64,000 nucleotides of DNA from Aliidiomarina soli (GTDB lineage Bacteria > Pseudomonadota > Gammaproteobacteria > Enterobacterales > Alteromonadaceae): NCBI RefSeq assembly GCF_003986975.1, contig NZ_PIPO01000001.1, positions 372,001 through 436,000 on the forward strand. Direction: 5' to 3'. A program made the position numbers and the translations under genes. The notes beneath the pieces are model-generated. The model was not told the origin of the DNA. It did no database searches and was given only the letters and a program-made list of their open reading frames with translations. Positions within the stretch are counted from its first letter, which is position 1; each line of letters begins with the position of its first letter. Below are positions 1 through 64,000 of the stretch, piece after piece.

Positions 1-1188
1 GACAATGGCAATTGCTACAATCGCGACCAGGAACACGGACAAGCGGCCAACGGCAACCTGCATTTTGTCACTCGCATTTTTATTGAGGAAGCTTTTGTAG
101 AAGTCCTGAGTCAGCGCGCTTGAGGTTACCAGCAGCTGCGATGAAATCGTGCTCATAATCGCTGCCAGAATGGCTGCCAGTAAGAAACCACCGATAAACG
201 GATGGAACAGGGTTTGCGACAGAACGATAAAGATGGTTTCTGCGTTATCCAGGGTGCCGTCGGTGACATAGGCGCCCACTTCGACGTCTTCAGCGTTGAT
301 TGACATGTAGGCTGCGCCCAACAAACCAGTCAGCATGGCACCAATGATAGCGACCGTCATCCAGGTCATACCAATACGGCGCGCGGCTTTGAAATCACGA
401 ACTGATTTGATTGCCATAAACCGAACGATAATATGCGGCTGACCAAAGTAGCCGAGACCCCATGCCAGCAATGAGATAGTTCCTAAAAAGGTAATGCCAT
501 AAAATGGATTGAGCATCGCCGGGTCGATCTCGCGCACCTCAGCGGTGACGGGCTCGATACCACCAAGCACGCTAAAGCCCACCAGCGGCACCATAATGAG
601 GGCAACGAACATAATACAACCCTGCACAAAGTCGGTCATGCTGACGGCGAGAAAGCCGCCAAGCAGGGTATAAGCCACCACGACCGCAGCGGTCACGATA
701 AGGCCAGTGTGATATTCCATGCCAAAGGCGTTTTCGAACAGAGTGCCACCAGCATACACCCCGGAAGCGGTGTACAAAGTGAAGAAGATAATGATCACCA
801 CCGCGGATACCAGACGCAGTACGCGGCTTTTATCCTGGAAGCGGTTTTCAAAATAATCAGGAATGGTGATCGAGTCTTTGGCGACCTCAGTGTACGTGCG
901 AAGCCTTGGGGCTACTAACCGGTAGTTTACGTATGCACCGATAAGCAGGCCTAAAGCCAACCATACTTCTGCGAACCCTGACACGAAAAATGCACCGGGC
1001 AGACCCATTAACATCCAACCACTCATGTCCGATGCACCAGCTGACAGTGCTGTGACACCAGGACCGAGACGGCGACCGCCGAGCATGTAATCACCCAGAT
1101 CACTGGTTGATTTGAAATAGCCATACACACCAATGCCGAGCATGGCAATGAAGTAGAGCGCTAATGAAATCAGAGTACCTGTTTCCAC
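1..1188 (-). CDS. putP: Sodium/proline symporter, 5' part (3' end beyond window)
   Basis: The first 396 codons of a sodium:solute symporter (SSS family) that imports proline with Na+ across the inner membrane. The reading frame begins at a GTG (1188) preceded by a good ribosome site (AGGAG, about 7 bases upstream) and opens METGTLISL. Near residue 50 it carries the PutP signature GASDMSGWMLMGLPGA, followed by many hydrophobic segments. E. coli PutP is about 500 residues, so roughly 100 C-terminal residues lie outside the window. It is transcribed in the same direction as the sap genes, about 105 bases downstream of them, with no clear terminator between. The family call is firm; proline specificity is inferred from the close motif match. 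Confidence 0.9.
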   Translation of the reverse strand, partial: METGTLISLALYFIAMLGIGVYGYFKSTSDLGDYMLGGRRLGPGVTALSAGASDMSGWMLMGLPGAFFVSGFAEVWLALGLLIGAYVNYRLVAPRLRTYTEVAKDSITIPDYFENRFQDKSRVLRLVSAVVIIIFFTLYTASGVYAGGTLFENAFGMEYHTGLIVTAAVVVAYTLLGGFLAVSMTDFVQGCIMFVALIMVPLVGFSVLGGIEPVTAEVREIDPAMLNPFYGITFLGTISLLAWGLGYFGQPHIIVRFMAIKSVRDFKAARRIGMTWMTVAIIGAMLTGLLGAAYMSINAEDVEVGAYVTDGTLDNAETIFIVLSQTLFHPFIGGFLLAAILAAIMSTISSQLLVTSSALTQDFYKSFLNKNASDKMQVAVGRLSVFLVAIVAIAIV

Positions 1189-1294
1189 AAAAAACTCCTG
1201 TAACAATTAAAAGTTACCGCATCGTTTAAATGCAGCGCTTACTGAAAGCGGATTACGCTAACAAAATCTTTACTAAGCATCAAGCTGCCGCTGT

Positions 1295-2068
1295 TTAGCT
1301 GAGCGTGTAGGTCTGTTGCAGCAGGCTTTCGGTATAACCGTCTGCCGGCTTGTTAAACACGCTGGCGGTATCTTCATAGGTCACGATCTCACCATGGCGC
1401 ATGATCATTACTTTGTCGGCGACGTGACGAATAATCTCCGGGCTGTGTGAAACAAACACATAGGACATTTTCATATCACGCTGCAGATCGAGTAATAAGT
1501 TAATAATCTGAGCCCGAATGGAGGAATCCAGTGCTGCCAGGGCTTCATCGGCGACAATGACATCGGGGTTAAGCATGATAGCACGGGCAATGCAGGCGCG
1601 TTGCTTTTGTCCAGTCGACATCATGTGGGAGTGGAAAACCGCGTGTTCAGGAAGCAAACCGACCTTGAGCAGGGCTTCGGAAACGGTTTCGCGACGTTGC
1701 GCACTGCTTAAATGTGTATTAAACAGCAGAGGTTCTTCCAGCTGTCGGCCAATGGTCAGATGCGGGTTGAGCGATGCATCGGTGTCCTGAAACACCATTC
1801 GGATATGGCGGCAGCGAAAGCGATAGTCCTGCGCTTTGAGTGGCTCCCCGCGCAGGTAAACGGTTCCGCTGCTGGGGCGTTCTGCACCGGCAATTATTTT
1901 TGCCAGGCTACTTTTACCAGAGCCGGTTTCGCCCATAATGGCCAGGGTTTGACCGCTTTCGAGGTCAAACGACACATTATTGAGCGCACGAATTCGTTTG
2001 GGCGCCCACCAGCGTCCTTTGTGCAGGTACGCTTTACTGAGGTTCTCAACCCGGAGCAGACTAGTCAT
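1295..2068 (-). CDS. sapF: Peptide ABC transporter ATP-binding protein SapF
   Basis: ATPase subunit of the Sap/Dpp-type peptide importer, acting on the cytoplasmic face of the inner membrane. The 257-residue protein has a Walker A motif GETGSGKS near residue 46, the Q-loop FQDTDASLNP, a divergent signature region (STGQKQR in place of LSGGQ), and Walker B VIVADEAL. Wording and length match E. coli SapF, which has the same degenerate signature. Its start overlaps the end of sapD by 8 bases, indicating translational coupling as the last gene of the sap operon. Confidence 0.93.
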   Translation of the reverse strand: MTSLLRVENLSKAYLHKGRWWAPKRIRALNNVSFDLESGQTLAIMGETGSGKSSLAKIIAGAERPSSGTVYLRGEPLKAQDYRFRCRHIRMVFQDTDASLNPHLTIGRQLEEPLLFNTHLSSAQRRETVSEALLKVGLLPEHAVFHSHMMSTGQKQRACIARAIMLNPDVIVADEALAALDSSIRAQIINLLLDLQRDMKMSYVFVSHSPEIIRHVADKVMIMRHGEIVTYEDTASVFNKPADGYTESLLQQTYTLS

Positions 2069-3068
2069 TGCCTTGTACCTTAGCTGCGCTATTTAATGGA
2101 TAGTGACAGGCGTAAAAATGCGAACGCAATTTGCGCGTTTGCGGGGTGGTTACGCATTTACGCCGGGCGTTTGGACAGCGTGGACCGAGCCGACATCCAA
2201 TTGGTAAATGCTGCATCGGTGGGGAGGCCCCGGTCAGTGTTGGTAAGTGTGTTTTTGGTTCACAGCGACTCTGTTGGTACAGCGAGGTCGAGGTTAATGC
2301 CTCGGTGTACGGATGAAAGGGTTCTTTCAGCAATGCCTGAGCCGGACCGGATTCCATTATCTGACCACTATAAAGCAATGTCAGACGTTCGCTCTCAGGC
2401 ATAATGGTTCCCATATCCTGAGACATCAGCAGGATCGACATCTTATGACTGGCATGAAAGCGCCCAAGTAGCCGATAAATTTGCTGCCGGGTCGAGGGCT
2501 CCATCGCGGTTGTGGGTTCGTCAGCAATTAACAGCCGCGGACGGTGGGCGATGGCGGATGCGATCATGATTTTTTGCGCTGCCCCTTCGGACAGTTCAAA
2601 CGGAAAGCTTTCCATCACCGCCTGATGCTCTTTAATTCCAACCCGATGAAGCAGTTTAATCACCTTATTGCGACGTTCTTTGCGTCGGCTCCACCAGTGT
2701 TTGCTGGATAGGTCGCTGTCGAGAATCGCTTCGCCCAGTTGCGCTTCGACGGTGTCGTTGGGGTCGAGGTAGCTGCGCGGGTCCTGGAATATCATGGCGA
2801 TATCGACGCCGATAATGCGGCGCCGTTCGGCTGCAGGCATGCTCAGAAGATCCTTGCCGTCAAACCAGAGGCGATCAGCGCGGACTGTCCATCGCGGATC
2901 AAGAAAGCCCATAATGGCACTGGCAATCAGGCTTTTACCCGAGCCTGATTCGCCGACCAGGCTATGCACTTCGCCTTCAGCAACACTGAAACTGACCCGG
3001 TCAATCACATCGATAGGGCCATGGTCGCTATCGCCGGTGATGGTCAGGTTTCGCACATCGAGCAACAT
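2061..3068 (-). CDS. sapD: Peptide ABC transporter ATP-binding protein SapD
   Basis: Second ATPase of the Sap importer. The 335-residue protein has Walker A GESGSGKS near residue 39, signature region LSEGAAQK (compare LTEGECQK in E. coli SapD), Walker B LLIADEPT, and the C-terminal oligopeptide-transporter extension with GCRLGPRCPNA and paired cysteines typical of OppD/DppD-like proteins. In E. coli SapD also supports ATP-dependent potassium uptake by Trk; that role is known for the family and not visible here. It abuts sapC (1-base overlap) and overlaps sapF. Confidence 0.93.
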   Translation of the reverse strand: MLLDVRNLTITGDSDHGPIDVIDRVSFSVAEGEVHSLVGESGSGKSLIASAIMGFLDPRWTVRADRLWFDGKDLLSMPAAERRRIIGVDIAMIFQDPRSYLDPNDTVEAQLGEAILDSDLSSKHWWSRRKERRNKVIKLLHRVGIKEHQAVMESFPFELSEGAAQKIMIASAIAHRPRLLIADEPTTAMEPSTRQQIYRLLGRFHASHKMSILLMSQDMGTIMPESERLTLLYSGQIMESGPAQALLKEPFHPYTEALTSTSLYQQSRCEPKTHLPTLTGASPPMQHLPIGCRLGPRCPNARRKCVTTPQTRKLRSHFYACHYPLNSAAKVQGND

Positions 3069-3961
3069 TAGCGTTTTATCCTTTCATCAATGGCCGATTT
3101 CAGGCTGTCCCCGACTACATTGACACTGACCAGGGTAATAAACAATGCAAATCCGGGTAACGCCATCACCCATGGCGAGCTATAAGCAACCTCGACTGAT
3201 TTCGCCAGCATGCTGCCCCATTCGGGCGCGGGTGACTGTGCCCCGAGACCGAGAAAGCCTAGTGCCGCAATATCCAGAATCGCCGTAGACAGAGCCATGG
3301 TCAGCTGTACCACCAGCACCTTGACGGTGTTTGGAAAAATAACCACGCTCAGCAGGTACCACTGACTGACACCGTTTAAGCGCGACGCAATAACGTATTC
3401 ACGATGGCGTTGGTCATGCACGGCGTTGCGCGTGGCATGCAAAAATTGCGGAATCAATACCAGCCAGATGGCAAGCAATGCGTTGTCTAGGCCAGGCCCG
3501 AGAATGGCAACAATGATAAGTGCCAGCAGCAACGAGGGGATACTTAACAGCACATCGAGCAAGTGCTTAAGAGTTGAACTTTTAACACCCACACTCATCG
3601 CCGCCAGGGCGCCCAGTGGAATGCCGATGGCCGCGGCCGCCAGTACCACCAGAAACGGCAGTCCAAAGCTAAGTCGGGCGCCGTATAAAAGGCGCGATAA
3701 CATATCGCGACCCAGCTCATCAGTCCCTAACAGAAAGCGGATAGTACCTTCTTCGGTCCAGGCCGGCGGCATCGACAGTGCATCAGTAAACTGGGTGTTG
3801 GGTGAATAGGGTGCTAATACCGGAGCAAACAGGGTAAACAGGACGATCGCGCCGAGAATATGGAGCGCAATCATAGCCCACATATTGTGCCGGAACTGGA
3901 CCCAAACCTGCTCCAGAGGCGATGGTGTCCGCTCTTCGTAATACAGCTTAGGCGTTGGCAT
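3068..3961 (-). CDS. sapC: Peptide ABC transporter permease SapC
   Basis: Inner-membrane permease of the DppC/OppC type, 297 residues. It has an N-terminal OppC-like segment (EERTPSPLEQVWVQFRHNMWA), a first membrane helix around residues 30-50, the motif LLGTDELGRDMLSRLLYGARLS, and five further hydrophobic segments in a binding-protein-dependent transport domain. It pairs with SapB to form the membrane channel. It overlaps sapB by 14 bases and sapD by 1 base, fitting a single translationally coupled operon. Confidence 0.92.
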   Translation of the reverse strand: MPTPKLYYEERTPSPLEQVWVQFRHNMWAMIALHILGAIVLFTLFAPVLAPYSPNTQFTDALSMPPAWTEEGTIRFLLGTDELGRDMLSRLLYGARLSFGLPFLVVLAAAAIGIPLGALAAMSVGVKSSTLKHLLDVLLSIPSLLLALIIVAILGPGLDNALLAIWLVLIPQFLHATRNAVHDQRHREYVIASRLNGVSQWYLLSVVIFPNTVKVLVVQLTMALSTAILDIAALGFLGLGAQSPAPEWGSMLAKSVEVAYSSPWVMALPGFALFITLVSVNVVGDSLKSAIDERIKR

Positions 3962-4979
3962 AGAGTTCCTGCCTTATTTGAGGGTATCGCCAGGCGTGGA
4001 GCAGGTTTAGCAATACGTTAACCAGCAAAATCAGTGCTGCCAGGGTTAACAGGCCTGCCTGCATTACCGGATAGTCGCGCTCGTAAATACTGCGTATTAA
4101 CCAGCTGCCAAGGCCTGGCCATGAAAAAATCACTTCGGTGATCATGGTATTGGTGATCAAAAAGCTAAAAATAACGCCGAGGTCACGAGTCACTGACTGC
4201 ATGGTATTGGGAACCGCGTGCTTAAAGATTACCTGAGAGGCCGTAAGCCCTTTGGCTCGTGCCGATTTAATGTAATTGCGCCGCAGCACATCATGCATGG
4301 CAGCCCGGGTAAGGCGAGCTAACAGGGTTGCTGGCATGACCGCGAGGACCAGTAATGGAAGTAGCAGATGACGCAGTACGTCAAGCAGCGCGGCCGATTT
4401 CGCCGGATGATCAGCACGTGCCAGATCCAGAACAATGGAACCAGTCACGGGTTCAATATTGTAAAGCGGGTTGATCTGACCGGCTATCGGAAACCATTGC
4501 AAATTGACGGCGAACACCAGAATAAACAGCTGAGCGAGCCAGAACACAGGAATAGAGTAAGCTGACAAGCTAAGTCCCATCAAAAAACGATCTGGCCAGC
4601 GGCCGAGATTGAGGGCACTGATAATTCCCATCGGAATGCCAAGCAGCAGGGCAAGAATACTGGCCAGTACAGCCAGTTCCATGGTCGCCGGGAAACGCGC
4701 TTTGACTTCATTCCATACTGGTGTTCCATCCTGCAGCGAAACGCCCCAGTCGCCTTGCAGTAAATGGCCGAGGTAACGGAAATACTGGACCAGGATATTG
4801 CTGTCAAAGCCACGACTGCTGGCGACCTGCTGATAGAGCGCCGAGTCGAGGGTCTGAATACCGCTTAAGTTAACCAGTGCATCGCCGGGAAACCAGTAGC
4901 CCAGGCTGAATGACAGCACTGTAAGCAAAAACAAGGTCACCAGTAACAGGCTAAGTTGACGCAGCAAGTACCTTGTCAT
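3948..4979 (-). CDS. sapB: Peptide ABC transporter permease SapB
   Basis: Inner-membrane permease of the DppB/OppB type, 343 residues. The N-terminus MTRYLLRQLSLLLVTLFLL is a typical first helix; later segments include the periplasmic VQYFRYLGHLLQGDWGVS stretch and a C-terminal transport domain with ARLTRAAMHDVLRRNYIKSA. It forms the channel with SapC. The start overlaps the sapA stop by 4 bases. Confidence 0.92.
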   Translation of the reverse strand: MTRYLLRQLSLLLVTLFLLTVLSFSLGYWFPGDALVNLSGIQTLDSALYQQVASSRGFDSNILVQYFRYLGHLLQGDWGVSLQDGTPVWNEVKARFPATMELAVLASILALLLGIPMGIISALNLGRWPDRFLMGLSLSAYSIPVFWLAQLFILVFAVNLQWFPIAGQINPLYNIEPVTGSIVLDLARADHPAKSAALLDVLRHLLLPLLVLAVMPATLLARLTRAAMHDVLRRNYIKSARAKGLTASQVIFKHAVPNTMQSVTRDLGVIFSFLITNTMITEVIFSWPGLGSWLIRSIYERDYPVMQAGLLTLAALILLVNVLLNLLHAWRYPQIRQELYANA

Positions 4980-6628
4980 GGCTGCCCCTTATGCGTATTC
5001 AGCAGGCGGGTGCCACCATAGGGTTCCAGATGCATGCCCTCAATATAGGGCTGGGTCGCCTTATAACGCATCGAGTGCACGATAGGCATTAATGGCACCT
5101 GATTATTGAGCAGCTCCTGTGCTTCGCGATAAAAGGCAAGACGCTCGTCGCGGTCGGCGGTTCGAATGGCACTCATCACCAGGCGGTCGAAGCGCGGTTC
5201 GCACCAGCGTGCGCGGTTGCTACCCGAGAGCACGGCGGCACAACTTAACAGTGGTCGAAAGAAATTATCAGGGTCCGGGTTATCGCCTGACCAGCCAATT
5301 AACACCGAGTCATGGTCGCCATCAGCCAGGCGGCGACGGAAGGTGCTCCATTCATAGCTGACAATATTGACCTGAACCCCAATATTCGCCAGATCCGACT
5401 GCATCAGTTCAGCCATTTTGCGCGCATTCGGGTTGTAGGCCCGTTGCACTGGCAAGGCCCAGATGTTCATAGAGAAACCATTCGGGTAGCCCGCATCGGC
5501 GAGCAGTTCGCGTGCCGCGACCGGGTCAAAGGTGTAGGCGTCTTCATCACTAAAGTGGGCCCAGGAAGTATTGGGTAAAATACTTTGAGCCAGCGCCGCA
5601 TGGCCAAAGTAGACGGCTTTAACAATGGATTCACGGTCAATAGCATGGATAAGTGCCTGACGTACCCGGACATCGTCAAACGGTGGCTTTTGAGTATTAA
5701 AGGCCCAGAATGCGGTGTTCGGACTAACCGTTGAGTATAGATTTATATCGTCGCGCGCATCGAGATCATCTAAATCGCGTGCCGGAGGATACGGCACGAT
5801 ATCGCAGTCTTTGGTCAGCAGCATCAGAATGCGTTTGTGGTCGCTGGGGATGATCCGAAAAACCACGCGTTCTGACTTCGCCGCACCTTGCCAGTAGCCC
5901 TGGTGGCGTCGATAGCTCAGGCTGACGTCTTTGCGAAAATGCTGGAATTTAAAAGGGCCGGTGCCGACCGGGAGATTATCCAGCGCCACGCGATTGTCTT
6001 CTGCGACCAGCTGTTCGCCGTATTCGGCGGATAAAATGACTGCAAAGTCGGTGGCTAAATTGGCGATGAAGGAGCTGTCAGGTTCGTGCAGGTGGATAGT
6101 GAAATTATGATCATCTTTCACTTCAATGCGTTGAATAAGGCGATCCAGACCCACTGCAGAAAAAAACGGATACCCAGTCATCGAAATCAAATGGAATGGA
6201 TGATCGGTATTGAGCCAGCGTTCAAAACTAAACTGAACGTCGGTCGCCGTCAGCGGCCGGGTGGGAGTGAAATAGCGGGTCTGATGAAACTCGACCCCTT
6301 CGCGCAGGGTGAAGCTGTATTCGGTGCCATCTTCGTTGATCTGCCAGGATTCGGCCAGTGCCGGAACATATTCTTTCGCTTCGTCACTGTATTCAATTAA
6401 ACGGTCATAGAGCAGGTTGGCGGTCATATCGAGGGTTGTCCCCGAGGTCACCAACTGTGGGTTAAACGACTCGGGGTTACCTTCAGCGCAGTAGAGTAGC
6501 CCCTCGCTAAGCATTTGCGGGTCACTCTCCGGCGATGGGCTACAAGCCATCGCTGTCAAGGCCGATAAGACGATGCTGACGGCCTTTATGGCGTGGTTGA
6601 ATGGGGTCGGTTTATTCACTTTGAGCAT
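4976..6628 (-). CDS. sapA: Peptide ABC transporter substrate-binding protein SapA
   Basis: Periplasmic solute-binding protein (SBP family 5, DppA/OppA-like) of the Sap system, linked in enteric bacteria to peptide uptake and antimicrobial-peptide resistance. From the ATG at 6628 the product is 550 residues, with a signal sequence ending LTAMAC, an atypical lipobox, so it is probably a lipoprotein rather than the soluble SapA of E. coli. Family motifs include LYDRLIEYS, LRQALIHAIDRE-like VRVRQALIHAIDRE and the DNPDPDNFF segment. A GTG at 6658 or ATG at 6640 could also start it; none has a strong ribosome site, which suggests coupling to pspF, whose end it overlaps. Confidence 0.88.
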   Translation of the reverse strand: MLKVNKPTPFNHAIKAVSIVLSALTAMACSPSPESDPQMLSEGLLYCAEGNPESFNPQLVTSGTTLDMTANLLYDRLIEYSDEAKEYVPALAESWQINEDGTEYSFTLREGVEFHQTRYFTPTRPLTATDVQFSFERWLNTDHPFHLISMTGYPFFSAVGLDRLIQRIEVKDDHNFTIHLHEPDSSFIANLATDFAVILSAEYGEQLVAEDNRVALDNLPVGTGPFKFQHFRKDVSLSYRRHQGYWQGAAKSERVVFRIIPSDHKRILMLLTKDCDIVPYPPARDLDDLDARDDINLYSTVSPNTAFWAFNTQKPPFDDVRVRQALIHAIDRESIVKAVYFGHAALAQSILPNTSWAHFSDEDAYTFDPVAARELLADAGYPNGFSMNIWALPVQRAYNPNARKMAELMQSDLANIGVQVNIVSYEWSTFRRRLADGDHDSVLIGWSGDNPDPDNFFRPLLSCAAVLSGSNRARWCEPRFDRLVMSAIRTADRDERLAFYREAQELLNNQVPLMPIVHSMRYKATQPYIEGMHLEPYGGTRLLNTHKGQP

Positions 6629-7721
6629 CCAGCAACGCATATTTTTTAAGGTAACCACGCAGCTGATGATAGGTCAGCCCAAGCTTTTCTGCTGTTTTCT
6701 TCTGATTAAACTGCGCTTTTTCCAGTGCACAACGTAGCATTTTGATTTCAAAATCCTGGGTGAGCTGTTTAAAGTCGCAATTGTCGTTTAAATCAGGCAG
6801 CACGAAATGCTCGTCTGCACCGTTGCCATTCATTCGTGGTGACGGGGTATCTGCAGAACTTGTCGCATTCGCATCCTGTTCAACAATATGGCTGGCCTGG
6901 CGGCTCAATGAGCCAGTTTTAGGGGGGCGTGTGCCTGGTCGGTAAGGACTTTCAAAAGGGTCAGTGACGATTTCACTGACTGGTAAATGGGCGTTATTCA
7001 GCCGATAGACACTGCGTTCGACGACATTTTTAAGCTCACGCACGTTGCCCGGCCAATGGTAATCAAGCAGATGCTGCTTTGCTTTGCTGGTGAAGCCACT
7101 GAACAGCTCCAGATCAAGTTCCCGCGCCATCTGAATCGCGAAATGCTCTGCTAATACCATAATATCTTCACGCCGCTCGCGTAGCGGGGGCAGGGTAATG
7201 ACATCAAATGCCAGCCGGTCGAGCAGATCGGCACGGAACTCATTGCGTTCCGCCAGTGTCGGTAAGTCTTCATTGGTGGCAGCAATCAGACGGACATCGG
7301 TTTTAATCGTTTTACTGCCACCGACCCGTTCAAATTCACCATACTCAATGACTCGCAACAGCTTTTCCTGGACCAGCGACGATGTCGTAGCCAGTTCGTC
7401 AAGAAACAGCGACCCGCCATTGGCACGCTCAAAGCGACCTTCATGACGCTTGCTGGCACCGGTAAAGGCGCCGGATTCATGGCCAAAAAGTTCGGTTTCA
7501 AGCAGCGTTTCGTTCAATGCCGCGCAGTTGAGTTTGATATAAGTCTGGTCCCAGCGCTGGGACAAATAGTGCAGTCGCGCTGCAATCAACTCTTTACCAG
7601 TACCGCGTTCTCCAATGATTAACACAGGTTTGCCGAGCGGAGCCGCCTGGGAAACACGATCGAGAACTTCGAGAAAACTATTCGCCTGACCAATCAGATT
7701 GTCGTTGCGTCGGGGACTCAT
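6612..7721 (-). CDS. pspF: Phage shock protein operon activator PspF
   Basis: Sigma-54 enhancer-binding activator of pspA, 369 residues, without a receiver domain. The AAA+ domain has Walker A GERGTGKE (37-44), the sigma-54 contact loop GAFTGA (84-89), Walker B SLFLDELA and the WPGNVRELKN motif; a low-complexity linker follows (about 255-320) and a Fis-type helix-turn-helix ends the protein (KKTAEKLGLTYHQLRGYLKK). In other bacteria PspF is held inactive by PspA. The ATG at 7721 has AAGGTAG upstream. It is divergent from pspA and runs into sapA, the same arrangement as in E. coli. Confidence 0.95.
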   Translation of the reverse strand: MSPRRNDNLIGQANSFLEVLDRVSQAAPLGKPVLIIGERGTGKELIAARLHYLSQRWDQTYIKLNCAALNETLLETELFGHESGAFTGASKRHEGRFERANGGSLFLDELATTSSLVQEKLLRVIEYGEFERVGGSKTIKTDVRLIAATNEDLPTLAERNEFRADLLDRLAFDVITLPPLRERREDIMVLAEHFAIQMARELDLELFSGFTSKAKQHLLDYHWPGNVRELKNVVERSVYRLNNAHLPVSEIVTDPFESPYRPGTRPPKTGSLSRQASHIVEQDANATSSADTPSPRMNGNGADEHFVLPDLNDNCDFKQLTQDFEIKMLRCALEKAQFNQKKTAEKLGLTYHQLRGYLKKYALLDAQSE

Positions 7722-7734
7722 GATCTACCTTAAG

Positions 7735-7772
7735 GTTAGTGTTTTTGACTAACTTTTAGTTGTTTTAGTTAA
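7735..7772. promoter_or_regulatory. Probable PspF upstream activating sequences
   Basis: An inverted repeat GTTAGT-N7-ACTAAC occupies 7735-7753, followed directly by TTTTAGTTG-TTTTAGTTA (7754-7772). The pair sits 75-115 bases upstream of the predicted sigma-54 promoter of pspA, the usual place for a bacterial enhancer, and just upstream of the pspF start, so PspF could also repress itself here. The first site resembles the reported enterobacterial PspF site as I remember it. Binding is inferred. Confidence 0.6.
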
Positions 7773-7847
7773 TGTAGCAGTCAATGACCTACTCAGCCTA
7801 TTATTTAAAATCTTTTATTTTCAACGTATTATAAATAATTCACAAGT

Positions 7848-7863
7848 TGGCTCAATTCCTGAA
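7848..7863 (+). promoter_or_regulatory. Likely sigma-54 promoter of pspABC
   Basis: The sequence TGGCTC-AATTC-CTGAAT places GG and TG at the spacing of the -24/-12 elements (consensus TGGCAC-N5-TTGCW). The -12 GC is GA here, so the match is imperfect. A start near 7873 would give a leader of about 35 bases before pspA. The PspF gene and enhancer-like sites next to it support the assignment. Confidence 0.55.
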
Positions 7864-7907
7864 TGTTCTTCACTGGAAGCATACACTGAGAAACAGAGGT
7901 AAAGGTC

Positions 7908-8591
7908 ATGAGTATTTTTTCACGCTTTACAGACATCGTAAACGCTAATTTGAACTCCCTGTTGGATAAAGCTGAAGATCCGCAAAAAATGGTGCGTCTG
8001 ATTATCCAGGAAATGGAAGACACTCTGGTTGAAGTTCGTTCAAATTCGGCCCGAACCCTGGCCGAGAAGAAAGAACTGGCACGCCATCTGGGACAGATCG
8101 AGCGGGAAGCTCAGGACTGGCAGAGCAAAGCGGAACTGGCACTGTCCAAAGATCGGGAAGATTTAGCACGTTCAGCTTTGTTAGAGAAAAAGAAGTTACA
8201 GGAAACCATGGACAGTGTGCAGCGCGAAATCGACCGGGTCGATGAGCATGTTGACCGTCTGAGTGAAGAGATTGGCCAGTTGCAGGAAAAGCTGTCAGAC
8301 GCCAAAGCTCGCCAGAAGTCGATTCTGATGCGCCAGCGTACCGTGTCGTCGCGGTTATCGGTGAAGAGCAAGCTGGATAGTGGCAAAGTGGACGAAGCAC
8401 TGCAGAAATTTGACCGCTATGAAGCTAAAATTGATGGTATCGAGGCACAGGTTGATGCCTATGACCTGGGTAAGAAAACGCTCGCTGATGAATTCAAAGC
8501 GTTAGAAAACGACGCTAAAGTTGAGGATGAACTGGCTGCTCTGAAGGCGAAGGTGAACGAAGCGAAAGGTAAACAGAGCAACGACGCGTAA
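7908..8591 (+). CDS. pspA: Phage shock protein A
   Basis: Peripheral inner-membrane protein that stabilises damaged membranes and restrains PspF (PspA/IM30/ESCRT-III family). The 227-residue product starts [20 protein letters not shown], the amphipathic membrane-binding helix, followed by [20 protein letters not shown] and a nearly continuous coiled coil to about residue 215. The length matches E. coli PspA (222). A ribosome site AGAGGTAAAG precedes the ATG. It is the first gene of pspABC. Confidence 0.96.
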
Positions 8592-8673
8592 GCAATGCAC
8601 AAGAGAGGTGGTCAGGCCATGCTGAGAAGCATCGCAAGGCCAGCCGATCTACTCTCAGGTGAGGATTGAGACA

Positions 8674-8925
8674 ATGGAAGGATTAGTAGCCATCATGGCG
8701 GCCCCAGTTATTATTTTTATGATTTTCGTGGCTCCCATCTGGTTGATACTGCATTACCGCAGCCGCAATAAAATCAATGCCGGGCTGAATGATGATGAAC
8801 GGCAGTCGTTGCAGGATCTGGCGCGGACTGCAGAACGTTTGCAGGACCGTATTCAGACGCTGGAGTCTATTCTTGATGCGGAGCACCCTAGCTGGCGCCA
8901 TAAGCATCAGGGAGGTGGAGCATGA
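8674..8925 (+). CDS. pspB: Phage shock protein B
   Basis: Small inner-membrane protein (83 residues) that with PspC senses envelope stress and releases PspF from PspA. An N-terminal membrane helix (about residues 5-27) is followed by LHYRSRNKINAGL and a short cytoplasmic coiled coil. The ATG at 8674 (MEGLVAIM) is preferred over a GTG at 8659 because it matches the family N-terminus and has GAGG upstream. Its stop overlaps the pspC start by 4 bases. Confidence 0.92.
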   Translation: MEGLVAIMAAPVIIFMIFVAPIWLILHYRSRNKINAGLNDDERQSLQDLARTAERLQDRIQTLESILDAEHPSWRHKHQGGGA

Positions 8926-9350
8926 GTGATGAGAAGAAACGATTCTACCGCGATGTTCAACGCGGCAAGTTAGGCGGCGTCTGTGCCGGTATAGCGCGCT
9001 ATTTCGGCTGGGAAGTCTGGGTGGTTCGTATCGTGGCCGTGACGTCCGCCTTGCTGCTGACGAAATTTATTGTGTTGGGGTACATTATTGCCTGGGTGGT
9101 GCTTGATCAGGGCCCAAAGTCTGCCAGCGGTGAGCCACGAGTGGTGCGAGAAACAACCACGGTTGAGCGCACCGAAGATGGCCGCTCAATAGAAGTAAAG
9201 ACCCGGGTATGGGAAGCCGGTGAGGTTCCTAAAGAAGCGATTAAAGATATTGCGGGTCGTTTCGCGACCATGGAACAAAGTGTACGTGCCATGGAAAGCT
9301 ATGTAACCTCGAGTGAATACAAGGTTCGGCAGGAGATCAACCGCTTGTAA
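8922..9350 (+). CDS. pspC: Phage shock protein C
   Basis: Inner-membrane sensor/partner of PspB, 142 residues. The PspC domain is clear: FYRDVQRGKLGGVCAGIARYFG at residues 7-28, then a hydrophobic helix (about 35-60). The C-terminal part is charged and helical (GRFATMEQSVRAMESYVTS), as in E. coli PspC. It is coupled to pspB and followed by a strong terminator. No pspD is visible. Confidence 0.94.
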   Translation: MSDEKKRFYRDVQRGKLGGVCAGIARYFGWEVWVVRIVAVTSALLLTKFIVLGYIIAWVVLDQGPKSASGEPRVVRETTTVERTEDGRSIEVKTRVWEAGEVPKEAIKDIAGRFATMEQSVRAMESYVTSSEYKVRQEINRL

Positions 9351-9394
9351 CCTGATTGGCAAAAAAACGTTACATAGGTAACTGGTCCGAGAAG

Positions 9395-9418
9395 ATGGCG
9401 CATATTGCGCCATTTTTT
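9395..9418 (+). terminator. Rho-independent terminator of pspABC
   Basis: A perfect 8-bp stem ATGGCGCA / TGCGCCAT with a 3-base loop is followed by six T residues. It lies 45 bases past the pspC stop and 50 bases before the methionine gamma-lyase gene, separating the two units. Confidence 0.9.
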
Positions 9419-9467
9419 ATGTCTGCATACTCTAGCCGCAAATAACTATAACTATGGCTTCTAAGAT

Positions 9468-10715
9468 ATGCATAAACCGACCGCTGGCTGGCACGCCGAT
9501 ACCATCGCAATTCATGGTGGCGAAGCGCCGCAGGATCCACACGGTGCGTTAGTGGCGCCGCTGTATCAGACTTCGACCTTTGTTTTTGACAGTACCCACC
9601 AGGGTGGTCAGCGGTTTGCCGGCGAAGAAGCTGGTTATATTTATTCTCGTTTAGGCAACCCCACTGTCAATCAGCTGGAGCAGCGTATTGCTGAGTTGGA
9701 AGGCATGCAGGCGGGGGCCGCAGCGGCGACTGGTATGGGCGCAGTCGCGGCGACGATGATGGCTTTTTTACAGCAAGGTGACCATGTGGTGGCCTCGGAC
9801 GCTATCTATGGTTGTAGTTTTGCTTTGTTTGATCATTTGTTTCGTCGCTTCGGTGTCGAGGTCAGCTTTGTCGATATGAGCGATCTGGAGCAAACCAAAG
9901 CGGCCTTTCGTGACAACACCCAGCTGGTGTTTCTGGAAACCCCTGCCAATCCACATCTAAAGCTGGTTGATATTGCCGCGGTCAGCAAACTTGCACATCA
10001 TCACAAGGCCCGTCTGGTGGTCGACAATACCTTTATGACCCCGCTACTACAGCGACCGGGTGAGTTCGGCGCGGATCTGGTAGTGCACAGCGCGACTAAG
10101 TACCTCAATGGCCATGGTGATGTGGTTGCCGGACTGGTTACCGGGCGTAGCGAAGACATTGAGCTGATTAAGTTCACCACCTTAAAAGACATGGGCGCGA
10201 CCATGTCGCCGCATGATGCCTGGCTGATTTTGCGCGGCCTGAAAACCTTGCCCGTGCGAATGCAGCGGCATTGCGAAAATGCGCTGGCAGTGGTGGCCTT
10301 TCTGCAGGAAATGCAGCCGGCCGGCATGATTAGCCGGTTGTATTTTCCGGGGGTTAACCAGGATGAGCAAAGCAGTCATGAGAGTGACTTGCTACAGACC
10401 CAGATGAAAGCCGCTGGTGCGGTCATCGCCTTTGATATGAGCGATGGCTTTCGCGCCGCGACCCGACTGCTCGACCAACTCAGCATGATCAAGTTAGCGG
10501 TTAGCCTGGGCGACGCCGAGAGCCTTATTCAGCACCCCGCATCGATGACACATTCGCCGCTAACGCCGGAAGCCCGCGCTGCCGCAGGTATCGGTGATGG
10601 CCTGGTGAGGCTGTCAGTCGGCTTAGAGCACGCGGACGATATTATTACGGATTTGCGTCAGGCCTTTACTTCGCTGAAAAAGGGCGCTGAAAACACCGCA
10701 CTGAATACCGATTAA
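9468..10715 (+). CDS. megL: Methionine gamma-lyase (PLP-dependent)
   Basis: Cleaves L-methionine to methanethiol, 2-oxobutyrate and ammonia in the cytoplasm. The 415-residue protein belongs to the Cys/Met-metabolism PLP family. All residues I know from the Pseudomonas putida enzyme fall at the same numbers: Y59 and R61 (phosphate binding from the partner subunit), Y114, C116 (in IYGCSFAL), the PLP lysine K211 in SATKYLNGHGD, and K240-D241. C116 and K240-D241 separate gamma-lyases from cystathionine lyases and synthases. It sits between the psp terminator and phhA; a TyrR-like site begins at its stop codon. Cystathionine or homocysteine lyase activity is the alternative. Confidence 0.9.
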   Translation: MHKPTAGWHADTIAIHGGEAPQDPHGALVAPLYQTSTFVFDSTHQGGQRFAGEEAGYIYSRLGNPTVNQLEQRIAELEGMQAGAAAATGMGAVAATMMAFLQQGDHVVASDAIYGCSFALFDHLFRRFGVEVSFVDMSDLEQTKAAFRDNTQLVFLETPANPHLKLVDIAAVSKLAHHHKARLVVDNTFMTPLLQRPGEFGADLVVHSATKYLNGHGDVVAGLVTGRSEDIELIKFTTLKDMGATMSPHDAWLILRGLKTLPVRMQRHCENALAVVAFLQEMQPAGMISRLYFPGVNQDEQSSHESDLLQTQMKAAGAVIAFDMSDGFRAATRLLDQLSMIKLAVSLGDAESLIQHPASMTHSPLTPEARAAAGIGDGLVRLSVGLEHADDIITDLRQAFTSLKKGAENTALNTD

Positions 10716-10733
10716 TGGAACTTTAAGTTTACA
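10716..10733 (+). promoter_or_regulatory. TyrR-box-like site upstream of phhA
   Basis: TGGAAC-N6-TTTACA matches the TyrR box TGTAAA-N6-TTTACA at 10 of 12 defined positions and keeps the essential G and C 15 bases apart. It begins right after the megL stop, about 110 bases before phhA. A short inverted repeat GCACTC/GAGTGC follows at 10734-10749, without a T-run. The tyrR gene is 1.4 kb away. Binding is inferred. Confidence 0.6.
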
Positions 10734-10841
10734 GCACTCCGCCGAGTGCAGTTTGCCAGGGTGCAGCAGACTCGGCTAACGTGAGTTCTAAGTACAGCGA
10801 CAGCACGCGACTGTCAGCAACAACAGACAACAAGGTGCAAC

Positions 10842-11648
10842 ATGGCTAAGAAGCAAACTCAGTATGTATCCCGTGAACCTGACGAGCAGGGCATCATTCA
10901 CTGGAGTGACGAGGAAAATGCCGTTTGGCGTGACCTGGTGGAACGCCAGCTGAAACTCATGCCCGGTAAAGCCTGTGATGAGTATATGGAAGGTCTGCGT
11001 TTAATTGATTTCCCCCGTGATCGTATTCCTCAACTGGGTGAAATCAATAAAGTGCTGGGCGAAACCACTGGCTGGCAAGTGGCGCAGGTACCTGCGTTGA
11101 TCCCGTTTGACGAGTTCTTCCGTTTGCTGGCGAATAAGCAGTTCCCGGTTGCGACTTTTATTCGTACCCGTGAAGAATTTGATTACCTGCAGGAGCCGGA
11201 TATATTCCATGAGATCTTCGGTCACTGTCCGCTGCTAACTAACCCTGCGTTTGCCGAATTTACGCATATGTACGGTAAGCTGGGTTACGCGGCGACGCCG
11301 AAAGAGCGGGTTTATCTGGCCCGGCTGTACTGGTTTACAGTTGAGTTCGGCTTGCTGAAAACGAAAGATGGACTGCGTATTTATGGCGGCGGTATTCTTT
11401 CTTCGCCGGGCGAAACCGATTACTCAGTTAACAGCGACACCCCTGAGCGTCACCCGCTAACGGTGCTGGATGCACTGCGCACGCCATACCGAATTGATAT
11501 TATGCAGCCGCTGTATTACACCATTGAGTCCGTCGATGAGCTGTTTAAAATAGCCGATATGGACATCATGAGTATGGTCCATGAAGCGATGGAGCTGGGC
11601 TTGTACGAGCCGAAGTTTCCGCCGAAAGAAAAAAATGACGCCGCGTAA
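10842..11648 (+). CDS. phhA: Phenylalanine 4-monooxygenase
   Basis: Non-haem iron, tetrahydropterin-dependent hydroxylase that turns phenylalanine into tyrosine, the entry step of this catabolic block. At 268 residues it is a monodomain bacterial enzyme lacking the regulatory ACT domain of animal enzymes. Iron ligands are visible as H123 and H128 in DIFHEIFGHCPLL and E168 in YWFTVEFG. A ribosome site CAAGG precedes the ATG. phhB follows after 36 bases, forming an operon. Confidence 0.96.
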   Translation: MAKKQTQYVSREPDEQGIIHWSDEENAVWRDLVERQLKLMPGKACDEYMEGLRLIDFPRDRIPQLGEINKVLGETTGWQVAQVPALIPFDEFFRLLANKQFPVATFIRTREEFDYLQEPDIFHEIFGHCPLLTNPAFAEFTHMYGKLGYAATPKERVYLARLYWFTVEFGLLKTKDGLRIYGGGILSSPGETDYSVNSDTPERHPLTVLDALRTPYRIDIMQPLYYTIESVDELFKIADMDIMSMVHEAMELGLYEPKFPPKEKNDAA

Positions 11649-11684
11649 ACAAGCAAACTATTTATTTAAACAACAGGACTACCA

Positions 11685-12035
11685 ATGAGCGATTTAAAGA
11701 ACCAAACCTGTGAAGCCTGTCAGGCTGATGCTCCCGCAGTGTCTGACCAAGAGCTGAAAGAACTCATGCGCGAAATCCCGGAGTGGGCACCAGTCAGCCG
11801 CGATGGTGTGATGCAACTTGAGCGTGCCTATAAATTTAAGAACTTTAAGAAAGCCTGGGCGTTTCATGAGCTGGTGGCGCAGATGGCCGAAGATGAGTTT
11901 CACCATCCGACCCTGACCCTGGAATGGGGTAAGCTGACCGTGACCTGGTGGACCCATGCTATCAAAGGGCTGCACCGCAACGACTTTATTATGGCAGCGA
12001 AAACCGACGCTTTACTGGAAAAGCTGGATAGTTAA
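11685..12035 (+). CDS. phhB: Pterin-4a-carbinolamine dehydratase
   Basis: Dehydrates the 4a-hydroxytetrahydropterin released by PhhA so the cofactor can be recycled. The 116-residue protein shows the family pattern [20 protein letters not shown], with two adjacent histidines and a third in the TH motif, followed by [12 protein letters not shown]. The N-terminal CEACQADAP stretch is usual in proteobacterial PhhB. It is the second gene of phhAB and is followed by a strong terminator. Confidence 0.94.
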
Positions 12036-12058
12036 CTCCGCCTTTCTACATTTATCGC

Positions 12059-12095
12059 AAGCAGCAATCTGTCGGTCGACAGTTGCTGCTTTTTT
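12059..12095 (+). terminator. Rho-independent terminator of phhAB
   Basis: Outer stem AAGCAGCAA / TTGCTGCTT and inner stem CTGTCG / CGACAG, with a single bulged T and a 2-base apex, end in a T-run (12090-12095). The long hairpin lies 24 bases after the phhB stop and partly overlaps the promoter region of tyrR. Confidence 0.9.
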
Positions 12096-12106
12096 GTTGC
12101 TGCCCC

Positions 12107-12124
12107 TGTATAATTTTTTTTACA
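12107..12124 (+). promoter_or_regulatory. tyrR promoter -10 overlapped by a TyrR box
   Basis: TGTATA-ATTTTT-TTTACA matches the TyrR box TGTAAA-N6-TTTACA at 11 of 12 positions. Within it, TATAAT (12109-12114) is a perfect -10 element preceded by TG. The start codon of tyrR is 24 bases downstream. A regulator bound here would block its own promoter, the autorepression arrangement known for E. coli tyrR. Confidence 0.7.
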
Positions 12125-12147
12125 CTTTTTAGCCGCGCTGAGAACCT

Positions 12148-13698
12148 ATGCGTTTAGAGATTACCTGCCAGGACCGTCTTGGCTTATGCCAGGAAGTCCT
12201 TGCCATTTTGCGAGAAAATGAAATCGATTTGCGGGGCATTGAAGTCGACCCCATCGGTAAGATTTTCCTTAATTTTCCAGCGATGGAGTTTGCTGATTTC
12301 CAGGCACTGATGCCTAAGATCCGCCGTATTCCCAACGTCGAAGACGTAAAAACCACGTCATACATGCCATCAGAGCGAGAGCACTACGAGTTTAATCTGT
12401 TGCTAAGCACCTTGCCCAACCCGGTTATTTCGGTCGACGCAAAAGGACACATTGACGTTATCAATGCAGCGGGTGCAGCCTTGCTGACCACCGATAAGAA
12501 CGCATTAAAAGGCGAATTGGTGGATGACTGGCTTGGCGGCTTTTCGATTCAACGCTGGCTCGAGCGTAAACCGACCGAGGCCGATAACGCACAGGTTAAA
12601 TGTGGTCGCTCCAGCTACTATGCCAATCTATTCCCGATCTGGCTTACCGACGATGAAGGTGAACCCATTTTTGCTGGTGCCGTGATTCATTGTCAGTCCG
12701 AACCGATTGCAGTGCCGTCACTGAGTAGCCCGACCGCTGCCGCCTTCGCCGGGATCCTGACCCAGCACACGGGGATGCGCAAAGTGCTCAAAGATGCAGA
12801 GCGCATGGCCAGTCTGGATGTTCCGCTGTTGATTGAAGGCGAAACCGGGGTCGGTAAAGAACTTCTCGCGCGGGCCTGCCATAAAGCCAGTCGGCGTGGC
12901 GATAAGCCCTTTTTGGCGGTGAACTGTGGTGCTTTGCCTGACAACGTGGCAGAAAGCGAATTATTTGGGTACGGCGCGAGTATTTTTGATAACCATCCAG
13001 ATGGTAAGAAAGGGATTTTCGAGCAGGCGGCAGGTGGTGTCGTGTTGCTTGATTCGGTCGCTGACATGTCGCGCGAGTTGCAGGCAAAGCTGTTGCGTTT
13101 TATTCAGGATGGCACCTTTCGCCGGATTGGCGAAGAGGCTGAAGTGACAGTTGATGTGCGGGTTATTTGCTCAGCGCGTGGCGCTTTAATTGACCGCGTT
13201 GAGTCCGGTGATTTTCGTGAAGACCTGTATTATCGTCTGAATGTGCTGAACCTGATGCTGCCGCCATTGCGCGAACGCCGTGGTGATATTCTGTTACTTG
13301 CAGGGCACTTCCTGCAACAGGCCTGTCAGCGCCTGGGGAGACCTTTAGTCGGTCTTAGCAGCGGGGCGCGTAACCTGCTTAATCAGTACAGCTGGCCGGG
13401 CAATATTCGTCAGTTAGAGAATACTCTGTTTCGCGCTGTATCCATGCTTGAAGGGGAGCAGCTTGAGGCCAGTGATATTCAGTTGCCGGAAGCACCGCCC
13501 CTGGCTTCAGGGATTGATATCGATCTTGAGCAGACCTCACTGGAAGAGGCGGTTAAAACGTTCGAAGCAAGCCTCTTGCGACGCCTTTATCCGAATTACC
13601 CCAGTACCCGCCAGCTGGCACGAAAACTGGGCTTAAGCCATACCGCCATCGCCAATAAACTGCGCGAGTACGGAATTGGCAAACAACGAAAAAGCTGA
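12148..13698 (+). CDS. tyrR: Aromatic amino acid regulator TyrR
   Basis: Transcription regulator responding to tyrosine and phenylalanine, 516 residues, close to E. coli TyrR (513). The order is: ACT domain (1-75, starting MRLEITCQDRLGLCQEVL), PAS domain (about 78-185), AAA+ domain (about 205-430) with intact Walker A GETGVGKE (231-238), and a C-terminal helix-turn-helix (STRQLARKLGLSHTAIANKL). The sigma-54 contact loop GAFTGA is absent; its place holds YGASIFDNHP. The Walker B acidic pair is DS (302-303) where most relatives have DE. It is therefore expected to work with sigma-70 and possibly with weak ATPase activity. Genes of aromatic catabolism flank it on both sides. Confidence 0.94.
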   Translation: MRLEITCQDRLGLCQEVLAILRENEIDLRGIEVDPIGKIFLNFPAMEFADFQALMPKIRRIPNVEDVKTTSYMPSEREHYEFNLLLSTLPNPVISVDAKGHIDVINAAGAALLTTDKNALKGELVDDWLGGFSIQRWLERKPTEADNAQVKCGRSSYYANLFPIWLTDDEGEPIFAGAVIHCQSEPIAVPSLSSPTAAAFAGILTQHTGMRKVLKDAERMASLDVPLLIEGETGVGKELLARACHKASRRGDKPFLAVNCGALPDNVAESELFGYGASIFDNHPDGKKGIFEQAAGGVVLLDSVADMSRELQAKLLRFIQDGTFRRIGEEAEVTVDVRVICSARGALIDRVESGDFREDLYYRLNVLNLMLPPLRERRGDILLLAGHFLQQACQRLGRPLVGLSSGARNLLNQYSWPGNIRQLENTLFRAVSMLEGEQLEASDIQLPEAPPLASGIDIDLEQTSLEEAVKTFEASLLRRLYPNYPSTRQLARKLGLSHTAIANKLREYGIGKQRKS

Positions 13699-13700
13699 CC

Positions 13701-13718
13701 TGTAAAGATTTCAGAACA
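13701..13718 (+). promoter_or_regulatory. Weak TyrR-box-like site, distal
   Basis: TGTAAA-N6-AGAACA has one perfect half and keeps the G and C 15 bases apart (9 of 12 consensus positions). It starts 2 bases after the tyrR stop, 33 bases (about three helical turns) from the next box, in the tyrR-hpd gap. A weak box beside a stronger one is common in TyrR-controlled promoters. Inference. Confidence 0.4.
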
Positions 13719-13725
13719 GCCATGA

Positions 13726-13759
13726 AGGGGTAGTGTAAACTAATGCGTACACTACCCCT
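13726..13759. promoter_or_regulatory. 12-bp palindrome containing a TyrR box, upstream of hpd
   Basis: Perfect 12-base arms AGGGGTAGTGTA and TACACTACCCCT flank a 10-base centre. Inside, TGTAAA-CTAATG-CGTACA (13734-13751) has TyrR-box geometry and 10 of 12 consensus bases. The symmetry extends beyond the box, so it may also be a hairpin that ends tyrR transcription, but no T-run follows. It is about 240 bases upstream of hpd. Confidence 0.6.
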
Positions 13760-13782
13760 GATTACAGGCTACTCTCCTCGTA

Positions 13783-13800
13783 TGTAAACATATCTATCCA
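13783..13800 (+). promoter_or_regulatory. TyrR-box-like site, proximal to hpd
   Basis: TGTAAA-N6-TATCCA has one perfect half, 10 of 12 consensus positions overall and the required G/C spacing. It is the third such site in the 289-base tyrR-hpd gap. The rest of that gap (13801-13929) holds a T-rich stretch and a short AGTAC/GTACT repeat but no promoter I can assign with confidence. Confidence 0.45.
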
Positions 13801-13929
13801 GTTAGCCTTTTTTTTGCGCGTCTGGTAGTACCTCCTCAGTACTGGCACTTCCTACCTACAGAAGATACAACTAGGCTGACTATTCGAATTAAAAACGGCT
13901 TGGCTAAGGCCAGTCCGCACAACTGATAT

Positions 13930-13977
13930 GTGACAACAAACGTGACAACAATCGTGACAACAATCGTGACAACAAAG
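13930..13977 (+). repeat. Four tandem 12-bp repeats in the hpd leader
   Basis: The 10-base block GTGACAACAA begins at 13930, 13942, 13954 and 13966, an exact 12-base period (unit GTGACAACAAWS). The array ends at the ribosome-binding site of hpd (AAAGAGG, 13974-13980), 8 bases before the ATG. Copy number could change by strand slippage without altering the ribosome-site spacing. The sequence is rich in CAA, a feature seen in unstructured, well-translated leaders. Confidence 0.9.
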
Positions 13978-13987
13978 AGGTTTCCCC

Positions 13988-15067
13988 ATGAGCGACAAGA
14001 CTATTAATCCATTAGGCACTGACGGATTTGAGTTCGTTGAATACACCGCAGCTGATCCTAAGGGTATTAACGATTTAAAAGAGCTGTTCACCTTGTTCGG
14101 CTTTACCGAGGTCGCTAAGCACCGTCGTAAAGATGTCTGGCTGTACAAGCAAAATGACGTCAACTTTATCGTCAATGCACAACCGTCATCACAGGCCGAA
14201 GAATTCGCCCGTGAACACGGACCAAGTGTCTGTGGTATGGCATTCCGCGTTGCTGACGCCAATGTTGCGATGAAGCATGCACTGGCCAATGGCGCGAAAG
14301 AGTTCCGCCCCGATGTCGGCGCAATGGAGCTGAATATTCCGGCGGTCTATGGCATCGGCGAAAGTGCGCTGTATTTTGTTGACCGTTATAAAGACGGCAA
14401 AAGCATCTACGACGTCGACTTCCAGTTCTATGACAACTGGGAAGCAGAGATGGACAAAAACAGTGCCGGTATGGACTACGTCGATCACCTGACCCACAAC
14501 GTATTCCGTGGCAACATGGACGTATGGGCTGGTTTCTACGAGCGTATCGGTAACTTCCGTGAAGTACGTTATTTCGATATCGAAGGTAAGCTGACTGGCT
14601 TGCTGAGCCGCGCTATGACCTCGCCATGCGGGAAAATCCGCATCCCAATCAACGAATCACATGACGACAAATCACAAATTGAAGAATACCTGCGCGAATA
14701 CAAAGGCGAGGGCATCCAGCATATCGCTCTGAGCACAGACGATATCTATAACACGGTACGCAGCCTGCGTGACAAGGGCATGGAATTCATGAGCACGCCA
14801 GATACTTACTACGACAAAGTGAACGAGCGTGTTGAAGGCCATACAGAAAGCCTCGACGACCTGCGTGATCTGCGTATCCTGATTGATGGCGCGCCAATGA
14901 AAGACGGTATCCTGTTACAGATCTTTACTAAGACGGTGATTGGCCCGGTATTCTTTGAAATCATCCAGCGTAAAGGCAACGAAGGCTTTGGCGAAGGTAA
15001 CTTCAAAGCGCTGTTTGAATCGATTGAAGAAGATCAAATTCGTCGTGGAGTGTTAAGCGATGCGTAA
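13988..15067 (+). CDS. hpd: 4-hydroxyphenylpyruvate dioxygenase
   Basis: Converts 4-hydroxyphenylpyruvate to homogentisate using Fe(II) and oxygen. The 359-residue protein has two VOC-type halves and closely resembles the Pseudomonas enzyme. Iron ligands are visible at H167 (DHLTHNVFRG), H245 (GIQHIAL) and E324 (GPVFFEIIQRKG); the C-terminal GFGEGNFKALFESIE helix is complete. It is the first gene of hpd-hmgA-fahA and overlaps hmgA by 8 bases. It makes the pyomelanin precursor if HmgA is lost. Confidence 0.97.
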   Translation: MSDKTINPLGTDGFEFVEYTAADPKGINDLKELFTLFGFTEVAKHRRKDVWLYKQNDVNFIVNAQPSSQAEEFAREHGPSVCGMAFRVADANVAMKHALANGAKEFRPDVGAMELNIPAVYGIGESALYFVDRYKDGKSIYDVDFQFYDNWEAEMDKNSAGMDYVDHLTHNVFRGNMDVWAGFYERIGNFREVRYFDIEGKLTGLLSRAMTSPCGKIRIPINESHDDKSQIEEYLREYKGEGIQHIALSTDDIYNTVRSLRDKGMEFMSTPDTYYDKVNERVEGHTESLDDLRDLRILIDGAPMKDGILLQIFTKTVIGPVFFEIIQRKGNEGFGEGNFKALFESIEEDQIRRGVLSDA

Positions 15068-16193
15068 GTGGATTTCATTTCCTCAGAAACAGGGGACTGC
15101 ATCGCGCCAGGCGCATGCAGACTTCCCTGAGGAAGCGATATATGAGCGGGAAGCGGGCCGTAGTGGCTTCTTCGGTCCCGCCACCCACTTTCATCACCAA
15201 CATGCACCAACTGGCTGGAGCGACTGGCAAGGCCCGTTGCGTCCGCGCCTGTTTGACTTTAACCAGCTCAAAGACATCAACCCGGCGTCACCCTGGGCGG
15301 TGCCAACCTTGCTGCACAATGCGCATTGTAAGTTCCGCCTGTGGGACATCAGCGAGCCGATGAAAAAGCTCGCGCGTAATGCCGACGGTGATGACCTGTT
15401 GTTTATTCATGACGGTAGCGCTGAGCTGTTTTGTGACTATGGCCACATGAGTCTGCGCGATGGGGATTACGTGGTCATTCCACGGTCTACCAACTGGCGT
15501 TTGGTGCCGAATGAGCAAATGCGGATTCTGATGATTGAGGCCACCAACAGTGCCTATCAGCTGCCCGATAAAGGCTTAGTCGGTAACCATGCGATCTTTG
15601 ATCCGGCGGTGCTTGATGTGCCGGAAATCAATGAGGCCTTTAAAGCACAGTACAGCGAAGACGAATGGCAGGTGGAAGTGAAACGCCATGGTGAAGTGTC
15701 CGTCGTGACCTTCCCCTACAACCCACTGGATGCCGTTGGCTGGCATGGTGATTTAGCCCCGGTGCGTGTTAACTGGCGTGATATCCGACCGCTGATGAGC
15801 CATCGTTATCATTTACCGCCGTCGGCGCATACCACCTTTGTCGCCGACCGTTTTGTGGTTTGTACCTTTGTACCGCGGCCTATCGAAAGCGACCCCGGCG
15901 CGCTCAAAGTACCTTTCTATCACAACAATGACGACTATGATGAAGTCTTGTTCTATCACGCTGGGGATTTCTTCAGCCGCGATAATATTGATCGCGGTAT
16001 GGTAACCTTTCACCCAGCGGGCTTTACCCATGGTCCACACCCGAAAGCCTTTCAGGCAGGGCGTGAGCACAAGAAAAAATTCACTGACGAAGTCGCTGTA
16101 ATGCTGGACACCCGTGATTCATTGTCAGCCGGCCAGGCCGCTGATGGGGTGGAGAATCCAGACTATGTCTACAGCTGGCAGGAGAAAAAATAG
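15060..16193 (+). CDS. hmgA: Homogentisate 1,2-dioxygenase (short bacterial type)
   Basis: Opens the ring of homogentisate to maleylacetoacetate with a mononuclear iron in a cupin fold. At 377 residues it is shorter than the 430-445-residue enzymes of Pseudomonas and animals, but similar to forms in other marine gammaproteobacteria. Likely metal ligands are H288 and E295 in YHNNDDYDEVLFYH and H324 in FTHGPHP; N-terminal FHHQHAPTGW and central HDGSAELFCDYGHM are cupin-like. It overlaps hpd by 8 bases and has GGAG upstream of its ATG. fahA follows after 3 bases. Confidence 0.9.
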   Translation: MRKWISFPQKQGTASRQAHADFPEEAIYEREAGRSGFFGPATHFHHQHAPTGWSDWQGPLRPRLFDFNQLKDINPASPWAVPTLLHNAHCKFRLWDISEPMKKLARNADGDDLLFIHDGSAELFCDYGHMSLRDGDYVVIPRSTNWRLVPNEQMRILMIEATNSAYQLPDKGLVGNHAIFDPAVLDVPEINEAFKAQYSEDEWQVEVKRHGEVSVVTFPYNPLDAVGWHGDLAPVRVNWRDIRPLMSHRYHLPPSAHTTFVADRFVVCTFVPRPIESDPGALKVPFYHNNDDYDEVLFYHAGDFFSRDNIDRGMVTFHPAGFTHGPHPKAFQAGREHKKKFTDEVAVMLDTRDSLSAGQAADGVENPDYVYSWQEKK

Positions 16194-16196
16194 TTT

Positions 16197-17219
16197 ATGA
16201 AGTTAGCAACCTATAGAAATGGCAGTCGCGATGGTCAACTGGTCGTTGTCAGTAAAGATCTAAAACGGGCGGTGATGGTGCCGGAAATCGCACCGACGAT
16301 GCAGTACGCGCTGGATCATTGGGATGACGTTGAACAGAAGCTACGTGAAAGCTACATGGCGCTGAACAACGGCAAATTCAGTGACGACATCGCCTTTCAT
16401 CAGGACGAGTGTGAGTCACCGTTACCGCGTGCGTACCAATGGGCTGACGGCAGCGCGTATGTAAATCACGTGGAACTGGTACGTCGGGCACGTAATGCCG
16501 AAATGCCAGAAAGCTTCTGGGAAGACCCGTTAATGTACCAGGGCGGTTCTGACTCGTTTTTAGGCCCGCGTGATAATATCGAGATGCCATCGGACGAGTG
16601 GGGCATCGATTTTGAAGGCGAAATCGCAATTGTTACCGGTGACGTGCCAATGGCCGTTAAATCCGACAACGCCGAGAAGTACATTCGCTTGGTAATGCTG
16701 GTGAATGACGTCTCGCTGCGTGGCCTGATCCCGGGCGAACTGGCCAAAGGCTTTGGCTTCTTCCAGTCTAAGCCCTCGTCAGCGTTTTCACCGGTCGCGG
16801 TAACCCCGGATGAGTTAGCGGATGCATGGAAAGAGAGCAAACTGCACTTGCCACTGCGCTCAACCTACAACGGTGAGCTGTTTGGTGAACCGAACGCCGG
16901 CGTTGATATGACCTTTAACTTCTCGCGCCTGGTAGAACACGCCGCGAAAAGTCGCCCATTAGCGGCAGGTTCAATCATCGGTTCAGGCACTGTGTCCAAC
17001 AAACAGGGCACCGATCACGGCAGCGCTATTTCAGAAGGCGGTGTCGGCTACAGCTGCATTGCCGAAGTGCGCATGATTGAAACCATCCGCGATGGCAAAC
17101 CAGCTACTGGCTTCATGAAATACGGCGACACCATTCACATGGAAATGCTCGACGCCAGCGGCCAAAGCATCTTCGGCTCCATCGAACAAAAAGTCGTCCG
17201 CTACGACGGGCCTGAATAA
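16197..17219 (+). CDS. fahA: Fumarylacetoacetate hydrolase family protein
   Basis: Expected to cleave fumarylacetoacetate to fumarate and acetoacetate, the last step of tyrosine degradation. The 340-residue protein has the FAH catalytic core: the metal-site segment DFEGEIAIVTGDVPM, then DVSLRGLIPGELAKGFGFFQSKPSSAFSPVAVTPDE, and GSGTVSNKQGTDHGSA. Its wording is that of the short bacterial FAH found beside hmgA. It follows hmgA after 3 bases. The next gene, maiA, is separated by 427 bases carrying two large hairpin repeats. Confidence 0.92.
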   Translation: MKLATYRNGSRDGQLVVVSKDLKRAVMVPEIAPTMQYALDHWDDVEQKLRESYMALNNGKFSDDIAFHQDECESPLPRAYQWADGSAYVNHVELVRRARNAEMPESFWEDPLMYQGGSDSFLGPRDNIEMPSDEWGIDFEGEIAIVTGDVPMAVKSDNAEKYIRLVMLVNDVSLRGLIPGELAKGFGFFQSKPSSAFSPVAVTPDELADAWKESKLHLPLRSTYNGELFGEPNAGVDMTFNFSRLVEHAAKSRPLAAGSIIGSGTVSNKQGTDHGSAISEGGVGYSCIAEVRMIETIRDGKPATGFMKYGDTIHMEMLDASGQSIFGSIEQKVVRYDGPE

Positions 17220-17233
17220 CCGGGCATTGGGGG

Positions 17234-17381
17234 AGCATGCAGGGATTGGCTTCTGTGGCGGCTGGCATATTCCCTGGCGGGGACGCCGTGAATACATCCC
17301 TGTAGGCTTGACGACAGCATCCATGCTGCCGACACCCCGCCAGGGAAACATGCCATCCGCCACGCGCCAATCCTGCATGCT
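17234..17381 (+). repeat. Long imperfect hairpin with conserved 52-base core, copy 1
   Basis: Arms 17234-17282 and 17335-17381 pair over about 46 bases with a few mismatches (outer AGCATGCAGG / CCTGCATGCT, inner CCCTGGCGGGG / CCCCGCCAGGG). They enclose a 52-base core (17283-17334) with ACGCCGTGAATACATCCCTG, TAGGCT and a small hairpin CAGCAT-CC-ATGCTG. The core recurs in reverse orientation in copy 2 while the arms do not. Short reading frames across it are artefacts of the symmetry. The family is not one I can name. Confidence 0.92.
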
Positions 17382-17457
17382 GCAAGCATCGCGATCAGCC
17401 TTGAGAGCGCTTGCGTGGATTGTTGACAAGTTCGGGCAAGATAAACAGGACAGTGAC

Positions 17458-17588
17458 AGGCTGGCGTGTGGGAGACGGCAGGACTCGTTGTTGGGGCGTT
17501 GAGCGCATGGATGCGCGAGCCGAGCCTACAGGGATGTATTTACGGCGTCCCCAGCAACGAGTCTGCCGGCGCCCACGGAAGCCAGCCT
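17458..17588 (-). repeat. Long imperfect hairpin with conserved 52-base core, copy 2 (inverted)
   Basis: Arms 17458-17496 and 17549-17588 pair (outer AGGCTGGC / GCCAGCCT, inner ACTCGTTG-Y-TGGGG with its complement) around a mismatched internal loop. The 52-base core (17497-17548), read on the minus strand, shares ACGCCGTRAATACATCCCTG, TAGGCT and GCATCCATGC with copy 1 at identical positions. The arms are unrelated to those of copy 1. Between the copies lie 76 bases without recognised features; maiA begins 59 bases downstream. Confidence 0.92.
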
Positions 17589-17646
17589 TTTCCTCAATGT
17601 CCAACTGCGACGCCCGTTCGCGCCGAGTGCGCAACTAGGAGGTTTT

Positions 17647-18285
17647 ATGGAACTTTATGGGTATTGGCGGTCTTCGGCTAGTTATCGGGTGCGGATTGCG
17701 TTGCATCTGAAGCAGTTGGCGTTTGACTACAAGCCGGTGCATCTGGTCAAAGATGGCGGCGAGCAGAAAAGTGCGGAGTATGCGAAGCTGAATCCGGCTA
17801 AGCTGGTGCCGACGCTGGTTGATGGTGAACTGGAGCTGAATCAGTCGCTGGCGATTATTGAGTATCTGGACAGCAAAGCTGGGCCGTTGCTGGTGCCGGA
17901 GGATCCGAAAGAGGCGGCGATTGTGCGCATGCTGGCGTTGGATATGGCGTGTGATTTGCAGCCGATTACCAATTTACGGGTGCTGCAGTATGTCAGTGGC
18001 ACGCTGGATGCGGGTGATGAGGGCCGTCAGGCCTGGATCGAGCATTGGGTGTCGTCGGCGTTTGCGGCATTTGAAAAGCGCCTGGAGAAACATGCGGGTG
18101 CATGTTGCGTGGGTGACGAAGTGAGCCTGGCTGATGTGTGCCTGGTGCCGCAGGTGTACAATGCATTGCGCTTTAAGATTGATTTGTCGCCGTATCCACG
18201 GCTGTTGCAGGTTTATGAAAACTTGCAGCAGATTGACGCATTTCAAAAAGCGCAGCCTGATCAACAGCCCGACGCTGTGCTTTAA
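17647..18285 (+). CDS. maiA: Maleylacetoacetate isomerase (zeta-class GST)
   Basis: Glutathione-dependent cis-trans isomerase turning maleylacetoacetate into fumarylacetoacetate. The 212-residue protein opens MELYGYWRSSASYRVRIAL, matching the zeta-class SSxSxRVRIAL active-site signature, followed by KLNPAKLVPTLVDG and the helical GST C-terminal domain. An excellent ribosome site (AGGAGG, 7 bases from the ATG) suggests good independent translation even though the hairpin elements separate it from fahA. It completes the tyrosine pathway and is followed by a terminator. Confidence 0.95.
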   Translation: MELYGYWRSSASYRVRIALHLKQLAFDYKPVHLVKDGGEQKSAEYAKLNPAKLVPTLVDGELELNQSLAIIEYLDSKAGPLLVPEDPKEAAIVRMLALDMACDLQPITNLRVLQYVSGTLDAGDEGRQAWIEHWVSSAFAAFEKRLEKHAGACCVGDEVSLADVCLVPQVYNALRFKIDLSPYPRLLQVYENLQQIDAFQKAQPDQQPDAVL

Positions 18286-18312
18286 CCAGCCTAACCTGCG
18301 ACTCAACGCAGC

Positions 18313-18343
18313 AGCGCTCGCCATTGGCGGGCGCTTTTGTTTT
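18313..18343 (+). terminator. Rho-independent terminator after maiA
   Basis: Stem AGCGCTCGCC / GGCGGGCGCT (one G-T pair) with a 3-base ATT loop and TTTTGTTTT tail, 28 bases after the maiA stop. It closes the tyrosine-degradation unit. Confidence 0.85.
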
Positions 18344-18380
18344 AATAGGCTCACGATTAACTGGAAGGATCAAGCAATCC

Positions 18381-20885
18381 ATGCAAGTAACTCATTTAAA
18401 AACAAAATTAGCCATTGCGGTCGCGGCGACCCTGATGACTGTTTCCTGTGCCAGCACGGAGCAAGGTTCAGCTCAGCCGACGGAACGAGCGACCACTGAA
18501 TATCAGGCGCAGGCACAGCAAACGGGCCCACGCAGCGAAACAAGCACGCTGACGCTGGAGCGTATTATGGCTGATCAGGACTGGGTGGCACGTTCACCTG
18601 AGTCTGCTTACTGGTCCTATGATGGCTCGCAAATTTTGTTTGAGCGTAAACGTCAGGGTTCGCCGATGCGCGACCTCTATGTTCGTGACCTGACTGCAGA
18701 TGGCAACGGTGAGCGGGTGGCGCTGGCGCAACTACACGGCTATGCGCACCCTGATGCGGTGGTTAATGACGACCAGAGTATGCATGCGTATGTATTTGAA
18801 AATAATATATTTGTGCGCGACCTGCGTAGCGGTGAGCTAAGTCAGCTGACGGGTGACGCACACAGTAAAACGGCGCTGCAATTTTTGCATGATGGTCGCT
18901 TAAGCTATCGCGTTGAGAATCGGTTGGTCGCGATTGAGCCAGCCAGTGGACGCCGCCAAACTTTGTTGACGCTGGCGTTTAGTGACGAACCTGAGGCCAC
19001 TCAGGAGCCTGCGGATTTGATTGCCGAAGAAGAAATGGAGCTGATGGAGTACAACCAGATCCAGCGACGTCAGCGGACGGAGCGTTTTGAGCATCAACAA
19101 CAGCTGGCTGCACAGAATTCAACGCTGGCACCACAGCCATTTTACATGGGTGAGGGCATGGAGCTGGTTGATCTGAGCCTGTCGCCGGCTGGTGATAAGG
19201 CGATTGTGGTGATTACTGAACCGCAAAGCTGGCGTGCGGATGGCGATCTGATGCCACGATACGTCACTGAAACTGGACGCATTCAGAACCAGGATGTGCG
19301 TCGTCGGGTGGCTGATGCTGAGCCGGTTGAACATCAAATGTATGTGCTCGATCTGAATTCAGGTGCGAAGCAGGCGTTAGGTTTTGATAGCCTGCCGGGC
19401 TTTGATGAGGACGTATTGGCGTCGGTGCGTGAAGAGAATTATGCGGCACGCGGTGAGAATTACCGCAGCGAGCGCAAGCCGCGGGCGATTAACCTGATGG
19501 CGGCCTGGTCTGCACCACAGGGTAATATAAACTGGAACCATGATGGCAGTCAGGTGGCGGTGATGCTGCGTGCCTGGGACAACAAAGACCGCTGGATTGC
19601 GACCGTAGACTTCGACAATGCGCGTCTGGTAAGCCAGCACCGGTTGCATGATGAGGCCTGGATCAACCGCGACTACAATGATTTTGACTGGGTACCGGGG
19701 CAAAACGCGTTGTGGTATGGCTCGGAAGAAGACGGCTATGGCCACCTCTATGTGCGTAACCTGAACAGTGGTCGCAGCCGTCAGTTAACTCAGGGCCAGT
19801 ATGTGGTTAACAATGTGGTGTCAGGCCAGGATGGTGACTACCTCTACTACACGGCGAACCAGCCACACCCTGGGGTGTATGAAGTCTATCGGGTTGCTAT
19901 CAGCAGCGGTGACATCGAACAGTTAACGGATCTTGGCGGTATTAATACCTTCGCTCTGAGCCCGGACGAAAGCCAGTTGTTGATAACGCATTCTACTGCG
20001 GTGCAGCCCCATGAGCTGTATCTGCAGGAGCTGGGTTCGTCGAACGCTGAGCGTCTGACTCACACGGTTAGCGATGAATTTAACTCGATTCCGTGGAAGA
20101 AGGGTGACATCGTTGCTGTGCCATCCAGTCACGTGGACGAACCGATTTACTCGCGGGTGTATTTGCCAGATGATTTCGATCCAAACCAGGCTGAAGGGTA
20201 CCCGGCAGTGGTCTTTATTCACGGTGCGGGTTACCTGCAGAACGCGCATTCGGGTTGGTCAAACTACAGTCGCGAATTCATGTTCCATAACATGCTGACC
20301 CAGCAAGGTTACGTGGTACTGGATTTAGATTTCCGTGGCTCGAAAGGCTATGGTCGCGACTGGCGGACTGCTGTTTACCGTCAGATGGGTACCCCGGAAG
20401 TTGAAGATCTGGTCGATGTAGTGAGCTGGATGGGTGATCAGGTCAACGTGGATACCTCGCGTGTGGGAACCTACGGTGGTTCGTACGGTGGCTTCCTGAC
20501 GTTCATGTCGCTGTTTAAAGAACCTGACCTGTTTCAGGCTGGTGCTGCACTGCGTCCGGTCACGGACTGGGCTCATTATAATACAGGCTACACCTCTAAT
20601 ATTCTCAACTTACCGCAGGACGACATGATTGCGTACCGTCGTAGTTCGCCGATTTACTTTGCCGAGCAGTACCAGAATACGCCGTTACTAATCAGCGCTC
20701 CGATGGTTGACGACAACGTCTTCTTCCAGGACTCGGTACGTCTGGTGCAGCGCTTGATTGAGTTGGAAAAAGAGAACTTTGAAACGGCTATTTTCCCGGT
20801 CGAGCCGCATGGCTTTGTGCAGCCAAGTAGTTGGCTGAACCAATATCGGCGAATTCATAAGCTGTTTGAAAGCAACCTGAAGTAA
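18381..20885 (+). CDS. S9-family dipeptidyl/prolyl oligopeptidase, exported
   Basis: Serine peptidase of the DPP-IV/acylaminoacyl-peptidase group, probably releasing dipeptides in the periplasm. From the ATG at 18381 the product is 834 residues with a signal sequence ending MTVSC (near-lipobox, so possibly a lipoprotein). A beta-propeller occupies about 55-590, including DPP4-N-type repeats (SPESAYWSYDGSQI, NINWNHDGSQVAVML), and an alpha/beta-hydrolase domain follows. The triad is visible: S701 in TYGGSYGGFL, D777 or D778 in MVDDNVFF, H810 in VEPHGF. An upstream in-frame ATG at 18324 lies in the maiA terminator and is rejected as the start. Confidence 0.9.
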   Translation: MQVTHLKTKLAIAVAATLMTVSCASTEQGSAQPTERATTEYQAQAQQTGPRSETSTLTLERIMADQDWVARSPESAYWSYDGSQILFERKRQGSPMRDLYVRDLTADGNGERVALAQLHGYAHPDAVVNDDQSMHAYVFENNIFVRDLRSGELSQLTGDAHSKTALQFLHDGRLSYRVENRLVAIEPASGRRQTLLTLAFSDEPEATQEPADLIAEEEMELMEYNQIQRRQRTERFEHQQQLAAQNSTLAPQPFYMGEGMELVDLSLSPAGDKAIVVITEPQSWRADGDLMPRYVTETGRIQNQDVRRRVADAEPVEHQMYVLDLNSGAKQALGFDSLPGFDEDVLASVREENYAARGENYRSERKPRAINLMAAWSAPQGNINWNHDGSQVAVMLRAWDNKDRWIATVDFDNARLVSQHRLHDEAWINRDYNDFDWVPGQNALWYGSEEDGYGHLYVRNLNSGRSRQLTQGQYVVNNVVSGQDGDYLYYTANQPHPGVYEVYRVAISSGDIEQLTDLGGINTFALSPDESQLLITHSTAVQPHELYLQELGSSNAERLTHTVSDEFNSIPWKKGDIVAVPSSHVDEPIYSRVYLPDDFDPNQAEGYPAVVFIHGAGYLQNAHSGWSNYSREFMFHNMLTQQGYVVLDLDFRGSKGYGRDWRTAVYRQMGTPEVEDLVDVVSWMGDQVNVDTSRVGTYGGSYGGFLTFMSLFKEPDLFQAGAALRPVTDWAHYNTGYTSNILNLPQDDMIAYRRSSPIYFAEQYQNTPLLISAPMVDDNVFFQDSVRLVQRLIELEKENFETAIFPVEPHGFVQPSSWLNQYRRIHKLFESNLK

Positions 20886-20911
20886 GGGATACCTGCTACA
20901 AAATCCCTGCT

Positions 20912-20939
20912 AAAAAACGCGCCATTTGGCGCGTTTTTT
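20912..20939. terminator. Bidirectional terminator
   Basis: AAAAAACGCGCC-ATTT-GGCGCGTTTTTT is a 12-bp stem with A-run and T-run on either side, so it can stop transcription from both directions. It lies between the convergent S9 peptidase and rhombosortase genes. Confidence 0.92.
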
Positions 20940-20951
20940 TGTCGCTATATT

Positions 20952-21551
20952 TTATCGCTTTCGATTGCCAGCAAGCAAGGCCAGGAGGGACAAGCCGCCG
21001 CCGAGGGCACCACCGAGATGGGCTAAATAGGCGGTCGGGCTGCCAAGCCAGGCAATGACAAGCTGGCTGTCGCTGAAGTAGCCGAGGCAGAGTTCCGCTA
21101 GTAACTTGGCAGTCAGTAATGCGAGCATGGCAAAGCCAAGCCAGTGCTGCTGAGCAACGCGAACGCAGGCAAACAAGAGCAATCCGTGCAGCACACCGGA
21201 GAAGCCGGCAAAATGAAGGTCCTGGTTAGCCAGCCAGGGCACTAAGGATGCACAAGTCGCGCTTACCAGAACTACGCCAAGAAGCACAAAACCGCGTAGC
21301 CAGGGAGCGAAGATTAGACAGACTGCGGTGAAGGCCAGCAGGTTAGCCACCAGATGAGTCGCATTGAGATGGACAAAGTGGGCGCTCCACCAGCGCCAGG
21401 GGTCGCTGCTCAGTCGCTCAGGTGCGTAGTCGAGGACATCCAGTGCAGCAGGCCATTGCTGCACGTACAGCATGCCGACAACCAACACCAGCGGCACTAC
21501 CCAGGCAGCATGGCTTTGCATAAGGTTTGCACCGGGCCTGGCTGAAAGCAT
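20952..21551 (-). CDS. rrtA: Rhombosortase (rhomboid-family intramembrane protease)
   Basis: Intramembrane serine protease thought to process proteins bearing a GlyGly-CTERM tail. The 199-residue protein has six hydrophobic segments, HFVHLNATHLVANLLA (57-72), the nucleophile motif GFSGVLHGL with S118 and H122, and H178 in YLAHLGGALGG. Length and motifs fit rhombosortase better than generic rhomboids. The ATG at 21551 has AAGGAAAA upstream; the frame stays open further upstream, but that part is antisense to ggt. No GlyGly-CTERM substrate was recognised in the window. Confidence 0.87.
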   Translation of the reverse strand: MLSARPGANLMQSHAAWVVPLVLVVGMLYVQQWPAALDVLDYAPERLSSDPWRWWSAHFVHLNATHLVANLLAFTAVCLIFAPWLRGFVLLGVVLVSATCASLVPWLANQDLHFAGFSGVLHGLLLFACVRVAQQHWLGFAMLALLTAKLLAELCLGYFSDSQLVIAWLGSPTAYLAHLGGALGGGLSLLALLAGNRKR

Positions 21552-21632
21552 ATGTTTTCCTTGGTTGACTTTGGTATGCTCAATTGAGGCTGATTGTAGC
21601 CTGCTTTGATGACAATTCTCAAAAGGAAGATT

Positions 21633-23393
21633 ATGCGCCCGATGACAACCCTGGTGCTGGCGATTAGCAGCACACTGGTGATCGCCTGTAGCCCGGCTAC
21701 GACTCAGTATGAAGCCTACGAACCTGAAGCGGCCACTGGCACTCAAGAGCATCAGCTGGTCAAAAGTTCGAACTATATGGTGGCAGCAGCGAACCCGTAT
21801 GCCGTCGAGGCAGGCCGTGAAATTCTGGCGCAAGGCGGTAGTGCCATTGATGCGGCGGTCGCCGTGCAAAGCATGCTGACGCTGGTTGAACCGCAATCTT
21901 CGGGGATTGGCGGCGGTGCATTTATTCTGTACTGGGATGCCGAAGAAAAACGCCTGTATAGCTTGGATGCCCGGGAAACAGCGCCGATGGCCGCGGACGC
22001 TGAATTGTTTCTCGATGACAGTGGCGAGGCGGTCAGTTGGATAGATGCGGTCGTCGGCGGTCGCTCGGTGGGCGTTCCTGGCCTGGTGCAAGGGCTGGAA
22101 GATGCCCATCAACGCTGGGGGCAGCTTGAGTGGCAAGAGCTATTCAGAGCCAGTATTGAACAAGCAGAGCAGGGCTTTGTGGTTTCACCGCGGCTGGCCC
22201 GGCTGGTCGAACTGGAAATTAATCCCGGTGTGCGTCGTCTGCCAACTGCCCGCGACTATTTCTTTCCTGGTGGAGAGCCGTTGCAAGCCGGCGATACTAA
22301 ATACAACCCTCAATTAGCGGCCAGTTTACGCATCATTGCGGAGCAGGGTGCACAAGGATTCTATCAGGGGGAATTAGCCGAATCCATTGTCGCAGCGGTC
22401 AACAATGCAGCGATTGAGCCGGGGCAGTTAAGCGTGGAGGACATGGCCAGTTACTCCACTCAATGGCGTGAACCTGTGTGTAGTGAGTATCGTCAACGCG
22501 ATGTATGCAGCATGGGACCACCGAGTTCGGGGGGCGTTACCTTATTGCAAACCCTGAGCATGCTTGAGCAGTTTGATTTTAGTCAGTATCAGGTCAGCGA
22601 TGCGGAGCCCTGGCATCTGTTTACTCAGGCGTCACGGCTTGCCTTTGCCGATCGCGACTATTATCTGGCCGATCCGGATTTTAGCAATGTCCCCGTTGCT
22701 GCAATGCTTGATCCTGAGTATCTGCGACAACGCGCCTCGCTGATAGGCGAGCAGGACATGGGCCATGCTGAGCCCGGATCGCCGGCGTCCTTTAGCCAGG
22801 CGTACAGCGCTGGAATTAGCTATGAACAACCTAGTACCAGCCATATCAGTATCATCGATGCCGAAGGCAACGCCGTATCGATGACCAGCAGTATCGAAAT
22901 GGGCTTTGGTTCGGCGGTGATGGTCGGCGGCTTTCTGCTCAATAACCAGCTGACGGACTTCGCGCGGCAGCCTGAAAATGGACAAGGCCTGGTGGCGAAC
23001 CGGGTTGAACCGGGTAAACGGCCGCGTAGCTCAATGACTCCGGTGATGACCTTCAATCCGCAGGGTGACGTGGAACACGTGTTGGGCTCGCCGGGCGGAC
23101 CGAGAATTATCAATTACGTGGGTAAAACACTGATCGGCCTGATCGACTTTGAACTGGACATGCAAAGCGCAATTGAGCTGCCGAATGTGACTAATTTAAA
23201 CGGTGGCACTGCAATAGAGCTGGAAGTCGTGCCTGGCTCGTGGCAGGATGAATTTGAAAGCCGTGGCCATACGCTGGATATACGTGATTTAAACAGTGGT
23301 GTGCATGGAATAACCCGTGGTCAAGGGTACCTGCTCGGAGGTGCTGATCCGCGTCGTGAAGGCGTCGCGCTTGGGGACAAAACCGAGCAATAA
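21633..23393 (+). CDS. ggt: Gamma-glutamyltranspeptidase, lipoprotein form
   Basis: Ntn-hydrolase that removes gamma-glutamyl groups from glutathione and related peptides outside the cytoplasm. The 586-residue precursor begins with a signal sequence ending LVIAC, a good lipobox, so it is probably membrane-anchored. The expected self-cleavage and nucleophile threonine is T402 in PSTSHISIIDAEGNAV; later motifs include GFLLNNQLTDF, GKRPRSSMTP and GSPGGPRIINYV. The ATG at 21633 has AAAGGAAG upstream and is preferred over starts at 21606-21609. It is divergent from rrtA. Confidence 0.93.
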   Translation: MRPMTTLVLAISSTLVIACSPATTQYEAYEPEAATGTQEHQLVKSSNYMVAAANPYAVEAGREILAQGGSAIDAAVAVQSMLTLVEPQSSGIGGGAFILYWDAEEKRLYSLDARETAPMAADAELFLDDSGEAVSWIDAVVGGRSVGVPGLVQGLEDAHQRWGQLEWQELFRASIEQAEQGFVVSPRLARLVELEINPGVRRLPTARDYFFPGGEPLQAGDTKYNPQLAASLRIIAEQGAQGFYQGELAESIVAAVNNAAIEPGQLSVEDMASYSTQWREPVCSEYRQRDVCSMGPPSSGGVTLLQTLSMLEQFDFSQYQVSDAEPWHLFTQASRLAFADRDYYLADPDFSNVPVAAMLDPEYLRQRASLIGEQDMGHAEPGSPASFSQAYSAGISYEQPSTSHISIIDAEGNAVSMTSSIEMGFGSAVMVGGFLLNNQLTDFARQPENGQGLVANRVEPGKRPRSSMTPVMTFNPQGDVEHVLGSPGGPRIINYVGKTLIGLIDFELDMQSAIELPNVTNLNGGTAIELEVVPGSWQDEFESRGHTLDIRDLNSGVHGITRGQGYLLGGADPRREGVALGDKTEQ

Positions 23394-23408
23394 AATAGAG
23401 AGAGCATT

Positions 23409-23846
23409 ATGAAGCTACGCAACACATGGGCGGCAGCGCTGACAGTCATGGGGGCATTATTACTGACTGGCTGCTGGGAACAGAAAATTCAGGAACCAGA
23501 GGCGCACGAACGAGCCATTGATTACTTTGAATTACTTTACAATGAACGCGATATCGAAGCGGCGGCAAAGCTGGCCACTGAAGAGCATCGGCAACTGATC
23601 ATGCGTTACGGCTCGGTAGCCTCGGTGGGCCGTTATCTCTACAACATGGATTTTGACCACGTAGAAGTCAACGCCGACCGCCAGGGTGTTACCTTGTTCA
23701 ATGAACAAGCTAATACCGCGCGCGTTCAGGTCAGTTTAGGTGGTGTTTCCGGTTCGCGCCGGGTGGAGACCATCCGCGATGTGTTGATGGTGCGCGAAGG
23801 TGGAAAATGGTACCTGGCGCGGATCCTTGACGGTCCAATGAACTAA
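23409..23846 (+). CDS. Small lipoprotein of unknown function
   Basis: A 145-residue protein with a signal sequence and clear lipobox LLTGC (cysteine at residue 22). The mature part alternates helices and strands (EAHERAIDYFELLYNERDIEAA, then WYLARILDGPMN) in a way that suggests an NTF2-like or DUF4878-type fold; this is only an impression. It starts 16 bases after ggt with GAGAG upstream, so it is probably co-transcribed with it. Confidence 0.75.
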   Translation: MKLRNTWAAALTVMGALLLTGCWEQKIQEPEAHERAIDYFELLYNERDIEAAAKLATEEHRQLIMRYGSVASVGRYLYNMDFDHVEVNADRQGVTLFNEQANTARVQVSLGGVSGSRRVETIRDVLMVREGGKWYLARILDGPMN

Positions 23847-23851
23847 ATTAA

Positions 23852-24220
23852 TCAGGCCTGCTTTTTACGGTCCTGATAGGGCGGCCAGCCAAACGCTTTA
23901 CCAGCCAACAGATGAACATGGATATGGTAAACGGTTTGGCCGCCATTCTCATTGCAATTCATAACTGTGCGGTAACCCTCCTCGGCAAAACCTTGTTGCC
24001 GTGCAATTTCCCCGGCAACCCAAAACAAATGGCCAACGGTTTCCCGATCATCCTGTTGAATATCATTGCTGGTGGCGATGCGGCGCTTCGGAATAATCAA
24101 TAAATGAGTCGGCGCCTGTGGGTTAATGTCCTCAAAGGCAAGTGCTATATCGTCCTCATAGACAATGGTAGCGGGGATTTCGCGATTGATGATTTTATCG
24201 AAAATAGTTTCGTTGCTCAT
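23852..24220 (-). CDS. HIT-family nucleotide hydrolase (HinT-like)
   Basis: A 122-residue cytoplasmic protein of the histidine-triad family, which hydrolyses AMP-linked substrates such as adenosine phosphoramidates. The triad is H99, H101 and H103 in YHIHVHLLAG, and the N-terminal IFDKIINREIPATIVYEDD is typical of HinT. It is convergent with the lipoprotein gene, with 5 bases between stops. Confidence 0.93.
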   Translation of the reverse strand: MSNETIFDKIINREIPATIVYEDDIALAFEDINPQAPTHLLIIPKRRIATSNDIQQDDRETVGHLFWVAGEIARQQGFAEEGYRTVMNCNENGGQTVYHIHVHLLAGKAFGWPPYQDRKKQA

Positions 24221-24318
24221 AATATGCCCTTGCTTGTACCAATAACTGATCTTACTCTAGATATTTACTAGCCTATACTCAAGCACTTGCAGATGTTTTC
24301 CTGACAAATGAGGTTTCT

Positions 24319-24609
24319 ATGCGATATCAAGATCAACGTAACTTCCATCGAATGGCGATAAATGCTGAAGCAATGGTGATTTATGCGGACAACGATGAGA
24401 TGCATAAAGTAAAAGCGATTTGCCGTGACCTAAGCGCAACGGGCCTGTCGCTGGAAGTAGAGAAGCCGATCGCAGTGGGTGAATCAATAGAAGTACTGAT
24501 TGAAGGCGTCAATGTTAAACCTCTGGATGCTAAAGCTGAGATACTCAGAGTCGACGAAAGCGACAATGGGCGAGTATTGCTTGGCTGTAAAATTACCTCG
24601 CTAACCTGA
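24319..24609 (+). CDS. PilZ-domain protein
   Basis: A 96-residue single-domain protein with both PilZ c-di-GMP-binding motifs: RxxxR (R7 to R11) and DxSxxG (37-42, DLSATG). Such proteins carry c-di-GMP signals to motility or surface structures. Two EAL-domain proteins elsewhere in the window could influence the same second messenger. It has its own upstream region and GAGG ribosome site. Confidence 0.88.
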   Translation: MRYQDQRNFHRMAINAEAMVIYADNDEMHKVKAICRDLSATGLSLEVEKPIAVGESIEVLIEGVNVKPLDAKAEILRVDESDNGRVLLGCKITSLT

Positions 24610-24692
24610 TTGGTTCGTTCTATTTTTCTTGCAGTATCCATCAATTTCTTCACTAGTTGGTCCAGTTTTCTGAAACTCGCGTAGTTACTGGA

Positions 24693-24741
24693 TTGACAGT
24701 CAGTTTTTGCTGACTAAAATAGCGCGGACTGGCTGGTCCGC
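24693..24741 (+). promoter_or_regulatory. Promoter with operator palindromes for the tetR-RND operon
   Basis: TTGACA (24693-24698), a 16-base spacer and TAAAAT (24715-24720) form a strong sigma-70-type promoter. The spacer contains the inverted repeat AGTCAG-N6-CTGACT (24698-24715), a natural site for the TetR repressor encoded next to it. A second inverted repeat GCGGAC-N6-GTCCGC (24724-24741) covers the likely transcription start. Repressor binding is inferred from position and symmetry. Confidence 0.65.
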
Positions 24742-24764
24742 CTTGAAATTTATGGTTACTGTTG

Positions 24765-25394
24765 ATGACTACCGAGAAAGCGAAACTTAAACGTCCACAG
24801 AAAAGTGCAGAAGAGCGCCGCCACGATATTGTGGCAGCCGCCTCTGAACTTTTTGCTGAACATGGTTTTCAGTCGACCGATACGCAAACGGTTGCTGACA
24901 AAGCCGGTGTCGGCAAAGGCACCCTGTACCGTAATTTCAAATCTAAAGAAGAGTTGTTCAAAGCCACGCTTGATATGCACCTTGACGAGTTGCGAGCGAC
25001 CGTTGTGCGTGCCCGTGAGAGCGAACAGGATCCGCTGGAGAAGCTAAGAGCCACCTGGCTCGCCTATATTGGTTTCTTCGAGCAGAACAACAATATTATT
25101 GAGCTCTTTATCGAAGAGCGTCTCTACTTCCGTGATCAGGAACGTAGCCTCTACTTTACCCGTCTGGAACGCTCACGCGATGAGTGGCGAGCGTTGTTTG
25201 AAGATATCCTGCGGGTCTATCCGAACGATGAAGTAACGGCGTCGGAGCTGATGGACATTAGTGGCCAGTTAGTGCATGGCGCTGTCTTATTGAGCCAGCA
25301 CACAGCGATTACTCAAAGCACCCAGCAACGGGTGGATTTGATGATGAGAATTTTTATGCACGGTTTTATTAAACCGGGCCAAGACAATATCTAG
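24765..25394 (+). CDS. TetR/AcrR-family regulator of the RND pump
   Basis: A 209-residue repressor with an N-terminal TetR helix-turn-helix (RRHDIVAAASELFAEHGFQS ... VADKAGVGKGTLYRNFKSKEELF, about 18-65) and a helical ligand-binding C-terminal domain like the AcrR/YbiH group. It is followed after 26 bases by the efflux operon and probably represses it and itself. The ATG at 24765 is preferred over an adjacent TTG; no strong ribosome site is visible, so expression may be low. Confidence 0.9.
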   Translation: MTTEKAKLKRPQKSAEERRHDIVAAASELFAEHGFQSTDTQTVADKAGVGKGTLYRNFKSKEELFKATLDMHLDELRATVVRARESEQDPLEKLRATWLAYIGFFEQNNNIIELFIEERLYFRDQERSLYFTRLERSRDEWRALFEDILRVYPNDEVTASELMDISGQLVHGAVLLSQHTAITQSTQQRVDLMMRIFMHGFIKPGQDNI

Positions 25395-25420
25395 TTTAAT
25401 AGTTGATGGAGTATACACCG

Positions 25421-26563
25421 ATGGCAACAAAAATATGGCCAGTCCCTTTGGCTCTGGCAGTCAGTTTGGCCGCACTGGGCCTGACTGCATGTGGCGGCGA
25501 TCAGCCACAACAGCAACAGCAAGGTGGGATGCCGCCTGCGCCAGTGACAGTAGCCGAGGTGGATAGCGAAAACGTAACCTATTTTGGTGAATATGCCGCC
25601 CGGGTACGCGGCGCGCGCGAAGTGGAAATTGCTGCTCAAGTCTCAGGTATTTTGCAGGAACGCCGCTTCGACGAAGGCACTGAAGTTGAAGAGGGCGAAA
25701 CGCTGTTTCAAATCGACCCTGAACCTTACGAGATTCAATTAGCTACCGCACGTGCTGCGTTAAGCGATGCGGAATCAGCGAACCGTCAGGCGCAAAGCGA
25801 ATGGGATCGTGTGTCGGGACTGTTCGAGCGCGATGCGGTAAGCCGTCGTGATTTCGAGCAGGCTCAGAGCAACCGTGATACGGCGCAAGCTAGTGTTGCC
25901 CGTGCCCGGGCTGCGCTGCAGGATGCCGAACGTAATCTGCGTTACACCCGCGTTGAGTCACCCGTTAATGGCATGGCAGGCAGCGAGCGTGTCACCGTTG
26001 GTAACCTCATTCAAAGTGGCATGACGTTAACCCACGTGACCCAGGTAGATCCGATTCGGGTGCACTTTTCAATGCCCGAAAGCGATGCGTTTCGTCACCG
26101 CAGTGCTCATAACAATGAAAGCGCCGATGATGTGGTGAATAAAGCCTGGGCTATCCTGCCCGATGGCAGCGAATATGCTGAAGTTGGCGAGATCAACTTT
26201 ATCGATCCGCGAATTGATGAGCAGTCGGGAAGCGTGGCGATTCGAGCAGAATTCAGCAACGCCGAGCGGCAACTAATCCCGGGCCAGTTTATTCGTGTTC
26301 GGGTTGTGGTTGGTCAGTACGACGACGTGTTTATGATTGAGCCAACTGCTGTTAGCCAAAGCCGGGACGGTGCTCAGGTGTTTGTCCTTGACGGCGATGC
26401 CAAGGTCCGTGCGCAGCCGGTTGAGCTTGGTCCAGTTATTGATGGCCGTCAGCTGATTATCAACGGTTTATCGAGCGGTGACCAACTGGTGATTAATGGC
26501 CATGTCGCCTTGCGTGATGGTGCAGATGTTCAGGTTACCAACCAAGGTAACGGGGAGAGCTAG
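25421..26563 (+). CDS. RND efflux periplasmic adaptor (membrane fusion protein)
   Basis: AcrA/MexA-like lipoprotein adaptor of a tripartite drug efflux pump, 380 residues. It begins MATKIWPVPLALAVSL and has the lipobox GLTAC; a short glutamine-rich stretch follows. The domains are lipoyl (around 65-95 and 175-205), an alpha-hairpin coiled coil (about 105-165), beta-barrel (about 210-295) and membrane-proximal domain. The ATG at 25421 has GGAG 9 bases upstream. The stop codon directly abuts the ATG of the transporter gene. Confidence 0.93.
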   Translation: MATKIWPVPLALAVSLAALGLTACGGDQPQQQQQGGMPPAPVTVAEVDSENVTYFGEYAARVRGAREVEIAAQVSGILQERRFDEGTEVEEGETLFQIDPEPYEIQLATARAALSDAESANRQAQSEWDRVSGLFERDAVSRRDFEQAQSNRDTAQASVARARAALQDAERNLRYTRVESPVNGMAGSERVTVGNLIQSGMTLTHVTQVDPIRVHFSMPESDAFRHRSAHNNESADDVVNKAWAILPDGSEYAEVGEINFIDPRIDEQSGSVAIRAEFSNAERQLIPGQFIRVRVVVGQYDDVFMIEPTAVSQSRDGAQVFVLDGDAKVRAQPVELGPVIDGRQLIINGLSSGDQLVINGHVALRDGADVQVTNQGNGES

Positions 26564-29500
26564 ATGCTACGTTTTTTTATTGACCGTCCGCTGTTTTCGA
26601 CGGTCATCTCAGTGATTATTATGCTGGTTGGTATTGTCGCCTTGCGCGCCTTGCCAATCGAGCAGTATCCGGATGTGGTGCCACCGCAGGTGGTGGTTTC
26701 TGCAACCTACCCGGGGGCAAGCTCGCAAGTCATAGCCGACTCGCTGGCAGCTCCGTTGGAGCAGGAAATCAACGGCGTTGATGACATGATTTACATGGAA
26801 TCGACTAGTTCTGATGCCGGTATGCTGCAAATTTCGATCTCCTTCGCCATGGGCACGGACCCGGATCAGGCACAAATTAACGTCAATAACCGGGTTCAGG
26901 CGGCGTTATCGCGCTTGCCCCAGGTTGTTCGTCAGTTAGGGGTGCAGGTAGAAGCCCGTTCGACCAACATTCTGATGGTGCCAGTGCTGTATTCACCTGA
27001 TGCCAGCATGGAAACGCTGGAAATCAGTAACTATGCGCTGATCAATGTGCTCGACGAGTTGTCTCGTTTACCTGGCGTAGGTGATGCGTCCTTGTTCGGA
27101 CCGCAGGACTATTCAATGCGGATCTGGACTGACCCGGCCAAACTAGCCGAAAATAAACTGATCCCGCAGGATCTGGCGGCTGCTGTTGGTGCACAAAACG
27201 CGCAGTATGCAGCAGGCCGTTTCGGTGGTAACCCGGCTCCGGAAGGACAGGCGTTTACCTACAGTGCAACCACGGATACTCAGCTTAATCAGCCCGAGCA
27301 ATTTGAAAATATCATTTTGCGTACCGACGGCGATGGTGGTTATCTGCGCTTGCGCGATGTGGCGGACGTAGAACTGGGGTCGCAAAACTATGACTTCTCA
27401 GCCATCTACAATGGTCAGCGTGCGGTGCCAATGGGGATCTTCCTGCAACCGGGTGCGAACGCGTTAGAAACAGCGTCGGTGGTGCATGAAGCACTGGACG
27501 ATATGCGCAGTCGTTTTCCGGAAGGCCTGGATTACTATGTGCCATATGACACCACAGAATTTATCGAAATTTCAGTTAAAGAGGTAGTTACCACCTTACT
27601 GATTGCGGTATTGCTGGTGGTTCTGGTGACCTTCCTGTTCCTGCAACGTTTCCGCGCTACGCTGATTCCGGTGGCAGCGATTCCGGTCTCTCTTATCGGT
27701 ACTTTTGCTGGTATGCAGATGCTTGGCTTCTCGATCAACATGCTGACCTTGTTTGGTCTGGTCCTGGCGATTGGTATCGTGGTTGATAATGCCATTATCG
27801 TAATGGAAAACGTCGAGCGGCTGATCTCTGAAAAAGGAATGAAAGCGCGCGATGCCTCTGTTGAAACCATGCAACAGGTAACAGGTGCGGTTGTTTCTTC
27901 AACTCTGGTACTGGTGGCAGTATTTGCCCCGGTTGCCTTCCTCGGCGGCTTAAGTGGTGAACTGTACCGTCAGTTCGCAGTCACCATTGCGGTCTCGGTG
28001 GTGGTCTCTGGTGTGGTTGCGGTCACCCTGACACCCGCCATGTGTGCACTGTTCCTGGATGGACAGAAAAAAGAAGTGGCCAAGCCATTTCAGTGGTTTA
28101 ACGCCGCTTTTGAGAAGCTGACCAATGGTTTCGTAGGGACGGTAGCCTGGTTGGTTCGTCGCTGGGTGATTGGTATTGCGCTCTTTGCTGGCTGTACGGT
28201 GCTGGCTATCTTCCTGTTGACCCGTTTGCCATCGAGCCTGGTGCCGGCAGAAGATCAGGGCGTGGCTATGTTGTACGCCCAACTGCCTGCAAATTCACAT
28301 CTGGCTCGTACCGAAGAAGTGCGCGATCGGATTGCTGAGATGCTGCTGGACATGGACGAAGTGGATAACTTCACCTCGTTTGCCGGATTCGACATCATTG
28401 CCAGTTCACTGCGTAGTAATACCATGGCCGGCTTTATTGATTTGGCTGACTGGGCGGATCGTACCGCACCGGAGCAACATGCGCAGGCTTTAGCTGGCCG
28501 TATTATGGGCATGGGTTTTGGTATTCAGGAAGCCAATGTGATGGTGTTTGTACCGCCACCGATTCAGGGCTTGTCGCTGACAGGTGGGGTTGAAGGTTAC
28601 CTGCAAGTTCGTGAAGATTTGTCGGTCACCGAAATTGAGCAAATCGCTCAGGGCATTGCACAGGCAGCGAACGAAAGTCCGCAATTGACCGGAGCGCGAA
28701 CCACGCTGGATACCAGCATGCCGCGTTACCAGATCGAAGTGGATCGCGACAAAGCCTACGCCATGGGTGTCAACCTGGAAGCCGTGTTCAGCACCTTGCA
28801 GTCGACCTTAGGTAGCCTCTATGTGAATGATTTCACTTACTTAGGGCGCTTATGGCAGGTTAACGTGCAGGCGATGGGTGAGTATCGTACTCAGCCGGAA
28901 GACTTACGTCATGTCTTCGTCCGTTCGCAGGATGGGGTCATGGTGCCGATGAGCTCGCTGGTTACTGTCGAGCGTCAGCGTGGTGCTGATATTATTAACC
29001 GCTTCAACATCTATGCGGCAGCGAAAATCATGGCTGATCCGGCGCCGGGTTATACCACTGGCGAGGCCAAAGAAGCACTAGAGCGTATCGTTAACGAACG
29101 CAGCCGCGATGTTAACATGCAGCTGGGCTGGATCGGCGAAGCCTATCAGCTGGATGAAGCGGCCGGTGCTGGTGGTGCTGCGTTTGGGCTTGGTTTGTTG
29201 ATGGTGTTCCTGATCCTGGTTGCCCAGTACGAGCGGATTACGCTGCCACTGGCAGTGGGCACCGCGGTACCGTTCGGCGTTCTGGGGGCGGCACTGGCGT
29301 CCTTGTTACGTGGCTTCCCGAATGACGTGTATTTCCAGGTTGGTTTGCTGGTACTGATTGGTCTGGCAGCGAAGAACGCAATTCTGATTGTTGAATTCGC
29401 AGCGCAAAACCGCAAAGAAGGCATGTCTTCATCAGAAGCGGCTATTACTGCTGCTCGTCAGCGTTTCCGTGCGATTCTGATGACCGCTATGACCTTTATA

Positions 29501-29701
29501 ATTGGTACCTTGCCATTGGTCTTCGCGACTGGCGCAGGTGCTGCCAGCCGTCAGGAAATCGGTACCGTGGTAGTAGGCGGTATGCTAGCTGCCTCAACTC
29601 TGGCCCTGTTGTTCGTGCCGCTTGGTTACAAGCTGTTCGAAGACATCTCAACCTGGCGCAGTGAGCGCAAAGAGCGCAAAGGAGAGACACAAAATGGGTA
29701 A
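26564..29701 (+). CDS. RND multidrug efflux transporter (HAE-1, AcrB-like)
   Basis: Proton-driven inner-membrane pump, 1045 residues, with the 12-helix, two-loop RND architecture: [20 protein letters not shown] at the N-terminus, a first large periplasmic domain (about 30-330), central helices, a second periplasmic domain (about 560-870) and final helices. In helix 4 the motif reads [16 protein letters not shown], so the acidic pair equivalent to D407-D408 of AcrB is D-N. The helix-10 lysine is kept in [14 protein letters not shown]. Substrates cannot be predicted from sequence. Confidence 0.95.
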
Positions 29702-31139
29702 GACAATATTGGCCTTCAGTTTGAGCGTAGCCCTGGCGGGCTGCGCCATGGGCCCGGATTATCAGCCAGTTGAGCTGGACTTAACTGAAGACTGGCCCGC
29801 TCAGGTGGAGCAGGCCGATGCTCAGCTTGGCGACTGGCAACAATGGTGGAAGCGTTTTGATGATGAGGCGCTGAACAGCCTGGTTGATCGAGCGCTGGAT
29901 GACAGTCTGGAGCTGCAGTTGCAACTCCAGCGTATTGAACAGGCGCGAGCTCAGTTAGGGTTAAGTAACGCCGCATTCTGGCCGACCTTAGGTGGCCAGG
30001 CCGAAGCAACCCGAACCCAGCAGGCCGGCGTTTTATTACCTGCTGAATTTGGCGGTGGCAGACCACGCAATCAGTTTACCGTCGCTGGCAGTCTAAGCTA
30101 TGAGCTGGATATATGGGGCCGCTTACGGCGTGAACGTGAAGCCTCGGTTGCGCTGCTTGAAGAGTCCTTGTACGGGACTCAGGCGATTCGTCTCAACCTG
30201 GTGACAGATGTGGTTTCAACCTACTTCACCATGCGTGCTTTAGAGCAGCAGGTTGCGGTAGCACAAAACACCATTGGCAGTTACGAAGAAAGCCTGGAAC
30301 TGATGGAAATGCGCTACGAAGGCGGCGCGGTTGACCCGCTTAGCGTGCGTCAGGCGCGAGCCATGACCGAAGGTGCGCGGGCCATGTTGCCTGACTTGCT
30401 GGAGCAGTTGGAGTCCACCCAAACTGCGTTAGCCATGCTGGTTGGTTACAGCCCGCGTGAAATGCTCTCAGTGCTGGATTTCGGTGATGTCCGGTTAACA
30501 GACATCAAGGTACCGGATGTACTGCCTGAGGTATTACCATCCGAGCTTTTGCAGCGCCGTCCGGACGTGCGTGCCGCTGAGGCCTATATGGTTGCAGCCA
30601 ATGCACAGATCGGCGTGGCGCAGGCGGCCCGTTTTCCAAGTCTGAACCTGAGCGGTATGTTTGGTAGTACGGCACTGGAGGCCGGTGACTTGTTTGCTGA
30701 TGGCACCGAAACCTGGAGTCTCGGCGCCAATCTGGCCGGACCGATTTTCGACTTCGGCCGCAACCGTGCGCGGGTAGAAAGTGCTGAAGCAGCCTCAGCT
30801 CAGGCCGAAACGCAGTACCGCCAGGCGGTTTTGAGTGCCTTGCGTGATGCACGGGATGCCATCAGTATGCACGGCTATGCACAACAACGCGTCGACGCTG
30901 TGCGCAGTCAGACTGAAGCTATCAGTGAAACCGCCGAGCTGGCTCAGGTGCAATATGACGCCGGTGCTATCGGTTACTATGAGCTACTGGATGCGCAGCG
31001 CGAAAAGCTGAACGCCGAGCTTAATCTGACTCAGGCCTTAAGCCAGCGTTTCATTGCCTCGGCGAACCTGTTCAAAGCCATGGGCGGCGGCTGGGACGGG
31101 CAGGGCCCTTACCTGATAAGTTCGGAGAACGCGGAGTAA
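29694..31139 (+). CDS. Outer-membrane efflux channel (NodT/OprM family)
   Basis: TolC-like outer-membrane lipoprotein completing the pump, 481 residues. The signal sequence ends ALAGC, and two outer-membrane-efflux-protein repeats follow (about 60-260 and 280-460), including [25 protein letters not shown] and [20 protein letters not shown]. The ATG overlaps the transporter gene by 8 bases and has AAAGGAG upstream; an earlier in-frame start at 29622 is not needed. It ends the operon before a strong terminator. Confidence 0.94.
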
Positions 31140-31169
31140 ACTGAACTTCACTGCCTGGTATGATTGATC

Positions 31170-31213
31170 AAACCCTCAATTGTTGGCTCCCAACATTGAG
31201 GGTTTCTTATTTC
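31170..31213 (+). terminator. Rho-independent terminator of the RND operon
   Basis: Stem AAACCCTCAAT(T)GTTGG / CCAACATTGAGGGTTT with a 3-base loop and one bulged T, followed by TTTCTTATTTCT. It lies 30 bases past the efflux channel stop. Confidence 0.85.
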
Positions 31214-31453
31214 TCAATTCAGCTATAACCACATCACAAAGCCCCTAGCACCAATAAAACCCGGTCGACGGATAGTTCCTGCAGTACGACTGTTTTTCAG
31301 TTGCGCAGGGTAAGTATCCTTTGTAGTATCAATAACTAATAAAAACGCGCCAGGGATATAAGGCACTTGAAACACGCATCCTCGTTTTGTCTTTCAAGAG
31401 ACTAGCCCTCCGCACATAGACTCACACTTACATCAGCCAAGCAAAGGACATTT
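31214..31453. other. Intergenic region before the DUF1566 gene
   Basis: Together with the terminator just upstream this gap is 314 bases. I see an inverted repeat CTTGAAA / TTTCAAG (31366-31372 and 31392-31398) and AT-rich stretches near 31330-31360 that could hold a promoter, but no convincing -35/-10 pair, small gene or RNA. The ribosome site AAAGGA precedes the ATG at 31454. Confidence 0.5.
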
Positions 31454-31960
31454 ATGAAAATTAAGTTTTTAGCCATAGGCATAGTATCCATGTTTATATC
31501 GGCATGTGCCTCAATGGACAGCGCGAGACAACCTGACTGCCAGGCGTCATTAACGGATAACGGAGATGGAACTATTACCGATACCGCAACTAATTTAATG
31601 TGGATTACGAATGACTACTTTCGTGAGAATGCCGGTGGTATGAACCGATGGGTTGACTGGGAAAATGCTATATCGATGGCTGAGGCTAGTGAGGCGAGCG
31701 GCTATACAAATTGGCGCGTTCCGACGGAAGAAGAGTTAATGAGTATCGTCAATAGCAATTGCAAAGCTAGAGGTACAACGATACTCGAGGGATTTACCAT
31801 TCCAATGTCGCCGCTGTTTGGTGATCCTACCTATCCATTTTTCTGGACATCGACAGAAAATGGCGAAAAAGCAACGATAGTGAACTATAAAACTGGAACT
31901 ACTCAAGAAGCTCCGAAAACAGCTGGCAATACAGTGAGATTCGTTCGGAATCTGAACTGA
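31454..31960 (+). CDS. DUF1566-type lipoprotein
   Basis: A 168-residue lipoprotein (signal with FISAC lipobox). The mature part has the DUF1566/Lcl C-terminal pattern: LTDNGDGTITDTATNLMWI, then WRVPTEEELMSIV and FFWTSTENG, ending with VRFVRNLN. These proteins are calcium- or carbohydrate-lectin-like in fold, but their roles are mostly unknown. It is more AT-rich than its neighbours, which may reflect recent acquisition. Confidence 0.8.
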   Translation: MKIKFLAIGIVSMFISACASMDSARQPDCQASLTDNGDGTITDTATNLMWITNDYFRENAGGMNRWVDWENAISMAEASEASGYTNWRVPTEEELMSIVNSNCKARGTTILEGFTIPMSPLFGDPTYPFFWTSTENGEKATIVNYKTGTTQEAPKTAGNTVRFVRNLN

Positions 31961-32004
31961 TAAGACACCCACTTTAAATTAGTCATAATCAAAGGAAGAA
32001 CAGA

Positions 32005-32526
32005 ATGACAGAACCAAATAATAGTGATTTAAAAGGATTAGGTGGGTGGCTTATTTTGGTTGGGATCGGGGTTGTGATAAACCCTATCAGATTGGTTATT
32101 GTAAGCGTTCTAAGCTATAAACCACTCTTTGAAAGTGGGGCATGGGAACAAATAACGACTGTTGGGTCGGGTTTTTACAACCCTTATCTTAGCTATGTAA
32201 TAATCGGAGAGTTGGTAGTTAATTCAATAATAATACTAGCCTCCATCTATTTAGTTTATTTGTTTTTTTCCAGGCACTACCTATTTCCAAAGGTATACAT
32301 ATCCGTTGTCGTGTTTTCGTTAGTTTTTATCGTTACTGATGCCTGGCTTGTAAGCATCATAATCCCCGATATTCCACTATTTGATCCCGAAACAGTAGGG
32401 GAGTTTATAAGGGTGCTTATTACAGCATCTATTTGGATTCCTTACATGTTGGTATCAAAGAGAGTTCGGGTAACCTTTGTAGAGAAACAGGCTGATAAAA
32501 ACACCTTGCCTCATAAGAATACATAG
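32005..32526 (+). CDS. DUF2569-family membrane protein
   Basis: A 173-residue inner-membrane protein with four predicted helices. The start LKGLGGWLILVGIGVVINPIR and the spacing of helices match DUF2569 (YdgK-like) proteins of unknown function. The gene is clearly AT-rich and uses rare codons such as ATA, like the DUF1566 gene just upstream; the two may form a transferred pair. Ribosome site AAAGGAAGA. Confidence 0.78.
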   Translation: MTEPNNSDLKGLGGWLILVGIGVVINPIRLVIVSVLSYKPLFESGAWEQITTVGSGFYNPYLSYVIIGELVVNSIIILASIYLVYLFFSRHYLFPKVYISVVVFSLVFIVTDAWLVSIIIPDIPLFDPETVGEFIRVLITASIWIPYMLVSKRVRVTFVEKQADKNTLPHKNT

Positions 32527-32576
32527 TGCACTAGAATGGTAAGCGTCAGTTTAGAGTTTCGTTAGCGAGAATACGC

Positions 32577-33158
32577 ATGAAAAGTATATGCATATATTGT
32601 GGGTCTAATCCGGGGCGGGGTGCCGTGTATGCTGGCGCCGCACGGGAACTTGCCCGGGAATTGGTGAACAGGGACCTGAAGCTTGTCTATGGTGGAGCCA
32701 GCGTTGGTATTATGGGGCTGATTGCGGACACTGTACTTGAGCTGGGAGGACAGGCTGTTGGCGTGATTCCCGAGGCATTGGTTCGTAAGGAGGTCGCACA
32801 CGCGAACCTGACCGAATTGTTTGTCACCCAGTCGATGCATGAGCGTAAAACTCTGATGTCGGAATTGTCCGACGGTTTTATTGCCATGCCTGGCGGGATA
32901 GGGACTTTGGAGGAGATCTTCGAGGTGTGGACCTGGGCTCAGCTTGGTTTTCATGGGAAACCATGCGGTCTGCTCAATGTGGATGGGTATTTTGACTCGC
33001 TGATTGCTTTTCTGGACAACGCAGTAGCGGAACAGTTTGTTCAGCAACCCCATCGCGATATGTTAATTGTGGATGCGGTTGCCGATACGCTACTAGACAG
33101 ATTCGCCAGTTACGAAGCGCCAACTATCGTAAAGTGGATAGAAAAAGGCGAGCGCTGA
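32577..33158 (+). CDS. LOG-family nucleotide phosphoribohydrolase (TIGR00730)
   Basis: Predicted to cleave nucleoside 5'-monophosphates such as AMP, or cytokinin riboside phosphates, to base and ribose 5-phosphate. The 193-residue protein opens MKSICIYCGSNPG, has LVYGGASVGIMGLIAD, and the catalytic motif PGGIGTLEE with E in the expected place. It also has HERKTLMSELSDGFIAMPGG, as in LOG proteins. A true cytokinin role in a marine bacterium is unlikely; nucleotide salvage or PpnN-like activity is more plausible. Confidence 0.9.
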   Translation: MKSICIYCGSNPGRGAVYAGAARELARELVNRDLKLVYGGASVGIMGLIADTVLELGGQAVGVIPEALVRKEVAHANLTELFVTQSMHERKTLMSELSDGFIAMPGGIGTLEEIFEVWTWAQLGFHGKPCGLLNVDGYFDSLIAFLDNAVAEQFVQQPHRDMLIVDAVADTLLDRFASYEAPTIVKWIEKGER

Positions 33159-33179
33159 CAGGCTTGTGCATAACGACAG

Positions 33180-33881
33180 CTAGTTCGGGCTGAATACCAG
33201 GGTACTCGGATTGTCTGTCGAGATATAGATTGCTTTGAGTACGTCCTCGTCATACTCGTTGCTGTCCAGTCTGGTAAAACGGTAGTGCGAACCGAATGCT
33301 GAGAACCGGGCCAGGCGTTCTTCATCAATTCGCGTGGTCGAGGTAAAAGTTATTGCGCATATCCGTTCGCTGCAGGCGTGATTGCTTTGGTACACATCAC
33401 TACCGAAGGTATCAATTAGTTGTTGGTTCATTTTTGCTTCACGTTCTGCCGCGGCCTCAGTGGCTTCAATTCTGTTTATTCGGGTCACAAAACCGTCGAA
33501 ATTATCCTGACCTAAAGCGCTGGTTAATGCTGTTTGCGAGACCCGACCCGTGCTATCAATAAAAATGTCCTCCAGTGAGTCCGTAGATGCGAAAATGTCA
33601 TCGTCGCTGAAATTAATCGGCTCAGCCTGAGCGTCTTCGTCATCCGTAGGTGGCGATGGCTCAGCTGCCTGCACATCATCCTGTTCAGACTGATCGGGGG
33701 TCGCGACTTGAACCAACTGCGGCTCTGCCCGTTGAGGATTGTCCTTGCGACTTTCTGTTTGCGGCTTTTCAGTCTCAACAACGGCGTCGTTCCCAGTAGA
33801 ACTAGACATCAGGTAGGTCATGCTGATTAACGCCGCCGTGACGGTGCTAAGCGCTATTATTGTTAGTTTGCTGACTGTCAT
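33180..33881 (-). CDS. Single-pass membrane protein of unknown function
   Basis: A 233-residue protein I do not recognise. It starts MTVSKLTIIALSTVTAALIS, a signal anchor or uncleaved helix, followed by an acidic, proline-containing linker (about 25-95), a helical middle, and a C-terminal domain with a CSERIC cysteine pair that could form a disulfide. The ATG at 33881 has AAAAGGA upstream; an in-frame ATG at 33905 is an alternative. It is convergent with the LOG gene and divergent from the TPR-like gene. Confidence 0.7.
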   Translation of the reverse strand: MTVSKLTIIALSTVTAALISMTYLMSSSTGNDAVVETEKPQTESRKDNPQRAEPQLVQVATPDQSEQDDVQAAEPSPPTDDEDAQAEPINFSDDDIFASTDSLEDIFIDSTGRVSQTALTSALGQDNFDGFVTRINRIEATEAAAEREAKMNQQLIDTFGSDVYQSNHACSERICAITFTSTTRIDEERLARFSAFGSHYRFTRLDSNEYDEDVLKAIYISTDNPSTLVFSPN

Positions 33882-34022
33882 GGCTGGGATCCTTTTCTTA
33901 TCCATTGAGGTTGCTGGTCATGCTTTTGCTCAGCCTGGTAACTAGTTAGTTCCTGATAGTGACAAAACTCTTGATTCTTGTAAACATGATGTTATGCCAT
34001 GGCGACGACTAAGGACATATCA

Positions 34023-34922
34023 ATGGTTTGGCTCCCACGGATTTTACTACTTACGCTACTTATGGGCGCGACTACCGGATTCGCTGACACCGGCAACCCG
34101 GCTGAACCGCAGCTAAGCCAGCAACAGCTTCGCGAGGCATACAGGATCCGTTATGCACTAGAACCCGACGATGCGCTGCCTATGCTTGAAGATTTACAGC
34201 GTGGTTATTCAGCATCGGACCTACTTTGGGAGATTAGGGCTGAGCTTCACGTGCTAAACGCTGACAACGTTAATCTGTTCCGAAAACTAGGCCAGGCTCG
34301 ACGGGCCATTGAAGCTTACGAGCACGTGGTTACGATCGACCCCTATGCGTTTCGTGCTCAGGGACTGTTGTTTACCTTCTATTCATTGCCAGGCATTGGT
34401 GACGAGGAGAAAGCAGAATCTAAAGAGAACGAGTTGCTGAGCTTAGGTGGTGGGTTACACGCCTTCGCGCAAGCAATGCAGGCAATGGTCAATAGGGATA
34501 ACGCTGAGGCGATCTCACAGTTACGCTTAGCGGTAGAAGCAGCGCCAGACAATCCGGATTACCATATAGCCTTGATCCGGCAACTTATCGAGCTGGATGC
34601 CTGGCAGGAAGCGGAAGCGCAACTGGCGGCCTCGATGGCTTTACACGAGGGTTATCAGCCACTGACTTTTCAATATGCGCGTTACCATGTGTTGAAGGAA
34701 TCTATCCCGCCAGATCTGCACGACATCATCGCTCAACTTTTAGAGACTAACGGCTCCGCTCCGGCCCGTCTGTTACCAGAATCGGTCTACCTGCTTCGGG
34801 CGCGGATCCGCCAGCTTGAAGGCGACCTGCAAGGTGCCGCCGAGGATTATCGTCACGTGCGTGAACATGCACCGAAGTTGATTGATGAGATGGAGTTCGC
34901 AGATGATGAAAGTGAACTCTAA
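34023..34922 (+). CDS. Exported TPR-like protein
   Basis: A 299-residue protein with a signal peptide (MVWLPRILLLTLLMGATTGFA, cut before DTG). The mature part is helical with degenerate tetratricopeptide repeats, for example ARRAIEAYEHVVTIDPYAFRAQGLL and AISQLRLAVEAAPDNPDYHIALI, suggesting a periplasmic scaffold. The ATG at 34023 has CTAAGGA upstream and gives a proper signal peptide; a start at 33999 would add eight residues. Confidence 0.75.
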   Translation: MVWLPRILLLTLLMGATTGFADTGNPAEPQLSQQQLREAYRIRYALEPDDALPMLEDLQRGYSASDLLWEIRAELHVLNADNVNLFRKLGQARRAIEAYEHVVTIDPYAFRAQGLLFTFYSLPGIGDEEKAESKENELLSLGGGLHAFAQAMQAMVNRDNAEAISQLRLAVEAAPDNPDYHIALIRQLIELDAWQEAEAQLAASMALHEGYQPLTFQYARYHVLKESIPPDLHDIIAQLLETNGSAPARLLPESVYLLRARIRQLEGDLQGAAEDYRHVREHAPKLIDEMEFADDESEL

Positions 34923-35087
34923 GATGCTCGTACCCTGAGTTGATGAAAGCAGCAACCTGGTAGATTCAAACGCACCAGCTTTATCGCTTCGAAAAGCCTT
35001 AAAAATAAGGCATCTGGTTGATGCAGGTCATTGATATTTGAAGGGGGCAGCGCATACTCAAAGCGCTAGCTTTTGAGGAAGGCCGCC

Positions 35088-35840
35088 ATGACTGATTTAA
35101 AATCCTATTCCGTATGGGATCCTGTGACCCGCTGGTTTCACTGGATCAACGTGCTGTGTGTGCTTTTACTTATAGCGGTCGGGCTGGTGATTTATAATGC
35201 CGGCGCGCTTGGGGTATCAAATGACGGCAAGATACTGCTAAAAGTCGTTCATGTATGGGTCGGTTATATCTTTCTACTGAATTTGATTGTGCGCTTTATC
35301 TGGGCTTTCTTTGGTAACCGATATGCAAGGTGGCAGGCGTTTCTTCCCGGAGGGAAAGGGTTTTTCTCAGCATCGCGTCGCTATGTGATTGCTTTCATTT
35401 CCGGGCGTCCCGAGAATTACCTGGGCCACAACCCGCTCGGGCGGCTAAGTGTATTTACTCTGTTTGTTCTTCTTACTCTTCAGGCGATTACCGGACTCGT
35501 TCTTGCCGGGACTGATTTGTTTTACCCTCCATTCGGGCACTGGATTGCACAATGGGTCGCGGTGCAGGGGATCCAGCCCGATGTGCTCTTGCCTTATGCA
35601 CCGCAGATGTATGATTCACAAGCCTACGAAAGTATGCGTAACTTCCGTAGTCCCTTTATTTTTATCCACAAATACAACTTCTTTGTGCTGACGTTGGTTA
35701 TTATCTTACATATCGCGGCAGTAGTCATAACGGAAGTAAAAGAAGGAGGAAGCCTGACTTCAGCCATGTTTACCGGGAAGAAAGTATTCAGTCGTCGGCC
35801 TGTAGATGAAGAACATGACCGTGACCAGCGTTGGGATTAA
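35088..35840 (+). CDS. Cytochrome b561-family membrane protein
   Basis: A 250-residue di-haem b-type cytochrome of the bacterial cytochrome b561 / hydrogenase-cytochrome-b type, moving electrons in the inner membrane. Four or five helices carry candidate haem ligands: TRWFHWINV, KVVHVWVGYIF, and HKYNFF plus ILHIAAVV near the C-terminus. No hydrogenase or cytochrome c partner is adjacent. The ATG at 35088 has GAGGAAGG upstream. It is convergent with the large ndvB gene (12 bases between stops). Confidence 0.85.
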   Translation: MTDLKSYSVWDPVTRWFHWINVLCVLLLIAVGLVIYNAGALGVSNDGKILLKVVHVWVGYIFLLNLIVRFIWAFFGNRYARWQAFLPGGKGFFSASRRYVIAFISGRPENYLGHNPLGRLSVFTLFVLLTLQAITGLVLAGTDLFYPPFGHWIAQWVAVQGIQPDVLLPYAPQMYDSQAYESMRNFRSPFIFIHKYNFFVLTLVIILHIAAVVITEVKEGGSLTSAMFTGKKVFSRRPVDEEHDRDQRWD

Positions 35841-35852
35841 GTAAGCTAAGCA

Positions 35853-38800
35853 TCAGAGCGTAATCGACAGTGTATGAGAGTCTCCGTCCAGCGACACTTC
35901 AACACTGGTGTCGCCGTGTTCAATCGCGACGTCATCCAGTTCTGCGTGGCTGATGCCCTGGCAACGTTTTTGCGGGTTTTTTATCGTTATCTGGTAGTGG
36001 CTACCAGCCAGTCTGACGCTGATCTCGTAGCCGGGCCAGTGTCGGGCGATACAGGGCTTTATTATCAGCCTGTTGCCGCGGCGTTTGAGCCCCAAAATAC
36101 CTTCTAACCCGGCGCGGTACATACAGCCTGCGGCGCCGGTATACCAGGTCCATCCGCCGCGCCCGCTATGCGGTGCCACCGAGTAGATATCAGCAGCTAC
36201 GACATAGGGTTCGACTTTGTACCTGGCTACCGCATCGGCATCCAGCGCATGGTTGATTGGGTTTAGCTGATTAAACATGGTCGTCGCCTGGTCGCCATCG
36301 CCTAGCTCGGTGTAGGCTTCCACAGCCCACATTGCGGCGTGACTGTACTGGCCGCCATTTTCGCGTAGGCCCGGTGGGTAGCCCTGAATATAGCCGGGGT
36401 GTTTGCCAGCATAATCAAACGGAGGTGCAAACAGCAGGACCAGACCATCCTGCTCTGAAATCAGCTGCTTCTTCAGTGAAGACATGGCATGCATAGCACG
36501 GGCATGGTCCGCACCGCCCGACAGCACTGCCCAGGACTGCGCAATGGAGTCAATGCGACATTCCTGACTTTGCCATGAGCCTAACCAGCTTCCGTCATCA
36601 TAGGTCGCACGGCGATACCACTCACCGTCCCAACTGACCTGCTCGATAACTTTATTCAGGGTTCTAGCGTAATCCTCCCATGTCTTTGCCCGCTCACGGT
36701 CGTGGGCCATTGCCTGCGGGGCAAACAGTTTGAGGGTTTTTAGCAGCAGCCAGCCGAGCCACACGCTTTCGCCTTTGCCGGCTGCTCCGACGTTATTCAT
36801 GCCGTCATTCCAGTCGCCGGTGCCAATTAACGGCAAGCCGAGTTCACCCCGTTGTGCAATGCTGCAGTCCAGTGCCCGGGCGCAATGCTCAAATAACGAG
36901 AGAGTTTGGCTGGAGACGTTGGCTTTAAAGACGTTTTCATGTTGCTCATCGTCCAGTGTCGGACCTTCAACAAAGGGTACCTGTTCGTCGAGAATGGCAA
37001 TGTCGCCGGAGCTTTGGATGTAACTTGCCGTTGCATATACCAGCCAGACTTTGTCATCGGAAATACGGGTCCGCACCCCTGTACCGGAATGGGGCAGCCA
37101 CCAGTGCTGAACATCGCCCTGATCAAACTGGCGGGCAGCTGCTCGTAGAAGATGAGCACGGGTCTCATCCGGCTTGGCAAAAGCCAGCGCCATGCCATCC
37201 TGCAGCTGGTCACGAAAGCCATAAGCGCCGCTGGCCTGATAAAATGCGGAGCGCGCCCATAGCCGACAAGCAAGGGTCTGATACGTGAGCCAGCCATTCA
37301 GCATAATATCCATAGCCCGGTCCGGTGTTTTCACCTGCACGCTGCCAAGTATCTCACGCCAGTGTTGTTGAACCTCGGCTAGCAGCGTATCTACATTGCA
37401 CTGGCGATAGGTTGCGAGTAACTGGTGGGCGTGCTCTGGCGAATCCCCCTGGCCGAGCAGGAAGAGGACGTCAACGGACTCACCAGGCGCCAGTGTTATA
37501 GATTGTCGTAATGCAGCACAGGGGTCCAGCGCGACGCCAGTCGTTCCGGACAGCGCTTTATTGCTGGCTGAATTTAAATACTCATTTCTGTCTGCAGTCC
37601 AGCTGGTTTGTTTACCGGCCAGGTCGGCGAAGGCAACCCGCTTTGAAAAATCCAGGCTCCACGGATTGCGTGCCAGGATAGCGCCGCTGCTGTCCTGCTC
37701 GGTCTGAATAAAAGGCGCGTTGTTGCAACGTGAAGCGCCCAGTACCCAGCTAACATAGCCAGTCACTGACAAGTGCTTGGTCTTGGCCGACCGGTTGTGT
37801 AGCGTCAAACGGGAAATTTTGATCGGGGCCTCTAGTGGCACCAGTTGCAGTAAGTCCAGCTCAATCTCATCAAACTGGTGCTGGAAGCGGCTGTAACCGA
37901 AACCATGGCGCGCTATAAACGACGATCCGGCCTGAGCAGTCCCTGCAGCGACGCCGTTGGCAGTGGCACTGAATTCCACCATGCTGTCTTCATCACGTAC
38001 ATAAAGCCTTTCGCCGCTGGGGTCACTGACCGGATCGTTGGACCAGGGCGTTAGCTGGTTCTCGCGGCTATTCAGAGCCCAGGTGTAGGCATTGCCTTCG
38101 GCAGAAACCTGAAAGCCAAACTGAGGGTTGGCAATTACATTGATCCAGGGCGCCGGTGTTGTTTCGTCGGTTTCAAGCAGAATCACATACTCTGAGCCGT
38201 TGTTGGCAAAACCGCCAGTGCCATTAAAGAGTTCCAGCTCAGGGGAACTGATGGTGGCAGGTTTAGCTGCTGTGATTGGGGTCTTGTGCAGGTGTGGCCG
38301 GGCACGCTCTGGCTGCGCTGTTGCAACAGGCGTTTTCTGCTTCATCCGGTTGAGCTGCGTCCGCAACGCACCGGCCGCGGCATAGAGTTTTATCCGGCAA
38401 ATCGAGGCGAGCAGGGCGCGAGCGGCCAGGCTGAGTTGGTCTGAGCGCAGTGGATAAATAGCGCCACGAGTCGGCGCGCCAATATTGACCCGCAGATGGT
38501 TGCTGCGGATCGCTGCTTCGATGGCGTCCTGCAACTCCTGAATATACGACGAAGGCTGTTCATTAATAATGACCAGGTCGACGCAGAGTTGCTTGATTTG
38601 CCAGTATTCATGCGCCCGTATAAGCTGCTTAACCTGACCGATGTGTTTAATATTGTCGATATAAAGAAGAATAATCGGCAAATCACCGGAGATACCCGTT
38701 TCCCATAATGCCGATTGCGGGGCGGCACCCTGTTGAATTATTTCTGCTGAGGAGCGAAAGGCGGCATCCTGATACAGCAGCGGTGTGGCCAGTCGCTGGA

Positions 38801-41800
38801 AATCTACCGCTTCGTTTTTGCCTATATCAAGATGACGCAACTGCAACTGCGCTTGGGTCCAGGCTAAGGTTTTGGCACGGGCAAAGGCATTGCGGTCGTG
38901 ATGTTTATCAAGCAGGGCTAGCAGTTGTTCTCTGGAGTCCGCAATCAGGGTCCAGAATGCCAGTCGGGCAACGCTGCCCGCGTTAACCTTAACCCGTCGA
39001 CGCAATGAAAAAATCGGGTCGAGCACGGTACCTGCGGTGTTGGATAGCGGTTGGTCGGGTTGCAGACTTTGGGCTGAACTTAGAGTACGTCCGCGACCGA
39101 TAAAGCGAGCACGGTCGGATTCAAATTCAGGCTCGGCAGTCAGTTGCCCTTCCACGACCACCAGATGCGCGGCCCAAATCTGCTTGTCCGTTATTGCTGG
39201 CGTGCGGCGAGTAGCAATAATGGCATCAAATTCAGGCAAGTAGTCGGTTTGGATAAACATTTTGCTAAAGGCAGGGTGAGCCTGATCAGCCGCTGGCGTA
39301 TTTAACACGATTTCGGCGTATGAGGTCACCTCGATTTCTTTTGCTTTGCTGTCGAAATTGCTAATGCACAGGCGTCTGACTTCGCCGTCATCTTCCATCG
39401 ATACCACCACATCCATGCTGGTGGTTAATTTAGGATGGTGATGAATGAACTCAGCATGGTCTTCGGCAAACTCGACGGTGGTCTCGTCGTCTTCATTCTC
39501 GTCGGAACCAGCAGCAGTACCGACCGACCACTGCCGATCTGTCTGCAGGTCACGTAAAAAGAAAAAAGTACCATAGGCATCGTGCCAGGGATCGGCCTGC
39601 CAACGGGTAATCGCCGTGTCACGACATAGACTATACCCGCCACCGGTAGCGCTCAGCATTACCGAATACTGGCCGTTGGCGAGTATATGGGTGGTCAGGG
39701 GCGTACTCGGTGTGACATGCAGAAAGCGTCTGGTCGAGCTGCCACCAGCGTTGGGATGGAGCGGTAATTTAACAGCGGCAGCCAGTTGATGGGGGGCTGC
39801 TATTTCGCGTGGCATCCGCTCCTGTAGCAACAACTCGCAAGCCTGAATAATGGGCTCACGATGAAAACGTTTACAGAGTATGTCCTGTTTCAGTGTATTG
39901 AGAATGGCAGCAATGGTCATGCCCTGATGATGAGCCATAAAGCTTCGCACAATGGCGTAGGGCTTATTTTCAGGAACCCGGCTGCGGGTATAGTCGAGCG
40001 CTTCGTAAAACCCGTAGCGGCCCATAGCGCCTAACTTAGTTAATTGGCTGTAGTTGGCCACCGCCGCGACAGGGTCGATCATAGCGGCAAGCCCGGTGGC
40101 ATAGGGAGCAATAACCCGGTCGGAGCTTAACCCTCGCTTCAGGCCGAGTTCGGGGACGCCAAAGTTCGAATACTGGTAGGTGAATTCGTGGTCTCGGGCG
40201 TTAAAAGCGGATTCGGACATGCCCCAGGGGATATTCATTGCCCGGGCATAGCTTTGTTGTAATTTGACCGCCAATTCTGTGGTCCCGGCAAGTAAGCTAC
40301 CTGCTGGGGTCTGCATGACCAGCGAAGGCATCAGGTATTCAAACATTGAACCGGACCATGAAATCAATGCTGAGCTCTTGAGTACAGGGGTCGCGGAACG
40401 ACCAAGGCGAAACCAGTGTTTACTCTCCGCATCGCCTTTTGCAATGGTGAACAAGCTGGCTAACCTGGCTTCAGAGGCCAGCAGATCGTAGCAGCTTTCG
40501 TCGCGGCTATTGGTCTCCAGCGAATAGCCAATGGCGAGCAATTTGCGTTGTGGATCGATAAGGAACGCAAAATCCATCGCAAGGGCAAACTGACGTGCAT
40601 TCGCGGCCAGCAGGTGTAGGCGTTGGTGCAACAATTCGATTTCGTTACTATAGCGGGTGTCACGTTGATGCTGCTGAACACTCTGCTTGATAGCACGAAC
40701 CCAGTAGTGAAGTTCAGAATAGGCAGCCTGGTCGTCGGCGATCATGTCCACCTGGGTCAGCAGCTGATTAACCAAAGTATCGTCGGGGAGCGTTGCAGGA
40801 CTCGCTAAAGCCTGGGTTTCTATTTTGCGAATTAACGATGCAATTTCAGTGTGGTTTCCCTTCACATCCTGCAGTGCAAGGTGGGCCAACTGGCAATTGT
40901 CTGCTAATCCAGTCAACGGGGCGGTTACGCTTTGCTCTGCCAGCCATTCTTCACAGGCGTTTGCAACCACAAGTAAATGCCCGGCCAGGTTGCCGCTGTC
41001 GACCGAGGAAATATAAGCAGGGGTAAGGGGGGTCAGTGTTTCGGTTGAATACCAGTTAAGAAAATGGCCATTGAAACGCTGCAACTTCTGCATGGTGTCA
41101 AATGTAGCTTCAAGCCGCTCAATGGTCTGCACCGTTCCGGCCCAGCCAAAATCACGTGCGGCGAGAGTCGATAACAGGTAGACGCCGATATTGGTCGGAG
41201 ACGTGCGCTGAGCGATAGCGTCTTCCGGGGTTTCCTGAAAATTATCCGGCGGCAGCATGTTGGCGCCTTCAGTGACAAATACCTCGAAGTAGCGCCAGGT
41301 ACGTCGGGCAATCAAACGTAGCTCTGTTGCCTGCTGTGTGGACAGCTCCTGACTGTCGACTGGGGTGGTGCGGGCGGTCCAGAATGCGAGGAATGGAGCA
41401 CCCAGCCAGAGCGTGCCTAATAGCAGGGTCAATGGCCAGAAAGAGGGCAGTATCAGTAACAATACGATGATAGCCAGGGCGAGTAAGGTACCGCCAAGCA
41501 TCTGTCGGTAGAATTCCGCGACAGTGCGGCAGGGTTTCGCAGCAACCTGAGCGGCGGTGGTCCATTCGAGCAGGTGGTGGTGGGTAATAAAAAGCCGAAT
41601 TAAGGTTCGGCCAATGGCGTCGCCCATTCGCCAGGCCTGGTCAGGCAACAAAGCAATGGACAGCAATATTTGCCAGCAGGCGAGTTTAAAATCGGCTACT
41701 AAGGCATTGAAGTGGCTTCGCGCGCTCATGTAACGATGGGGTAACAGGTTACCAAGAACGGGTATCAACGCTGGCAGGATGATAGTGAGAAGAACAAGCG

Positions 41801-44309
41801 CCGCAGCCACAACGGCGGATGGCCAGGGCAAGAGCAGACAACTGACGAGTGCAGCCAGGGTAAAAGGGGCAATCAGGGAACGGCGTAAGTTGTCGAGCAT
41901 TTTAAAACGGCCAAGCAAAGGCACCGCCTGTGAGCCTGTTTGCGGGACGGATGAGGACAGATTCAATACCCAGGACAAGAGCTGCCAGTCGCCGCGGGTC
42001 CATCGATGCTGGCGCTTGATAGCGACATCGTAACTGGCCGGAAAGTCTTCAATCACCTCGACGTCGGACGCCAGACCAGCGCGGGCATAAATACCTTCAA
42101 AAAGGTCATGACTGAGCAGGGTGTTTTCGGGAATGCGATGTTCCAGGGCTGCTTCAAACGCGTCGACATCGTAGATGCCTTTACCGGTGTATGATCCCTC
42201 CTGAAACAGATCCTGATAGATATCGGACGCGGCGGTTGCATAGGGATCAATGCCGCCTGGGCCAGAAAAAATTCGCTGGAAAAGCGAGCCGCGATGGTCG
42301 GTAGGGAACGCCGGAGTTACTCGCGGCTGTAAAATACCATAGCCGCGGGTGATACGGCCCTGTGACTTGTCCAGATATGGCTGGTTGAGCGGGTGGGCCA
42401 TTTTCCCAATCAAACTGATCACGGTATCGCTGACAAGGCGTGTGTCTGAGTCCAGGGTTATGACGTATCGAATAGTTTCCGGCAGTTGTGCCAGCTCTTG
42501 CTGGTTGCAGAGGAAGGTAGTGTCGGTGGCGCCGCGTAACAAGCGGTTGAGTTCATGCAGTTTACCGCGTTTTCGTTCCCAGCCCATCCACACATTTTCA
42601 CACTGATTGAAGGTACGACGCCGGTGTAAGAGAAGAAATTTATCGCCCGCATAACGTTTATTCAGCTTGTCGATGGCGCAGGTGGCGACTTCGAGTAAGT
42701 GGTCATCGGCCTGGTTCCGCTCATGGTCAGCGTCTACCCAGTCAGTCACTAACGCAAAATAAAGGTTGTTAGCACCGGTCCCGGCACTGGTCAGGAAATG
42801 GACCTCAAGTCGTTCAGCCAGTTTCTGGATGTCGTCAGGGCTGGTTAATAAGGTGGGCACGGCGATAAGCGTGCGACAGGACTCTGGAATTCCGTCTTTT
42901 AACGCCATACCTGGCAAGATAGTAGGGTTAAACCCCCAGACGATAACCCGACTAATTAGAGTCATGGCAACATCGGTGGCTGGCAAAAAGGCGAGCAGGG
43001 CGAAGAGAAATAACCAGCCGGTCGCAATTGAGCTATTCGTGCTATTGAGCATGTAGACCGTAAGCGCGAGCAGAGCCAGCGTGATTACTATAACGGTGCC
43101 GACAAAACCGCTGATGCCGACGTGCCCGATGAAACGACCCAGGCGCAGCCGAAACGGCGGTTTAAAGCCAAGTAGCTGTTCAAATTCAGGCCGTTGCTGA
43201 CCAATCAGAAAGAAGCCTGGGTCCGACTGCTGATGGGCGACTTGCTGAAGTTTATGTACCACCTCCAGTTCGGTGTGTTCTGAATGACGGGCCAGTTCCT
43301 CGATGGCATTTCGATAAAGGTTGCGGGTTGCAAAATTCATCGCCGCAAAGTTACTGCAGGCGCGCAATTCGGCATCGACCAGGCTGATGCTTTCAAATAG
43401 TTGTGACCAGTCAATGTCAGAGACTAAACGCATACTGGTAATTACATTGCGGATGGTGACATTGGCACCGCCCTGGCGCTTCTCGATATGGTCGACAATA
43501 ACGTCGACAGACAGGTTCAGCCGTTGCAGCTCTTTGTCTAACCAGCGGAGTGCCGGCGTAGTGACCGGGTCCTGCGCGCGTAAACGGGTGACCAGTTGTG
43601 CGGCAAAGGTTTCTGACAGACGCTGATCGCGGTGACCGCTGAGGTAATCAGCCAGTGCCTGGTCTGCGCCTTCACCCTGCAGTAAACGGTCCGCCAGCTT
43701 GTTTGCTTTATCACGCCGGGCCTGTTCACGGGTAATCTGATCACCCAAACGACAGAGGTTCTCCACCAGTACAATGCGCAAGGTAATAGGAACGGCCCAA
43801 AGTTCGCCAATGGTGAGTGGCTGGATCCGCTGATACGCGGTGATAAATAAACTTAGAATGTCTGGATCCAGATGACTGTCGGTATGCGCTATAAACGCCC
43901 AGGCCAGCCCAAACACTCGTGGATAACCAGCGAAGGGTCCGGCGGCAAGTTTCGGCAACTGGTGATAAAAGCCGGCCGGTAAATCCTGTCGAATTTCACG
44001 GATCTGAGCTTCAACCAAATGGTAATTATCTAACAGCCATTCTGCAGCTGGCACCATTTCCTTGCCTGCTTCCATGTCATTGACACAGTCACGGTATATC
44101 CTAATCAATGCGCTGGCGTTTTGTTCCAGGCGGTCCCTTAGTGAAAGGACTGCGGCTGGTTTGTCAGTTACCTGTTGAGCCTGCGCCAGGCTCGCAGCGT
44201 GTTGTTCCAGTCGTTCGAGGCCAAACAGTTCTTCCCGGATCGGTTCTCTGTCCTTCCATAGCGCTTGGTTCTTATATCTCATAGCAACATAATATTGGCG
44301 CAAGTTCAT
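35853..44309 (-). CDS. ndvB: Cyclic beta-1,2-glucan synthase (NdvB/Cgs type)
   Basis: Giant inner-membrane enzyme that starts, extends and cyclises beta-1,2-glucan, a periplasmic osmoregulatory sugar in rhizobia and Brucella. At 2818 residues it has the usual family size (about 2830-2870). Visible parts: N-terminal helical region; membrane helices near 410-470; GT84 glycosyltransferase with VITLDSDTRL (about 618) and QHRWTRGDWQ (about 770); more helices (about 820-1000); a glucoamylase-like segment (about 1020-1500, RSFMAHHQGMT); then two carbohydrate-binding/GH94-like halves, the last with catalytic GTGDWNDGMN near residue 2500 and GGWTWYTGAAGCMYR. No frameshift is seen. It lacks the ndvA exporter next to it. 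Confidence 0.93.
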   Translation of the reverse strand: MNLRQYYVAMRYKNQALWKDREPIREELFGLERLEQHAASLAQAQQVTDKPAAVLSLRDRLEQNASALIRIYRDCVNDMEAGKEMVPAAEWLLDNYHLVEAQIREIRQDLPAGFYHQLPKLAAGPFAGYPRVFGLAWAFIAHTDSHLDPDILSLFITAYQRIQPLTIGELWAVPITLRIVLVENLCRLGDQITREQARRDKANKLADRLLQGEGADQALADYLSGHRDQRLSETFAAQLVTRLRAQDPVTTPALRWLDKELQRLNLSVDVIVDHIEKRQGGANVTIRNVITSMRLVSDIDWSQLFESISLVDAELRACSNFAAMNFATRNLYRNAIEELARHSEHTELEVVHKLQQVAHQQSDPGFFLIGQQRPEFEQLLGFKPPFRLRLGRFIGHVGISGFVGTVIVITLALLALTVYMLNSTNSSIATGWLFLFALLAFLPATDVAMTLISRVIVWGFNPTILPGMALKDGIPESCRTLIAVPTLLTSPDDIQKLAERLEVHFLTSAGTGANNLYFALVTDWVDADHERNQADDHLLEVATCAIDKLNKRYAGDKFLLLHRRRTFNQCENVWMGWERKRGKLHELNRLLRGATDTTFLCNQQELAQLPETIRYVITLDSDTRLVSDTVISLIGKMAHPLNQPYLDKSQGRITRGYGILQPRVTPAFPTDHRGSLFQRIFSGPGGIDPYATAASDIYQDLFQEGSYTGKGIYDVDAFEAALEHRIPENTLLSHDLFEGIYARAGLASDVEVIEDFPASYDVAIKRQHRWTRGDWQLLSWVLNLSSSVPQTGSQAVPLLGRFKMLDNLRRSLIAPFTLAALVSCLLLPWPSAVVAAALVLLTIILPALIPVLGNLLPHRYMSARSHFNALVADFKLACWQILLSIALLPDQAWRMGDAIGRTLIRLFITHHHLLEWTTAAQVAAKPCRTVAEFYRQMLGGTLLALAIIVLLLILPSFWPLTLLLGTLWLGAPFLAFWTARTTPVDSQELSTQQATELRLIARRTWRYFEVFVTEGANMLPPDNFQETPEDAIAQRTSPTNIGVYLLSTLAARDFGWAGTVQTIERLEATFDTMQKLQRFNGHFLNWYSTETLTPLTPAYISSVDSGNLAGHLLVVANACEEWLAEQSVTAPLTGLADNCQLAHLALQDVKGNHTEIASLIRKIETQALASPATLPDDTLVNQLLTQVDMIADDQAAYSELHYWVRAIKQSVQQHQRDTRYSNEIELLHQRLHLLAANARQFALAMDFAFLIDPQRKLLAIGYSLETNSRDESCYDLLASEARLASLFTIAKGDAESKHWFRLGRSATPVLKSSALISWSGSMFEYLMPSLVMQTPAGSLLAGTTELAVKLQQSYARAMNIPWGMSESAFNARDHEFTYQYSNFGVPELGLKRGLSSDRVIAPYATGLAAMIDPVAAVANYSQLTKLGAMGRYGFYEALDYTRSRVPENKPYAIVRSFMAHHQGMTIAAILNTLKQDILCKRFHREPIIQACELLLQERMPREIAAPHQLAAAVKLPLHPNAGGSSTRRFLHVTPSTPLTTHILANGQYSVMLSATGGGYSLCRDTAITRWQADPWHDAYGTFFFLRDLQTDRQWSVGTAAGSDENEDDETTVEFAEDHAEFIHHHPKLTTSMDVVVSMEDDGEVRRLCISNFDSKAKEIEVTSYAEIVLNTPAADQAHPAFSKMFIQTDYLPEFDAIIATRRTPAITDKQIWAAHLVVVEGQLTAEPEFESDRARFIGRGRTLSSAQSLQPDQPLSNTAGTVLDPIFSLRRRVKVNAGSVARLAFWTLIADSREQLLALLDKHHDRNAFARAKTLAWTQAQLQLRHLDIGKNEAVDFQRLATPLLYQDAAFRSSAEIIQQGAAPQSALWETGISGDLPIILLYIDNIKHIGQVKQLIRAHEYWQIKQLCVDLVIINEQPSSYIQELQDAIEAAIRSNHLRVNIGAPTRGAIYPLRSDQLSLAARALLASICRIKLYAAAGALRTQLNRMKQKTPVATAQPERARPHLHKTPITAAKPATISSPELELFNGTGGFANNGSEYVILLETDETTPAPWINVIANPQFGFQVSAEGNAYTWALNSRENQLTPWSNDPVSDPSGERLYVRDEDSMVEFSATANGVAAGTAQAGSSFIARHGFGYSRFQHQFDEIELDLLQLVPLEAPIKISRLTLHNRSAKTKHLSVTGYVSWVLGASRCNNAPFIQTEQDSSGAILARNPWSLDFSKRVAFADLAGKQTSWTADRNEYLNSASNKALSGTTGVALDPCAALRQSITLAPGESVDVLFLLGQGDSPEHAHQLLATYRQCNVDTLLAEVQQHWREILGSVQVKTPDRAMDIMLNGWLTYQTLACRLWARSAFYQASGAYGFRDQLQDGMALAFAKPDETRAHLLRAAARQFDQGDVQHWWLPHSGTGVRTRISDDKVWLVYATASYIQSSGDIAILDEQVPFVEGPTLDDEQHENVFKANVSSQTLSLFEHCARALDCSIAQRGELGLPLIGTGDWNDGMNNVGAAGKGESVWLGWLLLKTLKLFAPQAMAHDRERAKTWEDYARTLNKVIEQVSWDGEWYRRATYDDGSWLGSWQSQECRIDSIAQSWAVLSGGADHARAMHAMSSLKKQLISEQDGLVLLFAPPFDYAGKHPGYIQGYPPGLRENGGQYSHAAMWAVEAYTELGDGDQATTMFNQLNPINHALDADAVARYKVEPYVVAADIYSVAPHSGRGGWTWYTGAAGCMYRAGLEGILGLKRRGNRLIIKPCIARHWPGYEISVRLAGSHYQITIKNPQKRCQGISHAELDDVAIEHGDTSVEVSLDGDSHTLSITL

Positions 44310-44612
44310 CGTGATAACCTGGTTCAGGAATGGGTCCTCAGAGTTTGATAATTCGGGTCGTATCCGCTGAGAGACAAGGGACAGAAGGGCACTGTCTTAT
44401 GGATAGTGTAGTTGAGCTGGCTGCGCTTGTTTAAAAAGCGCACAGTATTTTGTTTAGGATCAAGACTGAGCAGCAGTTTGCAGTGATTGGTGGGAATTCA
44501 GCATTTGCTCGACAACTTCTTATTTCTGGTATAGCGTGCATAGTTATGCACTAACAACTGAGCGTAAACTCATTTTGCGCTAAAAAAGAATAATAAAACA
44601 GGAAGTTGTCTC
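44310..44612. other. Divergent intergenic region ndvB / EAL gene
   Basis: 303 bases separating divergent starts. I see a 7-bp inverted repeat TGCGCTT-N7-AAGCGCA (44422-44442) without a T-run and AT-rich segments that could hold promoters for both genes. No reading frame, RNA or riboswitch pattern that I can support. AGGAAG (44600-44605) serves the TTG start at 44613. Confidence 0.5.
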
Positions 44613-46883
44613 TTGCTGAAACGCATGATCAGGGCGATTAAAGAGTATCTGTTAATTGAACAGCATCATCTTCTAACGCCTGATGAAGATACCTGGAAAC
44701 TAAGCGTTCTCCGATTAATTTTGCTGAGCGGCGTGGTACTTACCTTTGCTATTATTGTTCATTCCTCGTATGCCGCGTACACCCAAAGTCTTTATTATGT
44801 TTTAGTCATAACATTCGGTTTTTCCGCCGTGCTGTGGATGACTTTGGCTCTGGGTAAATCACGAATAGCGCTTGCCTCAACGTCATTAACGCTGACCATT
44901 ATCTTAGCTGGCTGCTCCATATTGTTTTTCACCATCGAGCTGTCATCCGCTCGTTACGGCCTGTTACTTTTCTTCACCTTGCCCATTATACTGCGTCTTT
45001 TTTACGGCAACAAAGCCGCTGTGGCGGGTATGCTGTTTAATATTATTCCGTATTTTGTGCTGCTTAGAAACGAATCTGTGGCGCCCTTGTTTGGTATTGA
45101 TATTACCTTGCCTGGCACTCATGTTTATCTAAGTTCTCTGGTATTTTTATTCTTTAATTTTTGTCTGCCTGTTGCTGTTATACGCGTGCTTGCGTCGCTG
45201 CAGAAGCAATCGTCACTTAACCGCGAACAAAGCAGGAAACTGGGGCAACTGGTTAAGCAGTATCAGGAGATTTTTAATAATGGCGGCATACCTTCTTTTT
45301 TTTGCGACCAGCAAGGACGTATCCTGCAGGCTAATAAAAGTGGCCGTGATTTAATCCAGCAAGCGCCGACAGAATGTGAGTATATTGATCAGCTTTTCAC
45401 CCTGAGTAAGCCGCTGGTCGTCGGTGAGACAATTGATGCCAGGCTGCGCTCGGACAGTCACATTATGTATAAAATTCAACCGGCAAGCCTGATTCATCAT
45501 AAAAAGCAGTTAATCCATTGTTTTGACATCACCCACACCGCGGAAACCGACCGACGAATCGGCGAATTACGACGACAACATTTCAATCAACACTATTCTG
45601 ACGCAACGACCGATCTAAAGAATCATCATTTCTGGAGCCACCAGTTTGCGCAAAATAAAACCCGGAAGCATTCGGTTGTTCTGCTAAAGCTTGCCAACCT
45701 GAAAGACATTAACTTGCAATATGGATTTTCCCGTGGTGACGAGGTGTTGGCCGATGTCGCCGCCTTGCTGCAAAATCAGCTGCCCTCCGCGGTGAACCTG
45801 TATCGCTTCCCTGGCGCAAAGTTTCTGCTTAGCGTGGATCAGGACCAATGTCATATCGACGACATTTCGCGTTGGCTGGATAAACATTTGCCGTTAACCG
45901 CACTGCAACGTAACGGTGAAGCCAGACTGATGTTTAATTTACAGTGGAGAGCAGGCTATTGCACGGCGGCGGGTTTTAATGCGGCAGCATTATTGGCCGA
46001 GGCCTGCGCTATTGCATTGAGCCAGACTAGTATTGACCAGCCATTCGCCCGCTATGATTCGACCATCGTCAAATTGATACGTCAGGACACGCGGAGAAAG
46101 GACCGCGTTAAGCAGCTGTTGGATGAGGGGCATCTGGCGCTTTGGTTACAGCCACAGGTGGACCAGAACCAAAGCATGACCGGATTCGAGGTGCTGGCCC
46201 GCCTCGAAGAGCCAAATCAAAGCCAGACGCTCAAGCCACACCAGTTTTTGCCTCAGGTAGAGAAACACAAATGGTACGTTTTATTTAGTCAGAAGATGCT
46301 CGAAAAAACCATTTCGTTACTGGAAAACTGGCCGGCTGAGCTGCCTGCAGTGCCATTGTCAGTGAACCTCGCCGGGCCAGAGCTACTCGACGATCTGTTT
46401 TATGAAAAGCTGCTGCGGCGCTATTCGGAAAGTGCGCTGCTGCGCAATATGCTAAAACTCGAACTCACCGAGACCTCGGTCTTATCCAGTCTTGATGAAA
46501 CCAAAAAACGGCTGACCTCGCTGGCCAATGTAGGCGCTACTATTATTATTGATGATTTTGGAACCGGCCATGCGTCGCTAGCACAGCTCATTGATTTGTC
46601 AGCGTCGGTTCTTAAAGTAGATCGAGATTTCGTGGAGCGTATTGAAACTTCAGAGCGTCACCGCAAAATTGTCAAAATGACACTTGAGCTGGCCAACTCG
46701 CTTGATATGGAAGCCATTGCCGAAGGGGTTGAGACAAAAGCTCAGCTCGCTTTGTTACTGCAAATGGGCTTCACTCGTTTTCAGGGCTTCTACTTTGGTA
46801 AGCCAGCCCCCGTTGAACATTGGATCGCGCGTGCGACCACGAATACCGACACTAGTGCGCCGCCGCAACGAATGACTCAATAA
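44613..46883 (+). CDS. Membrane protein with degenerate GGDEF and EAL domains
   Basis: Likely c-di-GMP phosphodiesterase, 756 residues. Six or so N-terminal membrane helices (about 30-195) form a sensor, followed by a PAS-like segment (about 215-310). The GGDEF domain (about 330-470) is degenerate: the signature position reads FPGAKF. The EAL domain (about 490-745) starts FEVLARL (EVL in place of EAL) but keeps NLAGPELL, ELTETSVL, IIDDFGTGHASL, LKVDRDF and EGVET. The start is a TTG with AGGAAG at good distance; an ATG at 44625 is possible. Its end overlaps the convergent merR gene by 32 bases. Confidence 0.88.
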   Translation: MLKRMIRAIKEYLLIEQHHLLTPDEDTWKLSVLRLILLSGVVLTFAIIVHSSYAAYTQSLYYVLVITFGFSAVLWMTLALGKSRIALASTSLTLTIILAGCSILFFTIELSSARYGLLLFFTLPIILRLFYGNKAAVAGMLFNIIPYFVLLRNESVAPLFGIDITLPGTHVYLSSLVFLFFNFCLPVAVIRVLASLQKQSSLNREQSRKLGQLVKQYQEIFNNGGIPSFFCDQQGRILQANKSGRDLIQQAPTECEYIDQLFTLSKPLVVGETIDARLRSDSHIMYKIQPASLIHHKKQLIHCFDITHTAETDRRIGELRRQHFNQHYSDATTDLKNHHFWSHQFAQNKTRKHSVVLLKLANLKDINLQYGFSRGDEVLADVAALLQNQLPSAVNLYRFPGAKFLLSVDQDQCHIDDISRWLDKHLPLTALQRNGEARLMFNLQWRAGYCTAAGFNAAALLAEACAIALSQTSIDQPFARYDSTIVKLIRQDTRRKDRVKQLLDEGHLALWLQPQVDQNQSMTGFEVLARLEEPNQSQTLKPHQFLPQVEKHKWYVLFSQKMLEKTISLLENWPAELPAVPLSVNLAGPELLDDLFYEKLLRRYSESALLRNMLKLELTETSVLSSLDETKKRLTSLANVGATIIIDDFGTGHASLAQLIDLSASVLKVDRDFVERIETSERHRKIVKMTLELANSLDMEAIAEGVETKAQLALLLQMGFTRFQGFYFGKPAPVEHWIARATTNTDTSAPPQRMTQ

Positions 46884-47241
46884 TGGGGCAGGGCTGATTG
46901 CGGCTGTGTTCGCACTCGTGAGCGAGTTTTTCCAGGGCGGAGCGCGCGGTTTGTAGCTGAGCTAGTTGCTCATCAATAGCCGTGAGACGCTGCAGCGCCA
47001 ACTGACGCGCTTTACTGTGATCCTGTGAGGCATCCATTGTTAATAACTGTTTGATTTCTTTCAGGGTAAAACCGGCTGCCTGGGCGCTTTTAATAAAAGT
47101 AATGCGGCGCAGGTGTGTCCCGTCGTACTGGCGTACCTTACCTTTGGTTTCAGGCACCTGCAGCAACCCTTCACGTTGGTAAAATCGCAGGGTTTCCACC
47201 CCTACACCTGCATTTAATGCTAACTTTCCAATAGTAAGCAT
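46852..47241 (-). CDS. MerR-family metal or redox regulator
   Basis: A 129-residue activator/repressor with winged helix (LTIGKLALNAGVGVETLRFYQREGLL), coiled coil and a C-terminal loop with C110 and C118 (CEHSRNQPC, then PII). By my alignment these match C117 and C126 of Tn501 MerR, while MerR C82 corresponds to His75, so the metal or ligand may differ from mercury. The ATG at 47241 has GAGG upstream; upstream in-frame starts would run through the operator. It is divergent from the glutaredoxin-MauE gene. Confidence 0.9.
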   Translation of the reverse strand: MLTIGKLALNAGVGVETLRFYQREGLLQVPETKGKVRQYDGTHLRRITFIKSAQAAGFTLKEIKQLLTMDASQDHSKARQLALQRLTAIDEQLAQLQTARSALEKLAHECEHSRNQPCPIIESFVAAAH

Positions 47242-47250
47242 AACAACCTC

Positions 47251-47280
47251 TTGACTCCGTACCATAGTACGTAGTTTAAG
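47251..47280 (+). promoter_or_regulatory. MerR-type promoter/operator
   Basis: TTGACT (-35) is followed by the dyad CGTAC-CATA-GTACG (47258-47271) inside an over-long spacer of 18-19 bases before a poor -10 (TTTAAG or TTAAGC). This is the layout MerR proteins untwist to activate; TTGACTCCGTAC is the same as the start of the mer operator as I remember it. It lies between merR and the divergent glutaredoxin-MauE gene. Confidence 0.75.
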
Positions 47281-47316
47281 CTTCTCGTTAACATTAGCAA
47301 GCAGAGGAAATGTTCC

Positions 47317-48069
47317 ATGACAACAAATACCAAACACGCGACGCTATATCGCATGATGACAAGCAAGCATCAATGCCCGTACGGCCGTAAAACGCTGCAT
47401 CTTTTGCATCAGGCTGGGTATGAGGTGGACGATCATCATCTGAACTCGCGGGAGGAAATTGATGAATTTAAGGCAAAGCACGACGTAAAAACCACGCCTC
47501 AGGTGTTTATCGGCGATCAACGTATCGGTGGTTACGAGGAGGTTCGTAAGCACCTCGGAAAGCCTGTACGCGATCCCGATGCGACCAGCTACCGGCCAGT
47601 AGCAGCCTTGTTCGCGATGACCGCATTAACCGCGCTGGCTTTGAATATGGGCGTAAATGGAAGCTGGCTGTCGGTGCAGGCAGTGGAGTGGTTTATTGCG
47701 TTGTCGATGGTGGTGCTGGCGCTACTAAAACTGCAGGACGTGGAAAGTTTTTCCACCATGTTTCTCAACTATGACCTGGTGGCGCGGCGTTGGGTCCCCT
47801 ATGGGTATGTTTACCCCTATGCTGAAGGCCTGGCAGGTGTGCTGATGGTGGGCGGTTTGCTGAACTGGCTGTCGATCCCGCTGGCGCTCTTTATTGGTAC
47901 CGTGGGTGCAGTGTCGGTATTTAAAGCCGTGTACGTGGATAAACGTGAACTTAAGTGCGCCTGCGTTGGCGGCGCCAACAATGTTCCGCTTGGTTTCGTT
48001 TCGCTGACCGAAAACCTGATGATGATCGGTATGGCGTTATGGATGTGGTACGCCCATGGTTGGTTTTAA
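47317..48069 (+). CDS. Glutaredoxin-MauE fusion membrane protein
   Basis: A 250-residue two-domain protein. Residues 1-85 are a glutaredoxin with monothiol-like active site CPYG (C20) and TTPQVFIGD cis-proline loop. Residues 95-250 carry about four helices of the MauE/DoxX-like redox family, with FLNYDLVARRW, an acidic PYAEGLAG motif and CACVGGANNVPLG, whose cysteine pair suits thiol exchange across the membrane. It is probably controlled by the adjacent MerR protein, implying response to thiol-reactive metal or oxidants. Confidence 0.88.
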   Translation: MTTNTKHATLYRMMTSKHQCPYGRKTLHLLHQAGYEVDDHHLNSREEIDEFKAKHDVKTTPQVFIGDQRIGGYEEVRKHLGKPVRDPDATSYRPVAALFAMTALTALALNMGVNGSWLSVQAVEWFIALSMVVLALLKLQDVESFSTMFLNYDLVARRWVPYGYVYPYAEGLAGVLMVGGLLNWLSIPLALFIGTVGAVSVFKAVYVDKRELKCACVGGANNVPLGFVSLTENLMMIGMALWMWYAHGWF

Positions 48070-48093
48070 TCATGGCGCCCCGGGAGAAGCACA

Positions 48094-48645
48094 ATGGCAA
48101 AAAACAACACGCACTCTCAGTTTGAGACGACTATTCTGCGGCCTTTGAAATCAGGCCCAGATGACCTCAGTGCGTTCATTGTGTTACCAAATAGCGCGAG
48201 TGCGGCCTTGCCAAGGTGGGGCCGTACCAGCGTGGACGTGAGCATGAATGGCTATGACTTTGAGGCCACCCTTGAGCCTGATGGTCAGCTGAGCCATTGG
48301 TTGCCGATCAGCAAAGACCAGCTTGAAGCGGCCAGTGTCGGGGTCGGTGACCAGGTAAACTTTACCATCATTGGAGTTGAGAAAGAGCCAGAGCCTGCTC
48401 TTCCAGCAGACTTTCAGCAGGCACTGGCCGCTGCGCCAGAGGCCCGGGCTGTGTGGGAAGATACCACCACTATCGCCCGGGTTGACTGGATCCACTGGAT
48501 TGTCACAGCGAAGCAAGCAAAAACGCGGGCAAAACGGATTGCGGATGCCTGTGACATGCTAGCCTCTGGTAAACGACGGGTTTGCTGTTTTGACCCCTCA
48601 GGTTATTACAGCAAAGCGCTGAGCGCGCCCAAAGCAGCGGAGTAG
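48094..48645 (+). CDS. DUF1905 / YdeI-like protein
   Basis: A 183-residue cytoplasmic protein: an N-terminal DUF1905 beta-barrel (FETTILRPLKSGPDDLSAFIVLP ... VDVSMNGYDFEATLEPDG) and a C-terminal YdeI/OmpD-associated helical part (WIHWIVTAKQAKTRAKRIADACDMLASGKRR). Family members are linked to bacteriocin or peptide tolerance, but the biochemical role is unknown. It lies 24 bases after the glutaredoxin-MauE gene and may be co-transcribed. Confidence 0.82.
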   Translation: MAKNNTHSQFETTILRPLKSGPDDLSAFIVLPNSASAALPRWGRTSVDVSMNGYDFEATLEPDGQLSHWLPISKDQLEAASVGVGDQVNFTIIGVEKEPEPALPADFQQALAAAPEARAVWEDTTTIARVDWIHWIVTAKQAKTRAKRIADACDMLASGKRRVCCFDPSGYYSKALSAPKAAE

Positions 48646-48735
48646 GGTGGTTGAGCACCAGGTAGTTGAAAAGTTTACTTTATGTACAATACTGGTGTTA
48701 GTCTATTTTAAACCAACTCTTACAAGGAACGTGAA

Positions 48736-49173
48736 GTGAACAAACTCCCAAAGTGTATATACCTGACCGCATCAGTCGTGTTTATTGCAGCCTGTACGTC
48801 GCAACCCTCAGACCAGTCGGTGGACTATGAGGTGCTGGATGTAACGGATGCAGAAGAATCTCAGTACTGGATTGTTGCCAAGCGAGTTGCCCCGGTCTAT
48901 CCAATGGATGCCGTACGTAGAGGACGGGCTGGCTGTGTAGAAATGTCATTTGTTATTACGCCGCAAGGACGTGCAGACCAAATTGAAGTCATCAGATCCT
49001 TCCCCGACAGGGTATTCAATAAGTCCGGACCAAACGCATTAGAGCAATGGCAATGGGCGCCAGCCGCTAGCAATCAGGCTAACCAGGCCGTACGAACCAC
49101 ACTCAAATTCGACTATACCCTGGAAGGGGTTCGCAATAAGGAAGCTGCTGAAGCTGCCTGCCAGGACGAATAA
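48736..49173 (+). CDS. TonB C-terminal-domain lipoprotein
   Basis: A 145-residue lipoprotein (GTG start with AAGGAACG upstream; lipobox FIAAC). Residues 50-125 match a TonB C-terminal domain: KRVAPVYPMDAVRRGRAGCVEMSFVITPQG ... ALEQWQWAPA. There is no N-terminal membrane helix or proline-rich spanner, so it is not a classical TonB energy transducer. The role is unknown; a periplasmic binding function is likely. Confidence 0.8.
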   Translation: MNKLPKCIYLTASVVFIAACTSQPSDQSVDYEVLDVTDAEESQYWIVAKRVAPVYPMDAVRRGRAGCVEMSFVITPQGRADQIEVIRSFPDRVFNKSGPNALEQWQWAPAASNQANQAVRTTLKFDYTLEGVRNKEAAEAACQDE

Positions 49174-49333
49174 CGGATAGGGATTATCTGCCTTACATAA
49201 AGGTTTGCTTAAGTATGCCGATATCTATCGGGTAGGCATCATGCGTCCATTTTGAAGAGAGTTATTCTCACGGACCTTGTACGCTAAGTACAGCATGAAA
49301 GCTGTTGTCTGCTCGACCAGGTGAGGCTGTTCA

Positions 49334-50875
49334 GTGAAGATAAACGGATTTTGGGCGAAAGCCAGCGGATTAGTCATGTTCATAATTCTGATGTTCGCTG
49401 TCCACGCGTTGACAAAACTATATCAGCGAAACGTTCAGGATGAGTTTTCTCAAGAGCTTTTATCACATGCTGAACTTGTCTCGTCGCAGCTAATGCAAGC
49501 GATCAGAAGTGCGAAAGAGAACGAGATTGCTGATTGCACGGACGAGAATATTGATCAACTCAGAAAAATTGCTAATCAATACCTGTATGTTTACGATTTA
49601 GGTATTGTTGCCAGCAATCAAGTTAGATGCACAGCAAATTGGGGGATTTTTAATCCACCTGCCGCATTGCCGGATACGTATTATCAGGTGGCATCTGAAT
49701 TCCAGCTCTATTCTCAGGCTGAATCTATTTTTCCCATTCCTCAGAGTTTCGATATCAGTCGATTTCGGGATGTTGTGGCGTTCACCGTTGACTTCTCATT
49801 TCAGCACTTCGTGACAAAGGACCACGGCTTTTCTTACTCGATAGAAATGGCAAACCGGCAGCATAACTTTTTAAACTATCAGTCAGAAGAGTCGGATACG
49901 CCCCTTAGCGCCTCAGCCAGCCTAGGCTTATTTAAAGTCGTTACAACACGTTGCAGTCAACGTTTCGGCTACTGTGTCTATACAGAAAGTAACAGAGGAG
50001 GGGTCTTTTACTTTAGCGCTGCGGTTATTCTGCTCTTATTTATTATCAGCCTCGCCTTTAGCTTCGTCGTTGCGTACGCCGTGCAGTCGTATCTATATAA
50101 GCAAAACTCAATGGAGTTTAGGTTTCGTCGTGCCATTCATCGCAAGCTGATTAAAGTCGAATACCAACCTATTTTGCAGGCAGACACGCGCAGAATTATC
50201 GGCGTCGAGAGCCTGGTGCGATGGAGAGATCCGGTCTATGGCAGTGTATCGCCGGAACTATTTATCAGTATCGCCGATAAGCTTGGCATCTATAAGGATC
50301 TTACTTATCACATAGCAGCGGTATCTATTGCAGAAATGACACCTGTGTTAAAGCAAAATAAAGAGTTCTTCGTTTCCCTCAATGTCACTAGTTTTGAGGT
50401 TCTCGACGAGAATTTCCTGTTATTTCTGAAGAATAAAGTCGAAAGTTCGGGGCTCGCTACGAGACAGATTAAAATTGAAATGACGGAAGAAATATCAGTG
50501 CCACTGGATACGCTTTCAAAATTTTCTAAGCAAGCCAGGAAGTACGGCTTTCGTATTTCGTTGGATGATTTCGGTACCGGGGTTGCTAACCTTGTCTGGT
50601 TAACCGAAATAGCATTCGATGACATAAAAATTGACCGGGTCTTTACTCAAGCCCTGAACGATAAGTTTAAAGAAAAAATGGTGTTTTCTATCATAGAAAT
50701 GGTTTCAAGCCTGCGGAGGCAAGTGACCTTCGAAGGGGTAGAAACCCAGGGTGAGCTTGATGTCATTTTGCAGTACTTTTCCTCTGCTCATGTTCAGGGC
50801 TGGTATTTCTATAAGTCGCTGTCTATAAATTCATTGCTTAAGGTTCTTAAATACAATGAGTTGAATAGATCTTAA
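49334..50875 (+). CDS. Periplasmic-sensing EAL-domain phosphodiesterase (CSS-type)
   Basis: A 513-residue protein with an N-terminal helix (about 10-30), a periplasmic domain with cysteine pairs (DCTDEN and RCTANWG; CSQRFGYC) resembling CSS-motif redox sensors, a second helix (about 230-255) and an EAL domain (about 265-505). EAL motifs: VESLVRW (ESL), NVTSFEVL, EMTEEISV, SLDDFGTGVANL, IKIDRVF and EGVET, consistent with active c-di-GMP hydrolysis. GTG start with GAGG upstream. Its stop overlaps the convergent tetR gene by 4 bases. Confidence 0.85.
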   Translation: MKINGFWAKASGLVMFIILMFAVHALTKLYQRNVQDEFSQELLSHAELVSSQLMQAIRSAKENEIADCTDENIDQLRKIANQYLYVYDLGIVASNQVRCTANWGIFNPPAALPDTYYQVASEFQLYSQAESIFPIPQSFDISRFRDVVAFTVDFSFQHFVTKDHGFSYSIEMANRQHNFLNYQSEESDTPLSASASLGLFKVVTTRCSQRFGYCVYTESNRGGVFYFSAAVILLLFIISLAFSFVVAYAVQSYLYKQNSMEFRFRRAIHRKLIKVEYQPILQADTRRIIGVESLVRWRDPVYGSVSPELFISIADKLGIYKDLTYHIAAVSIAEMTPVLKQNKEFFVSLNVTSFEVLDENFLLFLKNKVESSGLATRQIKIEMTEEISVPLDTLSKFSKQARKYGFRISLDDFGTGVANLVWLTEIAFDDIKIDRVFTQALNDKFKEKMVFSIIEMVSSLRRQVTFEGVETQGELDVILQYFSSAHVQGWYFYKSLSINSLLKVLKYNELNRS

Positions 50876-51459
50876 GGGTCCTTCAATAAGCCGGATGCCA
50901 TTAGTTGAAATGCTTCAACCGCTTTAGGGGTAACCTCTTCTGGTGTGCCACTGGCAGCAATCCACAGCGCCGCATTGAGTGCCGCACCGCTAAGCAGTCT
51001 GGCGGCGGCTTCTGTATCAACCGGCTTCAGAACACCCTGAGAAATAAGCTGCTCGACCGTTTGTCTGGTCACCTCAAGGCAGCTGTTCTGGCTGGGCCAT
51101 TGCGATGGGTCGCCAAGAACTGCAGGCCCGTCGAGTAATACAATACGCTGTATTTCAGGATCCAGTGCCATGCGTATGTAGGCTATACCTTCTGCAAGTA
51201 ACCCCTGCCAAAGGTCTTCAGTCTGAGCTCCTGATTCTTTCGCCCGCAGAGCCATTTCGGTATCAATTTGGTCGACCACCGCAGCGAGAAGCCCGCGTTT
51301 ATCCCCAAAGTTGTGATACAACGCGCCTCGCGTTAAGCCTGCCGCGGCAGTTAGCTCGTCCATTGATGAGGCCGCATAGCCTTTTTCCGCAAAGGCTTTA
51401 CGCGCTGCCGAAATAAGTTTCGCACGGTTCTCTGCCATGCTTTTGGCTCGTTTACTCAC
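50872..51459 (-). CDS. TetR-family regulator next to ridA-like gene
   Basis: A 195-residue repressor: helix-turn-helix at about 12-58 (RAKLISAARKAFAEKGYAAS ... LTAAAGLTRGALYHNFGDKRGLL), helical C-terminal ligand domain. The GTG at 51459 (MSKRAKSMAENR) is chosen because AGGGAGA lies 6 bases upstream; longer in-frame starts run through the operator repeats. Three palindromes lie directly upstream, between it and the divergent RidA-family gene, so both are probably controlled by it. Confidence 0.88.
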   Translation of the reverse strand: MSKRAKSMAENRAKLISAARKAFAEKGYAASSMDELTAAAGLTRGALYHNFGDKRGLLAAVVDQIDTEMALRAKESGAQTEDLWQGLLAEGIAYIRMALDPEIQRIVLLDGPAVLGDPSQWPSQNSCLEVTRQTVEQLISQGVLKPVDTEAAARLLSGAALNAALWIAASGTPEEVTPKAVEAFQLMASGLLKDP

Positions 51460-51480
51460 TTGTCTCTCCCTATATTTCAT

Positions 51481-51543
51481 ATACGCCGCGTATAAAATAT
51501 TGACATACGCGGCGTATAACTTCATTCTACATACGTGTCGTAT
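51481..51543. promoter_or_regulatory. Three TetR-type operators
   Basis: Palindromes ATACGCCGCGTAT (51481-51493), ATACGCGGCGTAT (51505-51517) and ATACGTGTCGTAT (51531-51543) share ATACG-N3-CGTAT. Spacing is 24 and 26 bases. The first two are reverse complements of each other. TTGACA (51500-51505) overlaps the second and may be a -35 element toward ridA. They lie between divergent tetR and ridA-like genes. Confidence 0.82.
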
Positions 51544-51621
51544 ATTACTGCAATATCGCAATAGGGTATAGCAGAAGCGACACTTCAATTATCCAATGTT
51601 CACCAAAATGAGGACTGAGTT

Positions 51622-52011
51622 ATGCAACAACGTGAAGCTATTTTCCCGGCCAACAGACATGCACTCTATCAGGAGCATGGCTATTCGGCTGCTATTCGAT
51701 CCGGCGACCTTCTGTTTGTCTCGGGGCAGGTTGGCAGTCGTGAAGACGGCAGCCCTGAGCCGGAATTTTCGCGCCAGGTTGAACTGGCTTTTGAAAACCT
51801 GCAGGCAACACTGGCAGCAGCGGGCTGCACACTGGACGATATTGTCGATGTGACGACGTTTCATACCGATCCAGAGAATCAGTTCGAGACCATTATGCAA
51901 GTCAAACAAAACGTATTCCCCGAAGCGCCGTACCCCAACTGGACCGCAATCGGGGTAAATTGGTTAGCTGGTTTTGACTTTGAAATAAAAGTTATTGCCC
52001 GTATTCCGTAA
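51622..52011 (+). CDS. RidA-family protein
   Basis: A 129-residue Rid/YjgF-superfamily trimeric protein. Family features: SGDLLFVSGQVG, FENLQATLAAAGCTLDDIVDVTTFHTD and YPNWTAIGVNWLAGFDFEIKVIARIP. The arginine that lets RidA hydrolyse enamine/imine intermediates is not in its usual CRVEV-type context, so it probably belongs to another Rid subgroup with an unknown substrate. It is the likely target of the divergent TetR protein. Confidence 0.88.
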   Translation: MQQREAIFPANRHALYQEHGYSAAIRSGDLLFVSGQVGSREDGSPEPEFSRQVELAFENLQATLAAAGCTLDDIVDVTTFHTDPENQFETIMQVKQNVFPEAPYPNWTAIGVNWLAGFDFEIKVIARIP

Positions 52012-52067
52012 CCCATATTTGCCCTGGTAACGCCAGCTCGACGAGCTATTGCGGACTGGTGTTTGTT

Positions 52068-52097
52068 GTTATACGCTTCATATATAGATCGTATAAC
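52068..52097. promoter_or_regulatory. Operator-like palindrome before the parD-like/map genes
   Basis: GTTATACG and CGTATAAC are perfect 8-base inverted arms 14 bases apart. Read as two overlapping 13-mers (52071-52083 and 52082-52094) they match the ATACGCCGCGTAT operator upstream at 10 and 9 of 13 positions. It is 12 bases before the parD-like ATG, a good position for repression by the same TetR protein. Confidence 0.6.
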
Positions 52098-52108
52098 AGA
52101 GGATGAAT

Positions 52109-52315
52109 ATGGGTATCGTTAAAATCAGTGACGAGCTGCATGAGGAAATCAGAAAATCGAGTTCGGTTATGGTGCGTTCAATCAACGCCCAGGCCGAATT
52201 CTGGATCAAGGTTGGTATGCTGGCGGAGGCCAATCCGTCGAAGTCGTTTAGCCAAATCATGAGTGAGCAATTGAAGCATGCTGATGTTGAAATAAAGGCG
52301 GTTGCCGGTGGATAA
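52109..52315 (+). CDS. ParD-like antitoxin-family protein
   Basis: A 68-residue protein, MGIVKISDELHEEIRKSSSV, with a predicted ribbon-helix-helix N-terminus and a short helical tail (AEFWIKVGMLAEANPSKSFSQIM), matching the ParD-like family. No ParE toxin gene follows; instead the stop codon is one base before the start of methionine aminopeptidase. The ATG at 52109 has AGAGG at proper distance, unlike the in-frame ATG at 52103. Confidence 0.75.
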   Translation: MGIVKISDELHEEIRKSSSVMVRSINAQAEFWIKVGMLAEANPSKSFSQIMSEQLKHADVEIKAVAGG

Positions 52316-52316
52316 C

Positions 52317-53081
52317 ATGACCCTGAAAAGTGAGAGTGAACTGCAGCTCATGCGCGAATCCGGACGCTTGCTAGCGTTAGTTTTTGCGTATCTGGACGAT
52401 AAAATTGAAACTGGTGTTTCCACCATGCAAATCAACGACTGGGCTGAACGCTATATCGTTGATGAGCTGAACGCCCGGCCAGCCAGTAAAGGGCAGTATG
52501 GCTACCAGTATGTACTGAATACATCAGTGAATCAGGTAGTTTGCCACGGGGTCCCGGCCACCACCCAAAAACTGAAATCCGGCGATATTGTCAATGTCGA
52601 TATTACGCTGGAAAAAGGCGGTTTTATCGCTGATTCGAGCAAAATGTACCTGATTGGTGATGTTAGCCCCTTAGCCAAACGCCTGGTCGACAAAACCTAC
52701 GCCGCCATGTGGGAAGGCATCCGGGTGGTGAAGCCTGGTGCAACCCTGGGTGATGTGGGCTACGCTATTCAGCAATACGCGACCAGAAACGGCTACTCGG
52801 TAGTGCGTGAATATTGCGGTCATGGCATTGGCCGGGAAATGCATGAAGACCCCCAGGTGCTGCATTACGGTGAGAAGGGCAAAGGGCTGGAGTTGCGCGA
52901 AGGCATGACCTTCACTATTGAACCGATGATCAACCAGGGAAAGGCTAAAATTAAAACCAAAAGAGACGGCTGGACGGTCGTTACCAGTGACAAAAAGTTG
53001 TCTGCTCAATGGGAGCACACCATCGCGGTCACCGCCAACGGCTTTGAAGTACTGACGTTGCGTGATGAGGAACGTATCTGA
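52317..53081 (+). CDS. map: Type I methionine aminopeptidase
   Basis: Removes the initiator methionine from new proteins. The 254-residue protein has the pita-bread metallopeptidase motifs: CHGVPATTQKLKSGDIVNVDITLEKGG with the first metal-binding Asp, IADSSKMY with the second, GHGIGREMHEDP (His), TIEPMI (Glu) and QWEHTIAVT (Glu). All five metal ligands are present. Its start sits 1 base past the parD-like stop, implying coupled translation. It may be a second, regulated copy, since the housekeeping map usually sits near rpsB. Confidence 0.93.
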   Translation: MTLKSESELQLMRESGRLLALVFAYLDDKIETGVSTMQINDWAERYIVDELNARPASKGQYGYQYVLNTSVNQVVCHGVPATTQKLKSGDIVNVDITLEKGGFIADSSKMYLIGDVSPLAKRLVDKTYAAMWEGIRVVKPGATLGDVGYAIQQYATRNGYSVVREYCGHGIGREMHEDPQVLHYGEKGKGLELREGMTFTIEPMINQGKAKIKTKRDGWTVVTSDKKLSAQWEHTIAVTANGFEVLTLRDEERI

Positions 53082-53126
53082 ACGAATAGCAGTCGACTAG
53101 TGGACAAATTATTGAGAGAGAACGGT

Positions 53127-53483
53127 ATGAAAGAGAGCGGAAAAATAAACTACGTGGAATTGCCGTCGCGGGATATTGAAGCTACTAAGCGGTTTTTCAG
53201 TGCTGCGTTTGACTGGTCGTTTGTTGATTACGGCCCGGACTATGTGGCAATTCAGGGTGCCGGGCTCGATGGTGGGTTTTATAAATCAGATAATGTCGCA
53301 ACGACAGAAAACGGCAGCGTATTAGTGGTGCTGTACAGTACCGATCTTGACCAAGCCCAGGAGCGGGTGAAATCGGCAGGCGGCATCATTGTGCAGAATA
53401 CCTATGATTTCCCTGGCGGCCAGCGCTTTCATTTTGCCGATCCAAATGGCAATGAATATGCGGTGTGGTCTGAACCTGCGTAA
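53127..53483 (+). CDS. VOC-family (glyoxalase/bleomycin-resistance-like) protein
   Basis: A 118-residue single VOC-type domain pair: GKINYVELPSRDIEATKRFFSAAFDW at the N-terminus and FHFADPNGNEYAVWSEPA at the C-terminus. The pattern is that of YdhR/glyoxalase-like proteins with unknown substrate. The ATG at 53127 is preferred over an upstream GTG at 53100. Stand-alone gene 46 bases after map. Confidence 0.85.
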   Translation: MKESGKINYVELPSRDIEATKRFFSAAFDWSFVDYGPDYVAIQGAGLDGGFYKSDNVATTENGSVLVVLYSTDLDQAQERVKSAGGIIVQNTYDFPGGQRFHFADPNGNEYAVWSEPA

Positions 53484-53521
53484 GCTGGTTACCACAGTAC
53501 GATTGAAACCAGGGCGAAACA

Positions 53522-53941
53522 ATGTATCGACAACTACTACTATTCGTTAGCGCACTGTTAGTTTTTACTGCCGCATCGAACGCGCAGGATGAACATACAC
53601 AGGGTGACGGTGAAACCATTTATGACATGCCCACCAACTGGGATACATTCTATGCAGTGGTCGTAAAACAAGGACCTAACCATGCGGACGACACTGACCC
53701 GGCCGTCACTCAGGCAATTATGCATCAGCACATTCAGTACCAACTTGGATTGCAGCATTCAGGCACCGCTGTCGCCGCTGGAGGCTTTGCTGACGCGAGC
53801 GACGGCATTAGCGGGCTAACGTTGTTGCGCGCAGAGTCGCTGGAAGACGCAGAGCGAATCGCAAATAGCGATCCTGCAGTGCAGGCTGGGCGGTTTAGTG
53901 TTGTGGTGAAAACCTGGTATGTGCCCGGTGGTAGGTTGTAA
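53522..53941 (+). CDS. Exported YCII-domain protein
   Basis: A 139-residue protein with a signal peptide (cut after ASNA) and a YCII-related ferredoxin-like domain (about 40-135: YAVVVKQGPNHA ... HQHIQYQLGLQHSGTAVAAGGF ... VVVKTWYVPGG). YCII domains are usually cytoplasmic; an exported copy is less common. Function unknown. Confidence 0.75.
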   Translation: MYRQLLLFVSALLVFTAASNAQDEHTQGDGETIYDMPTNWDTFYAVVVKQGPNHADDTDPAVTQAIMHQHIQYQLGLQHSGTAVAAGGFADASDGISGLTLLRAESLEDAERIANSDPAVQAGRFSVVVKTWYVPGGRL

Positions 53942-53993
53942 CTAGCCTGGTCACCGCGTTGCAAGAGCGGAACCTTGAGTGAGGAAAAGGCGC

Positions 53994-54509
53994 TTGATTT
54001 GTGAAACGCAAAGAATGCTGATACGGCCGCTAACGCTAGCAGACGTTCCCGAATTGACTGCGATCCTCAATGATCCCGAAGTAATGAAACACTCGATTGG
54101 CGGTGTCTGTGATGAGACCGCGACCCGAGGATTCATTCAATGGTGTATGGCATGCTACGAAGCCTATGGCGTCGGGCCCTGGGCGCTCATCGATAAAGAA
54201 GATGCCACGCTGATTGGTTTCTGTGGTGTTTCACCGGAAATGGTCGCGGGTGTTGAAGAAATGAACCTTGGTTACCGGCTGGCCGCAGCGTACTGGAACA
54301 AAGGGCTGGCGACCGAGGCCGCCGAAGGCGTGCTGAACTATGTATTCACGCATAAACTCTGCAAGTCGGTCGTGGTCATCATCGAGCCCGAGCATGTGGC
54401 GTCATTAAAAGTCGCTCAGAAAGCCGGCTTCAGCGCATTCGAAGTCCTTGAGTTTTACGGCCGCTCGGTGCGCTTGTATCGACTCAACCGGGAACAAACT
54501 CAGCCTTAG
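53994..54509 (+). CDS. GNAT acetyltransferase, RimJ/RimL-like
   Basis: A 171-residue N-acetyltransferase. TTG start at 53994 with AGGAAAAGG upstream gives MICETQRMLIRPLT, the usual family opening; a GTG at 53979 would add five residues. Motifs include GYRLAAAYWNKGLATEAAEGVL (acetyl-CoA-binding loop) and NVAS-like EHVASLKVAQKAGFSAFEV. Substrate unknown: ribosomal protein N-termini or small amines are typical. Confidence 0.85.
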   Translation: MICETQRMLIRPLTLADVPELTAILNDPEVMKHSIGGVCDETATRGFIQWCMACYEAYGVGPWALIDKEDATLIGFCGVSPEMVAGVEEMNLGYRLAAAYWNKGLATEAAEGVLNYVFTHKLCKSVVVIIEPEHVASLKVAQKAGFSAFEVLEFYGRSVRLYRLNREQTQP

Positions 54510-54669
54510 AACTTGCTGTCATAAAACTAATTCAGTAACTTCAATCATAAAATATAACCCTTATGCGGCGGCAGTTACGCCTCCCCAATGGCTCTGGCGT
54601 AAAATACCACGATTCCGTAGTCGTGCGCACAGGCGTTGTACCTATTGAGGTCTTTTAACAGGAAGATAA

Positions 54670-55089
54670 ATGAAACAGAACATCGTTCATATTGCGTTAG
54701 TAGTAAAAGACTACGACGAAGCGATAGATTTTTATGTGAATAAGCTGAAATTTGAGCTTATTGAAGATAGTTATCAACCTGAAGAAGATAAACGCTGGGT
54801 GGTAGTTGCTCCGCCGAATTCACATGGGGCGACTTTGCTTCTCGCAAAGGCGTCAAAGCCACAGCAGCGTGACGTGGTGGGTAACCAGACGGGCGGACGA
54901 GTATTCCTATTTCTCAGTACTGATGACTTTTGGCGAGATTATGAATACATGAAATCCGTTGATATCAAATTCATTCGTGAACCGAAAAGTATGGAGTATG
55001 GCACAGTAGCTGTATTTGAGGATTTATATGGAAATCGTTGGGATTTATTGCAACTGAATCCCGATCATCCAATGGCGAAAAGGATTTAG
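54670..55089 (+). CDS. VOC-family protein
   Basis: A 139-residue glyoxalase-fold protein: NIVHIALVVKDYDEAIDFYVNKLKF opening and TVAVFEDLYGNRWDLLQLN closing, with His and Glu-type metal positions at the expected places. Preceded by AGGAAG. It is followed after 21 bases by the DinB-family gene, so the two may be co-transcribed. The 160 bases upstream hold no feature I can name. Confidence 0.85.
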   Translation: MKQNIVHIALVVKDYDEAIDFYVNKLKFELIEDSYQPEEDKRWVVVAPPNSHGATLLLAKASKPQQRDVVGNQTGGRVFLFLSTDDFWRDYEYMKSVDIKFIREPKSMEYGTVAVFEDLYGNRWDLLQLNPDHPMAKRI

Positions 55090-55110
55090 ATACTCGGGGG
55101 AGGAGGTTGA

Positions 55111-55641
55111 ATGGGGGCGCATCAAGAACAGTTTCGCGGGTTCGCGACATACAATCGCGAGTTCAATCAGTCGTTGTTGGGGCAAATTGAAAAGCTTAGC
55201 GATGAGCAACGCAAACGGGACATGGGTGCGTTCTTTGGCTCTATTCACAGTACACTGAATCATATTTTGCTGGCGGACAGGATTTGGCTGGGGCGTTTTG
55301 CTATCGCCTTTCCGCAGATGTCGTCGCTGAGTGGCGCGGCGCTGGTTCATGAATTCTCATCATTGAGGCAGGAACTGTGCAGTGACTTCTCCGAATTTCT
55401 CGTTCAGCGACAGGCTACTGACCAGGTCATTACGCAATGGGTTGAGGAGTTGTCAGACGAATTGCTTGCGCAAACCATGCGCTATAGCAATTCAAAGGGG
55501 CAACAGCGCGAACATCCTGCATGGTTGGCTGCTATCCATATGTTTAATCACCAAACCCATCATCGTGGCCAAATCACCACGCTGCTGAACCAACTTGGTT
55601 GCGACTCAGGTATCACTGATTACTTTGCTTACGTTAAGTAA
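55111..55641 (+). CDS. DinB-family metal-binding protein
   Basis: A 176-residue four-helix protein of the DinB/YfiT superfamily. Three metal-binding histidines are visible: in STLNHILLADRIWLGR and in HMFNHQTHHRGQITTLL. Such proteins act as thiol (bacillithiol, glutathione) transferases or stress proteins; the actual role is unknown. Ribosome site GGGGGAGGAGG upstream of the ATG. Confidence 0.88.
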   Translation: MGAHQEQFRGFATYNREFNQSLLGQIEKLSDEQRKRDMGAFFGSIHSTLNHILLADRIWLGRFAIAFPQMSSLSGAALVHEFSSLRQELCSDFSEFLVQRQATDQVITQWVEELSDELLAQTMRYSNSKGQQREHPAWLAAIHMFNHQTHHRGQITTLLNQLGCDSGITDYFAYVK

Positions 55642-55718
55642 TGTGAAAGGCGCTTTATAGCTACGTAGATAATTTTTCCGACACTGTCGAAGTCAGCTCC
55701 GTTTGTTCGACTAAAGAG

Positions 55719-55746
55719 AGACAGCGTATGCGGCTGTCTGCTTTTC
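55719..55746 (+). terminator. Possible terminator after dinB-like gene
   Basis: Perfect arms AGACAGC / GCTGTCT with a 7-base loop, followed by GCTTTTC. The T-run is short, and the hairpin lies only 23 bases before the next gene, so it could instead affect that gene's leader. Confidence 0.45.
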
Positions 55747-55768
55747 AAGATTACGGAGAAATCCCCCC

Positions 55769-56179
55769 ATGTCCCGAATGATTTTTGTGAATCTGCCTGT
55801 AACAGATCTCGCCGTGTCGATGAATTTCTACAAAGCTATCGGCTTCGAGAATAACCCCGACTTTACCGATGACACTGCCGCCTGCATGGTTTTGAGTGAG
55901 ACGCTCAATGTTATGTTACTGACCCATGCTAAATGGCGGACCTTCACTGACCGTCCTATTCCACCTGCTACCTCGAGCGAAGTGTTACTTGCCTTGTCGT
56001 GTGATAGCCGCGAAGCTGTTGATACGATGAACAACCTGGCTGCTGAAAATGGTGGCACAAAAGACATTAATCCCCCTCAGGATTATGGTTGGATGTACAG
56101 CCACAGCCTGGCGGATCCAGATGGTCATGTCTGGGAAGCTATGTGGATGGATCCGACCGGGATTCCTGAACGTGGTTAG
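55769..56179 (+). CDS. VOC-family protein (lactoylglutathione-lyase-like)
   Basis: A 136-residue glyoxalase-fold protein: MIFVNLPVTDLAVSMNFYKAIGF at the start and HSLADPDGHVWEAMWMDP at the end, typical of the PhnB/glyoxalase-like YurT/lactoylglutathione group. No closer function can be given. Its own hairpin-containing leader suggests separate expression. Confidence 0.86.
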   Translation: MSRMIFVNLPVTDLAVSMNFYKAIGFENNPDFTDDTAACMVLSETLNVMLLTHAKWRTFTDRPIPPATSSEVLLALSCDSREAVDTMNNLAAENGGTKDINPPQDYGWMYSHSLADPDGHVWEAMWMDPTGIPERG

Positions 56180-56205
56180 AAAGATCGGCTAAAAGGAGAA
56201 GCAAC

Positions 56206-56750
56206 GTGTCTGAATTTGTTATTACTACCTTTGACTGGGTGCCATCCTGTTGTATCTGGCGGAGCGAAGTACGGCTTTAATGCCTCGTGAGCCGCTAGGT
56301 CGTAATAAGGTGATCGAATGGTTATTCGCCGGACTCAACTCTGTCGAAATGGCAACGGTACCCTGGTCGTTTTTTATGTTTTCAGACGACCATGAAGCTA
56401 CACCCGGTCGTAAAATCCTGGATAACTTTCTGCAAAGTCGACTGCACCACATGGAGAAGGAATTGGCTAAGCGTGAATGGCTGGCCGACGACTTTTCAGT
56501 GGCTGATATTGTCATGGTCGACGCGCTGCGTCTGGTTGATCGATTCAATGGATTAGAGCAACACAGTGCGAGCCGTGAATACATTGCGCGAGCGACTGCT
56601 CGCCCCGCCTTTACTAAAGCTCACGCAGACCAGCTGGCGTTTTATGCAGCCGCGGATTTAAAATTCCAGTTTCATGCCTATGTAGGGAAAGGGGACCATG
56701 CCCGACTGACCTTTGAACGTATTGATGAAAGAAAGGTTGTGCAGCGGTAG
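56206..56750 (+). pseudogene. Glutathione S-transferase, internally deleted
   Basis: A GTG start with AAAGGAG upstream gives MSEFVITTFDWVP, the N-terminus of a GST subfamily, but this frame stops at 56280. Near 56242 the sequence jumps to a second frame reading AILLYLAERSTALMPREPLG, normally about 60-70 residues further on, and continues through NSVEMATVPW, WLADDFSVADIVMVDALRLVDRF and ATARPAFTKAHADQ to 56750. The glutathione-binding thioredoxin fold is thus mostly missing and the junction is out of frame. The C-terminal fragment might be translated from a TTG at 56250, but activity is unlikely. Confidence 0.85.
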
Positions 56751-56919
56751 GTGGTTGTAAAGACTATGAAAAACCTATCAAATCTCGCTTTAAAATCGTT
56801 AGCATATACACACCTTCACTGACCCCTTAAAGTATGTCGAGGGTGGTAGATTGTTTGCTTTCAGTGTGCCGCAGAGGCTTTTATGAGTTTTCACTATGGC
56901 TATTTTTGACAGGTAATAT

Positions 56920-58377
56920 ATGGAATTCAATAAATTTACAGGAGTAACAGAAGGGCCTGATAAGGATTTAAATTTTGCAATTAAGTCCGGAAGCAAAAAA
57001 ACGTTAAATGCCCTCGAGAAGTTGACCGGAAATCTTACCGCTTACGATACACCAGCAAAACACTCAATAGCGCTGCAGTTATTTTCCCTGGCAGCAAATG
57101 TCGACCTGGCGGATAAGAAGGCTAGTCAGGTGATAACAGCGATAGGGAAGTATTTTTTGAAGCTGTCAGAGTCTGCGATGAGCGCGGAGTTTATTGCCAA
57201 CGAGTGGCTGAACAGGCTACAGAGTGTAGATTATGCACAGCATAAAGAGTGCCAGGCAGCGTATCAGTGGATTCTTTTATTCAATCAAAGAGACGGCAGT
57301 AAGCGAACGCCGCACGAACTGGTGCGGGTATTCGAGCAGTCTCAAGATGCTTTAGCCGGTGTTTATCAAAAATTAACAGCCTCTTATTCTGTTGATGATC
57401 TGATTATCGATAACTCAGGTTCCCAGCCTGGCTATTATCTAATGGAAGCATTCTTAACCACTTACTTCTATCACTCACATACCTGTCATTCTGCCTATGA
57501 AACATGGGTGTTAGAGTGCGTTGAGAAAGATATGCGTTTTGGCAATGGACTGATTCTGGCGGTCTTACGACGTTCAGGTAATTATCCTGAAATTGCAGCG
57601 TATCTTATTGATGTATTTATACGCGCGACGCCTGATGATAACCATCCGGGCATGGTATGGCCGCTTTTTAATGAATTATTAAATGACGAAGACATGCCTG
57701 AGCGGATGCTGAAGCAGGTTGTTGCGCATGTAGAGCCAAAAATTAGCCAGTGGAGCGTGTTACAGAAAGACTATGCAGTGCGGTGTTTGTTTAGTATCGA
57801 TTGGCACGGGCCGGAGTCAGTCGCTAAATCATTGGCCCGTTCCAAAAGTACAACCAAGCTTGCGAAGCTGCTTGTAGCCGACGCTGATGGCGAGTCTATT
57901 CGTGCCTTGTCGGCGTTACTTGATACTGACCGAGGCCCCGCATTTAAGCTGCCGAGCGGAGGTGAAAATCAATTTGAAGATCTCAATATCAAATTGATGG
58001 TAATCGATGAGCTGATGTACCGGAAGAAATCCCTGGCACCTGCATTTAATCTACGAGAATTCGCTAAGAACTACGACCACAGCGTAATCTCGACAAACGG
58101 CTACGAGACCATACCTGAAGCACTGAGTTACATGAAAGGCCTGCAGATCCCAGAACATCTGCTGGCTGAAATCACGCAGTTAAGCTATGACCCTGCAAGA
58201 GACATCTATCATCAGTTGGTGCCTTTCTGGGATGGCGAAGACGACCGCTTTGCGGCGTCGTCGCTAGCTGATTTAGCTAAGTTAGAGAACATCCGCGAGA
58301 TTGAAGGATTTGATGAGCACTTGCTAAACACATGGTCAGATCTTATCCACAGCAAAGGTATTGTGCGACAGCGATGA
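56920..58377 (+). CDS. Uncharacterised protein with DUF6892-like C-terminal domain
   Basis: A 485-residue soluble, largely helical protein. Most of it I do not recognise; it resembles an alpha-solenoid (about 30-330). The last 135 residues (NIKLMVIDELMYRKKS ... IYHQLVPFWDGEDDRFAA) look like the DUF6892 domain. No signal sequence. The ribosome site is weak (AGG 8 bases upstream). The stop overlaps the start of the next gene by 4 bases. Role unknown; an immunity or defence-related role is conjecture. Confidence 0.7.
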   Translation: MEFNKFTGVTEGPDKDLNFAIKSGSKKTLNALEKLTGNLTAYDTPAKHSIALQLFSLAANVDLADKKASQVITAIGKYFLKLSESAMSAEFIANEWLNRLQSVDYAQHKECQAAYQWILLFNQRDGSKRTPHELVRVFEQSQDALAGVYQKLTASYSVDDLIIDNSGSQPGYYLMEAFLTTYFYHSHTCHSAYETWVLECVEKDMRFGNGLILAVLRRSGNYPEIAAYLIDVFIRATPDDNHPGMVWPLFNELLNDEDMPERMLKQVVAHVEPKISQWSVLQKDYAVRCLFSIDWHGPESVAKSLARSKSTTKLAKLLVADADGESIRALSALLDTDRGPAFKLPSGGENQFEDLNIKLMVIDELMYRKKSLAPAFNLREFAKNYDHSVISTNGYETIPEALSYMKGLQIPEHLLAEITQLSYDPARDIYHQLVPFWDGEDDRFAASSLADLAKLENIREIEGFDEHLLNTWSDLIHSKGIVRQR

Positions 58378-58820
58378 GTAAAGCGAACCATGAACCTGGC
58401 CCAAGAACCCAGTTTGGGGTTGGTAAATATCTGTCCATCGCTTTTTTAAGTGCTGCAACCGTCTTCCCTGTTTATATGGTGTTTTCTGCATTGATTGCGC
58501 TGGTATCGGGAGCTCGCGGCATCGATTTGCTGGAGATGTTTCTGGCGGGCTTTTACACCGGTTTTTATCCATTTTTTGTCGCTTTCGTTGTTGTGGTTGC
58601 TTATCTGATTCCCCTCTATTTGTCATTGGCAGAGAAAAATACTCGGCTTAGCACCCAAAAAACCGTGATATTTGTACTTGCCGGGGTCGGCCCATCATTA
58701 TTTGCACTGATGTTTCCAGAGTACGATTTGATAGCGCTTGCAAACATATTAATCGGATCTGCAACGGTCACCCTTACTACGTTTTATTTTTTGAATCAGC
58801 GACGCGCTAAGAGCTTTTAA
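58374..58820 (+). CDS. Small membrane protein of unknown function
   Basis: A 148-residue protein with four predicted membrane helices (about 22-44, 54-80, 92-112, 118-138) and charged ends (AEKNTRLSTQK between helices 2 and 3). I do not recognise a family. ATGA overlap with the DUF6892-like gene implies coupled translation and a linked function. Confidence 0.7.
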   Translation: MSKANHEPGPRTQFGVGKYLSIAFLSAATVFPVYMVFSALIALVSGARGIDLLEMFLAGFYTGFYPFFVAFVVVVAYLIPLYLSLAEKNTRLSTQKTVIFVLAGVGPSLFALMFPEYDLIALANILIGSATVTLTTFYFLNQRRAKSF

Positions 58821-58876
58821 GATTTACAGTCAAACGGCTCTATTAAAACGGTGAGAGAAAAAAGGAGAGAAATTAC

Positions 58877-59242
58877 ATGCGCGACTACTTGCCAGATTCG
58901 GCTAGCTATTTTGTCAACCAAGGTATGTATGACTTTTACCCCTGGAGGTTGCTGAATAGGGAGTCTCAATACGAGTATATAACGAAAGGGGTGGAGCCAG
59001 ACGGGAGTGGTAATGGCAAGGTGTATGTATTTGCTAAACGCGAGGATACTGCCGATTTTGCAGGCCTGGAAATAGTCGATAGCAAAATTACTGACCGGGT
59101 TATCTGCTTTCGTTCATTGTTCGCAGAGGGCGATTCAAAATCAAGCTGGAATATCGTCAGGGCAATACACGATGACGTATTTGCGTTCATAGCTAACCAT
59201 GTTGTAGCAGACATGAGAGCGCTGGTGCAAAGCTCGAAATGA
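58877..59242 (+). CDS. Small protein, possibly SUKH (SMI1/KNR4) fold
   Basis: A 121-residue soluble protein. The order DFYPWRLL, then KVYVFAKREDTADFAGLEIV and a final IHDDVFAFIANHVVADM helix resembles SUKH-superfamily proteins, where a YPW-type segment and FAxRxDxDDxAxF pattern recur; the DD is replaced by AD here. SUKH proteins are often toxin-immunity proteins. This is pattern recognition only. Strong ribosome site AAAGGAGAG upstream. Confidence 0.6.
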   Translation: MRDYLPDSASYFVNQGMYDFYPWRLLNRESQYEYITKGVEPDGSGNGKVYVFAKREDTADFAGLEIVDSKITDRVICFRSLFAEGDSKSSWNIVRAIHDDVFAFIANHVVADMRALVQSSK

Positions 59243-59275
59243 TGAGTCAGACGCGAACAACTGAAGGCGATGTTG

Positions 59276-59842
59276 ATGGTGTCACCAGCAGAGCATATAG
59301 CCTGGGCGGGTGTACTTCGCGAGGGCCATATGGGTGAATTCTTTCAGCTGAAAAATCAAATCAATGTACTGAGCCGGGCTGAATATGCCTATGATCGACT
59401 GACATCGCAGTTCGTTGAACACTATCTCAGCATCACCCAGGCAAGTTACAAAACTATACCCGACCTTGAAGTGCTTCACACATGGTTAAAGCATCTTAAC
59501 TTTGAGATTAGACCGGCATTGGTCGAGCATTGGCGTGCAGTTGCGAATCTTGCGGGGTTTGAATTAGGTGAGCTTGTCGAGGTGGATGGCACTAAGCTGT
59601 ATGCGGTCAAAGCGTCAGCGTACCCTGATTTGGATTACATAAGCTTTACCGGTTTTAATGCTAAAAAAGACGGTTCACCGGGTCGCTCAAGTGTGCATGC
59701 CAGCCTGTGGGAGAATAGCCGCGTAACCCGGTTTGATAAAAGAATGGATGAGGCCACGTTGACTCCCTATTTTTTTGAGGGCAGTAGCCGGTTACCACAG
59801 GTGAAAGATTTTCTACAAGCCGAGTTAGCGAAACTGACGTGA
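59276..59842 (+). CDS. Uncharacterised protein
   Basis: A 188-residue soluble protein that I do not recognise (MVSPAEHIAWAGVLREGHMG start; DFEI-like LNFEIRPALVEHW middle). It looks alpha/beta with a helical N-terminal half and a C-terminal part containing YISFTGFNAKKDGS. ATG at 59276 is favoured by AAGG 8 bases upstream; 59270 is an alternative. It follows the SUKH-like gene after 33 bases and may belong to the same unit. Confidence 0.62.
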   Translation: MVSPAEHIAWAGVLREGHMGEFFQLKNQINVLSRAEYAYDRLTSQFVEHYLSITQASYKTIPDLEVLHTWLKHLNFEIRPALVEHWRAVANLAGFELGELVEVDGTKLYAVKASAYPDLDYISFTGFNAKKDGSPGRSSVHASLWENSRVTRFDKRMDEATLTPYFFEGSSRLPQVKDFLQAELAKLT

Positions 59843-59945
59843 CACAGATGCTTACAATCTACCTCTGGGTTCTGCTTGCTGGTGAATGCCATCGGCGCTG
59901 CGATTTGCTAATTTATTGAAATCTGCCTTTACAATGAGCACCGCC

Positions 59946-61238
59946 ATGAAAGTCCATTGCTTATTTATTGTTGTTTTGACGTTCTTAACTATGTCACTAA
60001 CTATGCCGCAGACTTTGGCTAATACAATAAGTACCACGCTGAGTAAGTCTGAAGACGGGCGCTGGAGCGTAGAGTACCAGAGTGCTGAACCTATTTCGCA
60101 GCTGCAATTTAAACGCAGCCCCGATAACAGTCGGGCGCAACGATGGCAGTTACCTGAGCAGTTTGCCATCGCATATGAAGATGGTAAGGAAATGATCCGC
60201 CGCGATGACGGTGCGCCGTTCACGCAAGTGGAGGCTGAGCTTACTGCAACCTATATCACGCTCGACAAGGAGTACGCGCCATTCTCGCCGTTCAGTGATG
60301 GTGGTTTGTTGGTGTATTCAGGTCGTTTCTTTGTCTGTGCCGGGCACTGCGATACTACTCAGAATCAATGGCCGATGCGGGTTGAAGCGCCTATAACGAA
60401 CACTATCATTGTGCAGGGGCAGATTTATCAGGGCGAAGCGCAATGGACAGACAGCAATAGTGGTCACAATATCTATGTGGGGCCTGCAGAGCAGCGTTAT
60501 CAGGGCGAATTTGTCAGCATTATCGACGAAGGGTTGCCGCCATCGTTACGCGAGCTAATGGACAGCGCGCTACCTGAGTTTATGCGTTTTTACGCTGAAC
60601 ACTTAGCGGCGCCGGAAAGCATGCCTCAATTATTTGCTTCGTATAGCCCAACCAGCGACGGACGGTATGGTCATCAGGGCGGGGTGTTGCCAAACCAGGT
60701 TTTTATGCACTGGTACGGGTGGGTTGATGAGTCGGCAGTAAATCAAACGCTGTGGTTTTTCGCTCATGAAGCCGCGCATATCTTTCAGCAGCCTCACACA
60801 TTTAGCAGTGACGCCGCCTGGTTACACGAAGGCTCTGCTGAACTGTTTGCTGAGCTTGCACTGAATGATAAAGCATTACATAAAACGGCGCGGCCGAGTG
60901 CGATAGAAAATGCACAAGTTGCATGCGTTAACGGCCTTACCGAGGGCATCAGCTTTGATCAGACGCTAAAACAAAATTCTCGCCTGATGTACAGCTGCGG
61001 TCTGGTACTGTTTAATGCGATGCATAACGATCTTGTCGCGCAGGGTGAGGACATATTCTCGCTGTGGAATGCTTACGATGCGGCGGTAACTGGAGGCGAA
61101 CAGGCTTCTGAGACAACATTTATGAGTGTCGCTTCGCGACACTTGAGCGCCTTGCTATCCACCCAACTTAATAGCTTGTTGCAACCGGATAATTTGCATC
61201 CGGTTGACGTGATGGCGAATATCACAGGCTCAGAGTAG
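59946..61238 (+). CDS. Exported HExxH metallopeptidase-like protein
   Basis: A 430-residue secreted protein with a signal peptide (MKVHCLFIVVLTFLTM ... TLANT). The zinc-binding motif HEAAH (in FFAHEAAHIFQQ) is followed 20 residues later by LHEGSAELFAE, the third-ligand glutamate arrangement of gluzincins such as M1/M61 peptidases. The N-terminal half is beta-rich, as in M61 proteins. The start at 59946 gives a normal signal peptide; 59886 and 59934 are in-frame alternatives. Confidence 0.78.
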   Translation: MKVHCLFIVVLTFLTMSLTMPQTLANTISTTLSKSEDGRWSVEYQSAEPISQLQFKRSPDNSRAQRWQLPEQFAIAYEDGKEMIRRDDGAPFTQVEAELTATYITLDKEYAPFSPFSDGGLLVYSGRFFVCAGHCDTTQNQWPMRVEAPITNTIIVQGQIYQGEAQWTDSNSGHNIYVGPAEQRYQGEFVSIIDEGLPPSLRELMDSALPEFMRFYAEHLAAPESMPQLFASYSPTSDGRYGHQGGVLPNQVFMHWYGWVDESAVNQTLWFFAHEAAHIFQQPHTFSSDAAWLHEGSAELFAELALNDKALHKTARPSAIENAQVACVNGLTEGISFDQTLKQNSRLMYSCGLVLFNAMHNDLVAQGEDIFSLWNAYDAAVTGGEQASETTFMSVASRHLSALLSTQLNSLLQPDNLHPVDVMANITGSE

Positions 61239-61280
61239 GGCTGTAGTTTGCTCGCTAAAACAACAAATAACAGGTCATGT

Positions 61281-61724
61281 ATGGACAGGATTAACCTGCA
61301 AGCAAAAACTAAGGCCCTGCCCGGAGTGATTGAGTGCTACGCCGCTCAAAGTCCGCACACTCGGGCACGGGAAGCTCGCATTCATCGGCTGATGATTCCA
61401 TTGCAGTTGTTCGATTCAGGACTCGATTACGAAGAGCAGCCAGTAGACACGGTGTTGCTTTTCGATCATTACCTGCTGAAGCTGTCTGCTCCAGGCGAGC
61501 TTGGCGGCCTAAACCTGAGCCACGACTATTACCCGGATGCTGAGGCTTCTGTCTACCTTGGTAATGCACACAACAGGTGCGAGGTTGAAAGACTCGAACT
61601 AGAGCATATTCAAAGCAATGAGTTTAAGGTGTCAGGCGATCTGTTGATTGATTTTGAGAACGAAATGGTCGCCGAAAATGAGCGGTTTAGTTTTGTGACC
61701 ACTGCGGCTTATCAGGTAGCTTAA
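61281..61724 (+). CDS. Uncharacterised protein
   Basis: A 147-residue protein without signal or membrane segment and without a family I can name. It is acidic with ERLELEHIQSNEFKVSGDLLIDFEN, suggesting a mixed beta-sheet, near the C-terminus. The ATG at 61281 has CAGG upstream; the frame could begin at 61248. It follows the peptidase gene after 42 bases. Confidence 0.6.
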   Translation: MDRINLQAKTKALPGVIECYAAQSPHTRAREARIHRLMIPLQLFDSGLDYEEQPVDTVLLFDHYLLKLSAPGELGGLNLSHDYYPDAEASVYLGNAHNRCEVERLELEHIQSNEFKVSGDLLIDFENEMVAENERFSFVTTAAYQVA

Positions 61725-61794
61725 CCAGGCGCTGAAATCATCGATTCGGAAACTACAGGTTAAACGCATAGCTCCAACACGACATAAAAAAATT

Positions 61795-62691
61795 TTAACT
61801 TTCAGTGAGTTTGAACAGGTCTTCAGCCATTAAATCAATAAATACTCGTAGCTTAGGAGCCAGATACTTGCTCGAAGGCCATAGCATACGAAAAGCGCCT
61901 TCATGCTCGATATAATTATCTAAGATAGTGATTAACTCCCCTTTGGCTACAGCGTTGCGTACCATAAAGTCCGGCAAGCAAGCGATACCTAAACCCGCTA
62001 GGGCAACGTCGAACAATGCTTCAGATGTATTGCATACCATAGCCGCATTTGTCGCAGGATGATTCTTCGTGTCAACGTCCTTTAATGGCCAGACTTCATA
62101 TTTGCCTGTATTCGGGAACTTGTGTTGTAAACAAGCGTGATTAACCAAGTCGGCCGGGGTTTGCGGATGACCTTGCTGCTTTACATAATTTGGTGATGCC
62201 ACTAAGACTAAGCTGTATTTCCCAAGCACGCGAGACATTAGTCTCGAATCCGTTGGTTCTCCCGTACGGATAACGGCATCGAAACCTTCTTCAATGACAT
62301 CCACCATACGATCAGAGAAGTCTACATCCAGTTCAATCAAGGGATAACGATGCATAAATGCGGTAAGCGCCGGCATAACTAACCTATTGACCAGCGGCAG
62401 GCTTACACGTAGTTTTCCCTTAGGTTCTTTATGGACCTCTGACAACTCCAACTCAGCCGCTTCCACTTCGCATAATATACGGCGACCGCGTTCAAGAAAT
62501 AATTCTCCTTCCGCGGTCAAGGTGATACTGCGTGTACTTCGATGCAGCAAACGAACTCCCAGGTTAGCTTCTAACCTTGCGACACTTTTCCCTACCGCCG
62601 ATGAGGACACGCCGAGATTGCGGGCAGCTTCGGAGAAGCTGCGAGTCTCAGCGGCCTGCACAAAAAATGCAATACCGCTTAGTACACTCAT
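61795..62691 (-). CDS. LysR-family transcriptional regulator
   Basis: A 298-residue regulator: winged helix (IAFFVQAAETRSFSEAARNLGVSSSAVGKSVARLEANLG, 8-46) and a periplasmic-binding-fold effector domain (about 90-295, starting GKLRVSLPLVNRLVMPALTAFM). It is close to the group that controls adjacent transporters or oxidoreductases. It is divergent from the MFS gene across 153 bases, so that gene is its probable target. No clear T-N11-A box could be chosen. Confidence 0.92.
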   Translation of the reverse strand: MSVLSGIAFFVQAAETRSFSEAARNLGVSSSAVGKSVARLEANLGVRLLHRSTRSITLTAEGELFLERGRRILCEVEAAELELSEVHKEPKGKLRVSLPLVNRLVMPALTAFMHRYPLIELDVDFSDRMVDVIEEGFDAVIRTGEPTDSRLMSRVLGKYSLVLVASPNYVKQQGHPQTPADLVNHACLQHKFPNTGKYEVWPLKDVDTKNHPATNAAMVCNTSEALFDVALAGLGIACLPDFMVRNAVAKGELITILDNYIEHEGAFRMLWPSSKYLAPKLRVFIDLMAEDLFKLTES

Positions 62692-62844
62692 ATTCTTCCA
62701 ATTAAAGAATTTATGTCCGATATGTTTGGAAATTTAGCATTCTTGTCTTGTGTCTTCAATAAACCTAAAGTTGCCCTCTACTCTCATCAGCGTTGGCGGG
62801 GGCTACTGAATAAAGCGGCGCCGGCGCTTCAAGCGGACTTAATA

Positions 62845-64000
62845 ATGATGAACACAAATGAAACGAGTATTTTAAGCGGAGACAACGACGAGTTTGAGCA
62901 ATCGAATCGACTACCTATTACTGCATTGCTGGCACTGGCATTAGCCGGTTTTGTCACAATTCTGACGGAGGCTTTACCTGCTGGCCTTCTTCCTCAAATT
63001 GGAGAAGGGCTGGGTGTTTCTCAATCGCTTGCGGGGCAACTTGTTACTGTATACGCTATCGGATCTTTGGTCGCTGCTATTCCGTTAATGGCGATCACAC
63101 AAGGTGTAAGGCGACGACCATTGCTATTGGTAGCAATAGTAGGCTTTGCCATTGCTAATACGGTCACGACTTTTTCTACGAATTATATATTGACGATAGT
63201 TGTGCGTTTTCTGGCAGGCGTATCCGCAGGCCTGTTGTGGGCACTATTAGCAGGATACGCTGCTCGCATGGTACCTGAACATCTCAAGGGACGTGCTATC
63301 GCTATTGCAATGGTGGGGACACCGTTGGCGCTTTCTCTGGGGGTTCCTGCGGGGACATTTATCGGTACGTTGGTGGGGTGGCGCGCTTGTTTCGGAATCA
63401 TGAGCGTACTAGCACTGATTCTTATTGTGTGGGTTCGGGTGAACGTGCCAGATTTCCCAGGGCAGGCCGTGGGAAAGCGGTTTTCACTTAAACAGGTATT
63501 CATTCTGCCCGGTATTCGCTCGGTATTATTCGTCGTGCTGACTTTTGTGCTAGCACACAACATTCTCTACACCTATATTGCTCCGTTTCTTCGTAACGCC
63601 AATATGTCCGAGCGAACTGACTTCGCTTTACTTGTTTTTGGGGTCACCGCGATGTTTGGTATCTGGATCATCGGTATGTTGGTCGATCGCCATCTTCGTG
63701 CGCTAACACTTGGTAGTACCGTATTGTTCGGGGCAGCAGCACTAGTGCTTGGCATCGCTAGTGATATGCCCCTCGCTATCTATGGCGCTATTAGTGCGTG
63801 GGGACTCTCATTTGGTGGGGCTGCGACGCTGTTTCAAACTGCTCTCGCCAAGGCCGCTGGAGGGGCGGCTGATGTAGCTCAGTCTATGCTGGTTACAGCA
63901 TGGAATTTAGCTATTGCAGGGGGTGGTATTGTCGGTGGTATATTATTGGATAGCATTGGTCCTGGGGCGTTTTCGCCTGCTCTGTTAATGCTACTCATAG
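62845..64000 (+). CDS. MFS transporter, 5' part (3' end beyond window)
   Basis: The first 385 codons of a major-facilitator drug/H+ antiporter (DHA1, AraJ/NepI-like). It has a short hydrophilic N-terminus, then LALAGFVTILTEALPAGLLPQI (helix 1), the loop 2-3 position TQGVRRRPLLL (motif A variant), RFLAGVSAGLLWALLAGYAARMV (helix 4, motif B arginine) and VGTPLALSLGVPAGTFIGTLVGWR (motif C). About 10 helices are inside the window. The ATG at 62845 or 62848 can start it. Divergent from the LysR gene. Confidence 0.88.
   Translation, partial: MMNTNETSILSGDNDEFEQSNRLPITALLALALAGFVTILTEALPAGLLPQIGEGLGVSQSLAGQLVTVYAIGSLVAAIPLMAITQGVRRRPLLLVAIVGFAIANTVTTFSTNYILTIVVRFLAGVSAGLLWALLAGYAARMVPEHLKGRAIAIAMVGTPLALSLGVPAGTFIGTLVGWRACFGIMSVLALILIVWVRVNVPDFPGQAVGKRFSLKQVFILPGIRSVLFVVLTFVLAHNILYTYIAPFLRNANMSERTDFALLVFGVTAMFGIWIIGMLVDRHLRALTLGSTVLFGAAALVLGIASDMPLAIYGAISAWGLSFGGAATLFQTALAKAAGGAADVAQSMLVTAWNLAIAGGGIVGGILLDSIGPGAFSPALLMLLI

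Follow-up and report, generated by a model that had tools for sequence, protein, structure and literature searches.

How do the two arms of a long hairpin stay paired while their sequence changes and the core between them does not? The question is raised by two hairpins in the window analysed here, a stretch of 64,000 nucleotides from Aliidiomarina soli (NZ_PIPO01000001.1, positions 372,001 to 436,000). The first-pass annotation had placed them in opposite orientation at 17234-17381 and 17458-17588, with a shared core and unrelated stems, and it proposed either selection on structure or a copying mechanism that makes inverted arms.

The hairpin pair of the window

Both hairpins were confirmed at these positions and in this orientation. 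Copy 1 has a predicted fold of −95.2 kcal/mol (z −8.6) and copy 2 of −75.8 kcal/mol (z −8.1), and in neither case was any of 200 shuffled sequences as good. When ungapped pairing was counted outward from a loop of 50-57 bases, copies 1 and 2 scored 12 and 11; the highest score among 41,801 other window positions was 9. Bulges and mismatches are present in both stems. The core lies in the register first described, and its length is 54 bases rather than the 52 given. The arms were thought to be wholly different between the copies; the two 5′ arms in fact share 25 identities over 35 ungapped bases, a score of 15 that none of 300 shuffles reached (shuffled mean 7.3), and as read from this alignment they are diverged relatives. 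The features are as follows.

16197-17219, + strand: upstream flanking gene, fumarylacetoacetate hydrolase family (PF01557, 134.5 bits; PF18288, 103.4 bits)
17234-17281, + strand: copy 1, 5′ arm, predicted to pair with 17336-17381
17282-17335, + strand: copy 1, core of 54 bases (GACGCC...ACAC; core match at G000:C1:389282 and sequence)
17336-17381, + strand: copy 1, 3′ arm (predicted fold)
17458-17495, − strand: copy 2, 3′ arm, the element lying on the − strand (predicted fold)
17496-17549, − strand: copy 2, core of 54 bases (core match at G000:C1:389521-389549, − strand)
17550-17588, − strand: copy 2, 5′ arm (predicted fold)
17647-18285, + strand: downstream flanking gene, maleylacetoacetate isomerase, maiA (TIGR01262, 279.2 bits; cut-off 171)

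A maiA match was found in 15 genomes of the window genus, the window's own genome (G000) counted and G001 left out of the survey of this junction. In 11 of them the upstream gene and maiA abut or overlap without hairpins. The pair stands between the two genes in G000 and G010, and G011 has copy 2 at a contig edge. Because 11 relatives have the abutting genes without the pair, we infer that it was inserted into a tight operon in the branch of G000.

G000 and G010 are 96% identical in maiA. Between them the window pair and the pair at L040 are collinear, whole segments are inverted for the pairs at L037 and L038, and at L039 the two genomes keep different parts. Read by eye, the outer arms at L040 differ at two positions in both arms, both by transversion, and at two positions in one arm. 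The aspS-yebC junction (L041) was considered as an empty site in G010 and rejected, since G010 has lost the pair through a deletion bounded by 8-base repeats. As this G010 counterpart shows, another route of decay for convergent hairpin pairs is deletion bounded by short direct repeats that lie in the two cores.

Identity and distribution of the core

A literature search with core strings led to the RU-2/YPAL element of Yersinia, of which a 168-base sequence printed in an excerpt of PMC2759123 has the same core on the reverse strand. By its core, the window pair is very probably of YPAL type, and it shares with YPAL the character of a multicopy, intergenic, long palindrome. The Rfam model Ysr224 (RF02770) matched each of the six Y. 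similis loci on which it was tried, with 126-134 bits. Copy 2 of the window scored 27.4 bits against a gathering score of 70, and the pair was not filed as Ysr224. The Yersinia repeat, the Rfam small RNA family and the repeats of many other genera are linked by the common core. Matches of the window to Rfam miRNA families (best E 7e-8) were far below the gathering scores and were read as chance matches of long hairpins.

The window's genome carries 11 cores at ≤2 mismatches; ten of them form five convergent pairs and the eleventh stands alone. The core occurs in 24 of 58 genomes of window relatives (G000 counted). A species-genome scan gave at least 116 core stretches, with Stenotrophomonas, Marinobacter, Pseudidiomarina, Methylomonas, Thioalkalivibrio and Yersinia among the matches listed. 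In eight genomes already known to have the core, counts at ≤2 mismatches were 639 in Methylotuvimicrobium buryatense, 165 in Methylomicrobium sp. wino1, 83 and 96 in two S. maltophilia, 69 in Y. similis, 28 in Marinobacter flavimaris, 14 in a Thioalkalivibrio draft and 8 in Pseudidiomarina terrestris. In an even sample of gammaproteobacteria the core was found at ≤1 mismatch in 17 of 143 genomes. Two viral contigs match it as well, and a BLAST search with 55-base cores, insensitive at such query length, gave no match in collections of E. coli, plasmid and phage sequences. The first-pass annotation had named a lack of other copies in the genome, or identical arms in all of them, as what would tell against its idea. 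Neither is the case, yet some repeat families of another genus, Methylotuvimicrobium, do share arms. Its suggestion of similar cores in other marine gammaproteobacteria was right, the element itself being the one described in Yersinia as YPAL/RU-2.

Two arrangements were seen besides. Tandem arrays of six cores in a single orientation lie at G015:C1:201159-202056 and G062:C6:312473-313184, with periods of about 174 and 137 bases. In wino1 (G061), several cores carry an extra palindromic insert with ends AACCCAGCACC/GGTGCTGGGT at the same core position (for example in the counterpart of M. buryatense A:133141), and pattern counts in this genome are low because the insert interrupts the cores.

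Orthologous sites and turned cores around Thioalkalivibrio

In the genus around Thioalkalivibrio, cores at ≤2 mismatches were found in 13 of 30 genomes. The 27 copies read at first comprise 24 with stems of 17-31 bp and 3 with stems of 3-11 bp; their arms look unrelated between different sites, orthologous copies excepted, and the core is almost invariant. The 92 copies gathered have a median stem of 28 bp, with 12 below 15 bp. Related species carry copies at the same intergenic sites, and the 92 copies yield 98 orthologous pairs that match in both flanks, 60 in the same orientation and 38 in the opposite one; these pairs have lineages in common, and they come mostly from draft genomes, in which palindromes assemble badly. 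The core was turned in 3/23 pairs at ≥90% flank identity, 6/18 at 85-90%, 19/42 at 80-85% and 10/15 below that. The inverted share of orthologous pairs therefore grows with divergence. Of the inverted pairs at 93% flank identity, two keep their arms and the third does not (arm identity 0.50). Inversion of the spacer, one mark of a template-switch hairpin, is thus found here as a turned core or a turned whole hairpin, which look alike because the arms are palindromes.

Site occupancy varies. One site has the core in 7 of 10 loci, within the stretch read. A second site lacks the element in G082 and G088, and in G089 most of the core there is deleted. Site S2 in G082 was considered as a never-filled site and rejected, because part of the 5′ arm remains, and it was read as a loss.

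Paired change of the arms

The arm covariation suggested as a check by the first-pass annotation was measured in 18 copies from this group, chosen for complete flanks and good stems. Of 774 cells, 96.9% are paired, a value reached in 0/500 shuffles. In the same copies, 25 of 28 arm-helix pairs change on both sides, and slid structures fall far below. Paired change was then counted in those orthologous pairs that have two good stems (60 of the 98). In 21 pairs with arm identity ≥0.75, there were 31 double changes that keep Watson-Crick pairing, compared with 2.0 expected for independent arms, and 30 single changes. In 20 disjoint pairs with arm identity ≥0.55, there were 89 doubles compared with 12.6 expected, and 37 singles; the doubles comprise 46 transitions and 43 transversions and the singles 19 and 18, the same mix. 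Because doubles include transversions, a route through G.U is disfavoured. Mean arm identity is 0.68 between orthologous copies and 0.47 between non-orthologous ones. As 16% of the non-orthologous control pairs reach 0.55, pairs of weak similarity may have arisen by separate insertions. Taken together, at orthologous sites around Thioalkalivibrio the arms change in pairs while the core changes little.

The ratio of doubles to singles was also followed along falling flank identity, with degraded stems counted in. It was 7:100, 16:55, 24:24 and 9:3 for pairs in the same orientation with arm identity ≥0.6, and 2:4, 22:21, 42:26 and 13:10 for inverted pairs. Arm mismatches thus seem to arise first and to be resolved later in both arms. 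Homogenised arms, the other mark of a template-switch hairpin, were found around Thioalkalivibrio and, in the window genus, at a few positions only.

A miniature element in Methylotuvimicrobium buryatense

In 800 kb of M. buryatense there are 120 copies, which by eye make up at least five families. These differ in their ends and have the core in common, and there are hybrids as well. Family F1 comprises 63 copies with shared arms. Compared with wino1, a TA duplication is seen at at least two clean sites (sites 59 and 35), where arms and core were inserted together. F1 copies decay evenly, with 166 changes to G.T and 151 to A.C. F1 is therefore an ordinary TA-inserting miniature element, and it is the only set of copies for which own terminal repeats together with a target duplication were found. 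The statement of the first-pass annotation that this is not how an insertion sequence evolves holds only in part, since it does not apply to F1. In four hybrids (A:97258, A:175974, B:117140 and B:163016) the left end belongs to one family and the right end to another, with the joint at the core.

Core sequence and strand bias

Of the 196 copies in the first collection, 140 allowed placement of the 3′ arm, and a 54-base core was seen in 107 of the 140. In 90 distinct 54-base cores, a second loop near CATCCNTG, with N free, lies in columns 29-54, which were outside the search pattern, and stem columns covary. In 77 cores around Thioalkalivibrio, ten columns have less than 93% identity (9, 10, 12, 13, 15, 19, 22, 35, 42 and 46), of which 15, 19 and 42 are loop positions. 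Orthologous cores differ on average by 3.1 of 53 positions and those at different loci by 3.6, the core count of 18 for L416/L417 being the product of an indel. Because orthologous cores are hardly closer than non-orthologous ones, it is either constraint or exchange between copies that keeps the core.

On the opposite strand each of the two loops reads CANGGAYG, and some 20 bases separate them. The CsrA consensus is RUACARGGAUGU with ANGGAN loops, according to an excerpt of PMC7652899. It is conceivable, though distinctly unlikely, that the core is a dispersed putative decoy for CsrA/RsmA, its GGA strand displaying the two loops. The freest positions in the core loops are among those that CsrA leaves free, and among arm mismatches there is an excess of the form able to pair as G.U on the GGA strand. 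Core orientation to genes does not favour transcription of the GGA strand. When this strand was folded alone with short arms, copy 2 showed both loops and copy 1 a single one, which counts against a simple CsrA reading. Among the papers searched, none has CsrA and YPAL together as whole words. Were the core such a decoy, template switching would preserve the hairpin that displays it even as the arm sequence drifts. Many M. buryatense copies (L301-L340) have their second small hairpin expanded by extra hairpins, with AGGA/ANGGAT loops on the opposite strand.

The mismatch bias was measured in 336 copies, in 275 of which the arms could be placed, giving 82 arm-similarity clusters, 81 with enough pairs. 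On the core strand, A.C mismatches number 112 and G.T 31 over the 81 clusters; 47 clusters lean to A.C and 10 the opposite way. The same lean is present around Thioalkalivibrio (52 to 17), where by orientation class it is 4:2, 9:3, 13:6 and 9:1, with 17:5 unassigned, all in small classes. It is absent among the private mutations of M. buryatense F1. From this lean, it is apparently the folding of the GGA-loop strand that matters, and the lean does not track transcription. The strand bias is the best clue to a strand-specific factor.

What keeps the arms paired

On these sequence comparisons, the arms are probably kept paired by template switching. During replication, a polymerase copying one arm of the folded repeat may take the other arm as its template. 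Such a switch would copy one arm onto the other, so that complementarity would be kept while the arm sequence drifts, and a switch running across the core would leave the core inverted. New copies would enter their sites by transposition, which in M. buryatense F1 takes the form of a miniature element going in at TA. A portion of PMC8604942 attributes both arm homogenisation and spacer inversion to template switching between inverted repeats. Against this stand the 7 doubles to 100 singles among same-orientation pairs at ≥90% flank identity, which are mostly uncorrected, and the F1 copies, which are without sign of correction; nor does template switching account for the strand bias of the arm mismatches.

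The main rival is compensatory selection, in which each copy would be a functional structured RNA or DNA hairpin whose arm mutations are compensated one after the other. Arms that stay paired over long divergence, the constrained core and mismatches leaning 112 to 31 towards the form that pairs as G.U on one strand over the 81 arm clusters all speak for it. About half of the doubles, however, are transversions, which are barred from passage through G.U, and turning of the core takes place at the site itself. Nor do the copies favour one orientation to genes, M. buryatense showing no bias over all families (30 vs 34 co-directional) and the group around Thioalkalivibrio 12 to 12, although a mixed early set leaned one way (48 to 28 co-directional), by simple ORF calls, in which spurious ORFs can run through GC-rich hairpins. 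This balance in the two well-sampled groups also weakens a function of the sense strand at mRNA ends, which was set aside. We regard compensatory selection as rather unlikely. Of the two options in the first-pass annotation, copying is the better supported, by the paired changes that include transversions and by the turning of the core, and selection on structure is less so.

Two further explanations concern insertion. It is very doubtful that the repeat is an ordinary miniature transposable element throughout, its arms being terminal inverted repeats and its shared sites repeated independent insertions with different arms. F1 behaves in this way, by whole-unit insertion with TA duplication (sites 59 and 35), random orientation and neutral decay; several M. 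buryatense families have their own ends, and YPAL target duplications of 3-26 bp are reported in part of PMC2229807. Around Thioalkalivibrio, however, arms differ between sites and are homologous at the same site (0.68 vs 0.47), and orientation decays gradually. At the window-genus loci read, no clean empty site that could show a target duplication was found, and F1 gave TA only. Still more improbable is insertion of the core into the centre of pre-existing palindromes, such as terminators or other repeats, the arms then belonging to the target. It would fit the report, again in part of PMC2229807, that YPAL targets span or adjoin dyad symmetry, and the M. buryatense families F2 and F5, read by eye, have inner arms in common and not outer ones; yet the two clean F1 empty sites are non-palindromic, as is the fahA-maiA junction in the relatives read. 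Template switching remains the preferred reading.

A linked REP-type transposase, which the first-pass annotation had advised looking for, did not turn up in a flanking position. Of the 43 loci that contain a PF01797 match or surround one, a single locus shows a core; it has 3 mismatches and lies about 1 kb away, on one side. The PF01797 domain occurs in 20 of 24 core-bearing genomes and in 19 of 34 that lack cores, so that its mere presence is little informative. The single IS200-like (PF01797) transposase gene of G000, of 291 aa (G000:C8:147967-148842; L222:1967-2842), is unflanked by cores.

Comparison with known systems

The YPAL/RU-2 element has the same core with both small hairpins and is likewise a multicopy, intergenic, long palindrome, of which Rfam Ysr224 is a part. 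The window copies differ from it in arms and length, and arm turnover and core inversion do not appear in the portions of PMC2759123 and PMC2229807 read. REP/REPIN and TIR repeats, which are moved by RAYT, are also short extragenic palindromes and often stand in inverted pairs. According to part of PMC3733652, a REP is defined as a palindrome of 20-40 bp, one end of which carries a GTAG or CGTC tag, and self-complementary TIR repeats are reported in S. maltophilia. In contrast to these, the IS200-like genes found here are unflanked by the core. M. buryatense F1 resembles a MITE in its defined ends, TA duplication and neutral decay, whereas the copies around Thioalkalivibrio have only the core in common and their arms are site-specific.

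How pairing outlasts sequence change is an old question, and this repeat offers a way to study the persistence of long hairpins in genomes. It also warns that covariation in long bacterial stems need not imply selection on RNA. Template-switch hairpins, as in rRNA stems and quasipalindromes, show the same paired stem changes and loop inversion. Template switching has been proposed as an answer to the old question. In rRNA data, stem compensation together with loop inversion would be the strongest support and yet was extremely rare, as stated in a portion of PMC8794818. Here, in contrast, both marks are frequent in one repeat, which gives many orthologous cases of joint arm change and core turning, both readable against divergence.
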